From the NCBI RefSeq assembly GCF_014843845.1, contig NZ_JHQS01000019.1, positions 1 to 64,000 of the forward strand: 64,000 bases of DNA, given 5' to 3'. The first letter of the stretch is position 1, and each line of letters opens with the position of its first letter. The translations under genes and the position numbers were made by a program. The notes beneath the pieces were generated by a model. It was not told where the DNA came from. It saw only the letters and a program-made list of their open reading frames with translations, and searched no databases. This document shows, piece after piece, positions 1-64,000 of this stretch. The stretch comes from Mesorhizobium amorphae. Its GTDB lineage: Bacteria; Pseudomonadota; Alphaproteobacteria; Rhizobiales; Rhizobiaceae.

Positions 1-265
1 GGATGAACATGCCGGCCTTCATCGCGTTGGCGGACAAAAGCACTTCCGGCACGAACAGGATGCCGTCGCGAAAATCCTCGCCGACGATGCGCATGCCTTC
101 GACAAGCGCCTCGGTCAGCACCTTGTAGGGTGCCCAGCCGCGCTCGAGCAGGATCTGTGTGCCTTCCTCGATCTCTTCCTTCAACCCGTCATAAAGGTCG
201 TCGTGCATCTGCTGCACAAGCTCGTCGTCGGAAAGCTCGGAAAGGATGATCTCGTCGTCGGCCAT
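1..265 (-). CDS. Corrinoid (B12-binding) methyltransferase subunit, MtbC/MttC-like, 3' part outside window
   Basis: The first 88 codons are visible; the C-terminal Rossmann-like cobalamin domain would lie beyond base 1. The visible part is acidic and helical (MADDEIILSELSDDEL at the start, then a segment reading LLERGWAPYKVLTEAL and VGEDFRDGILFVPEVLLSAN). This is the cap helical bundle of MetH-type B12-binding modules as found in methylamine corrinoid proteins. Known family role: it accepts a methyl group from an MttB-type methyltransferase onto cob(I)alamin and passes it on. It is the third gene of a run with mttB (2076-3626) and a binding-protein gene (362-2011), which supports the pairing. 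The ATG at 263-265 is followed directly by the acidic helix. Confidence 0.8.
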   Translation of the reverse strand, partial: MADDEIILSELSDDELVQQMHDDLYDGLKEEIEEGTQILLERGWAPYKVLTEALVEGMRIVGEDFRDGILFVPEVLLSANAMKAGMFI

Positions 266-302
266 TTGTTGCCTGCGCCAATTGCTTGTCAGTGATCTAG
301 GG

Positions 303-335
303 GCCGCCGGCACCTTTGTCATAGGTGCCGGCGGC
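303..335 (-). promoter_or_regulatory. Perfect 13-bp stem-loop between binding-protein gene and corrinoid gene
   Basis: The arms GCCGCCGGCACCT (303-315) and AGGTGCCGGCGGC (323-335) are perfectly complementary around a 7-nt loop. No T-run follows on the minus strand, so it is not a classical intrinsic terminator. Placed just after the solute-binding-protein gene, it is more likely a 3' stabilising or attenuating hairpin that keeps binding-protein mRNA more abundant than the downstream corrinoid mRNA. Confidence 0.6.
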
Positions 336-361
336 GGTTGCTTGCAGCCTCGGGAGTTATA

Positions 362-2011
362 TCAGGCGTCCAGCCAGACGTTCTGGAAGTCCATTTCGTA
401 GGTCTGGTGCATTCCGTAGTTCTTCACCTTCTTGCTCATGTGGCAGTAGAGCTTCTGCCAGAACGGCTGGATGATGACGCCGGAATCCTGCAGAATCTGC
501 TCGACGTCCTTCATCACCTCCTTGCGCTTGGCAGGATCGGCGAGCGAGAGCGCCTGCTTCAGCTTGGCGTCGAAATCCGGGTTGGCATAGGCCGTTTCGT
601 TCCAGGCCTCGCCCGAGCGATAGCCGAGGGCCAGCACCTGGACGCCCAGCGGCCGCATGTACCAGATGGTCATTGAGTATGGATATTTCGTCCAGTCGTT
701 CCAGAAGGTCGAGCCCGGCAGCACCGTGCGCTTCACCTTGATGCCGGCATCGCGTAGCTGGCCGGCGATCGCATCGCCGGTGTTCTTTTGCCATTCGTCC
801 TCGACGGTGATCAGCTCATGCTCGAAGTCGGCCTGCCCGGCATCCGCCATCAGCTTCTTGGCGGCGGCTGCATCGCGTGTCTTCTTGGGTAGCGGATAAT
901 ATTCGGGATGGATCGGGGCGACGTGGTGGTTCTCGCCGACCGTGCCGCGCCCGGCGTAGCCGAGCTGCATGACGGCATCGTTGTCGACGGCCATCTGCAG
1001 CGCGTTGCGGACCTTTTGGTCATCATAGGGCTTGTGCGTGATGTTGGTGCGGGCAACCAGCGTGGTCGCCGTCGCGACCTCCGATTTCACCAGATCCATC
1101 TTGTCGAGGGCGTCGATGAAGTCGGCCGGCGTTTCGAAATCGAGGTCGATCTCGCCGGACTCGAAGGCATTCAGCGTGGCGTTGAAGTCGGTGCCGTAGT
1201 CGATGAACTCGACACCGTCGAGCGGCGCTTCGCCACCCCACCACTTGCCGTTCTCGCGACGCTTGACGACCGCCTTCTGGCCGACGTCGTAAGAGACCAG
1301 CTCGAAAGCTCCGGTACCGATTGGCTTCTTGATCGGGTCGGCGCCATCCTTGTCGAAGTCGCGATGCATGACCAGCGCCGGATAGTCGGTGAGGCCCGGT
1401 ATGATCGCGATGTCCGGTTCGTTGAGCTTCAGCTTGACCGTGAGGTCGTCGACCTTGGTGATCGCGCCATCCTTCGCCTTACCGGTCTTTGTGTCGATCA
1501 GCGCGCCGACGCGTGCCGCCATGGAATTGCCGGAAGCACCCTTCTCGCACCAGCGGTTCAGATTGAAGACCACGTCATCGGCGTTGAAGGCATCGCCATT
1601 GTTCCAGGTGACGCCCTTGCGCAGATGCAGTGTGTATTCGGTGGCGTCATCATTGACGTCCCAGCTTTCGAGCAGGACCGGCTCGAAAGTGAACTGGTGC
1701 GTATAGCGGACGAGCGGTTCCAGCCAACAACGGGTGACGTTTGCCATCTCGGTCCAGTCATAGGTGCGCGGATCCTTCTGCGCCTTGACCGACATGGCGA
1801 CATGCAGCGTTCCGCCCTTTTTCGGTTCATCGGCCAGGGCTTTTGTCGGCGCCGCAAGGCCGATCATGCCATAGGCGAAAGCCGTCGATGCGCCAAAGGC
1901 GCTGGCCAGCGCCAGGAATTCACGCCGGTCCATGCGGCCCGCACGCGTCTCTTTCGCCATTGCCTCGATAGCGCCCGGCACGCGGTCGCCATCGCTTCTG
2001 AAGAGCGTCAT
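362..2011 (-). CDS. ABC transporter substrate-binding protein, family 5 (peptide/opine type), Tat-exported
   Basis: 549 residues. A twin-arginine signal is visible near residues 27-60 ([15 protein letters not shown], then hydrophobic stretch and ALA-type cleavage site). The mature part is an SBP_bac_5 fold ([26 protein letters not shown], then [14 protein letters not shown]). The ATG at 2009-2011 has a strong GGGAGG ribosome site about 6 nt upstream. Longer upstream reading in this frame runs over mttB and has no such site. Family role: periplasmic capture of a substrate for an ABC importer. No permease or ATPase gene is adjacent within the window. Its position between mttB and the corrinoid gene suggests, by inference only, that the ligand is a quaternary amine or a conjugate that releases one. 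Confidence 0.85.
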
Positions 2012-2075
2012 TTTTTCCTCCCTTAGTGGTTCCGTCAGGTCTTCGCCTGTCACATCAACTAGTGCTGTTGTTCTA

Positions 2076-3626
2076 TCAACTAACGCTGTCCGGCAGCTTC
2101 TCCTCGCGCAGCGCGATGAAATCCTTGAGACCATCGGCGATGCCCTCATCGAGCTTCGGCTCCTCGTAATCCGCGAGCATGTTGCGCGCTTTCTCGCGAC
2201 CGCGCGTATCGTGGTCCTTCGCCCCTTCAGCCTTCCACTGTTCGAACGAATTGAAGTCCATGATGCTGGGCATGAAGAAAGCGGACTCGAAATGTTCGAG
2301 CGTGTGCTGGGTGCCCAGGAAATGACCCTGCGGCCCCACCTCGCGGATCGCCGCCATCGCTTCCTTGAAATCGTCGAACGGCAGCCCGCCGGCATATTTG
2401 TACCAGCCGACAAGCTGCTCGCAGTCGGTCGCGAATTTCGAGTAGCCGCAGGTCAGGCCGGCCTCGAGCCATCCAGCGGAGTGCCAGATGTAGTTGGCGC
2501 CGGCAAGGATGGCGGCATGCATCAGCATGTTAGCCTCGTAGCCGGCCTGGGCGTCGTTCAGCTTCGAGCCGACATGGAAGCCCGACGTGCGCCACGGCAG
2601 CCGGTATTTCCTGGCCAGCGCGCCCATCAGATACATCATCTGGGCGGCTTCCGGCGTGCCACCCATGGGCGCGCCGGTCTTCATGTCGACCGTGACCATG
2701 AACTGTCCGTAGATCTGCGGCGAACCCGGACGCAGCAGCTGTGTGAACGCGACGCCGGCCAGCGCTTCCGCATTGACCTGCGCGACCGCGCCGACGGCGG
2801 AGGCCGAGGTCGAGGCGCCGCATAGCGCGAAGGGCGCGAGAATCAGCGGCTGGTTGCTGCGCGCATAGACCTTCATGGCGTCCAGCATGGTGGCGTCCCA
2901 CACCAGCGGCGAGTTGCAGTTGGTGATCGCCACAAGCACCGAATTGTCGCGGACAAAATCCTCGCCGAACACGATGCCGGCCATCGCCATCGTGTCTTCC
3001 GCCCGCTCCTTCGACGTCACGATGCCCATGAACGGCTTGTCGGAGTGCTTCAGCGCTGAGTGGATGATGTGCAGATGGCGCTTGGGCACCGCAATTTCCA
3101 TCGGCTCGCAGATGACCGAGCTCGACGAGTGCAGCGCCGGCGCCATGTAGGCGAGCTTATGGAAATTGTTGAGGTCGGCGAGCGAGCCGTACCGCCTGTT
3201 GTTGTCGAGGTCGCGCACGTAAGGCGCGCCATACATCGGAACGAAGATGGAATTCTTGCCGCCGACGCGAACGGTACGCTCGGGGTTGCGCGCATTGAGG
3301 GTGAATTCCGGCGGGACCTTGGAGACCAGCTCCATCAAGAGCGCACGGTCGATACGGACGCGCGTCTCGGAGACATCGGCTCCGGCGGCCTTCCATAGGG
3401 CGATCGCCTCGTCGTCGCGGAACTCGCAGCCCACCTCTTCAAGGATCGAGAGCGACTCCTGGTGGATCAGCTCCACCGCCTCGTCCGGGACCATCTGATA
3501 GGCGGGGATCTGGCGGACCAGGGTTGGAAACGACGCTATGGGAACGCCCCGCATCGCCTTGCGCCCCAGGCGGCCGCCGCTGCGGCGATGGGCAGTTTCG
3601 GTCACTTCAACGGCCGGTGCGTTCAT
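2076..3626 (-). CDS. mttB: Non-pyrrolysine trimethylamine/glycine-betaine-type corrinoid methyltransferase (MttB superfamily, COG5598)
   Basis: 516 residues, the full length of the family. Recognisable blocks are [16 protein letters not shown] near the N-terminus, [14 protein letters not shown], the [16 protein letters not shown] segment and [17 protein letters not shown]. There is no in-frame amber codon, so this is a homologue without pyrrolysine. Biochemically studied non-Pyl members demethylate glycine betaine or related quaternary amines onto a corrinoid protein, so the substrate here cannot be assigned. The likely partner is the corrinoid protein gene at the window start. An AGGGAGG site lies upstream of the ATG. 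The gene is divergent from a LysR regulator (3719), which probably controls the operon. Confidence 0.88.
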
Positions 3627-3705
3627 GGCAAGTCAATCCTCCCTGAGCCCGTCAACTTAGCGGGACGAAATATGACTGTGACGCTGGAAAAACCTGATCT
3701 CTTGT

Positions 3706-3720
3706 ATAAGCTCTGCTTAT
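3706..3720. promoter_or_regulatory. Candidate LysR-type operator (T-N11-A palindrome) in the mttB/lysR intergenic region
   Basis: ATAAGC-TCT-GCTTAT is a perfect 6-3-6 inverted repeat and fits the T-N11-A LysR consensus (T at 3707, A at 3719). It lies in the 92-bp divergent promoter and its last bases are the ATG of the lysR gene itself, so occupancy would directly block that gene's start. No experimental support is available from sequence alone. Confidence 0.5.
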
Positions 3721-4621
3721 GCGAAGCTTGCGCCACCTCCTGCCCTCCGCCGGCAGCCTGATCGTCTTCGAGGCGGCCGGGCGGCTGTCGAGCTTCACCG
3801 CCGCCGGGCGCGAGCTCGGCATGACGCAGGCCGCCGTCTCCTATGCTGTGCGCGGGTTGGAGGAACAGCTCGGCGCCAAGCTATTCCAACGCCGCCACCG
3901 CCAGGTCAGCCTGACCGAGGCCGGCGAGCGCTTCCATGCCGATGTCTCGCTCGGCCTGTCCCACATCCGAAAATCGGCGGAAGACCTGCGCCTGCAGGTG
4001 ACAGGCGGCCATGTGACGCTTGCCGCGTCGACCGCCTTCGGCTCGTTCTGGATGATGCCGCGCCTGCAGCAGTTCCGCGACGAATTGCCGGGCGTTGATC
4101 TACGCATCCAGACCGCCGACCGCGACCTCGACATCATCGCCGAGGGCATCCCGCTCGGCGTGCGCGGCGGCGTGCCGCGCGATTGGCCGGACTATCATTC
4201 GCTGTCGCTCTCTGACGAGGAGATCTTCCCGGTCGCAGGCCCCAACTATCTGGCGAAGTTTGGGCTGCCGAAGACCGTCGAGGAACTGGCAACGCATCGA
4301 CTCATCCATCTCGAGGAGCCCTACCGCGAGGCCCCGAACTGGGACGAATGGTTCGCGTCCGCAGGAACCAGCCTCCGTAATGCCGAGCGCGGCTTGCGCA
4401 TCAATGACTATGCCTTGGTGATTCAGGCGGTCATGGAGGGACAAGGCATCTCGCTCGGCTGGCGGCATCTGGTCGCGCGCCTCGTGGCATCTGGACTGTT
4501 GGTGCCGGTGACGGATCATGTGCTGAGGACCGGCGTCGGATTCTACGTCATCTGGCCGAAGAACCGCGAGCTGAGCGACAATGCCCGCAAGGTGCGGGAC
4601 TGGTTGGCCGCGCAGGCGTGA
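3719..4621 (+). CDS. LysR family transcriptional regulator (GcvA-like)
   Basis: 300 residues. The N-terminal winged helix-turn-helix is clear (SFTAAGRELGMTQAAVSYAVRGLEEQLGAKLFQRRHRQVSLTEAG, about residues 24-68). It is followed by a LysR_substrate domain of the GcvA group (TLAASTAFGSFWMMPRL, GISLGWRHLVARLVASGLL). It is transcribed divergently from the mttB operon, the usual arrangement for a LysR activator and its target. The chosen ATG gives the family's normal length but lies inside the palindrome at 3706-3720 with no ribosome site in front. The message could be leaderless, or the true start could be elsewhere. Confidence 0.88.
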   Translation: MRSLRHLLPSAGSLIVFEAAGRLSSFTAAGRELGMTQAAVSYAVRGLEEQLGAKLFQRRHRQVSLTEAGERFHADVSLGLSHIRKSAEDLRLQVTGGHVTLAASTAFGSFWMMPRLQQFRDELPGVDLRIQTADRDLDIIAEGIPLGVRGGVPRDWPDYHSLSLSDEEIFPVAGPNYLAKFGLPKTVEELATHRLIHLEEPYREAPNWDEWFASAGTSLRNAERGLRINDYALVIQAVMEGQGISLGWRHLVARLVASGLLVPVTDHVLRTGVGFYVIWPKNRELSDNARKVRDWLAAQA

Positions 4622-4737
4622 GGAGGCAAGCCGCATAGCTGGGATCGCAGCGAGGGGGTGCTGCCCCGCCGTCATGTCCGCTATTCCGCCGCATCGAAAA
4701 CTTCCGCATCCGTTACGAATCCGCCTATAGTGCTCCC

Positions 4738-6600
4738 ATGCCCATCCGCCAGCTTTCCGAAACGATGATCAATCAGATCGCCGCCGGCGAAGTCATCGAG
4801 CGTCCGGCGAGCGTGGTCAAGGAACTGGTCGAGAACGCGCTCGATGCCGGTGCTTCCCGCGTCGAGATCGTTACCGCCGGTGGCGGACTGAACCTGATCC
4901 GCGTCACCGACGACGGTTCAGGCATCCCCGAGCAGGAGCTGGTGCTGGCGATTGCGCGCCACTGCACGTCCAAGCTTGGCGATAACATCCACGACATCCG
5001 CTCGCTCGGCTTTCGCGGCGAGGCGCTGCCGTCGATCGGTTCGGTGGCCAGGCTGTCGATCCGCTCGCGCACTGCATCGGGCGACAGTGCGGCCGAGATC
5101 GGCATCGAGGGCGGCCGTATGTCCGCGGTCAAGCCGGCGGCGGCCAATCGCGGCACAACGGTCGAGGTGCGCGACCTATTCTTCGCCACGCCCGCCCGGC
5201 TCAAGTTCATGAAGGGCGAACGCGCCGAAAGCTCGGCTACCAGCGACGTGGTCAAGCGCATTGCCATTGCCTTCCCTGCCGTGCGCTTCACGCTGGCCGG
5301 TTCCGACCGCTCGACACTGGAATTGCCGGCGACCGAAGACAGCTCTGAGGGCCGCCTTGCCCGTGTCGCACAAGTGATGGGCGCCGACTTTCCGGACAAT
5401 GCGATCGCCATCGATGCCGAGCGGGAGAGCGTGCGGCTTTCCGGCCATGTCTCGATCCCGTCGTTCAGCCGCGCCAACGCGCTGCAGCAATATGCCTATG
5501 TCAATGGCCGGCCGGTGCGCGACAAGCTGATCGCCGGCGCCATTCGCGGCGCTTTCGCCGACGTGCTGCCACGCGACCGCCACGCGGTGACCGTGCTGTT
5601 CCTGACGCTCGATCCGGGAACCGTCGACGTCAATGTCCACCCGGCCAAGGCCGATGTGCGCTTCCGCGATCCCGGACTGGTGCGCGGGCTGATCGTCGGC
5701 GCCATCCGCGAGGCGCTGGCCAATGCCGGCATCCGCGCCGCGACTACAGGTGCGGCCGGCATGATGGCGGCGTTCCGGCCGGGTGCTGCCAGCTACGCGC
5801 ATCCCGGACCGGCCAATGGCCACCGCAGCTACGATGCGGCCTATCGCGCCTCGGGCTTTTCCGGGTTCGACCGCTCAGCGCAGCGGCCGCTCGACATGGA
5901 AGGCGGTGGGCTCGGCAATGGCGGCTTCCGCGAGAACGATCAGGCCGCCTTCGATGCCGGGCCGCTGGCCAGCGCCGATGCGCGAGCCGGCCAGGACGAG
6001 GCGGCCGAGACGCTGCTCGGCACAGTGCTGGGTGCGGCGCGGGCGCAGGTGCATGAGAACTACATCGTCGCCCAAACCAGGGATTCGCTCGTCATCGTCG
6101 ACCAGCACGCGGCGCATGAGCGGCTGGTCTACGAAGCCTTGAAGAATGCGCTGCATGCCCGTGCGGTGCCCTCGCAGATGCTGCTTCTGCCGGAGATCGT
6201 CGACCTGCCTGAGGAGGATGCCGAGCGGCTTGCCATGCATTCCGAGACCTTGGCCCGCTTCGGCCTCGGCATCGAGCGCTTCGGTCCGGGTGCGGTGGCA
6301 GTGCGCGAGACACCGTCGATGCTGGGCGAGACCAATGTGCAGCAGCTGGTGCGCGACCTCGCCGACGAGATCGCCGACAACGATACGGTCGAGACGCTGA
6401 AAGGCCGACTGGACAGGATCGCCGCGACCATGGCCTGCCATGGCTCGGTGCGCTCCGGCCGTCTGCTGAAGGCCGAGGAGATGAACGCGCTGTTGCGCCA
6501 GATGGAGGCGACGCCGGGCTCCGGCACCTGCAACCACGGTCGCCCGACCTATATCGAGCTCAAGCTCGCCGACATAGAAAGGCTGTTCGGGCGGCGGTGA
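4738..6600 (+). CDS. mutL: DNA mismatch repair protein MutL with endonuclease motif
   Basis: 620 residues. GHKL ATPase motifs are in order: [27 protein letters not shown] (motif I with E and N), [17 protein letters not shown] and [20 protein letters not shown] low-complexity linker (about 330-420) precedes the C-terminal dimerisation domain. That domain carries [12 protein letters not shown] from residue 455, which fits the DQHA(X)2E(X)4E metal-binding endonuclease motif, plus ACHGSVRSG and TCNHGRP. The protein is therefore expected to nick DNA itself, as in bacteria without MutH. It acts with MutS, which is not in the window. No operon partner is evident; the next gene starts 43 nt downstream. 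Confidence 0.97.
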
Positions 6601-6643
6601 AGACTGTCTCTGGACCCTCTTCGCCGCTTTTCGAGGTCGCCTC

Positions 6644-7164
6644 GTGCAACGGATCGTAATTCTCGGAAATGCTGGAAGCGGCAAATCAACCCTGGCGAGG
6701 GAAGTGGGTGAACGGCTGAAATTGCCGGTCGTGCATTTGGACAGACTGTTCTGGGGCCGGGTTGGACCAAACCTCAAAATGAGGTCTTTCGTGCAAGCGT
6801 CAACCAAGCCATCTCTGGTAACGGCTGGGTGTGCGAGGGAAACTACTATCGGCAGACTTTCGACCTAAGGCTGCCCCGCGCCAATCTCGTTGTCTGGCTC
6901 GACACCCCTCGCGTAACCTGCCTGAGCCGGGTCATATTGCGTGGCGCATTGAACCGGCCTCGGCTTGATCTTGCGACCGGATGCCGGGAGAGACTGGACA
7001 AAGAGTTTTTGGAGTTTCTGCGCTACATCTGGAATTTCGACCGTGACAGTCGACCGCTCATCGAGCAGGAGCGGCTGGCGAGGGGAGCACTGGTGCCGGT
7101 GATCAACTTGCGTGGCAGCCGTCAGATATCCGACTTCGTAAGCTCGCTTGCTCGCCAGCCCTAA
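6644..7164 (+). pseudogene. Adenylate-kinase-like P-loop NTPase, split by a one-base deletion
   Basis: The first reading frame opens with a P-loop ([24 protein letters not shown]) and [10 protein letters not shown], as in the FlaR/adenylate-kinase-like family. It then loses sense. Shifting by one base after the GGGG run at 6753-6756 restores [17 protein letters not shown] and joins the downstream frame ([27 protein letters not shown] ... IWNFDRDSRP), which ends at 7164. The reconstructed protein of about 173 residues has the expected length and order. So one G appears to be missing near 6753-6758: either a recent inactivation or a homopolymer base-call error. Otherwise both halves look well conserved. 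Confidence 0.8.
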
Positions 7165-7191
7165 TGCAGCCAACTGCTACAACACTCTGAT

Positions 7192-8085
7192 TCACCTCTT
7201 CAAATTCACCACGACGACGCCGCCAAGCGCCAGTGCGCCGCCGATCATGCCGAGCAGGGTCGGCACTTCGCCGAGCCAGAAGAAGCCGATGAGGGTGGCC
7301 ACCGGCGACACCAGATAGAGGAAGTTCGAGGCGCGCGCGGCCGGCAGGCGCGACAGCGCGGTTGCCCAGGCGGCGTAGGCGATCAGGCTCGGCACGATGC
7401 CGAGAAAGATGACGGCACCGAGCCCGGCGGCGTCGGCGACCGCGGCCTGCGAGAGCGCGTTGGGCAGGAAGGGTGCCAGGCAGAGTGCGCCGAGCACCAT
7501 GTTGGAGGCGGCGATGGTCAGCGGATGGTGGCGGGCAAAGAGCGGCTTCTGGACGATGGTGTTGACGGCTGAGCACAGGGCGGAGCCCAAGACCAGCAGT
7601 GCGCCGGTGTTGAAATGCAGGCCCTGCCCCTCGCCCATGGCGATGACGCCGATGCCGGCAAAAGAGATCGCCGTGCCGAGCCAGGCCAGACCGGAGAAGC
7701 GTTCGCCAAGCAGCGCCATGGCCATGATGGCGGTGAAGATCGGGCTGACGTTGATGATGAAGCCGGCGGCACCGGCCGAAACCGTCAGCTCGCCGAAATT
7801 GAGCATCGCCGTGTAGAGCGCGACGAAGATGGCGCCACCGAAGGCGAAGCGCCACAATTCGTCGATCCTGGGCAGCGCCGGGCGCTTGACGGCGAGGAAG
7901 ATCGCGGCCGGCACGGCGGCGATGGCGAAGCGCAGCGCACCGAGTTCCAGCGGATCGAAGGCAGCGAGGCCGGCGCGGATGGCCGGAAAGGCCGAGGCCC
8001 AGCCGACCACGGTGAGGGCCACCGCGATGACCGCCGTGGTGTCCATGCGCTGTGTCGAATTCAACGTGCCGGTGTAAGCGCTCAT
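7192..8085 (-). CDS. DMT superfamily (EamA) transporter
   Basis: 297 residues forming about ten hydrophobic helices in two EamA repeats (first [23 protein letters not shown], second [21 protein letters not shown]). The family consists of inner-membrane exporters or importers of amino acids, nucleotides or other metabolites; the substrate cannot be read from sequence. The ATG at 8083-8085 has GAGG about 8 nt upstream. It is divergent from a LysR gene (8169) with an 83-bp shared promoter region, which suggests that LysR controls it. Confidence 0.88.
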
Positions 8086-8168
8086 CTGACCGTCCTCGCG
8101 ATTCAATTGCATGATGTATAGAAATGCCATTGCCGCCGGTTGACAAACGAGCAAATCGAGGGTCACCT

Positions 8169-9101
8169 GTGAGCATGGATCACAGCTCAGAACCGATGCT
8201 GCCGCTCGAGACCTTGCGCGCCTTCGACGCGGCGGCGCGCACCGGGAGTTTTTCAGCCGCCGCCGAAAAGCTCAACCTCACCCATGGCGCCGTCAGCCGG
8301 CAGATCGCAAAGCTGGAAGACTGGCTGGGGCTGAAAGTGTTCGATCGCGGCGCGCGCGGCGTGTCGCTGACCATCGAGGGTAATCGTCTGCATCTCAGGA
8401 CCACCGAAGCCTTCGCGCTGATCGCGAGCAATTCCGACCGCTGGGTGGAGCCGCGCGGCACCGCCGTGGTGCGGCTCGCCTCGATTCCCTCGGTGGGAGG
8501 ACTGTGGCTGATGCCACGCATGGCAGCGCTTGAAAGCAACCCGACCAAATTGCGCATCGTGCTCGACGTCGACAACCGCCAGGCCGATCTCGCCGATGAA
8601 GGCATCGATCTTTCGGTGCGCTGCGGGCGCGGCCGCATTCCCGGCCGCGTTTCGGTGCAGCTGTTCGAGGAACATGTCTTCCCCGTAGCCTCGCCGGAAC
8701 TGGCGAACGAGATCGGCCGTGGCGATCCTGCCCGGCTGCTCAAATTCCCGCTGATCAACGATTCCGATGCGTCCACCTGGCGCGCCTGGTTCGCGGCGCA
8801 GGGCATGGATTACCGCCCGCGCCCGCACGACCGCCGCTTCGAGGATTACAATCTGGTGCTCGATGCCGCGGCGCATGGGCTGGGCATCGCACTGGCGCGG
8901 CCGCCGCTGACGCAGGATCAGCTGAAGTCGGGCCGCATCGTCGCGGTCGACGACCGCGTCGCTCTCAATCCGATCTCCTACTGGCTCGACCGGCCTGCCG
9001 GCCGCCCGCGTGCCGCCGCCGCCGACCTTGCCCGCCGCATCGCGGCGCAGGCCGGGCTGGCGCCGGAAAGGATCGAGGCGTTCATCGAGGCCGAGAATTA
9101 G
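8169..9101 (+). CDS. LysR family transcriptional regulator (GcvA/AmpR-like)
   Basis: 310 residues from a GTG start with GAGGG 6 nt upstream (8158-8162). An ATG two codons later is possible but too far from that site. The helix-turn-helix ([35 protein letters not shown]) is followed by a GcvA-type effector domain ([33 protein letters not shown]). The gene is divergent from the DMT transporter at 7192-8085, its likely target. Its 3' end overlaps by 4 nt the end of the convergent gene at 9098-9694. Confidence 0.87.
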
Positions 9102-9694
9102 CGAAGCATCATCAGCACAAAGCCGACGATCGCGCAGGCAAGCATCCCGGCGCCAAACGACATCAGTCCGATGCTCATCTGCCTGGGTTCGGGCTCCGCC
9201 ATGTCGCCCGGCCGAGAGCCGCGCTGCCCTTGTCTCGCTTCCGAGCCGATGGTGGGAGCACGGCGAAGCGGCGAGACCTCTGCTGTGAGAAGCGCCAACC
9301 AAGCCATGACAATTGGCTTGCCGCCCTCATCTGTGGTCACCTGGGCCAGCGCCAAGCCACGTTGCGCGGTGTCGGCTTCCGGCGCCTGTCTCCTCGTGGC
9401 GGTTGTGACCGGCGTGGCATCGCTTGCCGCGTCCGCGCCCGGGTCGACCAGGAGCCGGTAGGCATGCTCGATCTCGGACGAGGACAATTGCTGCGGCATT
9501 CCGGAACCGCCGGCCGGCAGCAGGGTCGGCAGCACAGCCGCCACCGGCTGCGACGGCCCTACCGCCGGTGCCGGCGGCGCAACCAATGCCTTGATGAGTG
9601 CCGTCCTCGCTGGATCGGTCTTCGCCGACGGCAAAGCCTCCGGCGTGAATGCTTCCCGCAACAGCGATGTCAGGCGGGCAGAGGAAATGTCCAT
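9098..9694 (-). CDS. Hypothetical protein with single C-terminal membrane anchor
   Basis: 198 residues, no recognised domain. The N-terminal part (MDISSARLTSLLREAF, then TALIKALVAPPAPAVG) is alanine/proline-rich and probably disordered. A short helical stretch, SSSEIEHAYRLLVDPG, is followed by another linker. The last 22 residues are a hydrophobic anchor ([21 protein letters not shown]), which suggests a tail-anchored inner-membrane protein. There is no operon partner. Third-position GC preference looks normal, so it is probably a real gene, but its function is unknown. Confidence 0.55.
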   Translation of the reverse strand: MDISSARLTSLLREAFTPEALPSAKTDPARTALIKALVAPPAPAVGPSQPVAAVLPTLLPAGGSGMPQQLSSSEIEHAYRLLVDPGADAASDATPVTTATRRQAPEADTAQRGLALAQVTTDEGGKPIVMAWLALLTAEVSPLRRAPTIGSEARQGQRGSRPGDMAEPEPRQMSIGLMSFGAGMLACAIVGFVLMMLR

Positions 9695-9762
9695 GCCGGT
9701 CCCCGCAAGAGCGGTTCATCGTTTCACCGAAACGCCGAACCACTCTATCTCTTTGTCTTGAC

Positions 9763-9806
9763 GCAATCCCGGACGGAAAACCGTTTCACACTTTTCCAGG
9801 AATTGC
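9763..9806. repeat. Imperfect intergenic palindrome with AAAACCG...CACTTTT core
   Basis: Arms starting GCAATCCCGGACGGAAAA and ending CTTTTCCAGGAATTGC pair imperfectly around CCGTTTCACA. The same core layout (AAAACCG, four to six bases, CACTTTT inside a longer palindrome) recurs at 32776-32822, so this looks like a dispersed extragenic palindrome family. It sits in the roughly 200-bp gap between the 9098-9694 gene and the DUF2093 gene. The rest of that gap shows nothing recognisable. Confidence 0.55.
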
Positions 9807-9900
9807 TCTTCGGACAATAGGCCATCAGCATTGCGTCAAGCTTGACCTCGCCGGCAATTTATGGCGATGACATCCTCATGAACCTTGGCGCCACCTCATG

Positions 9901-10131
9901 ATGAACCGCTTCGAAGGCCCGGGCGGCAAGGAAGCCCGGATTCGCTATCTCGATGGCGATTTCCAGGTCACCAGCCCCGGCACGTTCGTGCGCTGCGCGG
10001 TGACCGGCGAGAGCATCCCGCTCGACGAGCTCAAATATTGGAGCGTCGCCAGGCAAGAGCCTTATGCGAACGCCACGGCCTCGCTGCGGCGTGAGATGGA
10101 AGCGAATCCGGATCTGCGCAGCCGGCGCTAG
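9901..10131 (+). CDS. DUF2093 domain-containing protein
   Basis: 76 residues (FEGPGGKEARIRYLDGDFQV, CAVTGESIPLDELKYWSVARQEPY). The whole protein is the DUF2093 domain, known only as a conserved alphaproteobacterial family usually found near lpxK. Two adjacent ATGs exist (9898 and 9901); the second gives the usual MNRFEGPGG start. Neither has a good ribosome site. Its stop abuts the stop of lpxK (10132), which is convergent. The two cysteine-poor halves give no catalytic hint. Confidence 0.8.
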   Translation: MNRFEGPGGKEARIRYLDGDFQVTSPGTFVRCAVTGESIPLDELKYWSVARQEPYANATASLRREMEANPDLRSRR

Positions 10132-11160
10132 TCACCCCCGTAACTTCCGCTGCCGCCACGCATCCAGCGTTTCGTCGATGATCCGCTCCGGCACTTGGTC
10201 GAGTTCGAACACGGTGTCGATTTCCAGCACGTCGAGCTGATCCAGGAACCCGGCGGGCGCCGTGCCGTGGCGCAGCCTGGCGGCGTCCTTGGCGGTGGTG
10301 ACGAGGCCTAGCCCTTCGCGGCGCGCCGTGCCGGCGAGTTCGGCAAGCTCGTCCTCGCCATAGAAATGATGATCCGGAAAGGCCCTCGAGAGCACCACCT
10401 CGCCGCCGGCGGCGCGAAGCGTGTCGAAAAATTTTTCGGGATGGCCGATGCCGGCGAAGGCCAGGAACCTTCTGCCGGCAAAGCGCTCCTTACCCCGAGG
10501 TAAGGTATGCGCCTCGAAGATCGGCCGGCCGGCGCGCGCCGCCTGGCGGACCACCGCATCGGCGGCGGTACCCTCGCCCATCTTGAGCAGCGCACTGGTG
10601 AAGACCAACTGGTCGACGATGTTTGCCCTGAGCGGCCCGCCGGGAATGACGCGGCCATTGCCGATGCCGTAGCGCGTGTCGACGACGACCAGCGCAAAGT
10701 CGATATGGATGCGCGCGCTCTGGAAGCCGTCGTCCATGATGAGGAAGTCGCAGCCGTGCTTCTCGATGAGCAGCCTGGCGCCCGCCGCACGGTTCGGCGA
10801 CACCGCGACCGGCGCATGTTCGGCCAGAAGCAGCGGCTCGTCGCCGACATGCTTGGCGGCGTCATGGTGCGGATCAACGAGATGCGGCTGCGCGAACGAG
10901 CCGCCATGGCCGCGCGACAGGAAGCCGGGATTGAGCTGCATGCGTTTGGCCTGCCTGGCCAGCGCGATGGCCACCGGTGTCTTGCCGGTGCCGCCGACGG
11001 TGAAATTGCCGACGCACAGCACCGGTGCCTCGACCTTTTCGCGCGGCGCGCGGCGCATGCGGCGGCCGGCGACAATTGCATAGGCGGCCGACAGCGGCGA
11101 CAGCGCCAGCACGCGCCAGTCCGGCTTTTCCCACCAGAAGGGCGGCGCCTCGGAGGTCAC
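10132..11160 (-). CDS. lpxK: Tetraacyldisaccharide 4'-kinase LpxK
   Basis: 342 residues. The P-loop is VGNFTVGGTGKTP (about residues 50-62), and the LpxK signature DDGFQ follows. The enzyme phosphorylates the 4' position of the lipid A disaccharide precursor at the cytoplasmic face of the inner membrane. The start is a GTG at 11158-11160 whose ribosome site GGGAGG is embedded in the last codons of waaA, so the two are translationally coupled with a 1-nt gap. The gene is last in the envelope operon that begins around 13.5-15.7 kb. Confidence 0.95.
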   Translation of the reverse strand: MTSEAPPFWWEKPDWRVLALSPLSAAYAIVAGRRMRRAPREKVEAPVLCVGNFTVGGTGKTPVAIALARQAKRMQLNPGFLSRGHGGSFAQPHLVDPHHDAAKHVGDEPLLLAEHAPVAVSPNRAAGARLLIEKHGCDFLIMDDGFQSARIHIDFALVVVDTRYGIGNGRVIPGGPLRANIVDQLVFTSALLKMGEGTAADAVVRQAARAGRPIFEAHTLPRGKERFAGRRFLAFAGIGHPEKFFDTLRAAGGEVVLSRAFPDHHFYGEDELAELAGTARREGLGLVTTAKDAARLRHGTAPAGFLDQLDVLEIDTVFELDQVPERIIDETLDAWRQRKLRG

Positions 11161-11161
11161 G

Positions 11162-12478
11162 CTACCTCCCGTTGGCGCCCTTCAGGCGCGACTTGACGAC
11201 CAGCGGCTGGATATACGGCTCCAGCGACTTCAGCGTGCGCGCCAGCGCGCCGCGCATCTCGTCGACGGTCGCCACACCGGCCGCCATCATCTCATAGCGC
11301 GCCGCCTCGTTGGTCAGAAGGAAATTGACCGCGCCGGCCAGCATGTCGCGGTCGCGCACGAGTCTCGCCCCGCCACTGTCGAGCAGCCGCTGATAGGCCT
11401 CGCGGAAATTCTGAACATTGCGGCCGGCGAGCACCGCCGTCTCCAGCATCGCCGGCTCAAGCGGGTTCTGGCCGCCCTCGGAGGTCAGCGACCGGCCGAC
11501 GAAGGCGATCTCCGTCAGCCTGAGATAAAGCCCCATCTCGCCGATCGTGTCGCCAAGCAGGATATCAGTGTCGGCGGTGATCCTGTCCCCCTTGCTGCGC
11601 CGGGCGAGCTTCAGGCCCATGCCGGAAATCTGCGCGGCCAGCGCCTCGGCGCGGTCCGGATGGCGCGGAACGATGATCGTCAGCAGGCCGTGATGGCGCC
11701 TGTGCAGCATGGCGTGGACTTCGGCCGCCACCACCTCCTCGCCGTCATGGGTCGAGATCGCCGCCCAGGTCGGCCGCTCGCCGATCTGGCGCTTCAGCGA
11801 GGACAGCGCCTTTTCGTCGAACGGCGGCGGCGCGGTGTCGACCTTGAGATTGCCCGACACGGTGACCGGCCGAGCGCCCAACGAGCGGAAGCGCTCACCG
11901 TCGACATCCGACTGGGCGACGACATGGGCAAGGTTCTCGAACAATGCCTCGGCGATGTTGGCGCGCTTCTTCCAGGAGGTGAAGGAGCGGTCGGACAGCC
12001 TGCCGTTGACCAGCACCTGCGGCACGCGCCGGGCGCCGAGTTCCAGCATGGTCATCGGCCAGATTTCCGATTCGGCGATGATCGCCAGGTCCGGCCGCCA
12101 ATGGTCGAGGAAGCGGCTGACCGCCGGCTTCAGGTCGAGCGGCACATATTGGTGGATGATGCGGGCGCCAAGCCGCTCGTCGGCGACTTGCGCGGAAGTG
12201 ACGGTGCCGGTGGTCAGCACGATGTTGACGCCGTAGTCGAGGATGCTCTCGACCAGGGGAATGACGGCGAGGGTCTCGCCGACACTCGCTGCGTGGATCC
12301 AGATCATCGGCCCTTCCGGGCGTGGCCGGCCGGCGACGCCGTAGCGCTCGCGCCGGCGCACTCGATCTTCCTTGCCACGGGAGGTGCGCCAGGCGACGTA
12401 GGGCCCGATCAGCGGATAGGCGGCGGCGCCCGCGTAGCGGTAGGCCGACAGCATGGCGCGCGCCCAGCGCTCGCTCAC
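11162..12478 (-). CDS. waaA: 3-deoxy-D-manno-octulosonic acid transferase (Kdo transferase)
   Basis: 438 residues, GT-B fold family GT30. Blocks visible: the N-terminal Glycos_transf_N domain (RERYGVAGRPRPEGPMIWIHAASVGETLAVIPLVESIL), and in the C-terminal half EGGQNPLEPAMLETAVLAG. It adds Kdo to lipid IVA or its precursor on the inner membrane. The GTG start at 12476-12478 overlaps the stop of the upstream acyltransferase-like gene by 4 nt (GTGA), so the genes are coupled. lpxK follows directly, matching the conserved rhizobial gene order. Confidence 0.95.
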   Translation of the reverse strand: MSERWARAMLSAYRYAGAAAYPLIGPYVAWRTSRGKEDRVRRRERYGVAGRPRPEGPMIWIHAASVGETLAVIPLVESILDYGVNIVLTTGTVTSAQVADERLGARIIHQYVPLDLKPAVSRFLDHWRPDLAIIAESEIWPMTMLELGARRVPQVLVNGRLSDRSFTSWKKRANIAEALFENLAHVVAQSDVDGERFRSLGARPVTVSGNLKVDTAPPPFDEKALSSLKRQIGERPTWAAISTHDGEEVVAAEVHAMLHRRHHGLLTIIVPRHPDRAEALAAQISGMGLKLARRSKGDRITADTDILLGDTIGEMGLYLRLTEIAFVGRSLTSEGGQNPLEPAMLETAVLAGRNVQNFREAYQRLLDSGGARLVRDRDMLAGAVNFLLTNEAARYEMMAAGVATVDEMRGALARTLKSLEPYIQPLVVKSRLKGANGR

Positions 12479-13266
12479 TTAGGGCCGTCCACGAGGCGGT
12501 AGGCCTCGGCGGTGGCGGCGTTGAGCGAGGCGGTCAGTTCCTGGCGCTTGCGCTCCATCTCGGCGTCGTCGGCATTGGCCGGCACCTGTACCGGCGTGCC
12601 GAGCACGATCGCGCAACGGCCGAACGGCAGGTTGATGGTGGTCTTGTCCCAGCTCTTCTCCAGCACTTTGCGGCGGCTGGTGGCGATGGCCGCGGGCATG
12701 ATCGGGCGGCCCGAGAGCCGCGCCAGAAGGACGATGCCGAGCCCCGCGTCGCGCGGCGTGCCGTGGGGTATGTCTGCGATCATGGCGACGTTCTTGCCGG
12801 CCGTGAGCGACTTTTTCAGGGCAATCAACGCCTTGGCGCCACCCTTGTCGAGATGCCTGGTGCTGTCACGTCCGCCGGAGCCGCGCACGGCCTCGATGCC
12901 GAATCTCTCGAGCATCAGAGCGTTGAGCTCGGCATCGGCGCTGCGCGAGACCATGGCGACCAGCGGCCGCCCCTTGGGATAGTAGGCCGGCGTCAGAAGA
13001 TGCTGGCCGTGCCAGAGCGCGATGATGCCGGGTTCCAGATGCGCATAGGCGCCGCCCGCAACCTTCGCCGATCCCTCGACCGTGCGATTGGTCAGGCGCA
13101 CCAGACGCACGAACTGCGCCAGCAGGCCGACGATGACGTTCTTGACGATTCGCGACTGCGCCAGCGGTTCGCGGACCCTGCGCCAGAAGGCCTTGGTGGC
13201 TCGGCTGCCGCCACGGCCCGCGGGCGCGGCCTCGCCGGCCGGCGCTTTCGCCGCATCATGGTGCAT
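12475..13266 (-). CDS. DUF374 lysophospholipid acyltransferase-like protein of the LPS cluster
   Basis: About 263 residues. The block IIALWHGQHLLTPAYYPKGRPLVAMVSRSADAEL with FGIEAVRGSGGRDSTRH is the DUF374 signature, a relative of PlsC/LpxL acyltransferases in which the usual HX4D motif appears as the WHGQ region. The biochemical role is unproven; its constant position beside waaA and lpxK suggests lipid A or LPS acylation or assembly. An in-frame TTG overlapping the previous stop (13273-13275) is an alternative to the ATG at 13264-13266; neither has a clear ribosome site. Confidence 0.85.
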   Translation of the reverse strand: MHHDAAKAPAGEAAPAGRGGSRATKAFWRRVREPLAQSRIVKNVIVGLLAQFVRLVRLTNRTVEGSAKVAGGAYAHLEPGIIALWHGQHLLTPAYYPKGRPLVAMVSRSADAELNALMLERFGIEAVRGSGGRDSTRHLDKGGAKALIALKKSLTAGKNVAMIADIPHGTPRDAGLGIVLLARLSGRPIMPAAIATSRRKVLEKSWDKTTINLPFGRCAIVLGTPVQVPANADDAEMERKRQELTASLNAATAEAYRLVDGPK

Positions 13267-13271
13267 AGAAG

Positions 13272-13517
13272 TCAACCGACGGCCTTGCTGTCTGGGTCGA
13301 GCAGCCGATGCAGGTGAACGACGAAATAGCGCATATGGGCGTTATCGACACTGGCTTGCGCCTTGGCCTTCCAGGCCGTGTGCGCGGATTGATAGTCGGG
13401 GTAGATGCCGACGATGTCGAGCCCATCGAGGTCGCGGAATTCGGTTCCGCCCAGCTTTTTCAGCTCGCCACCGAAAACCAGGTGCAAAAGCTGTTTCTTT
13501 CCGTCTTCCGCGGCCAT
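13272..13517 (-). CDS. DUF4170 domain-containing small protein
   Basis: 81 residues (LHLVFGGELKKLGGTEFRDLDGLDIVGIYPDY, then YFVVHLHRLLDP). The whole protein is the DUF4170 family, found in Rhizobiales between cysQ-like and waaA genes. Its function is not known. It is the first of the coupled run DUF4170-DUF374-waaA-lpxK. Its stop overlaps a possible TTG start of the next gene. A 74-bp gap separates it from the upstream phosphatase gene and may hold a promoter. Confidence 0.85.
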   Translation of the reverse strand: MAAEDGKKQLLHLVFGGELKKLGGTEFRDLDGLDIVGIYPDYQSAHTAWKAKAQASVDNAHMRYFVVHLHRLLDPDSKAVG

Positions 13518-13591
13518 GTCTGTCCTTCACATATCGTGAGTTTTGCAGAGGTCTAGACCAAAGCCGCCGACTTTGGAACCTTTGATGATGG

Positions 13592-14398
13592 TTAACTGTC
13601 CAGCCCGGCAATGACACCGGCAAGCACGGCAAGCAGCGCGCCACTGCCGGCGGCGAGCGCGCCGTGGCGAATCACCTCGCCGGCATAGCGCGGCCGCTCG
13701 CCATGCCGGTCGAGCAAGGCGCCGCCCGCTTCGTGCAGGATGAGATCGGCGGCGGCGATGTCCCAGTCATGCGCGCTCGGCTTGACGAAGGTTGCATCGA
13801 GGCGGCCATTGGCCACCATCGCCAGCCGGTAGGCGAGAGACGGAATGTGGATGACGCGGTTCAGCCGGCCCTGCCACTCAGCCGGCATCAGGTCGACCAG
13901 CGGCTTCGGTCCGCCAATCTCGATCTTTGCCAAGGGCTGGCGCACGGCAATGCGACGACCATTCAGGAACGCGCCCTCGCCGGGCAGCGCCCAATAGGTC
14001 TCTTTCATGGCCGGGCATTCGAGCACGCCGACCAGCGTGCGGCCGTCTTCGACCACGGCGACGCTGACACACCAGGAGCGCAGGCCTTCAAGGAAGCCGC
14101 GCGTGCCATCGATGGGATCGACGACGAAGGTGCGGCGCGCCGAAAGCCTGACGGGATTGTCGGCGGTTTCCTCCGACAGCCAGCCATAGTCAGGCCGCGC
14201 GGAAAGCAAGGTCTCGCGCAGATAGGCATCCGCTGCGTGGTCGGCTTCACTGACCGGCGACGTGCCGCCCTTCATCCAGACCTGCGGGTTGTTGCCGAAA
14301 TAGCGCATGGCGATGATGCCGGCCTCGCGGGCGGCGTCGCGCAGCAGGGCCAGGTCCTCACGGGCTCCGGCCGATATCACCGTATCAGGCGCCGGCAA
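13592..14398 (-). CDS. cysQ: Inositol monophosphatase family, CysQ-like 3'(2'),5'-bisphosphate nucleotidase
   Basis: 268 residues. The metal-binding motifs are SEADHAAD (motif A-like), WLSEETADNP, DPIDGTRGFLEG (canonical DPIDGT) and HDWDIAAADLILHEAGG (motif B, WDxAA). These place it in the FIG/IMPase superfamily, closest in layout to CysQ enzymes that dephosphorylate PAP. A role on an inositol or sugar phosphate cannot be excluded. The TTG start at 14396-14398 has AAGGGA about 7 nt upstream and overlaps the end of the pmbA-like gene. A GTG at 14378-14380 is the alternative. Confidence 0.82.
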   Translation of the reverse strand: MPAPDTVISAGAREDLALLRDAAREAGIIAMRYFGNNPQVWMKGGTSPVSEADHAADAYLRETLLSARPDYGWLSEETADNPVRLSARRTFVVDPIDGTRGFLEGLRSWCVSVAVVEDGRTLVGVLECPAMKETYWALPGEGAFLNGRRIAVRQPLAKIEIGGPKPLVDLMPAEWQGRLNRVIHIPSLAYRLAMVANGRLDATFVKPSAHDWDIAAADLILHEAGGALLDRHGERPRYAGEVIRHGALAAGSGALLAVLAGVIAGLDS

Positions 14399-15728
14399 GG
14401 GTCATCCCTTCGATCATCAGCGTCGGGGCCGCGGTGCCGAAATCGCGATCGAGATCGCTGGCCGGAATCATGTTGAGGAACATCGTCTTCAAATTGGAGG
14501 CGATGGTCACCTCCGCCACCGGATAAGCAAGCTCGCCATTCTCGATCCAGAAGCCGGACGCGCCACGGCTGTATTCGCCGGTGATCATATCGACGCCCTG
14601 GCCGAACACTTCGGTGACATAGAAGCCGCTCTTCAGCGACTTGATCAAATCTTCCGGCGTGCGTTCGCCCGGCTCAATGGCGAGGTTGGTCGAGGATGGC
14701 GAGACGGAGGAGCCACTGCGCGAGCCGCGTCCGTTGGTGACGAGGCCAAGCTCACGCGCGGCCGAGGTCGACAGGAACCAGTGGTTGAGAACGCCCTTTT
14801 CGACCATCAGCAGCATCTTTCCCTCGACACCTTCGCCGTCGAAGGGACGCGAGGCCTGGCCGCGGCGCCTGAGTGGTTCGTCGGTGACGGTGATCGCGGC
14901 CGAGGCCACCTGCTTGCCCATCATGTCGCGCAGGAAGCTGGTCTTGCGCGCCACGGCGGCGCCATTGATGGCGCCGGCGAGATGACCGGCAATGCCGCGC
15001 GCAACGCGCGGATCGAACACGACATCGACCGGCCCGGTCGCCGCCTTGCGGGCGCCGAGGCGGCGCACGGCCCGCTCGCCGGCCTTGCGGCCGATATCTT
15101 CGGGTGCGTCGAGATCGGAAAAATGCTGGTGCGAGGAGTACTCGTAGTCGCGCTCCATGCCGGTGCCCTCGCCGGCAATGACGCTGGCCGAGCGCGAAAA
15201 GCGCGAGGCGACATACTGACCGACGAAGCCGTGCGAGGTGGCGAGCACCAGGCCGCCGAGCCCGGCGCCGGCGCTGCTGCCGGACGAATTGGTGACGCCC
15301 TTGACGGCAAGGGCTGCCGCTTCCGCCGCAAGCGCCGCTTCCTTCAGTTCATCGGCCGAAACCTCGGTCGGGTCGAACAGATCGAGGTCGCGCGGCGTTT
15401 TCGCCAGCAGCGCGGGATCGGCGAGGCCCTGATAGGGATCCTCCGGCGACACCTTGGCCATGGCGACCGCGCGCTCGGCCAGCGCCTTCGGGTCGGAGGC
15501 GGCGGTCGCCGACACGCTCGCAACGCGCTGGCCGACGAACACACGCAGCGAGACATCTTCGCTCTCGGACGATTCGGTAGCCTCGACCTTGCCCAGCCGC
15601 ACCGACACGCCAGCCGAGCGACCGCGCACCGCGACCGCATCCGCGGCATCGGCGCCGGCACGTTTGGCGGCCTCGACCAGGGCCGCGACGCGGTCGGTCA
15701 ATTTCGCTGCGTCGAGCGTATTGGTCAT
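14385..15728 (-). CDS. pmbA: TldD/PmbA family metalloprotease component (TldE/PmbA)
   Basis: 447 residues, the normal PmbA length. Typical segments are VASVSATAASDPKALAERAVAMAK, LDLFDPTEVSADELKEAALAAEA and LSTSAARELGLVTNGRGSRSG, with a C-terminal MITGEYSRGASGFWIENGELAYPV. There is no HExxxH motif, as expected for the non-catalytic TldE/PmbA partner of TldD. The pair processes unfolded or modified peptides in the cytoplasm. TldD is not in the window. The ATG at 15726-15728 has AGGA upstream; longer in-frame starts would cross a region with no site. It is coupled to the cysQ-like gene. Confidence 0.92.
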   Translation of the reverse strand: MTNTLDAAKLTDRVAALVEAAKRAGADAADAVAVRGRSAGVSVRLGKVEATESSESEDVSLRVFVGQRVASVSATAASDPKALAERAVAMAKVSPEDPYQGLADPALLAKTPRDLDLFDPTEVSADELKEAALAAEAAALAVKGVTNSSGSSAGAGLGGLVLATSHGFVGQYVASRFSRSASVIAGEGTGMERDYEYSSHQHFSDLDAPEDIGRKAGERAVRRLGARKAATGPVDVVFDPRVARGIAGHLAGAINGAAVARKTSFLRDMMGKQVASAAITVTDEPLRRRGQASRPFDGEGVEGKMLLMVEKGVLNHWFLSTSAARELGLVTNGRGSRSGSSVSPSSTNLAIEPGERTPEDLIKSLKSGFYVTEVFGQGVDMITGEYSRGASGFWIENGELAYPVAEVTIASNLKTMFLNMIPASDLDRDFGTAAPTLMIEGMTLAGA

Positions 15729-15920
15729 GCGTATCAATCCTGCTTTTTCTGCCGGCCTTGGGAGGAAGCCACTGGCACCCATCTATTGGTCCGCCGTGGC
15801 TTGTACAATGGGAAACGCGGCAATCAAAAGGCAAGGCAGCCTGTTCAGAGCCCCAGCCACGCCCATCTCGCCTTTCCGGTCTCGCCGAGAAGGCTTGGCG
15901 TCCTAAGGAGGAAAGGACTG

Positions 15921-17165
15921 TCAGAAGCGATCTGCGGCAAAAGGAGCGACGCGCGCCGCATCGCCGTGTCCGGCGATAAGATCGGCGACCAGCCGCGCCG
16001 TGATCGGCGCCAATGTCAGCCCGAGATGGCCATGGCCGAACGCGTGGACGACGCCGGGACTGCGGCGCGAGAGCCCGATGACCGGACGCGAATCGGGCAG
16101 CGATGGCCGGAAGCCGAGCCATTCCGATGACGGCTTGCCGAGCTGGGGAAAGATCTGCCTCACGCCGCGGTCGAGCAGCGCCAGTCGGCGCGGATTGGGC
16201 GGTGCGGCAAGCCCGCCAAGCTCGACAGTGCCGGCAACACGCAGCCGGCCGGCCATCGGCGTCATGTAGAAGCCGAGATCGACGGGACAGACCGGCCGGT
16301 TGAGCAGCGGCGCATCGGTTGAAAATTCGAGGTGATAGCCGCGCTCGGTCTCGAGCGGAACGCTGTCGCCGGCTTGTGCGGCGAGTGCGCGCGAGCGTGC
16401 GCCGGCGGCGATGACCACCGTCTTCGCTTTGATCCGGAAACCGGGACCGCTGAGCTCGACGCCGTCTGCGCCGGCCCTCAGGCCGGTCACTTCGGCCCTG
16501 GCCAGCGACGCGCCGCGTGCGACGGCCGCCTCGAGCAGGCGGCGCATCACCATGCTCGGATCGGTGACGTTCAGCGAGTCCGGAAAGTATAGGCCACGGG
16601 CCGCGATCGCCTGCAGGCCGGGCTCCAGCCCGGCGACCTGTAGCGGCGTCAGCACCTCCTGGTGGACGCCAAATTCGGCACGCAACGCCCGGCCGCCGGC
16701 GGCAGCGGCAAAGTCGCTCTCGCGGCGGTAGAGATAGAGGCAGCCATTGCGGCGCATAAGGTCCTGCAGGCCGGCCTCCTGCACCATCTCTCCCCAGGCC
16801 GGCAAGGCTTCCGACAGCAGCCCGGCAAGCGCCAAGGCATTGGCGCGGGTGGCCCCGGGCAGCGACTGCCTGACGAAACGGGCGAGCCATGGCGCCAGCT
16901 GGAAAAGCGCGGTCCAGCGCAGCGCAAACGGACTGTCGCGATCGAGCAGCAATTTCGGCAAAGCGCGCAGAACGCCCGGATTGCCGACCGGCATGCAGGC
17001 ATATTCGGCGATCGTCCCGGCATTGCCGAAGGAAGCGCCGGAGCCCGGTTCGTTGGGATCGATGAGCAGGACCTCACGCCCCTCGCCGGCAAGCCGCAGC
17101 GCCGTCGCCAACCCGACAACACCGGCGCCGACGATGGCGATCTCGACTGTTTCGGATGCGGCCAC
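15921..17165 (-). CDS. FAD-dependent amino-acid oxidoreductase, DadA/DAO family
   Basis: 414 residues. The N-terminal FAD-binding motif is IAIVGAGVVGLATALRLAGEGREVLLIDPN. The DadA-like middle includes GNAGTIAEYACMPVGNPGVLRALPKLLLD, and the C-terminal part carries the DAO repeat SRRSPGVVHAFGHGHLGLTLAPITARLVADLI. It probably dehydrogenates a D-amino acid or secondary-amine substrate. The GTG start at 17163-17165 lies 10 nt after the MocR stop with GAGGGG in front, so the two form an operon. The divergent ABC importer (18871 on) probably supplies the substrate. Confidence 0.87.
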   Translation of the reverse strand: MAASETVEIAIVGAGVVGLATALRLAGEGREVLLIDPNEPGSGASFGNAGTIAEYACMPVGNPGVLRALPKLLLDRDSPFALRWTALFQLAPWLARFVRQSLPGATRANALALAGLLSEALPAWGEMVQEAGLQDLMRRNGCLYLYRRESDFAAAAGGRALRAEFGVHQEVLTPLQVAGLEPGLQAIAARGLYFPDSLNVTDPSMVMRRLLEAAVARGASLARAEVTGLRAGADGVELSGPGFRIKAKTVVIAAGARSRALAAQAGDSVPLETERGYHLEFSTDAPLLNRPVCPVDLGFYMTPMAGRLRVAGTVELGGLAAPPNPRRLALLDRGVRQIFPQLGKPSSEWLGFRPSLPDSRPVIGLSRRSPGVVHAFGHGHLGLTLAPITARLVADLIAGHGDAARVAPFAADRF

Positions 17166-17175
17166 GACTGACCCC

Positions 17176-18603
17176 TCAGACGAAGCCAGGCAGTTGCAGA
17201 TGGCCGGCCGCAAGCAGCTCGGCCATCGTACTCAGCGCCATCCGCAAATCGTCGAGCGAACGGGCGGCGCCGACATTGATGCGCACCCCATGCTGTACCG
17301 GCTCGCGGCCGACAGCGAAGGCATCGCCGGGCAGCACGGCAACGCCGCGTTGCAGGCAGGTGCGGGCAAAGCCGGCGCCGCGCCAAGGTTCGGGGAGCCG
17401 CAGCCAGGCATGGGTCGACGTCGAATGGGTCTGGACATCGAAGCCGCCAAGGATGTCGCTCAGCACCGCCTGACGCTGGCGCAGTTCCTGCTTCTGTGCC
17501 TCGATGATGCGCGTTGCCGTCCCCTCCTCCAGCAATTGCGTACCGATCAGCGCCGCCATCGGGCTGATGCTCCAGCAATTGATGCGAAGTGCGGCCGCCA
17601 CCTGGCCGGCGATGGCGCGCGGCGCGATGACGAAACCGAGCCTCAGCCCCGGCGCGATGCATTTCGACAGGCCGCTAATATGGACCGTCAGCTCCGGCTC
17701 GAGGCTGGCCAGCGACGGCGGCGGATTGTCGGCCAGCGGACGATAGACGTCGTCCTCGATGATCAGCACATTGTGGCGGCGGGCGACTGCGACCAGTTCG
17801 TTGCGGCGTTCGGCGCTGAGTGTAATCGTCGTCGGGTTGTGCAGTGTCGGCACCAGGAAGACCGCGCGGGGTCGAAGTTGCCCGCAGGCGGCATCAAATG
17901 CGTCCGGCCGCATACCGCCGCGATCCATGGCGACGCCCCTGAGATCGAGCCCATGCACCCTGCAGAGCGCATTGATGCCCTGATAGGTGACCTCGTCAGC
18001 GAGAATGACCTCGCCCTGCTTGGTCACGGCGCCAAGCACGCAATCCAGCCCGTGCTGGGCGCCAGCCGCCAGCACGACGCGACCGGGATCGCCGTCGCCG
18101 GCCACCGGCCGCATCCATTCGGCGATCGCCGATCTCGCCCACAACGGTCCTTCCGGCGGATGGTAGTCCTGCAGCGTGGCGTAGTGCCGGTGCTTGGCCA
18201 TGCGCGGCAAGAGCAATGCCAGCGCATCGAGATAGGCTGAGGTCGCCGGCCGGTTGACCGACAGATCGACGACCCCGCTATCGTCGCTCGGAGCCGAGAC
18301 GAAACCCGGCCTTTCGCCGGCATCGCGGGCGGCGACCGTGGTTCCGCGCCCCGGCCGTGCCTCGAGCAGGCCGCGCGCCTGCAGCGTCGACAGCGCCCGC
18401 GTCACCGTAGTGACGTTGATGCCAAGCGCCCGCGCAATCTCGCGCTGCGGCGGCAGCCGGTCGCCCACGGCAAGCGTGCCGGCAGCGATCCGTTCGGCAA
18501 TTGCGTCGGCAAGGCGGCGATAGACCGGACCTTCATCCGAGGCGAGTTGCAGGTCTTGAAGCATGCGGATTGGCGGATTTCGGACTGTTGAGACGATTGG
18601 CAT
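17176..18603 (-). CDS. MocR-type regulator: GntR winged helix fused to aminotransferase class I fold
   Basis: 475 residues. A GntR helix-turn-helix (YRRLADAIAERIAAGTLAVGDRLPPQREIARALGINVTTVTRALSTLQARGL, about 28-80) is followed by a full aspartate-aminotransferase fold. The PLP lysine is in HISGLSKCIAPGLRLGFV. MocR proteins sense amino compounds through PLP. The regulator shares an operon with the DadA-like oxidase and is divergent from the ABC importer. The ATG at 18601-18603 has no ribosome site; an internal ATG at 18562-18564 (MLQDLQL) is an alternative. Confidence 0.9.
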   Translation of the reverse strand: MPIVSTVRNPPIRMLQDLQLASDEGPVYRRLADAIAERIAAGTLAVGDRLPPQREIARALGINVTTVTRALSTLQARGLLEARPGRGTTVAARDAGERPGFVSAPSDDSGVVDLSVNRPATSAYLDALALLLPRMAKHRHYATLQDYHPPEGPLWARSAIAEWMRPVAGDGDPGRVVLAAGAQHGLDCVLGAVTKQGEVILADEVTYQGINALCRVHGLDLRGVAMDRGGMRPDAFDAACGQLRPRAVFLVPTLHNPTTITLSAERRNELVAVARRHNVLIIEDDVYRPLADNPPPSLASLEPELTVHISGLSKCIAPGLRLGFVIAPRAIAGQVAAALRINCWSISPMAALIGTQLLEEGTATRIIEAQKQELRQRQAVLSDILGGFDVQTHSTSTHAWLRLPEPWRGAGFARTCLQRGVAVLPGDAFAVGREPVQHGVRINVGAARSLDDLRMALSTMAELLAAGHLQLPGFV

Positions 18604-18612
18604 CTAGCATAA

Positions 18613-18640
18613 GACAATGTTCCGGACAATAGCACTTGTC
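18613..18640. promoter_or_regulatory. Candidate MocR operator: two GACAAT half-sites and an inverted third
   Basis: GACAAT occurs at 18613-18618 and 18625-18630 (12-bp period), and the related inverted CTTGTC at 18635-18640. MocR regulators often bind direct repeats near their own promoter. These lie just upstream of the mocR start in the 267-bp divergent region. This is an inference from spacing only. Confidence 0.35.
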
Positions 18641-18698
18641 TGGTTCATAAATTCAATATCCGATCGCGAAAATCCCACACAATCGGCAAAAAAGTCGC

Positions 18699-18728
18699 TT
18701 GACGGGGAAACTTGTCTGCATCTATGGT
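18699..18728 (+). promoter_or_regulatory. Candidate sigma-70 promoter for the polyamine-type ABC operon
   Basis: TTGACG at 18699-18704 and TATGGT at 18723-18728 are separated by 18 bp, reading toward the ABC operon that starts at 18871. This is the only good -35/-10 pair seen in the divergent region. Confidence 0.4.
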
Positions 18729-18870
18729 TCTTTAACCATCGATTGTGTGAGCATACAAGTTTGGTTTGCCGCCCTTGTGCGGTCAACGCCCCGCGAGACC
18801 GAGACATGCAACGCAAGCCCCTTTTCGTTTCGACCAACGGCCTTGGCGGCCGCACGACGGATTTCCACCG

Positions 18871-20037
<1,167 letters not shown>

Positions 20038-20043
20038 GATCAC

Positions 20044-21096
20044 ATGAAAATCACCAAGACCCGGCTGCTCGCGCTTGCGGCGGCAACCGCCTGGATGGCG
20101 ATCGGCCATGCCGCCGTCGCCGACGAGCTGTCGATCATGGCCAGCGGCGGCGCCTGGCAGGACGCGCAGCGCAAGGCGTGGTTCGAACCGTTCACCAAGG
20201 AGACCGGCACCAAGATCGTCGAGCAGGAATATCTTGGCGATCTCGGCAAGGTCAAAGCCATGGTCGACACCGGCAACGTGCCGATCGACCTGGTAACGGT
20301 GGAAACCGCGACCGTGCTGCAGGGCTGCGACGCAGGCATCCTCGAGCGGCTCGACTATTCCAAGATCGCGCCGCGTGACAAATTCCTCGAAGGCTCCGCC
20401 CTCGATTGCGGCGTCGGCCTCGACGCCTATGGCGACGTGCTGGCCTATGACCCGACCGTGCTGAAGGAAGCGCCGACCTCGGTGCTCGACCTCTTCGACA
20501 CCACCAAATTCCCGGGCAAGCGCGCCATGCGCAAGTTCCCGGCGCAGAACCTCGAATGGGCGCTGATGGCCGATGGCGTCGCGCCCGCCGACGTCTACAA
20601 GGTGCTGGGCACGCCCGAAGGCGTCGACCGCGCCTTCAAGAAGCTCGACACGATCAAGAAGGACATCGTCTGGTGGGATGCCGGCGCGCAGCCGCCGCAG
20701 CTCCTGGCTTCCAAGGAAGTGGTAATGACCACCGCCTGGAACGGCCGCATCCAGAACGCCATCGACAAAGACGGCGCGCCGTTCAAGATCGTCTGGAACA
20801 ACCAGATCCTGGAATACGACATGATCGCGATTCCGAAGGGCGCCAAAAACCCGGATCTCGCCTACAAATACCTTGCCTATATCAGCCAGCCCGAGAACAA
20901 CGCCAAGCTCGCTAGCTACATCACCTACGGACCGGTGCGCATCGATGCGGCGTCCTTCGTCGCCGCCGACGCCTTGCCTAAGCTGCCGAACGCTCCCGAG
21001 CATCTGAAGGGTGCCTATCTCGTCGCCGACACCGAATTCTGGGGCGACTATGGCGAGGACCTGGTCAAGCGCTTCAACGCCTGGCTCGCGCAGTAG
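20044..21096 (+). CDS. ABC transporter periplasmic binding protein, polyamine/PotD-like
   Basis: 350 residues. A Sec signal (KITKTRLLALAAATAWMAIGHAAVA) precedes a mature SBP_bac_8 fold beginning DELSIMASGGAWQD. Other blocks are LDAYGDVLAYDPTVLKEAPTS and AYKYLAYISQPENNAKLASYI. A GGGGAG ribosome site lies just upstream and the gap to the ATPase stop is 6 nt. Given the neighbouring MocR and DadA-like genes, the ligand may be an amino compound such as a polyamine, opine or amino-acid derivative. Confidence 0.9.
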   Translation: MKITKTRLLALAAATAWMAIGHAAVADELSIMASGGAWQDAQRKAWFEPFTKETGTKIVEQEYLGDLGKVKAMVDTGNVPIDLVTVETATVLQGCDAGILERLDYSKIAPRDKFLEGSALDCGVGLDAYGDVLAYDPTVLKEAPTSVLDLFDTTKFPGKRAMRKFPAQNLEWALMADGVAPADVYKVLGTPEGVDRAFKKLDTIKKDIVWWDAGAQPPQLLASKEVVMTTAWNGRIQNAIDKDGAPFKIVWNNQILEYDMIAIPKGAKNPDLAYKYLAYISQPENNAKLASYITYGPVRIDAASFVAADALPKLPNAPEHLKGAYLVADTEFWGDYGEDLVKRFNAWLAQ

Positions 21097-21102
21097 AAGC
21101 CG

Positions 21103-22383
21103 ATGACGGCGATCCCGCCCAGCGAACTCGACCGGCCCGCGCTGGCCCGCGGCCGGTCAGCCGCCGATACCGACCTCAGGTCGGTGTCGGCGGCGATCCG
21201 CCGCGCCGAGTTCGGCGACCGGCTGCGCTCGCTGGCGCTGGCCGCACCACTGCTGGTGCTGCTGGCGCTGAGCTTCGGCATCCCGATCGTGCTGTTGCTG
21301 TCGCGCGCCGTCTACGATCCGACAATCGCCAATGCCTTGCCGCAGACGTCACAGGCGCTCAGCGGCTGGAGCGGCAGCGGCCTGCCCGACGATGCTGCCT
21401 TCCTGGCTCTAGCCGCCGACCTCAAGGACAATCAGGCCAAGGGCACCGCCTATGAACTCGCCAAGAGCCTGAACGCCCGCTTGCCCGGCGCGCGCAGCCA
21501 GGTGCTGAAGACGGTGCGCCAGCTCGAAGGCGCCGGCGACAAGCCGCCGCTGGAGGTGGTGAAATCCGTGCCGTTCTGGTCGCAGCCGGGCACATGGCCG
21601 GCGATCGCCAACGGCACCCACGCCGTGACCTCGTTCTATCTGCTCAGCGCCCTCGACCTGCGCTGGAATGCCGATGGCTCGATCGAACGCGTGCCGCCCG
21701 AACAGGCGATCTTCCTGCAGGTGTTCATGCGCACCTTCTTCGTCGCGGCGGCGGTGACGCTGGCGACGCTCTTGCTGGGCTTTCCGCTGGCCTATCTCAT
21801 CGCCAGCGCGCCGAAGGGGCTGGCCGCCATCCTGATCGTTGCGGTGCTGCTGCCGTTCTGGACATCGATCCTGGTGCGCACCGCGGCCTGGACGGTGCTG
21901 CTGCAGAAATTCGGCCTGGTCAACGACATGCTCTTGTGGCTCGGCGTCGTCGACGACCGGCTCGACCTGATGTACAGCCGCATCGGCCTGATCATCGCCA
22001 TGACGCATATCCAGCTGCCGTTCACGCTGCTGCCGATCTACAGCGTCATGCGCACCATCCCGCCGTCGCAAATGAAGGCCGCCTATTCGCTGGGCGGGCG
22101 GCCGTTCACAGCGTTTCGCCGCATCTATCTTCCGCAGGTCTTTCCGGGCGTCATGGCCGGCTGCCTGCTCACCTTTATCCTGTGCCTCGGCTACTACATC
22201 ACGCCGGCGCTGATCGGCGGCGCCAGCGACCAGCTGATCAGCAACTTCATCGGCAACTACGTCAATGTCGAGCTGAACTGGGAGATGGCGGCGGCGCTCA
22301 GCTTCATCCTGCTGGTGTTCACGCTGGCGCTGTTCGGTATCTTCGCCCGCATCCTCGGCCTCGACCGGCTGAAACTCGTATAG
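21103..22383 (+). CDS. ABC transporter permease, PotB-like, with long periplasmic insert
   Basis: 426 residues, about 120 more than a plain PotB. After the first helix (SLALAAPLLVLLALSFGIPIVLLLSRAVYDP) there is a soluble insert of roughly 140 residues (about 75-210). Five more helices follow, with the EAA-loop region AAYSLGGRPFTAFRRIYLPQVFPG that docks on the ATPase. It forms the inner-membrane channel with the next gene. Such inserts are known in some putrescine/opine-type permeases. It begins 6 nt after the binding-protein stop. Confidence 0.9.
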   Translation: MTAIPPSELDRPALARGRSAADTDLRSVSAAIRRAEFGDRLRSLALAAPLLVLLALSFGIPIVLLLSRAVYDPTIANALPQTSQALSGWSGSGLPDDAAFLALAADLKDNQAKGTAYELAKSLNARLPGARSQVLKTVRQLEGAGDKPPLEVVKSVPFWSQPGTWPAIANGTHAVTSFYLLSALDLRWNADGSIERVPPEQAIFLQVFMRTFFVAAAVTLATLLLGFPLAYLIASAPKGLAAILIVAVLLPFWTSILVRTAAWTVLLQKFGLVNDMLLWLGVVDDRLDLMYSRIGLIIAMTHIQLPFTLLPIYSVMRTIPPSQMKAAYSLGGRPFTAFRRIYLPQVFPGVMAGCLLTFILCLGYYITPALIGGASDQLISNFIGNYVNVELNWEMAAALSFILLVFTLALFGIFARILGLDRLKLV

Positions 22384-22395
22384 GAGCTTCTCGCC

Positions 22396-23223
22396 ATGAT
22401 GCTGTCTCCCTATCCGACCACCGGCGAGCGCATCCGCATCGGGCTGTTGTGGCTGTGGTGCGGGCTGGTGATCCTGTTCCTGCTGGTGCCGATCCTGATC
22501 CCGGTGCCGCTGTCGTTCAACAGCGGCTCCTTCTTCATCTTCCCGCTCGAAGGGATTTCGACGCGCTGGTACGAGGTCGTGCTCGGCACGCAGCGCTGGC
22601 AGTCGGCGATCGGCAACAGCCTGCTGGTCGCCTTCGGCACGACGCTGATCGCCACGACGCTGGGCACGATGACGGCGATCGCTCTGGCCGACGAAAGGTT
22701 CCCGGGACGCCGCATCGTCATGCCGCTGCTTTTGTCGCCGCTAATCGTGCCTGTGGTGATCACCGCCGTCGGCTCGTATCTGTTCTACGCCCGCGTCGGG
22801 CTGGCCAGCACCTATGCCGGTATCATCCTGGCGCATACGGCACTTGCCAGCCCCTTCGTCGTCGTCACCGTGGCGGCGAGCCTGACCGGCTTCGACCGCA
22901 ATCTGATGCGCGCCGCCGCCATCTCGGGAGCAAAGCCGGTGCGGTCGTTTTTCAAGGTGATGCTGCCGCTGATCCTGCCCGGCGTGCTCTCAGGCGCTGC
23001 CTTCGCCTTCGTCACCTCGTTCGACGAGGTGGTCGTGGTACAGTTCCTGGCCAGCGCCAACCAGCGCACCATGCCGCTCGAAATGTTCATCGGCCTGCGC
23101 GAAAAACTCTCGCCCGCGATCACCGCCGCCGCGACGCTGATGATGGGCCTGTCGATCGTGCTGCTGGTCGTGGCCAATATTCTGACGTGGCGCGGCCAGA
23201 AGCGGCCAGGCACGCGCGCATAG
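22396..23223 (+). CDS. ABC transporter permease, PotC-like
   Basis: 275 residues, six predicted helices. The EAA loop reads AAAISGAKPVRSFFKVMLPLILPGVLSG. A TAGGAG element overlapping the end of the upstream permease gene serves as ribosome site about 12 nt before the ATG; a second ATG follows immediately. It pairs with the PotB-like permease. The operon ends here: the next gene, epmA, lies 6 nt away on the opposite strand, with no clear terminator hairpin between. Confidence 0.9.
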   Translation: MMLSPYPTTGERIRIGLLWLWCGLVILFLLVPILIPVPLSFNSGSFFIFPLEGISTRWYEVVLGTQRWQSAIGNSLLVAFGTTLIATTLGTMTAIALADERFPGRRIVMPLLLSPLIVPVVITAVGSYLFYARVGLASTYAGIILAHTALASPFVVVTVAASLTGFDRNLMRAAAISGAKPVRSFFKVMLPLILPGVLSGAAFAFVTSFDEVVVVQFLASANQRTMPLEMFIGLREKLSPAITAAATLMMGLSIVLLVVANILTWRGQKRPGTRA

Positions 23224-23229
23224 CCCATT

Positions 23230-24270
23230 TCAGGCGACAGGTGTCCAGATCACGTCGTCGATCCTAAGCGCGCCGGTGGCGAGCATGACCAGCCGGTCGA
23301 AGCCCAGGGCCGAACCGCTCGCCTGCGGCATGATGGCGAGAGCCGAGAGAAAATCCTCGTCCAGCGGATAGCGCTCGCCATAAACGCGCTCCTTCTCGTC
23401 CATTTCGGCGGCAAAGCGGCGACGTTGCTCGGCCGGATCAGTGAGTTCGCCGAAGGCGTTGGCGAGTTCGACGCCGCAGCAATAGAGCTCGAAGCGTTCG
23501 GCAACGCGCGGGTCGGCGGCGCTCGGCCGGGCGAGTGCTGCCTCCGAGATCGGATAGCCGTAAAGGATGGTGGCCCGCCCCTGCCCCAGCGCCGGCTCGA
23601 CCTTTTCCACCATCACCCGGCTGAACAGGTCGGCCCAGTTGTCATCTTCGGCCGTGCGTAGCCCGGCCTGGACCAGCGCCGCCTGCAGCATTTCGCGGTC
23701 GGTGCTGCCGTCCGCGGCCACGGTAGTGAGCAGGTCGATGCCGGCATAACGCGAAAAAGCGTCGGCGACGCTCAGGCGCTCCGGCTCGGCGAACGGGTCG
23801 GCCTCACGGCCGCGAAAGCGGAAGGTTTTTGCACCGGCACGCTCGGCCGCCAGCGCCAGCAGCGCGGCACAGTCGGCCATCAGGCTCTCATAGGTCTCGC
23901 CGACCCGGTACCATTCGAGCATGGTGAATTCGGGATGATGCAAGGGGCCGCGCTCGCGGTTGCGCCAGACTGAGCCCAGGCTGAAGATGCGCTGCTCGCC
24001 GGCGGCAAGCAGCTTCTTGCAGGCGAATTCCGGCGAGGTGTGGAGGTAGAGCGGCGAGCGTACGGCGTCCGGCCCGATCGCCTCGGTGGCGAAGGCCGAC
24101 AGATGCGCCTCGTTGCCGGGCGAGACCTGCAGCGCCGCGGTGGTGACTTCGATGAAGTCGCGCTGCGCGAACCAGTCGCGCATGGAGGCTGCGATCGCGT
24201 TGCGCTGGATCAGCCGCGGCCGGCGGTCGGCGTGGACGTCGGGCGTCCACCAGGGCGAAGCGGTGATCAT
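23230..24270 (-). CDS. epmA: Elongation factor P-lysine ligase EpmA (GenX/PoxA, class II LysRS paralogue)
   Basis: 346 residues. It has the class II aminoacyl-tRNA synthetase catalytic core without an anticodon-binding domain. Motif 2 is [23 protein letters not shown] and motif 3 [14 protein letters not shown]. EpmA attaches (R)-beta-lysine to a conserved EF-P lysine. The start at 24268-24270 aligns with the usual N-terminus; upstream in-frame codons extend into the epmA/efp promoter gap. It is divergent from efp, its substrate. No epmB (lysine 2,3-aminomutase) is adjacent. Confidence 0.92.
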
Positions 24271-24410
24271 CGGGCCAGGCTCATCGGCAATGGACGTGCA
24301 CTGGGGGCTGGCGGTTCGAGCCAAGATGCGCTAGGCCGCAGCGGACGGCTCTCGCAGCCGATTTGTGCCAATCGGCTCTTTCAGGCCAACAAACTTTAGG
24401 ATTGTTCCCC

Positions 24411-24980
24411 GTGGTGAAGGTCATCGCCAGTTCCCTACGCAAAGGCAACGTCGTCGATAAGGACGGCAAGCTCTATGTGATCCTCTTTGCCGAAAACATC
24501 CACCCTGGCAAGGGTACGCCCGTGACCCAGCTCGACATGCGCCGCATCGGTGACGGGGTGAAGGTTTCGGAGCGCTACCGCACCACCGAGCAGGTCGAGC
24601 GCGCCTATGTCGAGGAGCGCGAGCACACCTTCCTTTACGCCGACGGCGAAGGCTATCATTTCATGAACCCGGAAACCTACGATCAGGTGGCGGTGTCGGA
24701 GGGCGTGGTCGGTGACGCCGCACCCTATCTGCAGGACGGCATGCCGGTGCAGGTCTCGCAGTTCAACGGCATCGCGATCTCGCTGGTGCTGCCGCAGCGC
24801 GCCACCTTCGAGGTGGTCGAGACCGAACCAGTGACCAAGGGCCAGACGGCCTCCTCGTCCTACAAGCCCGCCATGCTCTCCAACGGCGTGCGCACGGCGG
24901 TGCCGCCGCACATCAGCGCCGGTACACGCGTTGTGGTGATGACGGCGGATGGGTCGTATGTGGAGCGGGCGAAAGACTAA
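24411..24980 (+). CDS. efp: Translation elongation factor P
   Basis: 189 residues from a GTG start with AGGA about 9 nt upstream. The N-terminal KOW-like domain begins [15 protein letters not shown]. The modification loop reads [11 protein letters not shown], with Lys34 at the position that EpmA lysylates. The OB domains follow ([40 protein letters not shown]). The factor rescues ribosomes stalled at polyproline stretches. Adjacent epmA, transcribed divergently, indicates that the protein is beta-lysylated in this organism. Confidence 0.97.
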
Positions 24981-25099
24981 TGTATTTGGCGGGGCCGCCT
25001 GTTCGCCTGCAAGACTAGGTCTATTCCCTCATCGGCCCCAGCAGCCGGATTTGATCCGCTGCATTGCCTTCTGAGGCGGCTCGCTCAATAGTCCTGCCG

Positions 25100-26560
25100 A
25101 TGTTGCAGACCATAGTGAGTCACTGGCCTCAGCTTATCTTGATCATTTCGGTGGCGATGGCGGCCGTCGGCATCGCTCATGCCATCATGACAAAGGAAGA
25201 CGTGCGCGCGGCCACCGGCTGGGTGGGCGTGATGCTGCTGTCGCCATTCCTCGGCGCGATCATCTACACCGTAGCCGGCATAAACCGGATCCGTCGTGCA
25301 ACGATCAGCGCGCAGCGGCCGGCCGCCGGTGAGACGGCAACTGCAGAGCGCGAGCGCGACATCGCCAGCGAAGAGCTGATCTTCGAGCGCTACGGCCAGC
25401 GTTTCGCCGGACTGAAGACATTGGGCGACAGGGTGGCGCGGCGCGCCCTGACGTCGGGAAACAAAATCACGATCTTGAAGACCGGTGACGAAGCCTATGC
25501 CGTGATGTGCCGGGCGATCGACGCTGCGCAACGCAGCATCCTTCTCGAGACCTACATCTTCGACAATGACGATGTCGGGCGGCTTTTCGCCGACTCGCTG
25601 GCCGGAGCGGTCCGCAAGGGCGTCAGCGTTCGCGTGCTGATCGATGCCGTTGGCGTGCGCTACTCGGTCCCCAGCATCCTGAAGCTGCTGCGAGAGGCAA
25701 ACGTCACTGTCGATCTCTTCAATGGCAACATCGTCATGGGCCTGCGACTTCCCTATGCCAATCTGAGAACGCACAGGAAAATCCTGGTTGTCGACGGCAT
25801 GGTGGCATTCACGGGAGGCATGAACATCCGAAAGGGATTCTCAGCCGAATTCGCGGGTTCCACCAGCGCTGGGGATACGCATTTCCAGGTCACCGGACCG
25901 GTCGTGGCCGACCTCTTTTCGGTTGCCGCCGAGGATTGGCGTTTTGCCGGCAACGAGGCGCTGAAGGGCGAGACATGGCATGTGGACAAGCCCTTGCCAC
26001 CTCCCGATCAGCCTATGCTGGTGCGGGCGGTGGCGTCGGGGCCGGATGCCAGTATCGAGACGAACCACAAATTGCTGATGGGGGCATTTTCCGTCGCTCG
26101 CAAATCGATCCGTATCATGTCGCCGTATTTCCTGCCGGACCGGGAGCTGATCAGCGCGCTGACCACGGCAGCCCGGCGCGGCGTCGAGATCGACATCGTC
26201 GTGCCGGCGGTGAACAACCTCTTCCTCGTCGACCGCGCCATGACGGCGCAGTTCGACCAGGTGCTGAAGCACTATTGCCGCGTGTGGCGCCACGCGGGGG
26301 CGTTCGATCATTCGAAGTTGCTGTCGGTCGATGGGGTGTGGGCCTATATAGGTTCCTCCAACCTCGACGCCCGGTCGCTCAGGCTGAACTTCGAGATCGA
26401 CATGGAGGTTCTGGATGCAGGCTTTGCCGCCGAGATCGAAGCGCGTATCGGATCGGCAATTCAATCCGCGACACAAGTGACGCTCGACGCCTTGAAGGCC
26501 CGGCCATTCATCGTTCGCCTGTTCGACCGGGTGCTGTGGTTGGGATCGCCTTATCTCTAG
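25100..26560 (+). CDS. cls: Cardiolipin synthase-type phospholipase D protein
   Basis: 486 residues from the ATG at 25100. Two N-terminal membrane helices (LILIISVAMAAVGIAHAIM and WVGVMLLSPFLGAIIYTVAGI, PLDNc domain) are followed by two HKD catalytic motifs: HRKILVVD near residue 225 and HSKLLSVD near 404, each with the expected GG/GSSN follow-up. The enzyme would condense phosphatidylglycerol to cardiolipin at the inner membrane. The next gene is an EEP hydrolase 37 nt downstream, as in the E. coli ybhO-ybhP pair, which supports the clsB-like assignment. Confidence 0.9.
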   Translation: MLQTIVSHWPQLILIISVAMAAVGIAHAIMTKEDVRAATGWVGVMLLSPFLGAIIYTVAGINRIRRATISAQRPAAGETATAERERDIASEELIFERYGQRFAGLKTLGDRVARRALTSGNKITILKTGDEAYAVMCRAIDAAQRSILLETYIFDNDDVGRLFADSLAGAVRKGVSVRVLIDAVGVRYSVPSILKLLREANVTVDLFNGNIVMGLRLPYANLRTHRKILVVDGMVAFTGGMNIRKGFSAEFAGSTSAGDTHFQVTGPVVADLFSVAAEDWRFAGNEALKGETWHVDKPLPPPDQPMLVRAVASGPDASIETNHKLLMGAFSVARKSIRIMSPYFLPDRELISALTTAARRGVEIDIVVPAVNNLFLVDRAMTAQFDQVLKHYCRVWRHAGAFDHSKLLSVDGVWAYIGSSNLDARSLRLNFEIDMEVLDAGFAAEIEARIGSAIQSATQVTLDALKARPFIVRLFDRVLWLGSPYL

Positions 26561-26597
26561 CCGGAACTATTTCTGGGGAAGACGAGCAGCAGACACG

Positions 26598-27398
26598 ATG
26601 AAGAGAACCGGACGCAGCCTTCCCGAGAACATGCTCCTGTCCATTCGCCGCCGAAAATCCCGGACGACCAGGACCGAGCCGCGCGAGCCTGTGGACGGCG
26701 CCAGTGCGCTGGTCGCATCCTACAACGTCCACAAATGCGTTGGCGTCGACAGGAAATTCGACCCCGAACGAATTGTTCGCGTCATCCGGGAAATCTGCCC
26801 TGACGTCATGGCGCTGCAGGAGGCCGACAACCGTTTCGGCGACCGCGCCGGGCTTCTCGATCTTGGGCGTCTCGAAATGGAGACCGGCCTGGTGCCCGTG
26901 CCGGTGTCCGGAAACGGCAAGGGGCACGGCTGGCACGGCAATGTTCTTTTGTTCAAGCGCGGCACCGTTCGCGATGTCCATCAGATCAAGCTGCCGGGCC
27001 TAGAGCCGCGCGGGGCGCTGGTTGCCGAAATCGACATGGACGAGAACCGGACGCTGCGCGTCATCGCCGCGCATCTCGGCTTGCTGCGCCGCTCACGCTC
27101 CGAACAGGCGCGCGTCGTGCTCGATATCATGAACAGCCCGGACGAAAAGCCGACGCTGCTGCTCGGCGACCTCAACGAATGGCGGCTCGGCAACCGGTCC
27201 GCGCTGAACACGCTGCATACGACTTTCGGGCCGTCGCCGCCGGCAGTTCCCACCTTTCCGTCGAGCCTGCCGCTGCTCGCGCTCGACCGGATCATGGCCA
27301 ACCGGCACGGGATGATCTCGTCAGTGGAAGCCCATGACACGCCGCTGTCGCGGGTCGCCTCCGATCATCTGCCGCTTACGGCTTTCGTGCACCTGTAG
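26598..27398 (+). CDS. Endonuclease/exonuclease/phosphatase (EEP) family protein, YbhP-like
   Basis: 266 residues. EEP motifs: SYNVHKC, DVMALQEADNRFGDR (catalytic Glu), AAHLGLLRRSRSEQ (His), LLGDLNEWR (Asp/Asn) and ASDHLPL (terminal His). The positively charged N-terminus (about residues 1-30, KRTGRSLPENMLLSIRRRK) has no signal peptide. Paired with the cls gene, it may act on a phospholipid or another phosphodiester, but no substrate is known for this family. It is convergent with the GH127 gene, whose stop lies 2 nt beyond. Confidence 0.85.
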   Translation: MKRTGRSLPENMLLSIRRRKSRTTRTEPREPVDGASALVASYNVHKCVGVDRKFDPERIVRVIREICPDVMALQEADNRFGDRAGLLDLGRLEMETGLVPVPVSGNGKGHGWHGNVLLFKRGTVRDVHQIKLPGLEPRGALVAEIDMDENRTLRVIAAHLGLLRRSRSEQARVVLDIMNSPDEKPTLLLGDLNEWRLGNRSALNTLHTTFGPSPPAVPTFPSSLPLLALDRIMANRHGMISSVEAHDTPLSRVASDHLPLTAFVHL

Positions 27399-27399
27399 C

Positions 27400-29403
27400 T
27401 CACCCGTCGCGCAGCCAGACCAGCATCTCGCCCGGCTCGCGGTTGTCCCAGGCAAAATAGGGAACCGCCGTAAGCTTGGTCTCCTCCACGGCCGGCGGAT
27501 CGGTACGGTAGAGGCCGCTGTCCCAGTTCTCCGCCGCCTCTTTCGTGCCGACGGCCGAAAGCGTGACGACACCGCCGAGAAGGTTCGGCTCGGCATGTGC
27601 CTCGATCCCTGCGGTGCGCGGCAAGGTGATGCGGTGCAGCTGGCCGGCATTGTCGGTCGCCTCGACACAGTAGATCAGCGGACCGCGCGCCAGTGCGACG
27701 CGGCCGATATCCTGGCGCACTTCGGGGTTGGCGAAGAGCCGGGCGATCGACATGTCGAGCTCGAGTTCGACGCGGTCGCCGCGCTGCCATTCGCGCTGGA
27801 TCGCGGCATAACCGTCGCTGGTCACGCTCTGCAGATCGACAGCGGCGCCGTTGACCCTGAGCGCCGCCTTGCGGCACCAGGACGGCACCCGCAGGTGCAA
27901 GGTGAACTCGACCGGCGCCTGCGGCTCGACGCGGATCGAGACGGCGCCATCCCAGGGATAGTTGCTGGTCTGGACGAGCTCGACCTGCAGTCCCTTGATC
28001 TCGAAGCGGGCGGTCGAGTCGCCGTAGAGATGGACGGCCAAAGCGTCGTCCGACAGGCCGTAGAAATAGCTGCCGATGGACGCGACCATGCGGCCGATAT
28101 TGGGCGGACAGCATGGGCAGCGGTGCCATTTCCAACGGTTGTGCCTGCCGCGACTTTCCAGCGGGTTCTCGTAGAAGAACAGCGAGCCGTCGAGCGACAG
28201 GCCGGAGATCGAGCCGTTGTAGAGCGCCCGCTCCATCATGTCGGCATAGCGCGCGTTAGGGCCCATGCCGAGCATCCGGCTCGCCCAGAACACCAGCCCG
28301 ACCGAGGCGCAGGTCTCGGCATAGGCGGTTTCGTTGGGCAGGTCGTAGTCGGCGGTAAAGCCCTCATTATGCGCCGACGGCCCGATGCCGCCCGTGATGT
28401 AGAGGTTCTTGGTGGTCAGATCGTCCCACAGACGGTCGAGCGCCACCCTGAGCGTGTCGTCGCCATATTCGGTGGCGATGTCGGCCATGCCGGAAAACAG
28501 GTACATCGCCCGCACCGCATGGCCGACGACCTTGTCCTGCTCGCGCACCGGTCTGTGCGACTGGTTGTATTCGTAGGTCTTGAAATGATAGGCCTTCGGG
28601 TCGGCGCCGCGGGCGCGTGCCTCCTCGTCGAAATAATGCGGCTCCTGCCCGCGCTGGTCGATGAAGTATTTGGCCAGATCCATGTACTTCTGCTGGCCGG
28701 TGACACGCGCCAGCTTGACCAGCGCCAGCTCGATCTCCTCATGGCCGCAATAGCCCTTCTTCTTGCCGGGCTCGGGGCCGAAAGTGTCGGCGATATGGTC
28801 GACATAGCGGCACATGATGTCGAGCAGCTTGCGCTTGCCGGTGGCCTGGTAATAGGCGACGGCGCCCTCGATCAGGTGGCCGGCGCAATAAAGCTCGTGG
28901 CAGTCGCGCAGATTGGTCCAGCGCAAGCCCGGCTGGATGCGCTGGTACCAGCTCGACAGATAGCCGTCGGGCTGCTGCAGCTTGCCGTACATGTCGATGA
29001 CAGCGTCGATCCTGGCCTCCAGCGCATCGTTGCGCCGGCGGTAGAGCGAGTAGGCGGCGGTCTCGATCGTCTTGCCCCAATCGGAATCCCAGAACATCTG
29101 GGTGGTCACCGTCGAGCCGGTGAATTCGTTGCCGGTGAAAGAAACTTCGTCGGGCGACGGCGAGTGGAACGGGATGACGACACCCGGCGATGGCCGGTCG
29201 GGGTCGATCTGCTCCAGCATGCGGGCCGCGACGCAGCGCTCGTAGAGGATGTCGGCGGTGCGCGAGGCCACCGCATCGACGCGGTCGCCCCAGAAGCCGC
29301 GCACATCGACCTGCGGCACCGGCAGCGGGCGGAAGGCGAGCATCGGCTTGCCCGAGGTGACGGTCTTGCCGGCGGGTTGTTTGGCGGATTGCGTTGCGGT
29401 CAT
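27400..29403 (-). CDS. GH127 beta-L-arabinofuranosidase
   Basis: 667 residues, no signal peptide, so cytoplasmic. The all-alpha barrel carries the catalytic zinc site of GH127: AYAETCAS (Glu and Cys, about 363/365) and CPCCPPN (Cys-Cys, about 431/432). These match the Glu338-Cys340...Cys417-Cys418 arrangement of HypBA1, where Cys417 is the nucleophile. The C-terminal half has beta-sandwich domains. It would release L-arabinofuranose from imported beta-arabino-oligosaccharides. It is the last gene of the LacI-controlled importer operon, 28 nt after the permease. Confidence 0.93.
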   Translation of the reverse strand: MTATQSAKQPAGKTVTSGKPMLAFRPLPVPQVDVRGFWGDRVDAVASRTADILYERCVAARMLEQIDPDRPSPGVVIPFHSPSPDEVSFTGNEFTGSTVTTQMFWDSDWGKTIETAAYSLYRRRNDALEARIDAVIDMYGKLQQPDGYLSSWYQRIQPGLRWTNLRDCHELYCAGHLIEGAVAYYQATGKRKLLDIMCRYVDHIADTFGPEPGKKKGYCGHEEIELALVKLARVTGQQKYMDLAKYFIDQRGQEPHYFDEEARARGADPKAYHFKTYEYNQSHRPVREQDKVVGHAVRAMYLFSGMADIATEYGDDTLRVALDRLWDDLTTKNLYITGGIGPSAHNEGFTADYDLPNETAYAETCASVGLVFWASRMLGMGPNARYADMMERALYNGSISGLSLDGSLFFYENPLESRGRHNRWKWHRCPCCPPNIGRMVASIGSYFYGLSDDALAVHLYGDSTARFEIKGLQVELVQTSNYPWDGAVSIRVEPQAPVEFTLHLRVPSWCRKAALRVNGAAVDLQSVTSDGYAAIQREWQRGDRVELELDMSIARLFANPEVRQDIGRVALARGPLIYCVEATDNAGQLHRITLPRTAGIEAHAEPNLLGGVVTLSAVGTKEAAENWDSGLYRTDPPAVEETKLTAVPYFAWDNREPGEMLVWLRDG

Positions 29404-29431
29404 CAATTCAACTCCGTTCGAATGCGATTGG

Positions 29432-30289
29432 TCATTTCACGGCCCCTGCCATCAGGCCGCGGATGTAGAAGCGCTGCAGCAAGAGGAAGAGGATCAGGCA
29501 CGGCACCATCATCACGGTGACGCCCGCCTGCACCGCGCCCCAGTCGATGGCGCCGAAGCGGCCGGACTGGAGTGCCGTCATCATGATCGGCAGCGTGAAC
29601 TTCGACTGGTCGGTCATCAGCACCAGGGCCGCCAGGAATTCGTTCCAGGCGCCGAGGAAGGCGAACAGCGCGATGGTGACGATGCCCGGCCAGACCAGCG
29701 GCAGCATCACCCTGATCAGCATGGTGACGTTGTTGGCGCCGTCCATGCGGGCGGCCTCCTCGATCTCGCGCGGCACCGCGTCGAAGGCGTTGCGCATCAT
29801 GAAGATCGAGAACGGCAGTTGCAGCGTGACGTAGACGCAGACCAGCCCGGTCAGCGTGTTGTGCAGGCCGATCTTGGTCAGCACCAGGAAGATCGGCGTC
29901 AGGATCGACTGGAACGGGATCATGATCGTCGACAGGATGACGACGAAGAGCAGGTCCTTGAACGGGAAGCGGAAGCGCGAGAAACCGTAGCCGGCGAGCA
30001 CGCTGACGATGACGGAAAACACCACCGTCATCACCGAGACATAGATGCTGTTTTGCGCCGGCAGCCAGAGCCCGTCGCCAAAGGTGTTGAGCGTGCCGTA
30101 ATTTTCGACCGAGAAGCCTGTCGTCGGCCAGGGCGGCAGCGGCGGCAGGCGCGCCTCCTGCGAGGGCTTGAAGGCCGACAGCACCGTCCAGACGATCGGC
30201 GCCAGGAACAGCACCGAGGCGATCATGCCGGTGGCGTGCTCGGCGATGCCGAGGCGCAGGCGGCTGCTGCGGCTGCGTGCCTGCGCCAT
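29432..30289 (-). CDS. Carbohydrate ABC transporter permease, MalG-like (CUT1)
   Basis: 285 residues, six helices. The EAA loop is EIEEAARMDGANNVTMLIRVMLPLVWPGIVT, and a CUT1 extracytoplasmic segment (LPPLPPWPTTGFSVENYGTL) follows the first helix. The ATG at 30287-30289 shares one base with the stop of the upstream permease (TGATG). It forms the heterodimeric channel with that permease. The true start is this ATG, not the longer open frame that continues upstream through the neighbouring gene. Confidence 0.92.
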   Translation of the reverse strand: MAQARSRSSRLRLGIAEHATGMIASVLFLAPIVWTVLSAFKPSQEARLPPLPPWPTTGFSVENYGTLNTFGDGLWLPAQNSIYVSVMTVVFSVIVSVLAGYGFSRFRFPFKDLLFVVILSTIMIPFQSILTPIFLVLTKIGLHNTLTGLVCVYVTLQLPFSIFMMRNAFDAVPREIEEAARMDGANNVTMLIRVMLPLVWPGIVTIALFAFLGAWNEFLAALVLMTDQSKFTLPIMMTALQSGRFGAIDWGAVQAGVTVMMVPCLILFLLLQRFYIRGLMAGAVK

Positions 30290-31218
30290 CAGTCGACCCC
30301 CTCGGGTTTGCGCAGCAGCCAGAGCTGGATCGTGCTGAGCGCGACCAGGATGGCGAGCAGGATCATCGACAGGGCCGCGCCATAGCCCAGCTTGAACGAG
30401 ACGAAGGACTGGTTGAAGATCCAGTAGACGGCGGTCAGCGTCTGGTTGCGCGGGCCGCCGCGCAGGATGATGTAGAACTGGTCGAAGGCGAGGATCGAGC
30501 CGGCGACCGACAGGATCAGCGCCAGCGCCAGCGTGCGGCGCATCAGCGGCAGGGTGATGGCGCGGAAGCGGGCGAACGGCCCTGCCCCGTCGATCATCGC
30601 CGCTTCCTGCAATTCGGACGGGATCGACTGAAGGCCGGTCATCAGGATGATCATGGTGAAGCCGGCGACCTTCCACACGACCATGGCGATGATCGACCAG
30701 AAGGCCGGCTGGAAGGTGGCCAGGAGGTTGACCTTCTTCTCGGTCAGGCCGAGGTCGAAGGCGGCCGGGCTGAACAGGCCGGAATCGACATTCAAAAGCC
30801 ACGACCAGAGCAGGCTCGCCGAAGCGAAGCCGATGACGGCCGGCATGAAGAAGGACGTGCGGTAGAAGCCGGTGAGCCGCCTCGGGCGTTCGATGAACAG
30901 CGCCAGCGGAAAGGCAACGGCGAAGATCGCGACCGTCACCACCAGCGTGTACCAGCCGGTGAAGCGCAGCGCATTCCAGAACCTGGTGTCGCGCAGGATC
31001 GCCCAGTAGTTGGCGAGGCCAATGAAGGAGTGCTCGCCCATCAGCGGCCAGTTGTGCAGCGACATCCACGCCGTCATGCCGAGCGGGATGATGAAGAAGA
31101 CTGTGACCAGCGCCACCGCCGGCGCGACATAGAGCAGGCCGACCCACTGCCGACGCCCGGCGCCGACCAGCTTCCTGGGGCGGGCGGGTGCGGAGGTTTC
31201 TGCGGTGATGGTGGTCAT
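30289..31218 (-). CDS. Carbohydrate ABC transporter permease, MalF/UgpA-like (CUT1)
   Basis: 309 residues, six helices (LLYVAPAVALVTVFFIIPLGMTAWMSL first). The EAA loop is ELQEAAMIDGAGPFARFRAITLPLMRRTL. It begins downstream of the repeat-containing gap after the binding-protein gene and overlaps the MalG-like gene by one base. No ATPase gene accompanies these permeases, so they probably share an UgpC/MsmK-type ATPase encoded elsewhere. Confidence 0.92.
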   Translation of the reverse strand: MTTITAETSAPARPRKLVGAGRRQWVGLLYVAPAVALVTVFFIIPLGMTAWMSLHNWPLMGEHSFIGLANYWAILRDTRFWNALRFTGWYTLVVTVAIFAVAFPLALFIERPRRLTGFYRTSFFMPAVIGFASASLLWSWLLNVDSGLFSPAAFDLGLTEKKVNLLATFQPAFWSIIAMVVWKVAGFTMIILMTGLQSIPSELQEAAMIDGAGPFARFRAITLPLMRRTLALALILSVAGSILAFDQFYIILRGGPRNQTLTAVYWIFNQSFVSFKLGYGAALSMILLAILVALSTIQLWLLRKPEGVD

Positions 31219-31254
31219 GCGTGCTCTTCCGTTGGATCCAGCGAGGCGGCCCTA

Positions 31255-31352
31255 CCTCCCCCTTGTGGGGAGGTCGGACCGCAGGTCCGGGTGGGGGACT
31301 GCGCCGCCCCCACCCCGCTGCTTCGCAGCGACCCTCCCCACGAGGAGGAGGG
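31255..31352. repeat. Intergenic palindromic repeat, about 98 bp
   Basis: The block starts CCTCCCCCTTGTGGGGAGG, contains CGGACCGCAGGTCCG and GCTGCTTCGCAGC hairpins, and ends with a CCTCCCC...GAGGAGGAGGG arm. It resembles the bigger version of the short CTCCC-TTGT-GGGAG palindromes at 60028 and 61538. It fills most of the 235-bp gap between the first permease and the binding-protein gene, where it could protect the binding-protein mRNA 3' end. The remaining 100 bp show no gene. Confidence 0.7.
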
Positions 31353-31453
31353 TAAGGAACGCTCCGGCCGCCCGGCCAGGGAGACGGGGCGGGCGGCCGG
31401 GTCAGGACCTTGGACGGCAGGGCGTTGCGCCGCTCCTGCCGCCCAGCCAGTCC

Positions 31454-32695
31454 TTATTTCTGCGGCGCCTGGTCGATGATCGACTGCATGGTCTCCTGCG
31501 CGTTCGAAACCGCGCCGTCGACATCGTCGCCGAAGAAGACCTCGTTGACCATCTGCGTCCACGGGCCGTTGGCGGAGTTGATCAAATCGTTGAACACCAC
31601 CGTATAGGGCGTGCGGCCCTTGGCCATCGCTTCGGCGGCGATCTGGTAGCGCGGATCGAGATCCTTCAGCGCCTCCTTGGCGATGTCGCCGCGCACCGGC
31701 AGGCTGCCGTATTTCGCCAAAATGGTCTGGCCCTCGAGCGAATAGGCGAAGTCGAGGAACTCCTTCACCACGGCGAGCTTCTTGGTGCCCTTGGTGACGA
31801 CGAAATTGTCGCCGCCGGCGAAGGACGACCAGCCACCGTCCTTGCCCGGCAGGAAGGTGACGCCGTAGTCGACATTCGGGTACTGCGTGTTCAGAGCGCC
31901 GATGGCGAAGGCGCCGGACGGCGTGATGCCGATATTGCCGGCGGCAAAGGCGGCAAAGAAGTTGGAGCCGGTGTCGGTCTGCGCGCCGGCCGGCACCAGA
32001 TCCTTCTTGACCATCGAGCGGTAGAGGTCGATGGCGCCGCGCAGCTGCGGGCTGTCCAGCGTCGCCTTCGAGCCGTCCTCTGACAGGATATCGCCGCCCG
32101 AGGCCCAGATCAGCGGCGTGAAGGTGAAAATGTTGCAGCCACCGCAATTGCCGGAAAAATAGAAGCCCTTGATGTCGCCGCCCAGCGCGTTGACCTTTTC
32201 GGCGTCGGCTTCGATCTCGGCCCAGTTGGCCGGGCCCTTTTCGGGATCGAGACCGGCCTGCTTGAACAGTTTTTTGTTCCAGATCAGCACCGAACTGTCG
32301 GCCGAGAACGGCAGGCCGTAGATGCGGCCCTTGTAGGTGCCGGTCTTGACGTGGGCCGGCGACAGGCTGGCGAAATAGGGCAGCGACTTCGCCCAGTCGG
32401 TGATGTCCTCGAGCTGGCCGGCGGCGGAAAAGGCCGGCGTGTAGATCAGGTCGAGCGACAGCGCGTCGGGCGCGGTGCCGCCGGCGGCCGCCGCGCCATA
32501 TTTCGGGATGATCTCGGCATTGGGGATGATGTCGAGCTTGATCTGGTTCTCATGCGCCTTGTTGAAGGCATCGACGATGCGCGGCATGAAGTTCGAGCCG
32601 TCGGCGCGCACCCAGATGTTGGCGGTGTCGGCGGCAAAAGCAGGCAGAGCAAAGATGCTCGCGGCAAGAGCGAGCCCGGCGATCATGGTCTTCAT
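31454..32695 (-). CDS. Sugar ABC transporter substrate-binding protein (CUT1, MalE-like)
   Basis: 413 residues. The Sec signal is KTMIAGLALAASIFALPAFA. The mature part is an SBP_bac_1 fold (IVDAFNKAHENQIKLDIIPNAEIIPKYGAAAAGG, DLIYTPAFSAAGQLEDITDWA, GIYG-like KGRIYGLPFSADSS). The ATG at 32693-32695 has GAGGAGG upstream. A longer in-frame ATG at 32708-32710 would place that site inside the gene and is less likely. It is first structural gene of the operon, after lacI. Expected ligand: an arabinofuranose-containing oligosaccharide, judged from the GH127 gene. Confidence 0.92.
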   Translation of the reverse strand: MKTMIAGLALAASIFALPAFAADTANIWVRADGSNFMPRIVDAFNKAHENQIKLDIIPNAEIIPKYGAAAAGGTAPDALSLDLIYTPAFSAAGQLEDITDWAKSLPYFASLSPAHVKTGTYKGRIYGLPFSADSSVLIWNKKLFKQAGLDPEKGPANWAEIEADAEKVNALGGDIKGFYFSGNCGGCNIFTFTPLIWASGGDILSEDGSKATLDSPQLRGAIDLYRSMVKKDLVPAGAQTDTGSNFFAAFAAGNIGITPSGAFAIGALNTQYPNVDYGVTFLPGKDGGWSSFAGGDNFVVTKGTKKLAVVKEFLDFAYSLEGQTILAKYGSLPVRGDIAKEALKDLDPRYQIAAEAMAKGRTPYTVVFNDLINSANGPWTQMVNEVFFGDDVDGAVSNAQETMQSIIDQAPQK

Positions 32696-32775
32696 GGTTT
32701 TCCTCCTCATTGGTTCTCCTCCCTGTTCGGCCGCGCTTACCCGTTCACGGGGCAAGCAGCGGCCGTTTCCTTTGA

Positions 32776-32822
32776 TGCATCTCGTTGCCCCAAAACCGCT
32801 GCGCACTTTTGGGCGACATGCA
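32776..32822. repeat. Imperfect palindrome with AAAACCG...CACTTTT core, second copy
   Basis: TGCATCTCGTTGCCCCAAAA pairs imperfectly with CTTTTGGGCGACATGCA around CCGCTGCGCA. Layout and core match the palindrome at 9763-9806. It lies in the 133-bp gap between lacI and the binding-protein gene, close to where the operon promoter or a lacI terminator should be. Confidence 0.55.
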
Positions 32823-32828
32823 TTGATC

Positions 32829-33872
32829 TCAGCCGCCTGGCGGACGGCCGCATGACTGACGCACCACCAGCCGGCACGGCAGTTTCCTGATGCCCGGCGC
32901 GGCCGCCTGGCCGCCGACGAGCGAAAGCAGGGCAAGCCCGGCCTCGCGGCCAAGCGCTGAAAGGTTCATGTCGACCGAGGTCAGCGGCGGGCGCGTCGCC
33001 TCGGCCACGATCTCCCAATTGTCGAAGCCGATGACGCCGACATCGTCGGGCACGCGGATGCCGCGCTCGCGCAGCGCATCGATGACGCCGCGCGCGATCT
33101 GGTCGTTGCCGCAGAAGACGGCATCAGGCGCCCTGCCCGCCTCGCCGTCGAACAGTTTGCCGACCGCCTCATGTCCCCAGGCTTCCGACCAGGCGCCGAG
33201 CAGCGGCTCGGCAACCGGCAGGCCGTGCTCGGCAAGCACCTCGCGATAGGCCCGGGCGCGCTCATGCACCACGGCGAAGCTCGCCGGACCGCTGACATGC
33301 GCAATGCGCCTGCGCCCCAGCCGGCAAAAATGCTCGACCGCCAGCCGTGCGCCGCCGGCATCGTCGGATACAAAACCGACGGCGTCGGGATCGGGTTGGG
33401 TGAAGGCATAGATCACCGGAATGCGCAGATTGGCGAGATCGACCGGCAGATGGCGGTCGATGCGCTTGCCGGTGGCGATGATGCCGTCGACGCGCTTGTC
33501 GAGCATGGCCTCTACATGCAGCTGCGCGAGCCGCATGTCGTCCTCGACATTGCACAGGAACACCGAGACGCCGGCATCGACCAGCGCATCGGAAACGCCG
33601 GACATCAGCGGCAGCGAGAAGCGGCCATAGGTATCGTTGGTAAGCAGCCCGACGGTGAAGGAGCGCCGGCGCAACAGGCTCTGCGCCAGGCTGTTCGGCC
33701 GGAACCCCAGACGCTGCGCCGTCTCGCGAATACGCTCACGCGTCTCCGCCGTCATCCGCCCCTGCCCGTTCAGCGCCTTCGATGCGGTGGCGACACTGAC
33801 GCCGGCCGACGCGGCCACCTCGCGCAGGGTGACCGGTGTCTTGGCGGGCGCTGGCGAGGCGTCGGAGGACAT
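32829..33872 (-). CDS. LacI family transcriptional repressor of the arabinofuranoside operon
   Basis: 347 residues. The LacI helix-turn-helix with hinge (TLREVAASAGVSVATASKALNGQGRMTAETRERIRETAQRLGFRPNSLAQSL) is followed by a periplasmic-binding-protein fold (VIYAFTQPDPDAVGFVSDD, AVFCGNDQIARGVIDALRERGIRVPDDVGVIGFDN). It is upstream of and co-directional with the importer/GH127 genes. Two near-identical palindromes about 25 and 93 bp upstream of its start are good operators, suggesting autorepression. The inducer is unknown, but probably a released arabinose or oligosaccharide. Confidence 0.92.
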   Translation of the reverse strand: MSSDASPAPAKTPVTLREVAASAGVSVATASKALNGQGRMTAETRERIRETAQRLGFRPNSLAQSLLRRRSFTVGLLTNDTYGRFSLPLMSGVSDALVDAGVSVFLCNVEDDMRLAQLHVEAMLDKRVDGIIATGKRIDRHLPVDLANLRIPVIYAFTQPDPDAVGFVSDDAGGARLAVEHFCRLGRRRIAHVSGPASFAVVHERARAYREVLAEHGLPVAEPLLGAWSEAWGHEAVGKLFDGEAGRAPDAVFCGNDQIARGVIDALRERGIRVPDDVGVIGFDNWEIVAEATRPPLTSVDMNLSALGREAGLALLSLVGGQAAAPGIRKLPCRLVVRQSCGRPPGG

Positions 33873-33896
33873 GGTGCGCGGCGAGGTCCCTTAGCT

Positions 33897-33912
33897 GAGA
33901 AAAGGTTTTCTC
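33897..33912. promoter_or_regulatory. LacI-type operator, copy 1
   Basis: GAGAAAAGGTTTTCTC is a 7-2-7 palindrome with the AAAA-NN-TTTT centre usual for LacI-family sites. It lies 25 bp upstream of the lacI start codon. Confidence 0.65.
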
Positions 33913-33964
33913 TTGTCGCCCTGCGAGGCGCTGATTGGTGAGGTCAGCGGATGAAGGGCGATTT

Positions 33965-33980
33965 GGGAAAAGGTTTTCTC
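33965..33980. promoter_or_regulatory. LacI-type operator, copy 2
   Basis: GGGAAAAGGTTTTCTC differs from copy 1 in one base (G for A at the third position). The centres are 68 bp apart, compatible with cooperative binding or looping. No copy was seen in front of the binding-protein gene. Confidence 0.6.
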
Positions 33981-34127
33981 AGAGGGAGATTAGGGGAAGG
34001 ATTTGGGGATGGCAAGGGGGAATGAAGGCGTCAGCGGTGACAGTGTCAGCACCACTGTCTTTTTCTCTACCGCCTGGCGGTCAGAATCTCCTTAGACATC
34101 TCACCGATTGCAAATATGTGCATTTCA

Positions 34128-34159
34128 TGCAATTTATTCTGCGAAAATTGTGCAATTTA
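34128..34159. promoter_or_regulatory. AT-rich direct and inverted repeats before the 72-aa/GHKL pair
   Basis: TGCAATTTA occurs at 34128-34136 and 34151-34159 (23-bp period). AAATTG-TG-CAATTT at 34145-34158 is a perfect inverted repeat. The stretch is far more AT-rich than its surroundings and ends about 20 bp before the first gene of the accessory pair, so it is a candidate operator/promoter. Confidence 0.4.
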
Positions 34160-34179
34160 CATGGAATGAACTACCGATC

Positions 34180-34398
34180 ATGTCCCAGAAACGTGACAAA
34201 TTTCGCCAATTAGCAGAAAGCCGGACCACAAAAGCACTCGAGGCAATAGCTCGTATAGGCAACCTTTCGAACCGCCAGGTGTACGAATATGAAGAGGCCG
34301 AGGTGAGAAAAATAACACGGGCATTGCGGGACGCCGTAGCTGCGGTGGAAGCTCGCTTCGAAACACCCCGCGTCCGGCAATCAGGCTTCAAATTGTAG
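34180..34398 (+). CDS. Small helical protein paired with GHKL ATPase, function unknown
   Basis: 72 residues: KFRQLAESRTTKALEAIARIGNLSNRQVYEYEEAEV then KITRALRDAVAAVEARF. It is strongly charged and predicted all-helical with no membrane segment. I recognise the block IGNLSNRxxYEY as a recurrent small-protein motif but know no function for it. The gene ends 7 nt before the GHKL ATPase start, so the two are co-transcribed and their products may act together. The ATG at 34180 is chosen because codons further upstream fall in the AT-rich repeat region; its ribosome site is weak. Confidence 0.7.
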   Translation: MSQKRDKFRQLAESRTTKALEAIARIGNLSNRQVYEYEEAEVRKITRALRDAVAAVEARFETPRVRQSGFKL

Positions 34399-34405
34399 GT
34401 TTGCA

Positions 34406-36244
34406 ATGGACACTTCAAGCATTACTCCAATCCAGATTGACGACACCGATTTCTTGGTCGCTACAACGATCGAGCGTTGCCCGCGGACGATGATGATCCG
34501 CGAACTGACGAAGAATGCTCTTGAGGCCGCATCCCAAGCTGCTGAAGGGCAGAGGCAGGTAATTTTCCGAGTAGTCGATTTCGGCGGTACACCAAAACTC
34601 GCCATCTGGAACACCGGACCCGGAATGGATGCCAGCGAACTCTACCGGATGTGCGACCTAGCCGCCTCTATCCGGAAAGAAAAAGGTCTGGACGCGAACT
34701 TCGGCATGGGAGCGAAGGTAGCCTCACTTCCCTCCAACAAGCTTGGAATGATCTATCGATCATGCAAGTCCGGCGAAGTGAACGAAGTCCTGCTCTGTCA
34801 ACGCGATGGCCGCTATGGTCGGCTGCGTCGTCTACTCGATGGCGGTGAGCTTGCAGAAGTCGTGAGCGTTTCGCAGCTGGCGCGCGAGGAAGGATACAAT
34901 CTCGGAGAAGACTGGACGGAAGTGAGACTCCTGGGCAACGAACCCGAACAAGACACGGCGCACGATCCTTTTAACGGCGATCCAACGTCAGATGCCCAGT
35001 GGTTGGCGACGTACCTGTATCACCGATTCTACCGACTACCCGAGGGTGTTCGAGTGGTGCTCCAAAGCGGCACGCACAAGCTAGGCGAAGGAACGCGCGT
35101 ATTCGAACCCTTGCCGCGACGAGCAGCGGCAGGTGCATTCGAAAAGACCGAGACCGTCGAAGCGCCAGGCGGAATCAAAATCCACTACTACTATGACCCG
35201 CCATACGAAAAATCGCCGAGCCACAATCGGTCGATCAGCGGGGCAATTCAATCCGCGCTCAGTCTCGTCGCCGTAGTCTACAAGGACGAACTTTACGACG
35301 TGAAAACTGGAAGAGCCTGGGCAATCAATGCCCCCCTCTTTGGTATCCCGTTCGGATCGAAGCACATTTCCGTCCATATCGAACTCCCGGATAATGCTTC
35401 GGTTCTGCCGGAGGGCTACCGACAGTTTTTGCGTTACCGATCGGGTCAGCAGGAGACCGTCCAAGCCGCGCATTTCGGTGATCTGGTCGCCCAGCACCGG
35501 CCGCAGTGGCTCATCGATCTCATTCGCTCTCTTGCACCTGAAAGTACCTCAAACGACGAAATTCGCGACGAACTTCAGAAACTACTCGATGAGTTGCGCG
35601 TACGTCGTGTTCTGCCACGCGCAATGCCAACCGGGGTCAAGCTCGTAGACTCTTCCTCTGGTGCTGGCATGCAGGCGGCGCGAGAAGGCGAAGGCTCGGC
35701 GGGCATGTCGAGGCCGAAGACCAAGCACGTCGACCTCAATCTAGCCCCGCAAGGTGCAAAAGCGGCGGACCTTTGGAAGGACCGCGAGCGAGCCCCCGAC
35801 CTTGTGCTATTGCGATCAGCGGAGGAAATTGACGATAAGCAGCTTCGTAGCCGGGCTGGACGCTACTACGAGAATGGGCAGCTATTTCTCAACATGCTGT
35901 ATCCTTCGATCACTGAGATGCGCGAGACGCTGGAGGCGTCATACGCCACTGTCGCCGACGTCGATGGCATGCGGGAGGCAGCGCTGCAGCAAGCGGAGAA
36001 GAGCATGATCCTCCGTGTCGGCAGGGCTGTTGTCTTTGCCCTCGCAAAGCAGTTGAACAAAGAATGGGATGCCGACGCAGTCAAGCATGCCTTGGCACCA
36101 GAAAGTTTGAGTCTTGCGGCGGATGATTTCTACGACTCCCTCCAGCCGGCGCGCCGAAGCATGGGTCGTCTATTCAGGCCTAACCGGCAAAGTGACGAGA
36201 CCAATGGCACCGAGGAAGAGGACTTAGGGCTCGTAACTGTGTAA
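34406..36244 (+). CDS. GHKL (HSP90/MutL-like) ATPase of unknown function
   Basis: 612 residues. The N-terminal Bergerat fold is recognisable: RELTKNALEAASQ (Glu33, Asn37), IWNTGPGMDASEL (69-73; Asn replaces the usual Asp of DxGxG) and DANFGMGAKVAS (lid). The middle contains IHYYYDPPYEKSPSHNRS and HISVHIELPDNASVLPEGYRQFLRYRSG. The C-terminal part is helical (LRSRAGRYYENGQLFLNMLYPSITEM) and the tail acidic. There is no transducer matching MutL or HSP90 that I can identify. Base composition is visibly lower in GC than the flanks. Together with the 72-aa protein and a nearby HNH nuclease it looks like accessory, possibly defence-related, DNA. Confidence 0.75.
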   Translation: MDTSSITPIQIDDTDFLVATTIERCPRTMMIRELTKNALEAASQAAEGQRQVIFRVVDFGGTPKLAIWNTGPGMDASELYRMCDLAASIRKEKGLDANFGMGAKVASLPSNKLGMIYRSCKSGEVNEVLLCQRDGRYGRLRRLLDGGELAEVVSVSQLAREEGYNLGEDWTEVRLLGNEPEQDTAHDPFNGDPTSDAQWLATYLYHRFYRLPEGVRVVLQSGTHKLGEGTRVFEPLPRRAAAGAFEKTETVEAPGGIKIHYYYDPPYEKSPSHNRSISGAIQSALSLVAVVYKDELYDVKTGRAWAINAPLFGIPFGSKHISVHIELPDNASVLPEGYRQFLRYRSGQQETVQAAHFGDLVAQHRPQWLIDLIRSLAPESTSNDEIRDELQKLLDELRVRRVLPRAMPTGVKLVDSSSGAGMQAAREGEGSAGMSRPKTKHVDLNLAPQGAKAADLWKDRERAPDLVLLRSAEEIDDKQLRSRAGRYYENGQLFLNMLYPSITEMRETLEASYATVADVDGMREAALQQAEKSMILRVGRAVVFALAKQLNKEWDADAVKHALAPESLSLAADDFYDSLQPARRSMGRLFRPNRQSDETNGTEEEDLGLVTV

Positions 36245-36301
36245 ATCGCAGCCGTCGTATCGAACCGGCCGTCGTCGCCAACGAAAGCTGCTTTCGCCAC
36301 C

Positions 36302-37194
36302 TCATTGCTTGAAGCAATTCTCACGGTGCCATTGCAAGAAACGAGGATGCGGGCGTTCAGACTGCCGGACCGGCGGAAGCGCTCGACCGGTCTTGTTTAT
36401 GAACCCCTGCACACTGTCGAGATCGTGACCTGCCGCGAGACTAGAATTTCCAGATCGTCAGACAGGCTGATCAATCCGCGGTCGAACATCCAGTGCGCCG
36501 TACCAGACAGCGCGATCCCATTGTTGATGATATCCGGACCATTCTGTTCGACCGGTCGAATATGCGCTGCGGAAACCTCTGCTCGGCCGCCGCCATTGAT
36601 CAACTTCAGTCCAGTGATCGCGCAGCGCTCGTCATAGGCGCGTAAAACGACGCGACGGAAAATGCGATCCCGTACAATTCGCGATCCGACATAGCTCACA
36701 CGGTCACGGCTCTGCTCGAATTCAAATGGCGCCTGGTCTTCCTGGAAGCCGGTGCCCATCTCATCAACGCGGGGCAGCACCAACTCATCCGCGTCGAAGC
36801 CCAGATCGTATATGCGGTTGAAGTCGCTTGGACTAAGTAGGCGGACTGCCGATTGAGCACGGCCAGATATCCTTCCCTTGTCGTTGAGCAAGCCTCGTTC
36901 AACGAGACCATCGGGTCCACTGAATGGAACAGGATTGACGAAAGGCACGTAGCTTCGAGGCTCAATAAGAGCAAGGTACATGTCCGGTGTGACGGGGTCG
37001 GGAATGACCTGTTGAACCTTGGCCATCGCGTAATACCCACGGGCATCCTTAACCTTGCTGGGTTCGTAGTAGATTATCGAGCCACCGACGCATGCTTCGA
37101 CACGGCGCAGATACATGCTAGGAAATTGATATTGCTCTTCCGGGCGGTCCTTGTAGATCGAATCTGAGCGGTGAATGAAGACCCCGAAACCCAT
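36302..37194 (-). pseudogene. HNH restriction-type endonuclease, 3' end frameshifted
   Basis: The N-terminal domain (FIHRSDSIYKDRPEEQYQFP, MYLRRVEACVGGSIIYYEPSK) is followed by an intact HNH core (YDERCAITGLKL, EVSAAHIRPVEQNG, NNGIALSGTAHWMFDRGLIS). In the frame of the start codon the protein ends early at 36397 after LVSRQVTISTVCRGS. One base to the side, from about 36425, the sequence continues DSVQGFINKTGRALPPV and ends HPRFLQWHRENCFKQ at 36302, the expected C-terminus. A single missing base (probably A after GTC, 36425-36427) explains this. The catalytic core is retained, so activity of the truncated form is possible. It is convergent with the GHKL gene. Confidence 0.8.
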
Positions 37195-37370
37195 GTTTTC
37201 TACACTGCGATCCTCGGAAATACGTGCGTCAGAGTCGATACAGCCCGATATCGAGAGTTTAGTCTAGTCCAGCGCTGCTTTTCCCCTAGTATCGAGCGAG
37301 CGTATTGCCATTCCACCCCGCCCCGCTTTCTGCTTGAATACCCCCAACATCCAGCCACGGAGCCTACCCC

Positions 37371-37658
37371 ATATCCACCGATCCCTTTGCTCCCTTGCGG
37401 CAGCGTTTCATGGCCCGGTGTGCCGATCAGCTCGCCGAACTGAAGGCCGCGCGTGAAGGCGGTTCCCTGCCCGGCTCCGACGATCCCCTGGTCAAGCTCG
37501 CCCACTCTCTGGCGGGCGCGGCGGGGACGTTCGGCTTTCCGGAGATCAGCGCGCGGGCGTCGGCGCTGGAGACGCTACTGGTCGAGCAGGCGGAGGCCGG
37601 CGCCGCAGCGGCCGCGCTCGATGCGCTGATCGCGGAGATCGAGCGCACCCTGAAATGA
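37371..37658 (+). CDS. Hpt (histidine phosphotransfer) domain protein with ATA in place of start codon
   Basis: About 95 residues forming a four-helix Hpt bundle with the phospho-His motif LVKLAHSLAGAAGTFGF. The natural N-terminus should read (M)STDPFAPLRQRF; the first codon here is ATA (37371-37373), placed exactly 8 nt after a GGAG ribosome site (37359-37362). Translation may start from ATA, from TTG 37395 or ATG 37410, or not occur; a base-call error is also possible. It would relay phosphate between hybrid kinases such as those at 46688-49270 and 52062-54662 and a response regulator. Its 3' end is duplicated at 42398-42445. Confidence 0.7.
   Translation: MSTDPFAPLRQRFMARCADQLAELKAAREGGSLPGSDDPLVKLAHSLAGAAGTFGFPEISARASALETLLVEQAEAGAAAAALDALIAEIERTLK
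37611..37648 (+). repeat. 38-bp direct repeat, left copy (3' end of Hpt gene)
   Basis: GCCGCGCTCGATGCGCTG followed by ATCGCGGAGATCGAGCGCAC is identical to 42398-42435. The copies are 4787 bp apart and flank the nitrile hydratase/PPOX/haloperoxidase segment. A duplicated gene 3' end at both borders is the hallmark of site-specific or repeat-mediated insertion at that gene. Confidence 0.75.
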
Positions 37659-37883
37659 TGCAGTGGGCGGTGCGCGCACCCGCGACCCGGCGAACCTCAA
37701 TTCTTCGACTGAAACGGTGTCGCTTTACGCAAGCTCATGCCGGGAAGCTGAGGTGCCCTGCGGCTGAAGCCGGATCAAACCATCGACTTTGCGCGGGATT
37801 GTCACTGTCACGGCGGCAATCGGGCCTTCAAGTCAGAAAGCGGTCACACTGCCCTATTCGCCTGATTGATCCTTTTGCCCGGC
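37651..37883. repeat. About 233-bp repeat R1, also at 40684-40920
   Basis: It starts at the end of the Hpt gene (TGAAATGATGC...GGGCGGTGCG) and ends CCTTTTGCCCGGC. It matches the R2 copy over its whole length, with scattered substitutions, an 8-bp extra segment in R1 and a 7-bp extra segment in R2. It has no terminal inverted repeats and no believable gene. It fills the space between the Hpt gene and the nitrile hydratase accessory gene. Confidence 0.75.
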
Positions 37884-37913
37884 GCAGGGTGACGCGGGTT
37901 GTAGGTCCGCTGA

Positions 37914-38264
37914 CTAATCTGCCAGGGCTACTGGCTTGCCATGCGGTGTATTCAGGTAGGCGTGTCGCCAGTCCTGTTCGCGTCTGTCCACCTCGGCCTG
38001 TAGCGCGAACTGGCTCCTGTCCAGTATCAGCTCCAAAGCGCTGAGAAAGGCGCTGTAATAGATCGCGTCGGTGTCCATAGCGGCATCGGCCACCCGCCGA
38101 TCAAGCTCGGCGCCTAGGGTCTGCGACCAATCCTCTGCTTCGATCTTTCCGTCGGCGATGAGCAGCTCGACCAACGCAATGACCTGAGCGTGCCATAGCT
38201 CGGAGAAGACCGGTTCGCCATCTCGATGGCGCCGGGCGCGACGGGCAATCTCAGGCCGGCTCAA
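37914..38264 (-). CDS. Nitrile hydratase accessory (activator) protein
   Basis: 116 residues (EPVFSELWHAQVIALVELLIADGKIEAEDWSQTLGAEL, WRHAYLNTPHGKPVAL). The C-terminal block LNTPHGKPV is characteristic of the small proteins related to the beta-subunit N-terminus that accompany cobalt nitrile hydratases. They act as self-subunit-swapping chaperones delivering the metal-loaded alpha subunit. The only usable start is a TTG at 38262-38264, overlapping the beta gene's 3' end by 14 nt, so expression is coupled. It is last of the three-gene operon. Confidence 0.85.
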   Translation of the reverse strand: MSRPEIARRARRHRDGEPVFSELWHAQVIALVELLIADGKIEAEDWSQTLGAELDRRVADAAMDTDAIYYSAFLSALELILDRSQFALQAEVDRREQDWRHAYLNTPHGKPVALAD

Positions 38265-38889
38265 GATAGCTGTCCCACATATCGATCTGCAGGCTGTCTG
38301 CGCTGTCGCCGGCTTCAGGCCAAAGATCCGCCATGCGAAACCGCACGACGTAGGTCTGCTCGCGCCGTATCGTGCCGACAGCTTTCTTGTCGGGCAAAGC
38401 CTGTGGTCCGATCACACTGTCGACAACCCCGGGCCTGCCGCGGACATAGCCCGTCAGCCGCGTGTGCATTGTGGCGATGTCGCGCCGTGCCACAACCTTG
38501 TCGCCAGCTTTGAACCTTGCCCCTGTGGGCGGTGCCTCCACCGTAGGCCTGGGCGACTCATATTCGAAGGTTCGACTTGAGGCCCTGCCATCGAAGAACT
38601 CCTGAACGCCCGCGACGCCTTCATCCACAGACGTGACCATCATGGCCAGAATCCATTTCTCGAAATAGTCGAGACCGAGGTAGGCGTCCGGGGGGAGCCT
38701 TTCCAGGACGTGGCGATACCAATCGAGCGTCCAGCCCGTGCGATCCGTCGTCAGCTTTTTCATCGACATCATGGCGATCGCCCATGTGCGCGCCTTCCAT
38801 TCATCGGAAAACAGAGCCGAGTCATCTTCTGCGACGTTCGGGATCGGTCGGAACCCTTGTCTGCCGCCGAGGTCGTGTACCGTATCCAT
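38251..38889 (-). CDS. nthB: Nitrile hydratase beta subunit
   Basis: 212 residues. The N-terminus MDTVHDLGGRQGFRPI is the standard beta-subunit start (xxHDLGGxxGF). Later blocks are WYRHVLERLPPDAYLGLDYFEKWILAMM and, in the C-terminal SH3-like barrel, ARFKAGDKVVARRDIATMHTRLTGYVRGRPGVVD. It contributes to the active site of the alpha-beta heterodimer, which hydrates nitriles to amides in the cytoplasm. The ATG at 38887-38889 overlaps the alpha stop by one base (TGATG). No amidase gene is adjacent in the window. Confidence 0.9.
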   Translation of the reverse strand: MDTVHDLGGRQGFRPIPNVAEDDSALFSDEWKARTWAIAMMSMKKLTTDRTGWTLDWYRHVLERLPPDAYLGLDYFEKWILAMMVTSVDEGVAGVQEFFDGRASSRTFEYESPRPTVEAPPTGARFKAGDKVVARRDIATMHTRLTGYVRGRPGVVDSVIGPQALPDKKAVGTIRREQTYVVRFRMADLWPEAGDSADSLQIDMWDSYLEPA

Positions 38890-39536
38890 CACCCCGCCTC
38901 CTGCTTTGGCGACAGGTCCCTCGTCGTCCCAATCATTGCATTGCGCGTCACGAGGCCGGCGAGATCCTCTTCGGTCCAGCCGTCCGTCCCCTCTGGACGC
39001 TCCGGAACCACCATGTAGCGGCGGTCTGAAGTCGAGTCCCACACCCTGACCTCAACCTTTTCCGGTAGGTCGGTTCCGAATTCGGTGAGAACGCCACGCG
39101 GATCGCGGACCACTCGCGCCCGGTACTCGGTAGACTTGTACCAAGATGGAGACATTCCCAAGATTCCGAGTGGATAGCAGGAACATAAGGTACAAACGAC
39201 AACGTTGTGGATATCAGGCGTGTTGAACACTGCGACAAGGGGGTAATCCTTGTCGACGCTCGGGACGATTTCCGAAAACGCCTCGGCCGCATGTTTTGCG
39301 AGGCGTTCGGCGAAATCGGGATCAGTCCATGCCCGCGCGATGACCTTGGCTCCATTCATCGGACCTACGTTTTCCGAGTAGTCGTCGAGCCACTTGTCCA
39401 CGGCGTCGGCCGCCAGAAAGCCCTTCTCGACCAGAACCGTCTCCAGTGCCTTCAGGCGAAGCGCCGGTTCAGGTGGAAGATGGCTGTGCAATTCCCGATG
39501 AAGTTTGGCAACCTTGTCGGAATCATATGAGCTCAC
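38889..39536 (-). CDS. nthA: Nitrile hydratase alpha subunit, cobalt type
   Basis: 215 residues. The metal claw is VVVCTLCSCYP (Cys115, Cys118, Cys120). Thr between the first Cys and Leu marks the cobalt class; iron enzymes have Ser. The conserved WYKSTEYRARVVRDPRGVL follows. The GTG start at 39534-39536 has AGGGAGGG about 6 nt upstream. It is first gene of alpha-beta-accessory, the usual order for Co-type enzymes. It lies inside the inserted segment between the Hpt-tail repeats, so it was probably acquired. A thiocyanate-hydrolase-like specificity cannot be excluded. Confidence 0.92.
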   Translation of the reverse strand: MSSYDSDKVAKLHRELHSHLPPEPALRLKALETVLVEKGFLAADAVDKWLDDYSENVGPMNGAKVIARAWTDPDFAERLAKHAAEAFSEIVPSVDKDYPLVAVFNTPDIHNVVVCTLCSCYPLGILGMSPSWYKSTEYRARVVRDPRGVLTEFGTDLPEKVEVRVWDSTSDRRYMVVPERPEGTDGWTEEDLAGLVTRNAMIGTTRDLSPKQEAG

Positions 39537-40083
39537 TGATGCCCTCCCTGAGTATCATTCCTGCTTCGCACCGCGCTGGGGTGGACTCTTAGGGTTGGTG
39601 GCTAACTCCCCGCTGACCATCAAGGGACCAGACTATTGGAGCAGTGCACTCGAGTCATTGACTTTCTGACCTTGCGTCAGCTTAGAGGTCGAAGCCGATG
39701 TCGTGCAGCTTTGGGGCCCTGCAAGCGGCGACTGCACCGAGCGCCCACCAGGGCACGCGCCAGGCACGAGACCATTGTTCTCGCCAGTTCGACACTCCGA
39801 TATGATCGGCCCTCGATATCGCGTAAACTGATAGAGGTTCTCAGTGCTTCCGGAATGAGACGATGCGCCCGGCCAAGATCCGACATGCGAGACGTGATGG
39901 CGAGGATCGCGTACCGGGCGATGGGCATGGGCTCGGGCGATCTGGTGCTCGTGCCTGGCTTTCTCTCGCGATTGCATCGAAGGCCGCCCATGCTGACGGC
40001 GGCGAGAGCCTCGCGCCCCGACGTACGACTTGCCGCGTCACTCAGGATCGGACCATGACCCGAGTTGTTAAGGAGGAACGTCC
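39537..40083. other. 547-bp gap with a possible gene remnant
   Basis: It separates the divergent nitrile hydratase and PPOX genes and must hold both promoters. On the plus strand, near 39880-39975, a fragment reads RIAYRAMGMGSGDLVLVPGFLS, which resembles the N-terminal block of alpha/beta-hydrolase-type adenylate-cyclase proteins (xIAYxVxGxGDLVLVPGF). No start or downstream domain accompanies it, so it is at most a decayed remnant. Nothing else was recognised. Confidence 0.3.
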
Positions 40084-40686
40084 ATGACCGGCGACGCTTT
40101 TTATCACGAAGGCAATCGCTCCCTGCAGGACCGCTTCGAGAGCCGGCGCATCGCTGACCGCCTGGCAAAGATGGCGCGGACGGCCTTCACCGACGAGGAT
40201 AAGGCGTTCATCGAGAATTCGATTTACTTCTTTCTTGCCACGGTCGACGCCGAGGGACGGCCGGACTGCTCATTCAAGGGCGGCCCGCCCGGCTTCGTGC
40301 GTGTCATTGGGCCGTCGGAGCTGGCGTTCCCGGATTATGACGGCAACGGCATGTTCAGGAGCCTCGGCAACCTCGACGTCAATCCGAACGTCGCGCTGTT
40401 GTTCATCGCCATGCACGGCACGCCGCGCCGCCTGCGCATTAACGGCGCCGCCCGGATCGACCGAGACGATCCGCTAACAGGCAGCACCGTCGGCGCACAG
40501 ATGATGGTGCGCGTGGAGGCGCGCGTCATCTTCCCTAACTGTCCGCGCTACATCCCGACGATGCAGCTCAGCGAGCCATCGCCCTACACGCCCATGCCGG
40601 GCTGCGATCTGATCGAACCTGCGTGGAAGGGCTTCGACGCCTTCAAGGACGACGTCCATCCGCGCCAGCCGACATGGAAAGGCTGA
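40084..40686 (+). CDS. Pyridoxamine 5'-phosphate oxidase-family (split-barrel flavin) protein
   Basis: 200 residues. The split-barrel core is visible in FLATVDAEGRPDCSFKGGPPGFVRVIGPSELAFPDYDGNGMFRSLGNLDVNPNVALLFI, followed by RRLRINGAARI. Proteins of this class bind FMN or F420 and reduce or oxidise varied substrates; the reaction here is unknown. A strong AAGGAGG ribosome site precedes the ATG. Its stop codon is the first base block of repeat R2, which shows that the R2 junction falls exactly at the gene end. Confidence 0.85.
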   Translation: MTGDAFYHEGNRSLQDRFESRRIADRLAKMARTAFTDEDKAFIENSIYFFLATVDAEGRPDCSFKGGPPGFVRVIGPSELAFPDYDGNGMFRSLGNLDVNPNVALLFIAMHGTPRRLRINGAARIDRDDPLTGSTVGAQMMVRVEARVIFPNCPRYIPTMQLSEPSPYTPMPGCDLIEPAWKGFDAFKDDVHPRQPTWKG

Positions 40687-40920
40687 AAATGATGCGGAGG
40701 GCGGTGCGTGCACCCCGCGACCCGGCGAACCTCAATTCTTCGACTGTCGCTTTACTCAAGCTCATGCCGGGAAGCTGACGCTACCCGCGGCAGAAAGCCG
40801 GTCGTCGAAACATCGACTTTGCGCGGGATTGTCACTCTCACGGCGGCAATCGGGCCTTCAAGTCAGAAAGCGGTCACCAACAACACTGCCCTATTCGCCT
40901 GATTGATCCTTTTGCCCGGC
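40684..40920. repeat. About 237-bp repeat R2, partner of R1
   Basis: It begins TGAAAATGATGCGGAGGGCGGTGCG and ends GATCCTTTTGCCCGGC, matching 37651-37883. Its first 30 bp also resemble the sequence after the right Hpt-tail copy (AATGACGGAGGCGG at 42441). The roughly 100 bp between R2 and the next gene (40921-41022) show no gene. Confidence 0.75.
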
Positions 40921-41022
40921 GGTGTTCGGCGCTATAATAAGCGATCGCTAAAATTAGACGGAGCAGCTGTAAAACCAGAACGGTGACGTCTTTGGGCGGG
41001 GGGCCACCATGGGAGGCCAAAC

Positions 41023-42375
41023 ATGCTCAGCGCCTTATGCAAGGCTTGCGCAGTGATCCTTTTGTCCATGAACTGCGCTTTCGCCCAATCGGATCTGATA
41101 GAGCCAAAGGCTGGAACCTGGAAGACGTGGGTGATCACGTCGGGCAAGGACTTGCGGGTCCCGCCCCCGCCGGATAGTTCCACAGCCGAGCTTGCGCAGC
41201 TCCGCGATATCATCGCAAAGAACGATGCGCAGGTCGCCGCGAAGATCAGGTTCTGGGATGCCGGCTCGCCCGGCTATCGATGGATCGACCTGGTCAACGA
41301 GCGCCTTCTCGAAGGCCAGCAGATTCCCAACGCACACCGCGTCTATGCCTATTTGACGATGGCGATCCACGACGCCACCATTGCCGCGTGGGAGTCGAAG
41401 TATTTCTACAATCGCCCGCGCCCGAGCGAGGCGGATGCGTCACTGCCGGTTGTGCTGCCCACGCCGCGGAGTCCCTCCTACCCATCGGAGCATGCCGCAG
41501 CCGCCGGCGCCGCCGCGACCGTGCTGTCCTATTTCTTTCCGGACGAGGCGTCGTCGTTCAAGGCAATGGCCGAAGAAGCGGCACAGTCCCGTGTCCATGC
41601 CGGTCTGCAATTCCCGAGCGATTCTTCCGCCGGCCTCGAATTGGGGCGGCGGGTGGCCGAACAGGTGATTGCGCGGGCAAAGGCCGATGGCTCCGACGCA
41701 GTCTGGACCGGCACGGTGCCGACCGGGCCATGCAAGTGGGTCGGAGACAAGCCCGTCAACGCAACCGTGCCGAACTGGAAGCCGATCGTGCTCGCAGCAG
41801 CCGACGAATTCAGGCCGCCGGCCCCACCCGACTGCCAGTCCCCGGCCGTGAAGGCCGAGACGGATGCAGTCCGGCAGTTCGAGCGAAAATTCCCCAACAG
41901 CTACAAGGCGTTCTATTGGCAGAGCCCATCCGGCCTGTTCACCGACTGGTATGACTATGCCAGCAAGTGGATGTTCGAGGACAAGACGGACTCGAACCCG
42001 CCGCGTGCCGCGCGGGCCTACGCGATGCTCGCAACGGTGTTCTACGACGCCCTCATTGCAAGCAACGACGGGAAGTACACCTATTGGTACCTGCGTCCGC
42101 ACATGCTCGATAAGGGCATCACGCCGCTGTTTGCAGTGCCGGCTCATCCCAGTTATCCGTCCAACCACTCCACTCTTTCGACTGCCCGATGCGAGGTCCT
42201 GGCGTACCTGTTTCCCGGCCATGCGGAATTCATCCGCAAGGTTGGCAAAGAGGCCGGCGATTCGCGCGTCTGGGCCGGCATCCACTACCAGATGGACAAC
42301 GAGGCCGGTGCCGCGCTCGGCAAAGCGGTCGCGGCGAAATTCATCGAGCGGGCGAGAAAGGACGGAGCAGACTAG
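41023..42375 (+). CDS. Secreted vanadium haloperoxidase/PAP2-like protein with two tandem domains
   Basis: 450 residues with signal peptide (SALCKACAVILLSMNCAFA). Two PAP2-type active-site sets are present. Domain 1: Lys126-x6-Arg133-Pro134, PSYPSEH (His157), Ser189-Arg190-x5-Gln196-x3-Asp200. Domain 2: Lys351-x6-Arg358-Pro359, PSYPSNH (His382), Ser414-Arg415-x5-His421-x3-Asp425. Domain 2 has the complete phosphate/vanadate pocket including the covalent-ligand His421. In domain 1 that His is Gln, so it is probably inactive or structural. The family includes acid phosphatases and V-dependent haloperoxidases; which applies here is open. Confidence 0.82.
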   Translation: MLSALCKACAVILLSMNCAFAQSDLIEPKAGTWKTWVITSGKDLRVPPPPDSSTAELAQLRDIIAKNDAQVAAKIRFWDAGSPGYRWIDLVNERLLEGQQIPNAHRVYAYLTMAIHDATIAAWESKYFYNRPRPSEADASLPVVLPTPRSPSYPSEHAAAAGAAATVLSYFFPDEASSFKAMAEEAAQSRVHAGLQFPSDSSAGLELGRRVAEQVIARAKADGSDAVWTGTVPTGPCKWVGDKPVNATVPNWKPIVLAAADEFRPPAPPDCQSPAVKAETDAVRQFERKFPNSYKAFYWQSPSGLFTDWYDYASKWMFEDKTDSNPPRAARAYAMLATVFYDALIASNDGKYTYWYLRPHMLDKGITPLFAVPAHPSYPSNHSTLSTARCEVLAYLFPGHAEFIRKVGKEAGDSRVWAGIHYQMDNEAGAALGKAVAAKFIERARKDGAD

Positions 42376-42397
42376 GTGCGATGACGGGGCGATTGGC

Positions 42398-42445
42398 GCC
42401 GCGCTCGATGCGCTGATCGCGGAGATCGAGCGCACGCTGCAATGA
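42398..42445 (+). repeat. Right copy of Hpt-gene 3' end (orphan gene tail)
   Basis: The first 38 bp are identical to 37611-37648. The following CGCTGCAATGA completes the Hpt reading frame (ALDALIAEIERTLQ stop), versus ...TLK in the left copy. It has no start of its own. This is the original 3' end left behind when the 4.8-kb segment entered the Hpt gene tail. Confidence 0.75.
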
Positions 42446-42449
42446 CGGA

Positions 42450-42470
42450 GGCGGCCGTGCGCCGGCCGCC
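42450..42470. terminator. Hairpin between Hpt tail and GT2 gene, possibly a bidirectional terminator
   Basis: GGCGGCCG (42450-42457) and CGGCCGCC (42463-42470) form a perfect 8-bp GC stem with a 5-nt loop. It sits in the 30-bp gap between two convergent reading frames. No T-tract follows on either strand, so termination strength is uncertain. Confidence 0.5.
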
Positions 42471-42475
42471 CCTGT

Positions 42476-43906
42476 TCATTTCTTCGCGCCGCCGAGACCG
42501 GTCCTGGTCATCTCGCCCCAGCCCTGGTCGCCGCGCAGAAATTGCCACCAGCCCTTCACGCGCCAGAAATTGTTGAGCTGGCGGTAGCCGAAATTCTCGA
42601 TCACGGCGACGGCGGTGAGCACGGCGAGATCCCGCGCGCGCGGAAAACGCTGCAGCTCGGCCTCTTCGAGGACCAGCGAGCACACGCTGACACAGACGCC
42701 ATAGGTGAAGACGAGCGAGGTGAACGCCAGCAAGTACTCGGCCGACAGGATGCCGAGCAGCCAGAAGGCCGGGATCAGCACATAGCCCAGCACCTCCGCC
42801 ACCGGCCCCAGCACATCGACAACCAGTATGTGGCCGAAACCCAGGAAGCCGACGCGGCCATAGCGCGGGTTGAACAGCATGGAGCGGTAGCGGAAGAAGC
42901 ATTCGAGCGCGCCGCGCTGCCAGCGCGTGCGCTGCCTGCCCAGCACGCTGAGCGTCTCCGGCGCCTCGGTCCAGCAAACCGGCTCCGGGACGAACTGGAT
43001 GCTATATTTGCGCTTCGTATCGCGCATGTAGCGGTGCAGCTTGATCACCAGGTCCATGTCCTCGCCCATCGAGCCTCGGGTGAAGCCGCCAACCGCCACG
43101 ACTTCGGCGCGGCGGAACAGGCCGAAGGCGCCGGACACCAGCATCAGCGTGTTGATGCGGCTCCAGGCCAGCCGCGCCATCAGGAAGGCGCGCAGATATT
43201 CGACCACCTGGAACAGCGCCACCAACCGGGTGGGCAGGTGGATCTCGCGCACCCTGCCCGCTTCGATCCTCGATCCGTTGGCGATGCGGATCGTGCCGCC
43301 GACCGCGATGGTGCGCTCGGGATCGTCGATGAAGGGCTGGGCGGCGCGCATCAACGCATCGGGCTCGAGGATGGAGTCGCCGTCGATGACGCAGAAGAGC
43401 GGCGCGCGGCAGACATTGATGCCGGCATTCTGGGCATCGGCCTTGCCGCCATTCTCCTTGTCGATCACGAACAGCCGCTCGGTCATCGGCGAGGAATAGA
43501 GGCCGCGGATCGGCTTGTGCGTCACGGCCTCCTCATAGGGCCGGTGGAATTTCACCAGCTTGAATCCTTCGATAAGGCGTTGCAGCGTCTGGTCCTTCGA
43601 GCCGTCGTTGATGACGATCACCTCGAAATTCGGATATTCGAGCGCCAGCATCGAATGGACGCTCTCGACCACGTTCACTTCCTCATTGTAGGCGGGCACC
43701 AGCAGCGCGATCGGCGGCGCGACGTCGCCATAGCGGTGCCACAACAACGCCGAACGGGCGACCGGCGGGCGCCTGGAAAGCGCGTAGGCGGCGACGATGA
43801 GCTGCAGCAGGTAAACCGCCGTCTGCGCCAACCCTGCCCCGATGATGAACCAGGACAGGATGGAAGCGGCCAGCACGATCCCGTGGCTCCAGTCTGCGAC
43901 CATCAT
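42476..43906 (-). CDS. Family 2 processive glycosyltransferase (PgaC/NfrB-like synthase)
   Basis: 476 residues. N-terminal membrane helices (IVLAASILSWFIIGAGLAQTAVYLLQLIVAAYAL) lead to a GT-A domain with NDGSKDQ, CVIDGDSI (DxD-like), SMGEDMD and QRTRWQRG (QxxRW, typical of processive synthases). Several C-terminal helices follow. It would polymerise an exported polysaccharide at the inner membrane. The ATG at 43904-43906 overlaps the HEAT gene stop (ATGA). It is last of a four-gene operon with the TPR/barrel protein. No PilZ domain is visible. Confidence 0.9.
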   Translation of the reverse strand: MMVADWSHGIVLAASILSWFIIGAGLAQTAVYLLQLIVAAYALSRRPPVARSALLWHRYGDVAPPIALLVPAYNEEVNVVESVHSMLALEYPNFEVIVINDGSKDQTLQRLIEGFKLVKFHRPYEEAVTHKPIRGLYSSPMTERLFVIDKENGGKADAQNAGINVCRAPLFCVIDGDSILEPDALMRAAQPFIDDPERTIAVGGTIRIANGSRIEAGRVREIHLPTRLVALFQVVEYLRAFLMARLAWSRINTLMLVSGAFGLFRRAEVVAVGGFTRGSMGEDMDLVIKLHRYMRDTKRKYSIQFVPEPVCWTEAPETLSVLGRQRTRWQRGALECFFRYRSMLFNPRYGRVGFLGFGHILVVDVLGPVAEVLGYVLIPAFWLLGILSAEYLLAFTSLVFTYGVCVSVCSLVLEEAELQRFPRARDLAVLTAVAVIENFGYRQLNNFWRVKGWWQFLRGDQGWGEMTRTGLGGAKK

Positions 43907-44940
43907 ATGGCGGGCCCCTCGGCAAGAATGAGCGAAGCGGTGCGCTGGCTGCGCGAAACCTCGCTCGCGGCGATCTCCTGCAGGACGCGTTCCCCCGGCT
44001 GGCCGAACGAACGCAGCGCGTTGGCGGCGGCATAGCGCACGGTCCATGCCTCGTCGTCCATCAGTTGCGCGAGCGGCGCGGCGAGTTCGGACAGGCCGAG
44101 GCGGCCGGCGGCGTTGGCGGCGTCGGCACGCACGTCCCAGTCGTCATTTGCCATCGCCTTGACCAGGATGGTCGGTGCGTCGGTATGCCCCGTCAGGCCG
44201 AGCGCCCGAAGTGCGGCGGCGGCAACTTCGGCCGAGGGATCGCCGACCGCGCGGGCGAAGAAATCGGCAAACCGGAACCCGCCGCTGCGAGCCAGCGCGT
44301 CGATCGCGGCCGCCCTTGTGAAAGGCACCGCGTCCTGACGGCCGGCGTGATCCTCAAGCTCTTCGAACCGCCGTGGCGGAAAGCGCCTGAAGAGCTCGAT
44401 CAGGCGCCGCGAGCGCTGCCCCGCAATGCCGATCTTGCGCAGCGTTATGACGAGCGGCGGCAAGGCGCCGACATCGCAGAGCGCGATGGCGGCGGCGATC
44501 CTGACCTCGCGCGAGCGGTCGCGGTCGAGGGCCGAAAGCAGGCTTGCCACGGCGTTTTCCGAACGCAGCGCCGCCAGCATCTCGGCGGCGTGGATGCGTT
44601 CGGCGCCGTTGCCGCGCTCCAACTGCTTGCCGATCAGGGCCGGCAGGCCGCATTCGTTGAAGGCGGCAACGACATCGTCATGCTCCTCGCCGCGCAACAG
44701 GGAAATGAACTCGAAGCCGGCATCGATCGCCACGCTCGCCGGCACCGAGAGCAGCACCGCCTTCAGTGCCTCGCGATCCCGGTTTTCGGTGAAGGCGATC
44801 AGCGCCGTCAGAAGAAAGCGCCGCTGGTCGGCCGCCGCCGTGCCGCGGCGCTCGTGCAGCACCCGTCGCGCGATCAACAGCAGCATGATCACCAGGGAAA
44901 GGGCGCTGAGCAGGATGGACATGTCCCAGACGAGCCACAT
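43903..44940 (-). CDS. HEAT-repeat protein with N-terminal membrane anchor
   Basis: 345 residues. One N-terminal helix (SILLSALSLVIMLLLIA) is followed by arginines, which places the rest in the cytoplasm. The remainder is a series of HEAT/PBS-type helical repeats (AALRSENAVASLLSALDRDRSREVRIAAAIALCDVG, PSAEVAAAALRALGLTGHTDAPTILVKAMANDDWDVRADAANAAGRLG). Such repeats act as protein scaffolds. It lies between the TPR/barrel exporter (2-nt gap) and the GT2 synthase (4-nt overlap), so it probably organises or regulates the synthase complex. Confidence 0.85.
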   Translation of the reverse strand: MWLVWDMSILLSALSLVIMLLLIARRVLHERRGTAAADQRRFLLTALIAFTENRDREALKAVLLSVPASVAIDAGFEFISLLRGEEHDDVVAAFNECGLPALIGKQLERGNGAERIHAAEMLAALRSENAVASLLSALDRDRSREVRIAAAIALCDVGALPPLVITLRKIGIAGQRSRRLIELFRRFPPRRFEELEDHAGRQDAVPFTRAAAIDALARSGGFRFADFFARAVGDPSAEVAAAALRALGLTGHTDAPTILVKAMANDDWDVRADAANAAGRLGLSELAAPLAQLMDDEAWTVRYAAANALRSFGQPGERVLQEIAASEVSRSQRTASLILAEGPAI

Positions 44941-44942
44941 GA

Positions 44943-46688
44943 TCAGAACCGCGTGGTCAGGCCGAGCCCGAATATGGTTCGGTCGAATGTCGGGCGCTGC
45001 TCATGCGCCAGGTTGGCGCGCAGCGTCAGCGGGTCGGTGACGTCCCAGGAGATGCCGCCAAAGACGGTGCGCGTCGGCACCAGCGTGCCGTCGGAGATTT
45101 CGGGGGCGTCGGCATAGCCGCCGAACACATTGAAGCGCTGTGTCACCGCCAGATCGGCCCGCAGCACATAGCCATCCGCTTGCGTGCCGATATCGTCGGC
45201 CGCGTGCACCCATCGGGCCGAAAGCCCCAGCCGGCCATCCAGGACATAGGCCTGCACCCAGGGCGAGATCGTGGTGATCTCGGCGTTGGCGAAATCGTCG
45301 TAGCGGGTGTCGATGTTGAGCGAGAACGGGCCGAACGCCTTCGCCGGCGCCATGATCTGCCACGAAGCGCCGGCACCGATCGAGTAGCGCGCCAAAAAGT
45401 CGGCATCCGGCGTCGCCGCCGCCAGCGCATAGGCGGAAACTGTGGGCGAGAAAGCCTGGTCGATGCGGCCTTCGATCTGAAAGTCGGTGTGGCCGAAGCG
45501 GGTCGCCACTCGGGTGCGGCCGGAAATGGTCGTTCGTGGGGTGAGCCGATAGGCAAGGCCGGCCGAACTGTCGGTCCAGTCGCCAAGCCCGCCGGTGAGA
45601 TCGCTCACTTCGCTGCCGAGATCGAGCCGCCATTTGCGCGGCGGCGGCGCGGCCAGCCTCTGGTCGATGTCGCGCGAGCCGGGTTCGAGGGCAAGCGCCT
45701 GCCGGTAGGCGTCGCGCGCGGCTGCGTCGTCGCCACGGGCGCGGCGCAAATCGCCGATCCCCACCAGCGCCTCGGCATTGCGCGGATCGATCGCCAGCAC
45801 GCGCTGAAACGACTGCTCGGCCCGCGCGTAATCCTGCTCGAGCAGAGAAATCCGCGCGTCGAGGCCGAGCGCCTCGACATTTTCCGGCGCGGTGCCGAGC
45901 ACGTCGTCGATCATCGCGCGGGCGCCCGGCACGTCGCCCTGCCAGATCGCCAGGCGGACCTTACCGAGGCGAGCGTCGAGAAGGCCCGGCTCTATGGCCA
46001 GCGCCTGGTCGAAGAAATGCCCGGCCTCGTCGAATTTCTGCTGGGAGCCCGCGACAAGACCAAGGGCGACGAGGATGTCGGTGTTTTTCGGCGCCAGCCG
46101 GAGCGCGCGGCGATAGGCCTTCTCCGCCTCGGGCAATTGTCCCGCCGCCCGCAATCGCCGACCTTCTTCCATCAGGCCGGCAATGGGATTCGGCCGCGGA
46201 GGGCGCGGCTTGTTCCTCGCCGTCGCGGCTGCAGGCTTCGCCTTCCTCGTGGCCTGCTGGGCCCTGCGGATGTTGGCGACAAGCGCGGCCGCGTCGGTAT
46301 TGCCGGGTTCGGCACGCGAGACCTTTTCGGCGAGCGGCAGCGCGGCGTCGAGATTGCCGGAGCGGAATTCGATCTGGGCCATGCCGAAGCTGGCGTCCAG
46401 ATAGGCCGGCGCCAGTGAAAGGGCCTTGGAAAAGGCCTCGCGCGCCGCCGGCAGATCGTTGCGGCCAAGCTCGGCGAAGCCGAGTTGCACCAGGGCGTCG
46501 GCATTGTCGGGCTTGAGCGCCAGCGCGCGCCGAAGCAGATCCGCCGCCTCGTCGAAATTCTGGGCTTGCCTGGCCTTGACGCCGGAAGCGTACAGTTCGT
46601 CGACCGTCTGGGCCAGCGCCGCGGCAGGCGCCGCGGCAACCGCCAGGAACATGCATGCGGAAATGATGGCGCGCCGGCCGCGCCGCAT
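44943..46688 (-). CDS. Outer-membrane TPR/beta-barrel exporter (YaiO-type barrel)
   Basis: 581 residues with a signal peptide (ending AAALAQ). Residues about 27-370 are TPR repeats in two groups (NFDEAADLLRRALALKPDNADALVQLGFAEL, LPEAEKAYRRALRLAPKNTDILVALGLV) separated by a basic Pro/Lys linker. Residues about 375-581 are a YaiO-like barrel ending in ...GLGLTTRF with a terminal aromatic. Periplasmic TPR plus outer-membrane barrel is the layout of PgaA/BcsC exporters; E. coli yaiO sits beside a GT2 gene. It overlaps the kinase stop by one base (TGATG). Confidence 0.88.
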   Translation of the reverse strand: MRRGRRAIISACMFLAVAAAPAAALAQTVDELYASGVKARQAQNFDEAADLLRRALALKPDNADALVQLGFAELGRNDLPAAREAFSKALSLAPAYLDASFGMAQIEFRSGNLDAALPLAEKVSRAEPGNTDAAALVANIRRAQQATRKAKPAAATARNKPRPPRPNPIAGLMEEGRRLRAAGQLPEAEKAYRRALRLAPKNTDILVALGLVAGSQQKFDEAGHFFDQALAIEPGLLDARLGKVRLAIWQGDVPGARAMIDDVLGTAPENVEALGLDARISLLEQDYARAEQSFQRVLAIDPRNAEALVGIGDLRRARGDDAAARDAYRQALALEPGSRDIDQRLAAPPPRKWRLDLGSEVSDLTGGLGDWTDSSAGLAYRLTPRTTISGRTRVATRFGHTDFQIEGRIDQAFSPTVSAYALAAATPDADFLARYSIGAGASWQIMAPAKAFGPFSLNIDTRYDDFANAEITTISPWVQAYVLDGRLGLSARWVHAADDIGTQADGYVLRADLAVTQRFNVFGGYADAPEISDGTLVPTRTVFGGISWDVTDPLTLRANLAHEQRPTFDRTIFGLGLTTRF

Positions 46689-49270
46689 CAGCGTCTCCCG
46701 CTCTTCCGCGCGAGCAGACGCGCAAGCCGGGCCAGCAATTCCTCGGGAATGAAGGGTTTCACAAGGTAGTCGTCCGCTCCCTTCTCAAGGGCCGAGACGA
46801 TGTCTTTTTCGCCCTTGCGGGCGGTCAGCATGACGACCGGGGTTTCGGACAAAGCCGGATCGCCCTTGATGCGGGCAAGCACTTCCAAGCCGTCGGCCTT
46901 GGCGACATCGATCTCCGACGCCCTGGTCTTGGTCATCATCGCCTGCACCCGGTCGCCGAGTCTCTCGTCCAGCTCCGCCGCCGAGAACACGATGACCCCG
47001 GTCTCGAGCGGCAGATCGATGAGCAGATCCAGCCCCGATCCGTCGGGAAGCGCGATGTCCAGGATGACCAGGTCGAAGCGATGCTTCGCGACCGCGCGGC
47101 GTGCCTCCTGCAGCGTTTTCGCCGAGGTGAACGAGACGCTCGGACCCAGCCCCGCCGACATCACGGCAAGCACACCCTCGTCGTCCTCGACATGGAGGAT
47201 CCTCGGCCTCCGGTCGATCTTGCCGTCAACGATCTTGGCAAGAGCCGCGTGAAGCCGCCTCGAATCCACCGGCTTCTCCAGCCAGTCGACGATGCCGACG
47301 GCAGTGCCGTTCAGCGAGCGCTTGGCCTCATCGGCGACGGCGGAGATGACGATGACCGAAATATCGGAATTCATCGGTGACGCCCTGATGTCGTGGAAGA
47401 GCTTGATGCCGGATTCCCCCGCCAGCCTGATGTCGAGCGTCAGCGCCACGTAATCGCGGGAGCGCAGCAGCGCCTTGGCGGTGTCGATGTCGGGGGCGAC
47501 GTCGCTGGAAAAGCCTTCCGCATCAAGAAGTGCTGCGATCACCGCCGCGACGTCGGCCTCGTCCTCGCAGATGAGAACACGCAGGCGGCCATCGCGCGGC
47601 CGCGCCCGGCGCTCGACCAAAACCGGCTTCTCGGCCTGCCTGTGCGCTTCGGCAAGGTCGACGTGAAACGAGGTTCCCTTGCCTTGCTCGGTTTCGAAGG
47701 AAACGGCGCCGCCCAGCTTTTCCGCAATGGCCTTGACGATGCTCAAGCCCAGGCCGGTGCCGCCTATCCTGCGGGTGCTGGACGCGTCCGCCTGCTCGAA
47801 CTTGCCGAATATGCGGCTGCGGAAGGCCTCGGGGATGCCGGCGCCCTGATCGATCACCGAGATGCGCAGCATGTCGCGATCGCGACGCTCGAGTTTCACC
47901 GTCACGGTTCCGTCGGCGTCAGAGAACTTGATCGCATTCGACAGCAGGTTCGCCATCACCTGATGCAGGCGGTCCGGATCGATGTTGGCTTCGGCACGCG
48001 GGGCATCGTCGACCAGGACGATGCGTATCCGGCTATCGGCCATGTAGTTGGAACTGGCGGCAATGGCCTGCTCCAGGACGGGGCGGACAGGCATCTGCTT
48101 GATCTTGAAGGCGATCACGCCCGATTCGATCTTCTCCATGTCGAGGATGTCGTTGATGAGGAGGACCAGCCTCTCGCTGTTTTTGTGGGCGATGTTGACG
48201 AGGTTGGCGGCCTTGGGCGGCAGTTCGCCGGCCACGCCGGCCGCGATCAGGCCCAGCGAGCCGCGGATGGAGGTCAACGGGGTGCGCAATTCGTGGCTGA
48301 CCGTGGAAATGAAGTCGTTCTTGAGCTGGGCGGTGTGCTTTTGCTCGGTGATGTCGCGATTGTAGGTGACGACACCGGTGATCTTGCCGGACTCGTCGCG
48401 GAACGGGGCCTTGAGCGTGTAGAGCCAGCCCTGCCTGCCATCCGGCAAAAGCGCCGGCTGATCGATCCGCAGCGTCTGCCCGGCCTCCAGCGCACCCATC
48501 TCATTCTGCCGGAAGCGCTCTGCCACCTCCTTCGGATAGAAATCGAAATCCGTCTTGCCGATGAGCTGCTCCACCGAAGCGGCGCCAATCATTTCGGCGG
48601 TGGCGGGATTGGCGGCGATGAAGCGGCCATCCACGTCCTTTATGCTCAGGCAGTCCGGCAGCTCGCGAACCATGGCCCGGTAGATCATGTTGGACATCAG
48701 GAGATCGCGCCGCCGCTGCTGGCGGTCGAGCAGCACGCCGATGATGATTGTGCTGAGAAAACGGAACACGAGGGACGGGAACGTGCTCTGTTGCGCCAGG
48801 CCGGCAATTTGCGTAGGGATCACCAGGAGCGTGATCAGCCCGGCAAGGGCGACCGATACGCCGAGACCGAATATGTCGTACATGGTGCGCGACCGGGCCG
48901 CAACGATGTGGTGCCACGCAATGCCGACGACGGCGGTGATGAGGATGCCCATGACCCCGACGCTCGCTCCCTGTCCGCCGAGATGGATGCGATAGGCAAT
49001 GGAGCCGACCGTCGCGATGAGCATTGCCGGCCATCCGCCGAAGAACGCGGCCGCAGCAATGAAGGCGGCACGCAGATCGACGACGAAGCCGGAGACGGAC
49101 AGGGCCGTCGCCATGGAAATGATCGCGCCCACGCACATGACCACGCCGAGAAGCAGCGACTGCATCCGCCGCGAGAGACGCCCAGTGAAATCCGCCACAA
49201 GGTCCCAGGCGACCACGAGGATGGAGACCAGGGCAAGATTGGCGAGGAGTGAGTGCCAGATCTCGATCAT
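46688..49270 (-). CDS. Hybrid sensor histidine kinase with 5TM sensor, PAS and multiple receiver domains
   Basis: 860 residues. Order: 5TMR-LYT-type membrane sensor (1-190), PAS (about 195-310), HisKA with SHELRTPLTSIRG (His326), HATPase (NLLSNAIKF, DQGAGIP, GTGLGLSIVK), REC1 (Asp613), REC2 (Asp738). A third receiver lacks its first half: from about residue 791 the text ADGLEVLARIKGDPALS...DDYLVKPF resumes a REC C-terminus directly after REC2's TKTRASEIDVAK. That suggests an in-frame deletion fusing a separate receiver. It is the first gene of the exopolysaccharide-like operon, which it probably regulates. Confidence 0.9.
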   Translation of the reverse strand: MIEIWHSLLANLALVSILVVAWDLVADFTGRLSRRMQSLLLGVVMCVGAIISMATALSVSGFVVDLRAAFIAAAAFFGGWPAMLIATVGSIAYRIHLGGQGASVGVMGILITAVVGIAWHHIVAARSRTMYDIFGLGVSVALAGLITLLVIPTQIAGLAQQSTFPSLVFRFLSTIIIGVLLDRQQRRRDLLMSNMIYRAMVRELPDCLSIKDVDGRFIAANPATAEMIGAASVEQLIGKTDFDFYPKEVAERFRQNEMGALEAGQTLRIDQPALLPDGRQGWLYTLKAPFRDESGKITGVVTYNRDITEQKHTAQLKNDFISTVSHELRTPLTSIRGSLGLIAAGVAGELPPKAANLVNIAHKNSERLVLLINDILDMEKIESGVIAFKIKQMPVRPVLEQAIAASSNYMADSRIRIVLVDDAPRAEANIDPDRLHQVMANLLSNAIKFSDADGTVTVKLERRDRDMLRISVIDQGAGIPEAFRSRIFGKFEQADASSTRRIGGTGLGLSIVKAIAEKLGGAVSFETEQGKGTSFHVDLAEAHRQAEKPVLVERRARPRDGRLRVLICEDEADVAAVIAALLDAEGFSSDVAPDIDTAKALLRSRDYVALTLDIRLAGESGIKLFHDIRASPMNSDISVIVISAVADEAKRSLNGTAVGIVDWLEKPVDSRRLHAALAKIVDGKIDRRPRILHVEDDEGVLAVMSAGLGPSVSFTSAKTLQEARRAVAKHRFDLVILDIALPDGSGLDLLIDLPLETGVIVFSAAELDERLGDRVQAMMTKTRASEIDVAKADGLEVLARIKGDPALSETPVVMLTARKGEKDIVSALEKGADDYLVKPFIPEELLARLARLLARKSGRR

Positions 49271-49676
49271 GACGTTCCGGCTCCTTTTTTCCGATAGATA
49301 CCGGCAAAACCTATCCGAGGTCTAAAAGAGCCGACGCTCTGCGGCAACGGCGCATGTCGAAACCACGCAGAAACGGTGCCGCCCGGTCTGGCTTCGTGAC
49401 GGCTGAACCGCCAGTCGCAATGCGCTGCGATGCGTGGATCGCCTTTAGCGATCTCGCGGGTGCCGGCGGCATGTCAGTGGATGAAGTGGCCCGGTGCGGC
49501 GTCGAACGGCGCTGATCCAAACTCAGCGAATTGCTGGTGAATGACTTTTACTGGGTGCAGTTCCGCAAACTGCCCATGACTTGGGCAGCTTGCCAATCAC
49601 TGTGGCATTTATACAACCACCAATTTAATCACCCCCTGCTAAGACACGCTGGGCTTATTCATTGGGGGTACGGGCG
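49271..49676. other. 406-bp divergent gap
   Basis: It holds the promoter of the kinase/glycan operon (minus) and the porin leader (plus). A hairpin CTGCCC-N7-GGGCAG at 49570-49588 lies about 90 bp upstream of the porin start and may belong to its 5' leader. A 53-codon plus-strand frame (49354-49515) exists, but has no ribosome site or recognisable features. Nothing else was seen. Confidence 0.4.
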
Positions 49677-50965
49677 ATGTTCACGCGCTTTTCTGCGAAA
49701 TCTATTCTTTTGTGCGCCGTTTCGACGGTGGCTTTGATGTCTGCCGCGCATGCGGCCGATGTCGCCCAGCCGGTCGAGGCGTCCGGGTTCAACTGGAGCG
49801 GGCTCTATGTCGGATTCGGCGTTGGCGCCGGCGCCAACGTTCATGAGATCAGCAGCGACTTCATCCCGGGCCTGTCGCTGAACGGCATTGGCGGCGAAGG
49901 CGTCTACGGCGAAGCGACCGTCGGCTACGACTATATGGTTTCGCAGCGCTTCCTGCTGGGCGGGCTGATCGACGCCCATTTCGGCAATATCGAGACCTCG
50001 CTTGATGCATTCGGGCTCAGCGCCTCGATCCAGGAAACCTACGGCTTCGATGCAGGCCTGCGCGCCGGCTATCTCTTCACGCCGAACACGCTGGGCTATG
50101 TGCTGGGCGGCTATTCCTGGCAGAAGTACAAGCTGGACACCAACGCGGGCTTTGACCTCGATTGGGACCAGGGCGGCTACTTCGTCGGCGCCGGTGTCGA
50201 GACCGCCGTCGCCGGCAACTGGACGATCAAGGGCGAGTATCGCTACACGCGCTTCGCCACCAATGACGATCTGCTGTCCGAGTTCGGCGCACCGGATGGC
50301 TTTCTCAACCTCGACACTTCGCGGCATACGTTCCAGGTAGCCGCCAACTATCGCTTTGGCGCCCAGAACGGCGGCGGCGCCGCCTTCGAGGCTCCCGCCT
50401 ACAACTGGACCGGCTTTTATGTCGGTGGCGGGCTCGGCGCGGGTGCGTCCGTGCACCAGCTCGACGTTCCGCCGGCCGGTGTGACGTTGAACGGGATCGG
50501 CGGCGAAGGCGTGTTCGGCGAGGCGAGCATCGGCTACGACCAGGATTTCGGCAGCTGGGTGGCAGGCGTCATGGTCGACGCACGCTATTCCGGCATGACG
50601 TCGAAGGTGGAAGTCCCCGGAGGGCAGATCAACCTCGACACCGACTACGGCTTCGACGTGCTCGGCCGCCTCGGCATGAAGGTCAACGAATCAACCCTCG
50701 CCTATGCGCTCGCCGGCTACAGCTGGCAGCATTTCGACCTGAACGCCTCGGCGGCGACATCCTCGACTGGGGCTCCAGCGGCTTCTCGGTGGGTGGCGGT
50801 GTGGAAACGGCCGTATCGAGCAACATGACGGTCGGTCTCGAATATCGCTACTCGCAATTCGCCGAGAAGGATTTTTCGGCGGATCTCGGCGCGCCGGACG
50901 GCAGCCTCACCTCGACGCCCTCCTTCCACACCGTGCGGATCGACGCCAAGTACAAGTTCAACTAA
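49677..50965 (+). pseudogene. Outer-membrane porin with two tandem Omp25/31-like barrels, frameshifted in the second
   Basis: Signal peptide FTRFSAKSILLCAVSTVALMSAAHA, then domain 1 (FNWSGLYVGFGVGAG to TFQVAANYRFG) and domain 2 (YNWTGFYVGGGLGAG onward). Each domain has the Omp25/31 landmarks including a C-terminal aromatic strand. In the start frame the protein derails after YSWQHFDLNASA into a short tail ending at 50828. One base to the side, from about 50750-50756, reading resumes GDILDWGSSGFSVGGGVETAVSSN and ends TVRIDAKYKFN at 50965, parallel to domain 1. One base is missing in the GGCGGCG run. A classical terminator follows. The ATG at 49677 has GGGGG upstream. Confidence 0.82.
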
Positions 50966-51002
50966 AAGCCTTTCACTAAGGCCCTCCAGGCAAACAGCTA
51001 GA

Positions 51003-51032
51003 GCCCGCCGGCAATACCGGCGGGCCTTTTTT
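51003..51032 (+). terminator. Rho-independent terminator of the porin gene
   Basis: GCCCGCCGG-CAATA-CCGGCGGGC is a perfect 9-bp stem with a 5-nt loop, followed by C and TTTTTT. It lies 38 bp after the reconstructed porin stop at 50965, which supports that stop as the original gene end. Confidence 0.92.
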
Positions 51033-51064
51033 GTTTCCCACATAGAAATGCTGCCGCGGGCCAG

Positions 51065-51766
51065 TCACCGCCGCGGGTACAAATACCCCACGCCGCGGAT
51101 CGTCTTGATCAGCTCCGGTTTCGTCGGATCCTTCTCGGTCCGGCGGCGTAGCCTGGTAATGCGGCTGTCGATGCTGCGGTCGAAGGGCTCATCGCCCCTC
51201 GGCGGCGCAAGGTCGAGCAGCTCGTCACGGCCAATGACCTGGCCGGGCCGCGTGGCGAAGGCCGCAACCAGGTCGAGCTCCATCGGAGTCAGCGACATGG
51301 CCCTGCCCTCGGCGTCGCTCAGCGTCCGCGCGTTTGCATCGAAGACATAGGCGCCGAAGGCGAAATGCCCGGCCGGCAAGGGATCGGCGCCATCAGCCGC
51401 CTTCGGCCTGCGCCGGCGCAGCACCGCGGCGATCCGCGCCTCCAGTTCGGTCGGCGCGAAGGGTTTTACCAGGTAGTCGTCGGCGCCGACTTCGAGGCCC
51501 GCCACCTTGTCGAAAACCGAATCGGCGCTGGTCAGCATGACGATGCCCGCATCATGTTGCTCGCGCAGCCAGCGGGCGAGGCTGAAGCCGTTCTCGCCGG
51601 GCATGTTGAGGTCGAGAACGACAAGGTCGGCCTTTGCCGCCGTGATCGCCGCGCGCAGTTCGGCGCCGCCGGATGCGGTGCGGACGCCATAGCCTTTTGC
51701 CTGCAGATAGTCGGCGATCATGAACGCCACGTCGGTCTCGTCGTCCACGACAATGATGTCGGCCAT
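51065..51766 (-). CDS. OmpR/PhoB-family response regulator
   Basis: 233 residues. The receiver domain has ADIIVVDDETDVA (acidic pair), VVLDLNMPGENG (phospho-Asp), LTSADS and DDYLVKPF. The winged-helix Trans_reg_C domain ends in SRITRLRRRTEKDP and RGVGYLYPRR. The ATG at 51764-51766 follows GGGAAGG, making it the best start; the open frame continues upstream without another site. The gene is convergent with the porin terminator and divergent from the PAS kinase at 52062. The kinase has its own downstream regulator, so the partner is uncertain. Confidence 0.92.
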   Translation of the reverse strand: MADIIVVDDETDVAFMIADYLQAKGYGVRTASGGAELRAAITAAKADLVVLDLNMPGENGFSLARWLREQHDAGIVMLTSADSVFDKVAGLEVGADDYLVKPFAPTELEARIAAVLRRRRPKAADGADPLPAGHFAFGAYVFDANARTLSDAEGRAMSLTPMELDLVAAFATRPGQVIGRDELLDLAPPRGDEPFDRSIDSRITRLRRRTEKDPTKPELIKTIRGVGYLYPRR

Positions 51767-52061
51767 GCCTTCCCCCGATGCCGTGAGCGACCACCGGAGC
51801 GTACAGGGCATTCGTCCAGGGTCAACCGCACGTGCCCTGCCCTCGATCGACACAACTGAAACAAGGGCCGTCGAGAAGGCCGGTTCCCGGCATCGTCGTG
51901 AAACGTTGCAGCGCCAGCCTGTCGGACCGCACCATAAATGAGGAGCAATGCCTTGGCACCGCTTGAGATGGCCGACTTGACAGGTCGGGAGCCGTTCAGT
52001 CCACTGGCCACGCGGGAGCAGCAGCATCGCGACCGGCGCATCCGTCAGTGGAGATCCCGCC

Positions 52062-54662
52062 TTGCCGACCTCCTCGAATCCGCCCCTGTCCCGGCACTTC
52101 GCGTTCGCCATGGCCGCCCTGCCTCTGGTTTTGCTTGTCGCCGGCCTCGGCCTGCATCAGTTCCACAGCCGGCAAGCCTCGCTTGTTCCCTACGCAATCA
52201 TTCTGGCCGGCCTGCTGGTCTTCCTGTTCGCTGTGCACCGGATGTTTCTGCGCGAATTTGGCCGTCCAGGTCTCAGCCATGAACACGCGCCAGGCGATGG
52301 CGCTCAGCCGGCCGGCACGGTTTCGGGCATCGCCGAAGGTGCGGAGCAAAGACGGGCCCGCGAGGCCCTGGAGGCCAGCGAACAGCGTTACCGCAGTGTC
52401 GTCGAAACGCAGACAGAGTTCGTCATGCGCATGCTGCCCAACGGCCATCTGACCTTCGTCAACGAAGCGTATTGCCGCTACTGCGATATGCCTCGAGAAC
52501 GGCTGCTTGACCCGTCCTGGTGCGACCTGGACCAGCTCACGGACAGCGAGCGCGCCCGATTTCTTGCCCATGTGGCGAAACTTACGCCGGAGAACTCGAC
52601 AGCAACCATCGAGTTGAAGGTGGAACGGCCAATGCGAGGCTCGACCTGGGCAGCCTGGACCGATCGCGGCATTTTCGACGAAAACGGCAAGCTCACCGAA
52701 ATCCAGTCCGTCGGGCGGGACGTCACCGAGGAGAAACGCGCCCTAGAGGCGCTGGAGGCCAGCGAGCAACGCTACCGCAGCGTGGTCGAACTGCAGACCG
52801 AGTTCGTCGTCCGCATGTCGCCGGACGGCTACCTGACCTTCGTCAACGATGCCTATTGCCGGGCATGCCGGATGACACGGGAACAGCTTCTCAGCCCATC
52901 CTGGTGCGAACTCGACGTGCTTCCCCCGGACGAACGGCGCCGGTTCGTCGCGCATCTCGGCCGCCTCACCCCGCAGGCGCCGGATGCCAGCATAGAACTT
53001 CTCAACGCAATGCCCGATGGCGTAAGCCGATGGCTGGCCTGGAACGATCACGGCATCTTCGATGGCGAAGGCCGCCTGATCGAGGTGCAGTCCGTCGGCC
53101 GCGACATCTCCGACCGCGTCTTCGCCGAACAGGCGCGACTTGAAGCAGAGAAATTGTCGAGAGAACGGGATGCGCAGTTCCGCGCCATCGCCGAGGGCGT
53201 GCCGTTGCCGATCACCATCTCGGCAATCGACGGGCCCGAGATCCTGTTCGTCAACGAGCCGGCGCGCAAGATACTTGGCGTCGAGATCGGCCAGGTCGGC
53301 GCGGAGGCGATATCGACCTGGGAAAGCCGCGCCCGGCGCGACGATCTTATGCGGCTTCTGCTGCGCGACGGCCTCGTCGACGCATTCGAGGCCGGCATGA
53401 CCACCATGCAAGGGACGAGGATCGACACGCTGGTTTCGGCGCGTCTGATCACGCGCGGCGGCCGGCCGGCCATGCTTGCCGCCGTCACAGACATCACGCG
53501 TCAGCGCGAAGCCGAAGCCGAAATCGCCCGCCAGCGCGAGACGCTCTATCAGTCCGAGAAGCTCTCCGCGCTTGGTTCGCTGCTGGCGGGCGTAGCGCAT
53601 GAGCTCAACAATCCGCTGTCGGTCGTCATCGGCTACAGCTCGATGCTGAAGGAGTTTTCGACCGACAGCGCGACAGTGGGCCGCGCCGACAAGATCCACG
53701 CGGCGGCCGAGCGATGCTCGCGGATCGTGCGCACATTCCTGGCCATGGCGCGCAAGAAGCCGCCGACAAGAGGCGCCGTCGACATCAACGAAGTCGTCAT
53801 CGCCTCGCTCGAACTTGCCGCCTACAGCCTGCGCTCGGCCGGGATCGAGATCCGTACCGAACTGGAGGATGGGCTCGCCGCCATCTGGGGCGACCGGGAT
53901 CAGCTTCATCAGGTCATCACCAATCTGGCGGTGAATGCACAGCAGGCCTTGCTGCAGGTGCCGCATCCGCGGCGGCTGACGATCATAACCACCGGGGACG
54001 ACGGCGCCGTCGAGATCGTGGTGGCCGACAATGGTCCGGGCATGCCGGAGACTGTGCGGGCGCGCGCCTTCGAGCCCTTCTACACGACCAAATCGGCCGG
54101 CGAAGGCACCGGCGTCGGTCTGTCGGTCTGCCACGGCATCGTGACGGCGCATGGCGGCAGCATAGAGCTGGATTCGACCGAGGGCGGCGGGGCACGCTTC
54201 ACGATCCGGTTGCCGAGCGGCAAGGCCGAGGCGGTTTCGACGCCGGCGACGGCCGGCAAGGCGCCGCCCGCGCCATCGGCCGCGCGCATTCTGGTGGTCG
54301 ACGACGATACCGACATTGCCGCAATGATCGCCGAAATGCTCAGGCGCGACGGCCACGACGTGACCATCGCCGACGATGCGCATGCCGCCCTGAGAGCCGT
54401 GCGCCACGAAAGGGTCGACCTCTTGATCAGCGACATACGCATGCCCGGCCTCGACGGGCCTGGCCTCTATCGCGCATTGGAGGAGGTGCGCCCGGGGCTC
54501 GCCGGCCGGCTGCTGTTCGTGACCGGCGATACGCTGGCCCCCGAGATCGATCGCTTCATCGGCGAGACGGGCGCGCCCGTGGTCGAAAAGCCGCTCGATC
54601 CGCAAAGCTTTCGCAGGCTGGTGACGGAACGCCTCAGCGTAATGGAAGAGGCCAAGCCATGA
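52062..54662 (+). CDS. Membrane hybrid histidine kinase with three PAS domains and C-terminal receiver
   Basis: 866 residues from a TTG with GGAG 8 nt upstream. Two N-terminal helices (FAMAALPLVLLVAGLGL, LVPYAIILAGLLVFLFAVH) precede PAS1 and PAS2, which are near copies (both ASEQRYRSVVE.QTEFV.RM), and PAS3 (about 375-490). The HisKA is LLAGVAHELNNPLSVVIGYSSML, the HATPase NLAVNAQQALL, DNGPGMP and GTGVGLSVCHGI. A receiver follows (RILVVDDDTDIA, LLISDIRMPGLDGP). The stop overlaps the next response regulator gene (ATGA), so kinase and regulator form a coupled pair. The input signal is unknown. Confidence 0.93.
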   Translation: MPTSSNPPLSRHFAFAMAALPLVLLVAGLGLHQFHSRQASLVPYAIILAGLLVFLFAVHRMFLREFGRPGLSHEHAPGDGAQPAGTVSGIAEGAEQRRAREALEASEQRYRSVVETQTEFVMRMLPNGHLTFVNEAYCRYCDMPRERLLDPSWCDLDQLTDSERARFLAHVAKLTPENSTATIELKVERPMRGSTWAAWTDRGIFDENGKLTEIQSVGRDVTEEKRALEALEASEQRYRSVVELQTEFVVRMSPDGYLTFVNDAYCRACRMTREQLLSPSWCELDVLPPDERRRFVAHLGRLTPQAPDASIELLNAMPDGVSRWLAWNDHGIFDGEGRLIEVQSVGRDISDRVFAEQARLEAEKLSRERDAQFRAIAEGVPLPITISAIDGPEILFVNEPARKILGVEIGQVGAEAISTWESRARRDDLMRLLLRDGLVDAFEAGMTTMQGTRIDTLVSARLITRGGRPAMLAAVTDITRQREAEAEIARQRETLYQSEKLSALGSLLAGVAHELNNPLSVVIGYSSMLKEFSTDSATVGRADKIHAAAERCSRIVRTFLAMARKKPPTRGAVDINEVVIASLELAAYSLRSAGIEIRTELEDGLAAIWGDRDQLHQVITNLAVNAQQALLQVPHPRRLTIITTGDDGAVEIVVADNGPGMPETVRARAFEPFYTTKSAGEGTGVGLSVCHGIVTAHGGSIELDSTEGGGARFTIRLPSGKAEAVSTPATAGKAPPAPSAARILVVDDDTDIAAMIAEMLRRDGHDVTIADDAHAALRAVRHERVDLLISDIRMPGLDGPGLYRALEEVRPGLAGRLLFVTGDTLAPEIDRFIGETGAPVVEKPLDPQSFRRLVTERLSVMEEAKP

Positions 54663-55372
54663 CCAGGCAGAAATTGCTCATCGTCGACGACGAAGCGCCC
54701 CTGCGCGAGATGCTGTGCGACTACCTGCCGGTGCATGGCTTCGACGTCCGCGCCGTCGCGGATGGAGCGGGCATGCGCGCCGAACTCGACCGCTTCTGCC
54801 CCGATCTGGTCATTCTTGACGTCAATCTCATCGGCGAAAGCGGTTACGATCTCGCTCGCGAAATCACCGGACGGAGCCGCATTGGGATCCTGATGCTGAC
54901 CGCCGTCGGCGACCTGCCGCACCGGCTCGAAGGCCTTGCCGCCGGCGCCGACGACTATATGGCCAAGCCCTTCGAACCGCGTGAGCTTCTGGCGCGGATC
55001 AGAAGCGTCATAAGGCGCCTGGGCGAGGAAGAGCAGGCGCCGGCAAACCGCATCCGCTTCGGCCGCTGCGTGCTCGACATGGATGGCCGCACGATGGTCG
55101 ATTCGGACGGCGCCGACGTCGAACTCACGCCGATGGAATTCGACCTGCTCTGCGTGTTCGCGCGCCATCCAAGGCAGATCCTGTCCCGCGACCAGCTTTG
55201 CAGGCTGGCGCACAACCGCGACCTCGAGCCCGGCGACCGCAGCATCGACATCCGCATCACGCGATTGCGCAAGAAGGTCGAGGCCGAACCCGAGGCGCCG
55301 GCCGTCCTGGTGACGGTGCGCGGCGAAGGCTATGTCTTCGAGCCGGCCCGCGATGAGGCCGGACGGCGTTAG
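54659..55372 (+). CDS. OmpR-family response regulator, partner of upstream PAS kinase
   Basis: 237 residues. Receiver: KLLIVDDEAPLREML, LVILDVNLIGESGYD (phospho-Asp), LTAVGD, DDYMAKPFEPRELLARI. C-terminal winged helix: LTPMEFDLLCVFARHPRQILSRDQL and SIDIRITRLRKKVE with RGEGYVFEPA. Its ATG lies inside the kinase stop (4-nt overlap), indicating translational coupling. Target genes are not evident; the nearby CDF-like and secreted-protein genes are possibilities only by proximity. Confidence 0.93.
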   Translation: MTRQKLLIVDDEAPLREMLCDYLPVHGFDVRAVADGAGMRAELDRFCPDLVILDVNLIGESGYDLAREITGRSRIGILMLTAVGDLPHRLEGLAAGADDYMAKPFEPRELLARIRSVIRRLGEEEQAPANRIRFGRCVLDMDGRTMVDSDGADVELTPMEFDLLCVFARHPRQILSRDQLCRLAHNRDLEPGDRSIDIRITRLRKKVEAEPEAPAVLVTVRGEGYVFEPARDEAGRR

Positions 55373-55374
55373 AG

Positions 55375-56103
55375 CTACGACTTGCGACCTGGTGCAGACG
55401 TCTGTTGCACTGCCTCACGCCGTCCCACCCGCTTGCGAACTTCCCGGCGCAGGCTGCGTGCGGTGTCGCGCACGACGGGAATGGTCCAGCGCGCGGTTGC
55501 GGTCGCGATCAACAACCCGGCCACCGGATCGACGAAACGGGCAATCACCGTACCTTCCCAGACCATGGCCGTTGCCAGCGACGCGGCGATCAAGAGGTTC
55601 GACGAGAGCTTGTCAGAGAACAGGCAGATCTGCGCGCGCGCCAGCGCGGACGCGGCAAGGGCGTTGCGGGCCTTCCAGCGCCGCAGGATCCAGAAATTGA
55701 CCACCGCATAGGCGAGATTGAGATTCATGGCGAGGACCACGCCGGAGCCGTGCGGTTCGACGCCGCCGGCCGTGATGCGCTGGACCGCGATGCCGGCGAC
55801 GACAGCCATGGAAAGGCACATGCCGGAGGCAGCAAGCGCATTGGCGAGTGTTTCCGCCAGGGCTGCCCGGCGCTTGCCCATGCCCGATTTCCTGCCACCG
55901 GCCACGACCGCGACAACGACCAGCACCAGCATGTCCATCATCGTCAGTGCGAGATCGGCGCGGATGGTCAGCGAGGTGGACGTGGCTGTCGCGTAGGCCG
56001 TCAGCAGCAGGCCGGGCGTGCCCGCCAGGACGGCCAGACGTGCCGTGCGGACAGCCGCCGCCTCGCCATCCGGTCCGCCATTGGTTTTCTGCAAAGCTTG
56101 CAT
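55375..56103 (-). CDS. Cation-efflux (CDF)-like transporter, membrane domain only
   Basis: 242 residues with about six helices (LAVLAGTPGLLLTAYATATSTSLTIRADLAL, MDMLVLVVVAVVAGG, LAETLANALAASGMCLSMAVVAGIAV, AQICLFSDKLSSNLLIAASLATAMV, FVDPVAGLLIATATARWTIPVV). The SDKLSSN and DPVAGLLIA blocks fit helices V and VI of CDF transporters, whose Asp residues bind metal. The C-terminal cytoplasmic metallochaperone-like domain is absent; a basic tail replaces it. The substrate is unknown. It is convergent with the response regulator (2-nt gap). Confidence 0.75.
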   Translation of the reverse strand: MQALQKTNGGPDGEAAAVRTARLAVLAGTPGLLLTAYATATSTSLTIRADLALTMMDMLVLVVVAVVAGGRKSGMGKRRAALAETLANALAASGMCLSMAVVAGIAVQRITAGGVEPHGSGVVLAMNLNLAYAVVNFWILRRWKARNALAASALARAQICLFSDKLSSNLLIAASLATAMVWEGTVIARFVDPVAGLLIATATARWTIPVVRDTARSLRREVRKRVGRREAVQQTSAPGRKS

Positions 56104-56385
56104 CGCCAGAACCTCCGCGTTCTGGCGTCACCGATGACGCAGCGATGTTGCGCTGATTTGCCGACCTGCCGGTCGAAGGTTTCGTTTGTGTCGTTGCGCG
56201 GCTCGCGCGCCTCCATTGTCATCGTTTGCGGACGACAACGCGCGGACGTTTCACCCCGACGGATCGCAACAATCGAAACAATTCGGACGAATTCGGCATT
56301 CGCCTGAAACAGCCGGCAGCGAGAAGCCGCGCCATGGAGCGCACCCGGCGGGAAGGCTCCGCTGAAAACGACAAAGGAAATCACG

Positions 56386-56847
56386 ATGAATCGCCTCAAG
56401 ACTTACCTGGCCGCGGCCTCGGCAATGGCCTGCCTCGTCGCCCCGGCCATCGCCGCAGGCCCGGAAGGCACCAACGGCAAATCGCTGAACGGCCTGGAGC
56501 AAAACTCACTGACAAGCAATTCGCTGACCAGCAATGCGATTTTCCCGAACGGCCTCGGCGTCTATGCGCTCAACGGCGTGCATGTCGACGGCATCGTTCT
56601 CGCGAAAAGCCTCGCTCCGGCCGGCGGCTCCATCATCGACCCGAACGACCGCAGCTTGCCGGCTGTTCAGCACGGCGCCGGCTCCTTCCTCAACCCGAAC
56701 ATGGGCAATTTGCCGGCTGTCCAGAAAAGCAATGCCCAATCGTCGACCGCCGGCAAGCGAAGCAACGGCCTTCCGTCTGCTCAGCACGGTTTTGGCGGCG
56801 GCGATGGGGCCAACCATGACCGGCCGACCCCCTCGCCGAGGCGTTAG
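56386..56847 (+). CDS. Small secreted hypothetical protein, Asn-rich
   Basis: 153 residues. A clear signal peptide (KTYLAAASAMACLVAPAIAAG) is followed by a low-complexity mature region rich in Asn, Gly and Ser (GKSLNGLEQNSLTSNSLTSN) with two LPAVQ repeats (about 91 and 109). There are no cysteines apart from the signal. AAAGGA lies before the ATG. No domain is recognised. Repeats of this kind suggest an extracellular or periplasmic protein, perhaps surface-associated. The 282-bp gap upstream divides it from the CDF gene and holds its promoter. Confidence 0.65.
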   Translation: MNRLKTYLAAASAMACLVAPAIAAGPEGTNGKSLNGLEQNSLTSNSLTSNAIFPNGLGVYALNGVHVDGIVLAKSLAPAGGSIIDPNDRSLPAVQHGAGSFLNPNMGNLPAVQKSNAQSSTAGKRSNGLPSAQHGFGGGDGANHDRPTPSPRR

Positions 56848-56853
56848 AAGCGC

Positions 56854-56871
56854 CGCGTCCAATTGGACGCG
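56854..56871. promoter_or_regulatory. Perfect 18-bp palindrome CGCGTCCAATTGGACGCG
   Basis: It lies 7 bp after the stop of the secreted-protein gene and 127 bp before the ADYC gene. It could act as an operator for the latter or as a short 3' hairpin. A second, longer stem-loop follows at 56890-56916. Confidence 0.45.
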
Positions 56872-56889
56872 CAAAAGACGCAGTCAGTG

Positions 56890-56916
56890 GAACGGATGGC
56901 CTCGCGCCGTCCGTTC
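56890..56916 (+). terminator. Stem-loop, possible terminator of the secreted-protein gene
   Basis: GAACGGATGG (56890-56899) and CCGTCCGTTC (56907-56916) form a 10-bp stem with one G-T pair and a 7-nt loop. There is no long T-run, only TCTGTC. Confidence 0.4.
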
Positions 56917-56997
56917 TCTGTCAAACGATAGCTGCCGAAAGCGCTGACCTTTGGCCGCGCTCACCACTCCCGCAAGACCTGCTGTCAGGAGTCAACA

Positions 56998-57829
56998 ATG
57001 TCACACCACCGCCTCGCCCAGATTGGCCGCCACGCATCGGTCGCCATTGCCGCATCCGTTTCCTGCATGGTCGCCGTCCCCTCAGCCGAGGCCGAACAGG
57101 CGATCCGCTCGATCTCCATCGTCGGCATGCGGTTCGAGGTGACGACCGGAGACGGCCACATAGTCGCTCAAGACGATCTCGTCGGCGCCATTCTGACGCT
57201 CGGCGACGGACGAGACAGCGTGCCGCTGCGCATCGATGCGGTCGAGGCCGATCCGAGGAACCCGGATGGCGCGATCATGGCTCTACACCATGTCGACCCG
57301 CGACGCGGCGACAGGCGAGTGGCGCAACATCTGCGAGCCGGACATCGAAGGCCGGCGCATGGGTTTCCCGCTCGCCGGCACCTGGACCCAGGATGGCCGC
57401 CATCTGCCGTCCGATACGGCCTTCAGCATTACCTGCACCGGCGGCGCCCAGGCCAAATGCGCGCGTTTCGGCTATCGGCCCTGGGAAAAATTGCCCGATG
57501 GAACGCCGCTCTGGGATCATCATCAGGCATGCACCCGCATGATCCGCGCCGATTATTGCGGCGACGGTATCGGCCATACGCGCAACGGCACGCCGATCGT
57601 CATCTATGACAGGAACGGCATACAGCAGGACGAGGCCGCGCCGGGTATGGCGTTCGAAGCGGCGTGGGGGGTGGACGGCGCGCTGTGCGTCAGCCGCACG
57701 AGGATCCCGGACGTGCTGACGATGGAAGGCCTGGCGGCGATCTGTCCGGGCGTGCGGCAAATGCCACAGGCAGCGGCGTGCGAGAGCAACGCCCGGGCGC
57801 TGGTCCTGAACCGTTCGATCGAGCCGTAA
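56998..57829 (+). pseudogene. Secreted ADYC-domain protein, split by a one-base insertion
   Basis: The ATG at 56998 has AGGAG upstream. A signal peptide ending SAEAEQ is followed by IRSISIVGMRFEVTTGDGHIVAQDDLVG, then VPLRIDAVEADPRNPDG. After GAI (about 57276) the frame becomes nonsense. Skipping the A at 57277 restores WLYTMSTRDAATGEWRNICEPD and runs to 57829 through CARFGYRPWEKL and RMIRADYCGDGIGHTRNGTPIVIYD, the ADYC-domain signature. The reconstructed protein is about 276 residues with conserved cysteines, exported. Its function is unknown. A sequencing error is as likely as a true lesion. Confidence 0.8.
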
Positions 57830-57839
57830 TCCGCCGGCA

Positions 57840-58712
57840 TCACGTTCGGGCAGCGCGCCTGTTGGGCTTCGGCCTGTCGTCGCGCGACCGCCCCTCCACC
57901 ACCTTCTCGATCTCGCGCTTCAGCTCGTCCTTGATATCGACGGTTTCGCTCATCAGAGCGTCGATCTTCATGAAGTCGAGCACGCGGTATTTCGACACCG
58001 CCGGGCGGACCAGAATGTCGGGCGGGCACTGCTTCAGCTTGTTGGCGATGATCGACTGCATCATCAATTGCGTGGCGCCGAACATCAGGTCGACCGTGGT
58101 CGGATGCTTGCGCTCGATCTCGCTCGGCGCGCCGACGACGTCGATAGCGATGATGATGTCGGCAGCCTTTTCGATGAGATCGAATGGCACCGGATTGTAG
58201 ATGCCGCCGTCGATCAGCACCCTTCCGTCACGCGTCACCGGGCGGAACACGGCAGGGATGGCGGCCGAGGCTGCCAATGCCGAATGCAGGTCGCCATCGT
58301 CGAACACGGCGAGTTTGTGGCCGAAATAGTCGGTCGCCGTTACGAGCAGCGGGATCTTCAGCTCGGCGAAGGTTTCGGGGATGGCGTCGGGCAGGAAGGC
58401 TTTCAGGATGCGCTCGATGTTGAACTGGCTGACGCGGATGCCGCCCTGCATCGCCTCGGCGAGGGTGCCCGGGCGCGCCCGCCACATGCGCGTCGCCACC
58501 TCGGCGCGGCGGCTAAGGATCGAGCGGGCATAATCGTGGATGTCCTTGCCGGCCATGCCCGAGGCCATGCCGGCGCCCATGATGGCGCCGATCGAGGAGC
58601 CGGCGATGGCGACCGGCTTGATACCGAGCTCGTCCAGCGCCTCAATGGCATGGATATGCGCCAGCCCGCGCGCGCCGCCACCGCCAAAGGCAACACCGAA
58701 GGTGGGGTTCAT
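57840..58712 (-). CDS. Patatin-like phospholipase (RssA family)
   Basis: 290 residues. Oxyanion motif GGGGARGLAHI (residues 10-20), nucleophile GSSIG (Ser40), and DGGIYNP with the catalytic Asp (about 168). The basic C-terminus (REIEKVVEGRSRDDRPKPNRRAART) may bind membranes. There is no signal peptide, so the enzyme is cytoplasmic; it would hydrolyse acyl esters of phospholipids. Its ATG overlaps the stop of the M16 peptidase gene (ATGA), so it is the last gene of the M16-M16-patatin operon. Confidence 0.93.
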   Translation of the reverse strand: MNPTFGVAFGGGGARGLAHIHAIEALDELGIKPVAIAGSSIGAIMGAGMASGMAGKDIHDYARSILSRRAEVATRMWRARPGTLAEAMQGGIRVSQFNIERILKAFLPDAIPETFAELKIPLLVTATDYFGHKLAVFDDGDLHSALAASAAIPAVFRPVTRDGRVLIDGGIYNPVPFDLIEKAADIIIAIDVVGAPSEIERKHPTTVDLMFGATQLMMQSIIANKLKQCPPDILVRPAVSKYRVLDFMKIDALMSETVDIKDELKREIEKVVEGRSRDDRPKPNRRAART

Positions 58713-60088
58713 CCCTTGCCTCCCAAAGCCGGCCCGACAATCATGATTGCCGGCTCGGCCGACAGCAGCTTCTTCGCCGCCGCCTTGACCTGATCGAGCG
58801 TCACCGCATCGATCAGCGCCGCGCGGCGCTGCATGTAGTCGATGCCGAGCTTGTCCAGCTGGAGCTCCACAAGCGTCGCGGCGATGGCGCTGGAGGAATC
58901 CAGATTGTTGATGGCATAGGCGCCGATCATGTATTTCTTGGTCGCCTCCAGTTCGGCCTCGGTCGGCCCCTCCTCTACCATCTTCTTCAACACGTCACGC
59001 ACAATGCCGAGCGTTTCGGCGGCGCGGTCCGAACGCGTCGCCGTGGTGACGATCAGCGCGTTGGAATGCTGGTGGTCGACGAGGTTGGAATCGACGCCAT
59101 AGGCCAGCCCCCGCTTCTCGCGCACCTCATCGTAGAGGCGCGAAGTGAAGGTGCCGCCGCCGAGGATCTCGTTCATCAGCACCGCGGCGAAGAAATCCGG
59201 CGCGTTGCGCTGCACGCCGGGAAAAGCGAGCTGCAGCGAGGTCTGCGGCAGGTCGTAATTCACCTCCACCTGCTGGCCGAGTTTCAGGGCGGTGTCGGCG
59301 ACCGGGGCAAGCGCCTGCTTTTGCGGCAGGTCGCCGAAGACCTGGTCGAGCTTGCCTTTCAAAGTCGCGGCATCGATGTCGCCGACCACGGCGACATGCA
59401 GGCCGTCGCGGGCGAAACTGGCCTTGTAGAAAGCCCTTATATCGTCGGGCGTGATTGTGGCGATGCTCTGCGTGGTGCCCTCGTCGGGCCGGGCATAGGG
59501 ATGCTCGCCATAGATCGCGCGCAGCCATTTGCGCTGGGCGATGGCGTTGGGGTCGCGCTCATTGGCGATGATGCCGGACAGGATCTGGGCGCGGATGCGG
59601 TCGATCGGCGCCTGGTCGAAGCGCGGCCTGTTGACCGCGAGCGTCAAAAGGTCGAAGGCGGCGTCCTTCTGTTCGGAAAGCATGCGCATCGAACCATAGG
59701 TGCCGTCGCGCTGCGCATCGAAGCCCATTTCGGCGCCGGCATCGTCGAGTTTCACCTGGAAGGCATCGCTGTCGAAGTCACCGGCGCCCTCGTCGAACAG
59801 GCCGGTCATCAGATTGGCGAGCCCTTCCTTGCCGGCCGGATCCTGTGTGGACCCGCCGTCGAAGACGAAGCGGATGGTGACGATCGGCACCGAATGGTCC
59901 TCGACCAGCCAGGCCGTGATGCCCTTGGGCGATTTGACTTCCTGGATGTCCATCGCCCGCGCGGCCAGAGCCGGCAAGATGAGGAAAAGGATGGAGAGGA
60001 GCAGAGTGGAGAGGGCGTTCAGCGCTCTTCCTTCTCCCCTTGTGGGAGAAGGAAAGGCGCGCATCCACCTGGTGCTCATGCTCGTCAT
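58709..60088 (-). CDS. M16 peptidase-family protein without zinc motif (partner subunit)
   Basis: 459 residues. A signal-like hydrophobic stretch (ALSTLLLSILFLILPALAARA, about 25-45) follows an N-terminal extension encoded by a palindromic repeat (60028-60054). The mature part has M16 folds (FVFDGGSTQDPAGKEGLANLMTGLFDEGAG), where the HxxEH motif is replaced by a sequence without those residues. The C-terminal domain has RLYDEVREKRGLAYGVDSN, the usual R/Y motif. In M16B pairs one subunit is catalytic and the other carries the R/Y pair, which matches the gene upstream. The start at 60086-60088 has GGGGAA about 8 nt upstream. Confidence 0.9.
   Translation of the reverse strand: MTSMSTRWMRAFPSPTRGEGRALNALSTLLLSILFLILPALAARAMDIQEVKSPKGITAWLVEDHSVPIVTIRFVFDGGSTQDPAGKEGLANLMTGLFDEGAGDFDSDAFQVKLDDAGAEMGFDAQRDGTYGSMRMLSEQKDAAFDLLTLAVNRPRFDQAPIDRIRAQILSGIIANERDPNAIAQRKWLRAIYGEHPYARPDEGTTQSIATITPDDIRAFYKASFARDGLHVAVVGDIDAATLKGKLDQVFGDLPQKQALAPVADTALKLGQQVEVNYDLPQTSLQLAFPGVQRNAPDFFAAVLMNEILGGGTFTSRLYDEVREKRGLAYGVDSNLVDHQHSNALIVTTATRSDRAAETLGIVRDVLKKMVEEGPTEAELEATKKYMIGAYAINNLDSSSAIAATLVELQLDKLGIDYMQRRAALIDAVTLDQVKAAAKKLLSAEPAIMIVGPALGGKG
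60028..60054. repeat. Short palindromic repeat inside the M16 gene, copy A
   Basis: TTCCTTCTCCC and GGGAGAAGGAA form a perfect 11-bp stem around CTTGT. The sequence is translated in frame as part of the N-terminal extension (AFPSPTRGEGRALN). A near-identical copy is intergenic at 61538-61562. Confidence 0.75.
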
Positions 60089-60092
60089 CAAA

Positions 60093-61448
60093 TCAATTCC
60101 CCGCCTGTTGCTGCGGCAAGAGATACCCTGTCGTCGAATGGTCCAGCACCAGATAGCGCACTGCCACCGCCTTGACCTCGTCGGCCGTGACCTTGCGGAT
60201 GCGGTCCGGCCATTCCTCGATATCCTTGACATTGCCGCCGGTGGCGAGCGTCGAGCCATACATGTTGGCCATGTCGTCCTGCTTGTCGCGGGCGAAGATC
60301 ACCGAGCGGACATAGCGGTCCTTGGCCTTCTCCAACTCGTCCGGCGTGACGCCGTCCCTGGCGATGCGGGCGACCTCGGCATCGACCGCCCCTTCTACAT
60401 CGCTGAGCTTGGCGTCGCCGCGCGGCGAGCCGTAGACGGTGAAGTTGGTGGCGTCGAGCATGGTGCCCTGGAACCAGGCGCCGGCTTCCCCGGCGATGCC
60501 CTGCTTCACCACAAGCTGCTGGTAGAGCCGGCTGCGGTTGCCGCCGCCGAGGATCTCGGCCAGCAGGTCGAGCGCCTCGGCCTCGCCGGGCTGGGCGGTG
60601 CGATAGGACGGCACCACCCATTGCGTCGAAAAGCTCGGCACGGAAACGCGCGCATCGGTCAGCGTCACCGTGCGCTTGGTGTTCTGCTCCGGCTCGACCG
60701 GGCGGATGCGCGGGGGTAAATCCGGGCCTCGCTCGATTTTGCCATAGGTCTTTTCGGCCAGCGCCTTCACCGTGTCCGGCTCGACATCGCCGGCAACGAT
60801 CAGCACGGCGTTGTTTGGCCTGTAGTATTTGTCATAGAAGGCGATGGCGTCGGTGCGGTTCAGCTGTTCCATCTCCTGCATCCAGCCGATCACCGGAATG
60901 CGGTAGGGCTGGTTCTGCCACAGCGTGGCGTCGACCTCCTCGTCGAGCACCGCCTGCGGGCTGCTGTCGATGCGCGAGCGGCGCTCTTCCAGGATCACAT
61001 CGCGCTCGGTCTTGATGACGTCGTCGGTGAGGATGAGGTTGCGCATGCGGTCGGCTTCGAAGCTCATCATCTCGCCAAGCGCCGACGGCGCGACCGTCTC
61101 GTGGAAGGCGGTGTAGTCGTAAGAGGTGAAGGCGTTGTTGGAGCCGCCGATCGCCGAGATGGCGCGGTCGAACTCGCCGGCGGCGTGGTTGGTCGTCGCC
61201 TTGAACATCAAATGCTCGAAGAAATGCGCGATGCCCGATTTGCCGGGCGGCTCATCGGCGCTGCCGATCTTGTACCACACCATATGGGTGACGATCGGGG
61301 CGCGGTGATCCGGAATGACGACCACCTCCATGCCGTTGTTGAGCAGGAAGTTGGTGACCTTGCCATCGTCGGCGGCGAGCGCGGGACCGGCCAGGGCCAG
61401 CGCGGTGGTGAGCACCGCGCTCCGCAGCCATTCAGTATGAGGTGTCAT
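60093..61448 (-). CDS. M16 family zinc metallopeptidase (catalytic subunit)
   Basis: 451 residues. Signal peptide ([19 protein letters not shown]), then the inverted zinc motif HFFEH (residues 75-79) in [20 protein letters not shown]. The distal Glu is in the [15 protein letters not shown] region. The C-terminal M16_C domain includes [10 protein letters not shown] and [25 protein letters not shown]. It is exported, probably to the periplasm, and degrades short peptides. It lies 4 nt upstream of the non-catalytic M16 gene, with which it likely forms a heterodimer. Confidence 0.93.
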
Positions 61449-61537
61449 CGATGGCTCCGGTTGTCATGGCGGGACGATAGGCGGGGTTCATGGACGAGGC
61501 AAAGTGAATTGTTCGTCATTTTCGAGGCGGCGCCTCC

Positions 61538-61562
61538 CCCTTCTCCCCTTGTGGGAGAAGGG
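61538..61562. repeat. Short palindromic repeat, copy B
   Basis: CCCTTCTCCC and GGGAGAAGGG form a perfect 10-bp stem with loop CTTGT. It lies in the 122-bp gap between the M16 gene start and the end of rsmD, 9 bp after the rsmD stop in minus-strand direction, where it may act as a transcription end or mRNA stabiliser. Confidence 0.7.
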
Positions 61563-61570
61563 ACCTTCAA

Positions 61571-62125
61571 TCACCCAGCCTCGATGAACCGGATCACCGT
61601 CTCGCCATAACCGCGCTCGTCGACCACCGAAAATCCCGGTCCTGGCTCGAAGGGCGCCGAGGCCACCTCCTCGACCACGCAGAGCGCGCCAGGCAAAAGC
61701 CAGCCGCCCGCCTTGGCCGAGCGCAGCGCGCGTTCGCCAAGGCCCTTGCCGTAGGGCGGATCGGCAAAGACCAGGCCAAAAGCCGAAAGCGTGCCAGCTT
61801 CACCCAGAGCCGTGGCATCGCGTCGAAAAATCTTGGTGCGGCCGGTCAGGCCGAAAGTCTCGACATTGGTACGGATCAGGCCGCGCCCTTCAGCCGACTC
61901 CTCGATGAAGACGCCGTAGGACGCGCCGCGCGACAGCGCCTCGAGGCCGAGCGCGCCGGTGCCGGCGAACAGGTCGAGCACGCGCGCACCGTCGAGCTTG
62001 TCGGCAAAGCGGTGCGCCAGCACGTTGAACACCGCCTCGCGGGTGCGGTCGGTGGTCGGGCGGATGGCATGATCGCGCGGCGTCGCCAGCGGACGCCCGC
62101 GAAACTCACCACCGACGATTCTCAT
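61571..62125 (-). CDS. rsmD: 16S rRNA (guanine(966)-N2)-methyltransferase RsmD
   Basis: 184 residues. MRIVGGEFRGRPLATP at the start, SAM motif I VLDLFAGTGALGLEALSRGA and catalytic motif IV FADPPYGKGLGE (DPPY) are the complete RsmD set. The enzyme methylates G966 of 16S rRNA in the assembled small subunit. The ATG at 62123-62125 overlaps the stop of the pseudouridine synthase gene (ATGA), a common rhizobial pairing of two ribosomal RNA modification enzymes. Confidence 0.95.
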   Translation of the reverse strand: MRIVGGEFRGRPLATPRDHAIRPTTDRTREAVFNVLAHRFADKLDGARVLDLFAGTGALGLEALSRGASYGVFIEESAEGRGLIRTNVETFGLTGRTKIFRRDATALGEAGTLSAFGLVFADPPYGKGLGERALRSAKAGGWLLPGALCVVEEVASAPFEPGPGFSVVDERGYGETVIRFIEAG

Positions 62126-64000
62126 CTGGTTCTGGGACCTTTGGGACCGCCGCGCGGCCGGTCACCGCCCTTGCCGCCGTCCGGACGCTCGCCACGTGGC
62201 TTGCCGAACGGCTTCGCGCCAGCCGGCTTGCCATAAGACGGCTTGAACGAGGCCTTGCGCGCCTTGGCCTCTGCCGCCTTGGCGGCATCGGCTTCCGCCC
62301 TGCCCTTACCGATCGGACGCGAACCCGGCGCCATCCAGACATTGGCCTTGCGCTGGCCCGGCGGCTCGATCGGCCGCTGCTCGCGCTCGGACTTTTTCCC
62401 ACCGAAGCCACCGCGAGGCTTGTCGCCAAAACCGCCACGCGGTTTGTCGCCAAAGCCACGCTCGCGCCTGGGGCCGCGCTCGCCAAAGCTCTTTTCCGGC
62501 CCGGAGCCTCTGTCGGGACTTGTCGACAGCTTGCCCAGCGCCTCGTCGCGGCTGCCTTCGCGGCGCTTGCGGTTCTTGATCAGACCGCCCTCGCCGATCG
62601 GCCGGCGATCGACGCCGTCGCGCGCAAATTTCGGCCGCTCGACCTCCTCCGGGCGCGGATCGGTCCGCCGCACCGGCTTGTTGGAAAATGGTTTTGTGAT
62701 CTCGGCGTCGAAATTGGCACCCGACTCTTCGACCAGGCGCTCGCCGAGCTGGTCGCGCAGCACGCGGCCCTTGATCTCCAGCACATGGCCCTCCGGCAGG
62801 TCCTCAAGCTGGAACGGCCCGTAGGAGATGCGGATCAGCCGCGTCACGTCGAGGCCGAGCGAACCGAGGATGTTCTTGACCTCGCGGTTCTTGCCTTCGC
62901 GCAAGCCGATGGTCAGCCAGGCGTTCGAGCCCTGCTCTCGGTCGAGGCTCGCCTCGATGGCGCCGTAGAAGACGCCGTCGACGGCGATGCCTTCACGCAA
63001 GCCGGCGAGCGCGCTTTCCTCGACCTTGCCGTGGACGCGCACGCGGTAGCGCCGCAGCCAGCCGGTGGCCGGCAATTCGAGCACGCGCGACAGGCCGCCA
63101 TCATTGGTCAGCAGCAGCAGGCCTTCGGTGTTGATGTCGAGCCGGCCTATGGTCATCAGCCTGGGCAGGTCGGCCGGCAGCACGTCGAACACGGTCTTGC
63201 GCCCCTCGGGGTCGCGGTTGGTGGTGACGACGCCGGCCGGCTTGTGGAACAGGAACAGCCTCGTGCGCTCGATCGGCGGGATCTCCATGCCGTCGAGATG
63301 GATGATGTCGCCGGGCATGACGTTGAAGGCCGGCGAGGTCAGAGCCCGGCCATTGACCTTGACGCGCCCTGCCGCGATCAGCTCTTCGGCGTCACGGCGA
63401 GAGGCAAGGCCGGCACGGGCCAGCCGCTTGGCGATGCGCTCGCCAGCCTCCTCCGGCGCCTCGGCGGGACGCGGGCGCGGCTTGAAGCCGCCACCCGACG
63501 TGCCAGCGCCCGACCCGCGCGGCCGATCGCCGCCGAAATCGCGTTTGGGCCGATCAGCGAAATCGCGCTTGGGGCGATCGCTGAAGTCGCGCTTTGGACG
63601 ATCGCCGAAACTCGGGCGCTCGAAGCGCCGCTCGCCGCCCTCGGCCTCCGCTGCCATCGGCCGGTCGCCACGCGGTGCGAAGGGCTTGCGCGGACCTTCG
63701 CGCTTTTCATACGGCTTGCCTTCGGGGCGTGGCCCCTTGCTGAACGGCCGGTCGCCGCTCTTGAAATCGCGCTTCGGCCTTTCGCCTTCGGCGGCCATCG
63801 GACGCTCGCCACGCGGTGCGTAAGGCTTGCGCGGACCTTCGCGCTTCTCATACGGCTTGCCTTCGGGGCGCGGCCCCTTGCTGAACGGCCGGTCGCCACT
63901 TTTGAAATCGCGCTTCGGACGTTCGCCTTCGGCGGCCATCGGCCGGTCGCCGCGCGGTGCGTAGGGCTTGCGCGGACCTTCGCGCTTCTCATACGGCTTG
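62122..64000 (-). CDS. RluB/RsuA-type rRNA pseudouridine synthase with long repetitive basic extension, 5' part outside window
   Basis: About 626 codons are visible and the frame stays open at base 64000, so the start lies beyond. The N-terminal region is a tandem repeat of 47 residues rich in Arg, Lys, Gly and Pro, followed by DRPKRDF repeats. The core begins with an S4 domain (IAKRLARAGLASRRDAEELIAAGRVKVNG) and a synthase domain with the catalytic Asp in GRLDINTEGLLLLTNDGG. The C-terminal tail is again basic and repetitive (GFGDKPRG twice). Ordinary RluB is about 250-300 residues. The extensions probably bind RNA. Confidence 0.92.
   Translation of the reverse strand, partial: KPYEKREGPRKPYAPRGDRPMAAEGERPKRDFKSGDRPFSKGPRPEGKPYEKREGPRKPYAPRGERPMAAEGERPKRDFKSGDRPFSKGPRPEGKPYEKREGPRKPFAPRGDRPMAAEAEGGERRFERPSFGDRPKRDFSDRPKRDFADRPKRDFGGDRPRGSGAGTSGGGFKPRPRPAEAPEEAGERIAKRLARAGLASRRDAEELIAAGRVKVNGRALTSPAFNVMPGDIIHLDGMEIPPIERTRLFLFHKPAGVVTTNRDPEGRKTVFDVLPADLPRLMTIGRLDINTEGLLLLTNDGGLSRVLELPATGWLRRYRVRVHGKVEESALAGLREGIAVDGVFYGAIEASLDREQGSNAWLTIGLREGKNREVKNILGSLGLDVTRLIRISYGPFQLEDLPEGHVLEIKGRVLRDQLGERLVEESGANFDAEITKPFSNKPVRRTDPRPEEVERPKFARDGVDRRPIGEGGLIKNRKRREGSRDEALGKLSTSPDRGSGPEKSFGERGPRRERGFGDKPRGGFGDKPRGGFGGKKSEREQRPIEPPGQRKANVWMAPGSRPIGKGRAEADAAKAAEAKARKASFKPSYGKPAGAKPFGKPRGERPDGGKGGDRPRGGPKGPRTR
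63658..64000 (-). repeat. Tandem 141-bp repeat inside the pseudouridine synthase gene
   Basis: Two full in-frame copies (63799-63939 and 63658-63798) and part of a third (63940-64000) each encode 47 residues starting MAAEGERPKRDFKSGDRPF and ending APRG-E/D-RP; copy 63658-63798 differs at a few positions. The array runs off the window, so the copy number is unknown. High identity between copies implies recent expansion or ongoing homogenisation. Confidence 0.85.

Follow-up and report, generated by a model that had tools for sequence, protein, structure and literature searches.

The window, a 64,000-nucleotide stretch of Mesorhizobium amorphae DNA, contains an Hpt-domain gene whose 3' end is present a second time, as a relic, beside the neighboring GT2 glycosyltransferase gene. 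Between the two copies lie nitrile hydratase genes, a gene for a PPOX-type flavoprotein and a PAP2-family gene, termed VHPO below. The features of the locus, in order of position, are as follows.

37395 to 37658, plus strand: intact copy of the Hpt-domain gene (open reading frame; Pfam Hpt, 2.1e-12), whose last codon, stop codon and downstream DNA (CTG AAA TGA TGC) appear foreign in type when tails are compared across 29 genomes
37611 to 37658, plus strand: left copy of the duplicated Hpt tail (repeat comparison, BLAST)
37653 to 37884, no strand assigned: R1, left copy of a second repeat, comprising the last Hpt codon, downstream DNA and the start of the VHPO upstream region; in genome G144, DNA upstream of VHPO matches its right part
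37885 to 40686, no strand assigned: module B, the nitrile hydratase genes plus the PPOX gene; a 94% identical block lies on contig C257 of G144, and 37921 to 40686 is 93% identical in G048
37914 to 38264, minus strand: probable nitrile hydratase accessory protein (NCBIfam TIGR03889 at 1.1e-8, below its cut-off; no Pfam match)
38251 to 39042, minus strand: nitrile hydratase beta subunit (Pfam NHase_beta N and C; TIGR03888 just under its cut-off)
38889 to 39536, minus strand: nitrile hydratase alpha subunit (Pfam, 2.3e-78; TIGR01323 above its cut-off)
40084 to 40686, plus strand: PPOX-type flavoprotein (Pfam PNPOx_N), with whose stop codon module B ends
40687 to 40921, no strand assigned: R2, right copy of the second repeat (repeat comparison, BLAST)
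40835 to 42375, plus strand: module A, the VHPO gene (41023 to 42375; Pfam PAP2, 1.9e-23) with its upstream region, delimited by the stretch in common with G144 and by comparison of ends in 12 genomes
42394 to 42445, plus strand: right relic, ~52 bp from the end of an apparently native-type Hpt gene, stop codon included (CTG CAA TGA CGG), from repeat comparison and tail types
42476 to 44047, minus strand: GT2 glycosyltransferase (Pfam), the native convergent neighbor of Hpt, which it adjoins in 27 of 30 fetched loci

The two Hpt tails (37611 to 37658 and 42398 to 42445) match at 46 of 48 positions, and the first 38 bases are identical, as the original prediction had stated; when 17 bases past the stop codon are counted, identity is 89% of 65. 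BLAST against the genome itself (G000) recovered the pair with an E value of 3.7e-15 and reported no further copy of the tail. The open reading frames also agree with that prediction: the left gene ends in TLK, and the right frame ends in TLQ and a stop codon and has no start of its own. Among the 29 genomes compared, the left tail (AAA-TGA-TGC) has a counterpart in G017, and the right tail (CAA-TGA-CG) has counterparts in G119, G001 and G077. This distribution, which involves few sites, supports a foreign-type 3' end in the left copy and a native type in the relic, matching the replaced left end and native right end that had been proposed. The relic at Hpt is a short one.

Another direct repeat, longer than the first (R1/R2, 232 to 235 bp, 86% identical by BLAST; a three-way alignment shows 17 substitutions as well as gaps), had been overlooked. 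Because it divides the segment, what was described as a single insertion is instead two stacked modules. A second genome, G002, which is probably M. amorphae CCNWGS0123, has only Hpt, a single R, VHPO and the relic, without module B. R is not a dispersed repeat, since its full length was found only in G000 and G002 among 146 genomes; fragments occur in G144, G136 and G133 (VHPO upstream DNA), and G097 and G031 have a piece of 27 bp. In the contig collection, an exact 22-mer taken from R hit one record, M. amorphae CCNWGS0123. Beyond G000 and G002, none of the 146 genomes offered a source for the ~130 bp (37676 to 37804) that run from the Hpt end to the VHPO upstream DNA. We also considered whether the single R of G002 arose by deletion between R1 and R2, but that copy showed no sign of being a mosaic: the best one-switch fit explained 11 of 16 sites, all R1-like, with a permutation p of 1.0.

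Some gene assignments need qualification. The beta-subunit frame overlaps that of the alpha subunit, and its true start therefore probably lies further in. The PPOX subfamily score is below the NCBIfam cut-off. The gene originally called a haloperoxidase is present, but Pfam places it only in the PAP2 superfamily, and plasmid records name a relative "phosphatase PAP2 family protein."

Empty sites, cargo and mobile-element genes

The locus was compared with its counterparts in other genomes, the check that had been proposed for an insertion. Of 30 fetched loci, one being that of the window, 27 have Hpt running straight into GT2, with 14 to 155 bp between the gene ends; G000 and G002 are filled, and one locus runs off its contig. 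These empty sites bear out both the insertion and the native convergence of the two genes, each of which is intact in the window.

Both modules also occur at unrelated places in other genomes, with ragged ends: module B in G144 and G048, the nitrile hydratase genes alone in G133 and G044, and the PPOX gene alone in G082. The VHPO insertion at the Hpt tail is common to G000 and G002. A direct repeat flanking the insert, as a single crossover would leave, is present in the window and at the other loci described below. No clear flanking repeat was seen at 7 of 11 VHPO sites (G143 was placed in neither class) or at any of the five other nitrile hydratase or PPOX loci, of which those in G044 and G048 represent one site; some flanks are short because of contig ends. 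Hpt followed by VHPO without a relic, the putative donor arrangement, was found in no genome. In the plasmid collection, no record had as much as 80% of the segment at a single location, and the best matches were 84.7% for VHPO, on a Rhizobium plasmid, and 70.2% for the nitrile hydratase.

Pfam analysis of the module open reading frames identified no integrase between the repeats, as originally noted, and, in those scanned, no transposase such as an insertion sequence or transposon would carry. The suggested genome-wide search for an integrase gave 29 matches to PF00589 (Phage_integrase), 27 of them over the cut-off, and none lies on C82, the contig of the window. A tRNA scan of the window was negative. 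At five further loci with the repeat (L139 to L143), no recombinase family was detected in 24 cargo open reading frames, 7 of which had no Pfam match at all.

Gene-end repeats at other genes and the divergence of their copies

Repeats of a gene end, about 50 to 550 bp long, also surround VHPO in two other genomes, G133 and G144; in four more (G054, G073, G097 and G140) they surround different cargo.

ABC ATPase gene, G133, VHPO cargo: repeat of 259 bp
ABC ATPase gene, G140: repeat of 333 bp
ABC ATPase gene, G097, same cargo as G140: repeat of 285 bp
ABC ATPase gene, G054: repeat of 186 bp
Aldose epimerase gene, G140: repeat of 515 bp
Aldose epimerase gene, G073: repeat of 546 bp
MscS-family gene, G144, VHPO cargo: repeat of 316 bp; G000 and G002 continue without VHPO there

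The counts of second tail copies at these genes are lower bounds, with three to four candidates scored per genome, and G140 and G097 share one insertion. At the ABC ATPase gene, the start of the relic differs between events. In G144, the MscS-family gene and its downstream DNA are retained. In G098, it is a 5' fragment of Hpt that is duplicated. When 0.8 Mb of G002 was scanned blind, 17 direct-repeat pairs emerged, 0.6 to 25 kb apart and 45 to 1,200 bp long. One, spanning 14.6 kb, involves the gene that is the VHPO site of G144. Another, a 158-bp pair in an efflux operon, corresponds to a single copy in G144, which lacks 3058586 to 3065048; this is not a clean case, because in G002 the left copy is preceded on its left by another unshared stretch of ~0.9 kb, and the site in G000 is occupied by a different 7-kb sequence. 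Some of the remaining 15 pairs fall within repeats or genes.

In six cases, differences between the left copy and the relic numbered 15, 6 and 44 at the first, second and third codon positions (553, 555 and 556 columns; chi-square p = 1.4e-8), a set that keeps the G140 ABC ATPase case, whose frame looks miscalled, as well as both genomes that share an insertion. The excess at third positions resembles that between two functional alleles, as if the copies came from two strains. At the differing sites of the four ABC ATPase cases, the majority base was in the left copy 28 times, in the relic 24 times and in neither 3 times; most of the divergence is therefore not relic decay. The third-position excess and this even split argue against duplication in situ for the coding cases. 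Some decay is present, since in G133 and G073 almost every relative (13 of 14 and 14 of 15, respectively) is slightly closer to the left copy than to the relic. An origin of the copies from a donor and a recipient thus agrees with the codon positions, the majority-base sites and the tail types, with the relic excess in these two genomes standing against it. The foreign-looking copy varies, being the left one at Hpt and in G144 and perhaps the relic in G097, as a single crossover allows.

Route of capture and its wider meaning

These patterns suggest that captured DNA was taken in by ordinary homologous recombination and not by a dedicated mobile element. Our preferred reading, to which we assign a probability of roughly 55%, is that the host recombination machinery captured foreign modules that brought no recombinase, by way of a circle and a single crossover. 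The incoming DNA would have carried a piece homologous to the end of a resident gene, joined to cargo. Its ends would have been ligated into a circle, a step that Ku/LigD could perform (G000 has three Ku genes), and one RecA-type crossover within the shared gene end would have brought the circle into the chromosome, leaving the resident gene intact with a mixed 3' end, followed by the cargo and a gene-end relic. At the present locus, a first capture may have placed VHPO at the Hpt tail, in common with G002, and a second may have added the nitrile hydratase and PPOX genes between Hpt and VHPO, with the ~235-bp stretch repeated on both sides; this order is the one we infer. The capture model does not explain why Hpt is only 88% identical between G000 and G002 when its surroundings are 94 to 96% identical.

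The proposed route has an experimental precedent. When Escherichia coli received linear DNA that shared homology with the end of lacZ, part of that end was duplicated in 56 of 60 Lac- clones, over 109 to 950 bp in the 14 that were sequenced. Circularization followed by a single crossover was the explanation given, and the 4 true events of homology-facilitated illegitimate recombination (HFIR) produced deletions (PMC3240628). That Campbell integration of circularized, nonreplicating DNA shares with our cases a gene-end duplication around an insert that lacks its own recombinase, whereas the events here are natural, occurred between lineages and at several genes, and have fixed cargo, and for them a circle and RecA dependence would be predictions.

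HFIR itself, in which a linear donor homologous to the gene at one end is joined illegitimately upstream of the crossover and so duplicates the gene end, is somewhat unlikely as the route. A single homologous anchor suffices for it, it yields gene ends of foreign type and a ragged edge to the cargo like those seen here, and it could account for the many VHPO sites that show no repeat. It has been proposed, with natural transformation, for stacked effector-immunity modules in Vibrio, whose orphan immunity-gene arrays share with our loci one-sided homology and modules stacked behind a conserved gene (PMC5361080). Its usual product is an insertion with a similar-sized deletion, the E. coli duplications having arisen by single crossover (PMC3240628), whereas the cases here are duplications: comparison of empty and filled Hpt and MscS-family sites revealed duplication and no gene loss, small deletions being possible. 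The weighing of duplications against deletions is biased, because a repeat-based search would miss deletions.

Also improbable is that a break was repaired by end joining that captured foreign DNA, the target being duplicated in place as long staggered ends were filled in. The three Ku genes of G000, the ragged junctions and the slightly more diverged relics of G133 and G073 would suit it, but it predicts copies that start identical and a relic that then decays at all codon positions, and we found differences mainly at third positions, near-equally shared, and a left end of foreign type. We give equally little credence to spread by double-crossover transfer from another strain after a founding event elsewhere by some other route: insertions common to G000 and G002 and to G140 and G097, and an Hpt gene that differs more than its surroundings, as after local replacement, fit such spread, which leaves the origin of the duplications unexplained. 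Least probable is the integrative element first proposed, with the Hpt 3' end as att site and its integrase lost or acting in trans, which the gene-end location, foreign-type left end and native-type relic recall but which is largely refuted by the lack of an integrase in the modules and of a Phage_integrase match on contig C82, the absence of a fixed att core (relic starts vary at one gene, repeat lengths range widely and the second module uses a repeat that is not the Hpt tail), the same cargo at unrelated genes and the duplicated 5' Hpt fragment of G098.

Genomic islands and integrative and conjugative elements that insert at gene 3' ends replace the gene end and leave a relic on the far side. 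Our loci share this architecture but differ in that no integrase or fixed core was found and that repeat length and target gene vary. Small variable segments in E. coli and two other species, largely attributed to illegitimate recombination, are also insertions that no mobile element explains, and in that study 10 to 18% are flanked by repeats, mostly <30 bp (PMC2884548), whereas the repeats seen here are gene ends from two lineages and measure about 50 to 550 bp.

A search of open-licence papers, which is weak evidence, turned up no account of gene-end duplications in nature that interprets them as scars left by the circle and single-crossover route. To our knowledge, that route is familiar only from a laboratory experiment. 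We suggest, tentatively, that single-crossover capture of circularized fragments at gene ends may serve Mesorhizobium as a general means of acquiring small metabolic modules without a recombinase, perhaps made more efficient by its several Ku proteins, with a scar that would reveal the donor lineage, the landing gene and the order of events. Many small bacterial gene gains show no trace of how they entered; a gene-end repeat from two strains is such a trace and can be searched for genome-wide. If the suggestion is true, it would provide a way to count gene gain in soil bacteria that needs no mobile element, and the route would be open to bench tests of RecA and Ku/LigD.

Insertion behind the Hpt gene

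The following features make up the segment that separates the Hpt-domain gene from the glycosyltransferase (GT2) gene.

37395-37658 (+): Hpt-domain gene
37611-37658 and 42398-42445: direct repeat of the Hpt tail
37653-37884 (R1) and 40687-40921 (R2): second direct repeat
37885-40686: nitrile hydratase genes and PPOX-type flavoprotein gene
between the tail copies: also a PAP2-family gene
42476-44047 (-): GT2 gene

Comparison of the two tail copies confirmed the predicted direct repeat (38 bases exact, 46/48 over the tail), and ORF reading confirmed that the left Hpt gene is intact and ends in TLK, with a start-less relic ending in TLQ on the right. To look for empty sites, we searched 146 genomes of the genus for the Hpt gene (E < 1e-20), which gave 43 places in 39 genomes, and fetched 30 loci, the window's own included. 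A convergent GT2 gene ends 14 to 155 bp past Hpt in 27 of these; the site is filled in this genome (G000, where the window lies on contig C82) and in G002, a relative inferred to be M. amorphae CCNWGS0123, and one further locus runs out at a contig end. Because Hpt leads directly into GT2 in 27/30 loci, the 4.8 kb is an insertion, as originally predicted.

In both G000 and G002, the right relic resembles the Hpt ends of G119, G001, and G077 (CAA TGA CG), while the left copies read AAA TGA TGC, found among the other 27 genomes compared in G017 only. These tail types mark the left end as incoming and the right relic as native, which fits the earlier guess of a replaced left end. The Hpt genes of G000 and G002 are 88% identical in surroundings of 94 to 96%, a gap that can be explained in part at most.

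Relatives vary around this locus: two full Hpt genes that share 75% identity stand 8.9 kb apart in G077, G119 carries a relic of both the Hpt end and the GT2 end, and the 5' part of Hpt is present in duplicate in G098. In G139 (locus L101, ~4374), most of GT2 is gone, so that sequence matching 42396-42620 adjoins that from 44034 onward. The region left of Hpt (34020-37306) is a variable slot as well. In the window it holds a 612-aa ORF (no Pfam, PADLOC, or NCBIfam match) and an HNH nuclease, the latter by a PADLOC HNH match; G002 has there a PD-Lambda-5_A-like defence protein broken into two ORFs, and the content differs again in G077, G095, G098, and G119.

Two modules in the segment

The original prediction overlooked the R repeat, which begins at the last Hpt codon and stops inside the region upstream of the PAP2-family gene. 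We label this gene VHPO, after the initial reading as a haloperoxidase; its function is only putative. VHPO is present in 12/146 genomes (E up to 1e-60). Leaving out the G000-G002 pair, similarity between genomes starts 1 to ~190 bp upstream of the start codon in most pairs (maximum ~380) and ends 3 to 22 bp past the stop codon in most (maximum ~240), in surroundings unlike one another. The nitrile hydratase and PPOX block is 94% identical to contig C257 of G144 and, from 37921 on, 93% identical in G048. Away from Hpt, nitrile hydratase occurs without PPOX in two genomes (G133 and G044), and G082 has PPOX by itself. Since VHPO and nitrile hydratase/PPOX are each found apart elsewhere, the sequence comparisons indicate a segment assembled from two modules, and the single insertion first proposed was not borne out.

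In G002, nitrile hydratase and PPOX are absent and the locus consists of Hpt, R, VHPO, and the relic, which may be an intermediate or the product of later loss; a mosaic R was sought in G002 and none was found. Nitrile hydratase has the same surroundings in G044 (L096) and G048 (L094), with 1.16 kb including PPOX present in G048 only, either gained there or lost from G044.

The same scar at other genes

Two further VHPO copies, whose left neighbours served as queries, led to more cases of this scar, a gene-end repeat on both sides of inserted cargo.

Repeats flanking cargo in other genomes of the genus
ABC ATPase gene, G133: 259 bp; VHPO, between gene and repeated end
Same ABC ATPase gene, G140: 333 bp; other cargo
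Same ABC ATPase gene, G097: 285 bp; cargo as in G140
Same ABC ATPase gene, G054: 186 bp; other cargo
Aldose epimerase gene, G140: 515 bp; 5.9 kb between copies
Aldose epimerase gene, G073: 546 bp; 15.2 kb between copies
MscS-family gene, G144: 316 bp; flanks VHPO
Efflux operon, G002: 158 bp; not a clean case

In a blind scan covering 0.8 Mb of G002, 17 direct-repeat pairs came up; one led to the MscS case and a second flanks the efflux operon. G000 and G002 lack VHPO at the MscS-family gene and have the same DNA following it, so the empty site is clean; past the stop codon, G144's right copy continues as in these genomes and its left copy diverges. The efflux operon is absent from G144, where a single repeat copy stands, but this case is not clean because 0.9 kb outside the left copy is not shared and G000 carries different DNA at this place. 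The scan of cargo at L139-L143 covered 24 ORFs, a subset of those present, and Pfam assigned families to 17 (hydrolases, dehydrogenases, TetR and LysR regulators, pirin, cupins, nitronate monooxygenase, isochorismatase, cyclase, and a transcriptional regulator with ATPase); seven had no match, and no recombinase family was found among the 24.

Behind the ABC ATPase gene of G054 (L141, 3708-6810) lie several more direct repeats of 42 to 190 bp, which may reflect more than one event. In G002 (C1:3397347-3412217), two copies of the end of an MscS-family gene enclose 14.6 kb that include a chaperonin (cpn60) gene; this stretch relates in a complex way to G000 and G144, which have parts of it in another order.

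Counting G000 and G002 as one site, the 12 VHPO genomes offer at most 11 sites, and 3 bear the scar (G000/G002, G133, and G144). A clear scar is lacking at 7/11: no gene-end repeat was found at VHPO in G033, G140, G039, G031, or G036, and G013 and G136 gave only 43- to 45-bp matches away from the module. G143 is counted neither way, having only repeats of 107 to 139 bp (L246) of a type that is found again in other genomes. Such repeats crowd several VHPO copies, also upstream of VHPO in G033, G039, and G013. Little flanking sequence was available on the left in G143 (1.4 kb) and on the right in G013 (2.4 kb). None of five other nitrile hydratase/PPOX loci has the scar, G044 and G048 among them being one site.

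Route of integration

The original prediction proposed an integrative element. Its observation that no integrase lies between the repeats held by Pfam for the module ORFs, and the window's contig gave no Phage_integrase match; an integrase is not required for these insertions. Across six coding cases, left copy and relic differ at 15 first, 6 second, and 44 third codon positions (of 553, 555, and 556 columns; p 1.4e-8), in a set that keeps the G140 ABC case, whose frame is apparently mis-called and whose insertion is shared with G097. At sites differing between copies in the four ABC cases, the majority base is in the left copy 28 times, the relic 24 times, and neither 3 times. On the whole, the copies had already diverged in separate lineages, each as a functional gene, when they came together. 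This speaks against duplication in place and in favour of incoming DNA that brought a gene end of its own. The relic is slightly more distant from nearly all relatives in G133 (13/14) and G073 (14/15), so there is some relic decay as well.

Incoming DNA bringing its own gene end would circularise and then integrate by a single crossover, whose position would determine which copy is foreign. The foreign-looking copy is the left one at Hpt and in G144, and perhaps the relic in G097. G000 has three Ku genes, which could help circle closure.

In an E. coli study, linear DNA homologous to the lacZ end gave duplications in 56/60 Lac- clones (109 to 950 bp in the 14 that were sequenced), which were attributed to circularisation followed by a single crossover; true homology-facilitated illegitimate recombination accounted for 4/60, with deletions (PMC3240628). 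Sizes and shape agree with the scars here, and the integration route itself is already known from the laboratory. For Vibrio, homology-facilitated illegitimate recombination has been put forward as the origin of stacked modules (PMC5361080), and small variable segments of E. coli have been attributed to illegitimate recombination (PMC2884548). The open-licence papers searched yielded no description of gene-end duplications as a natural scar of this route.
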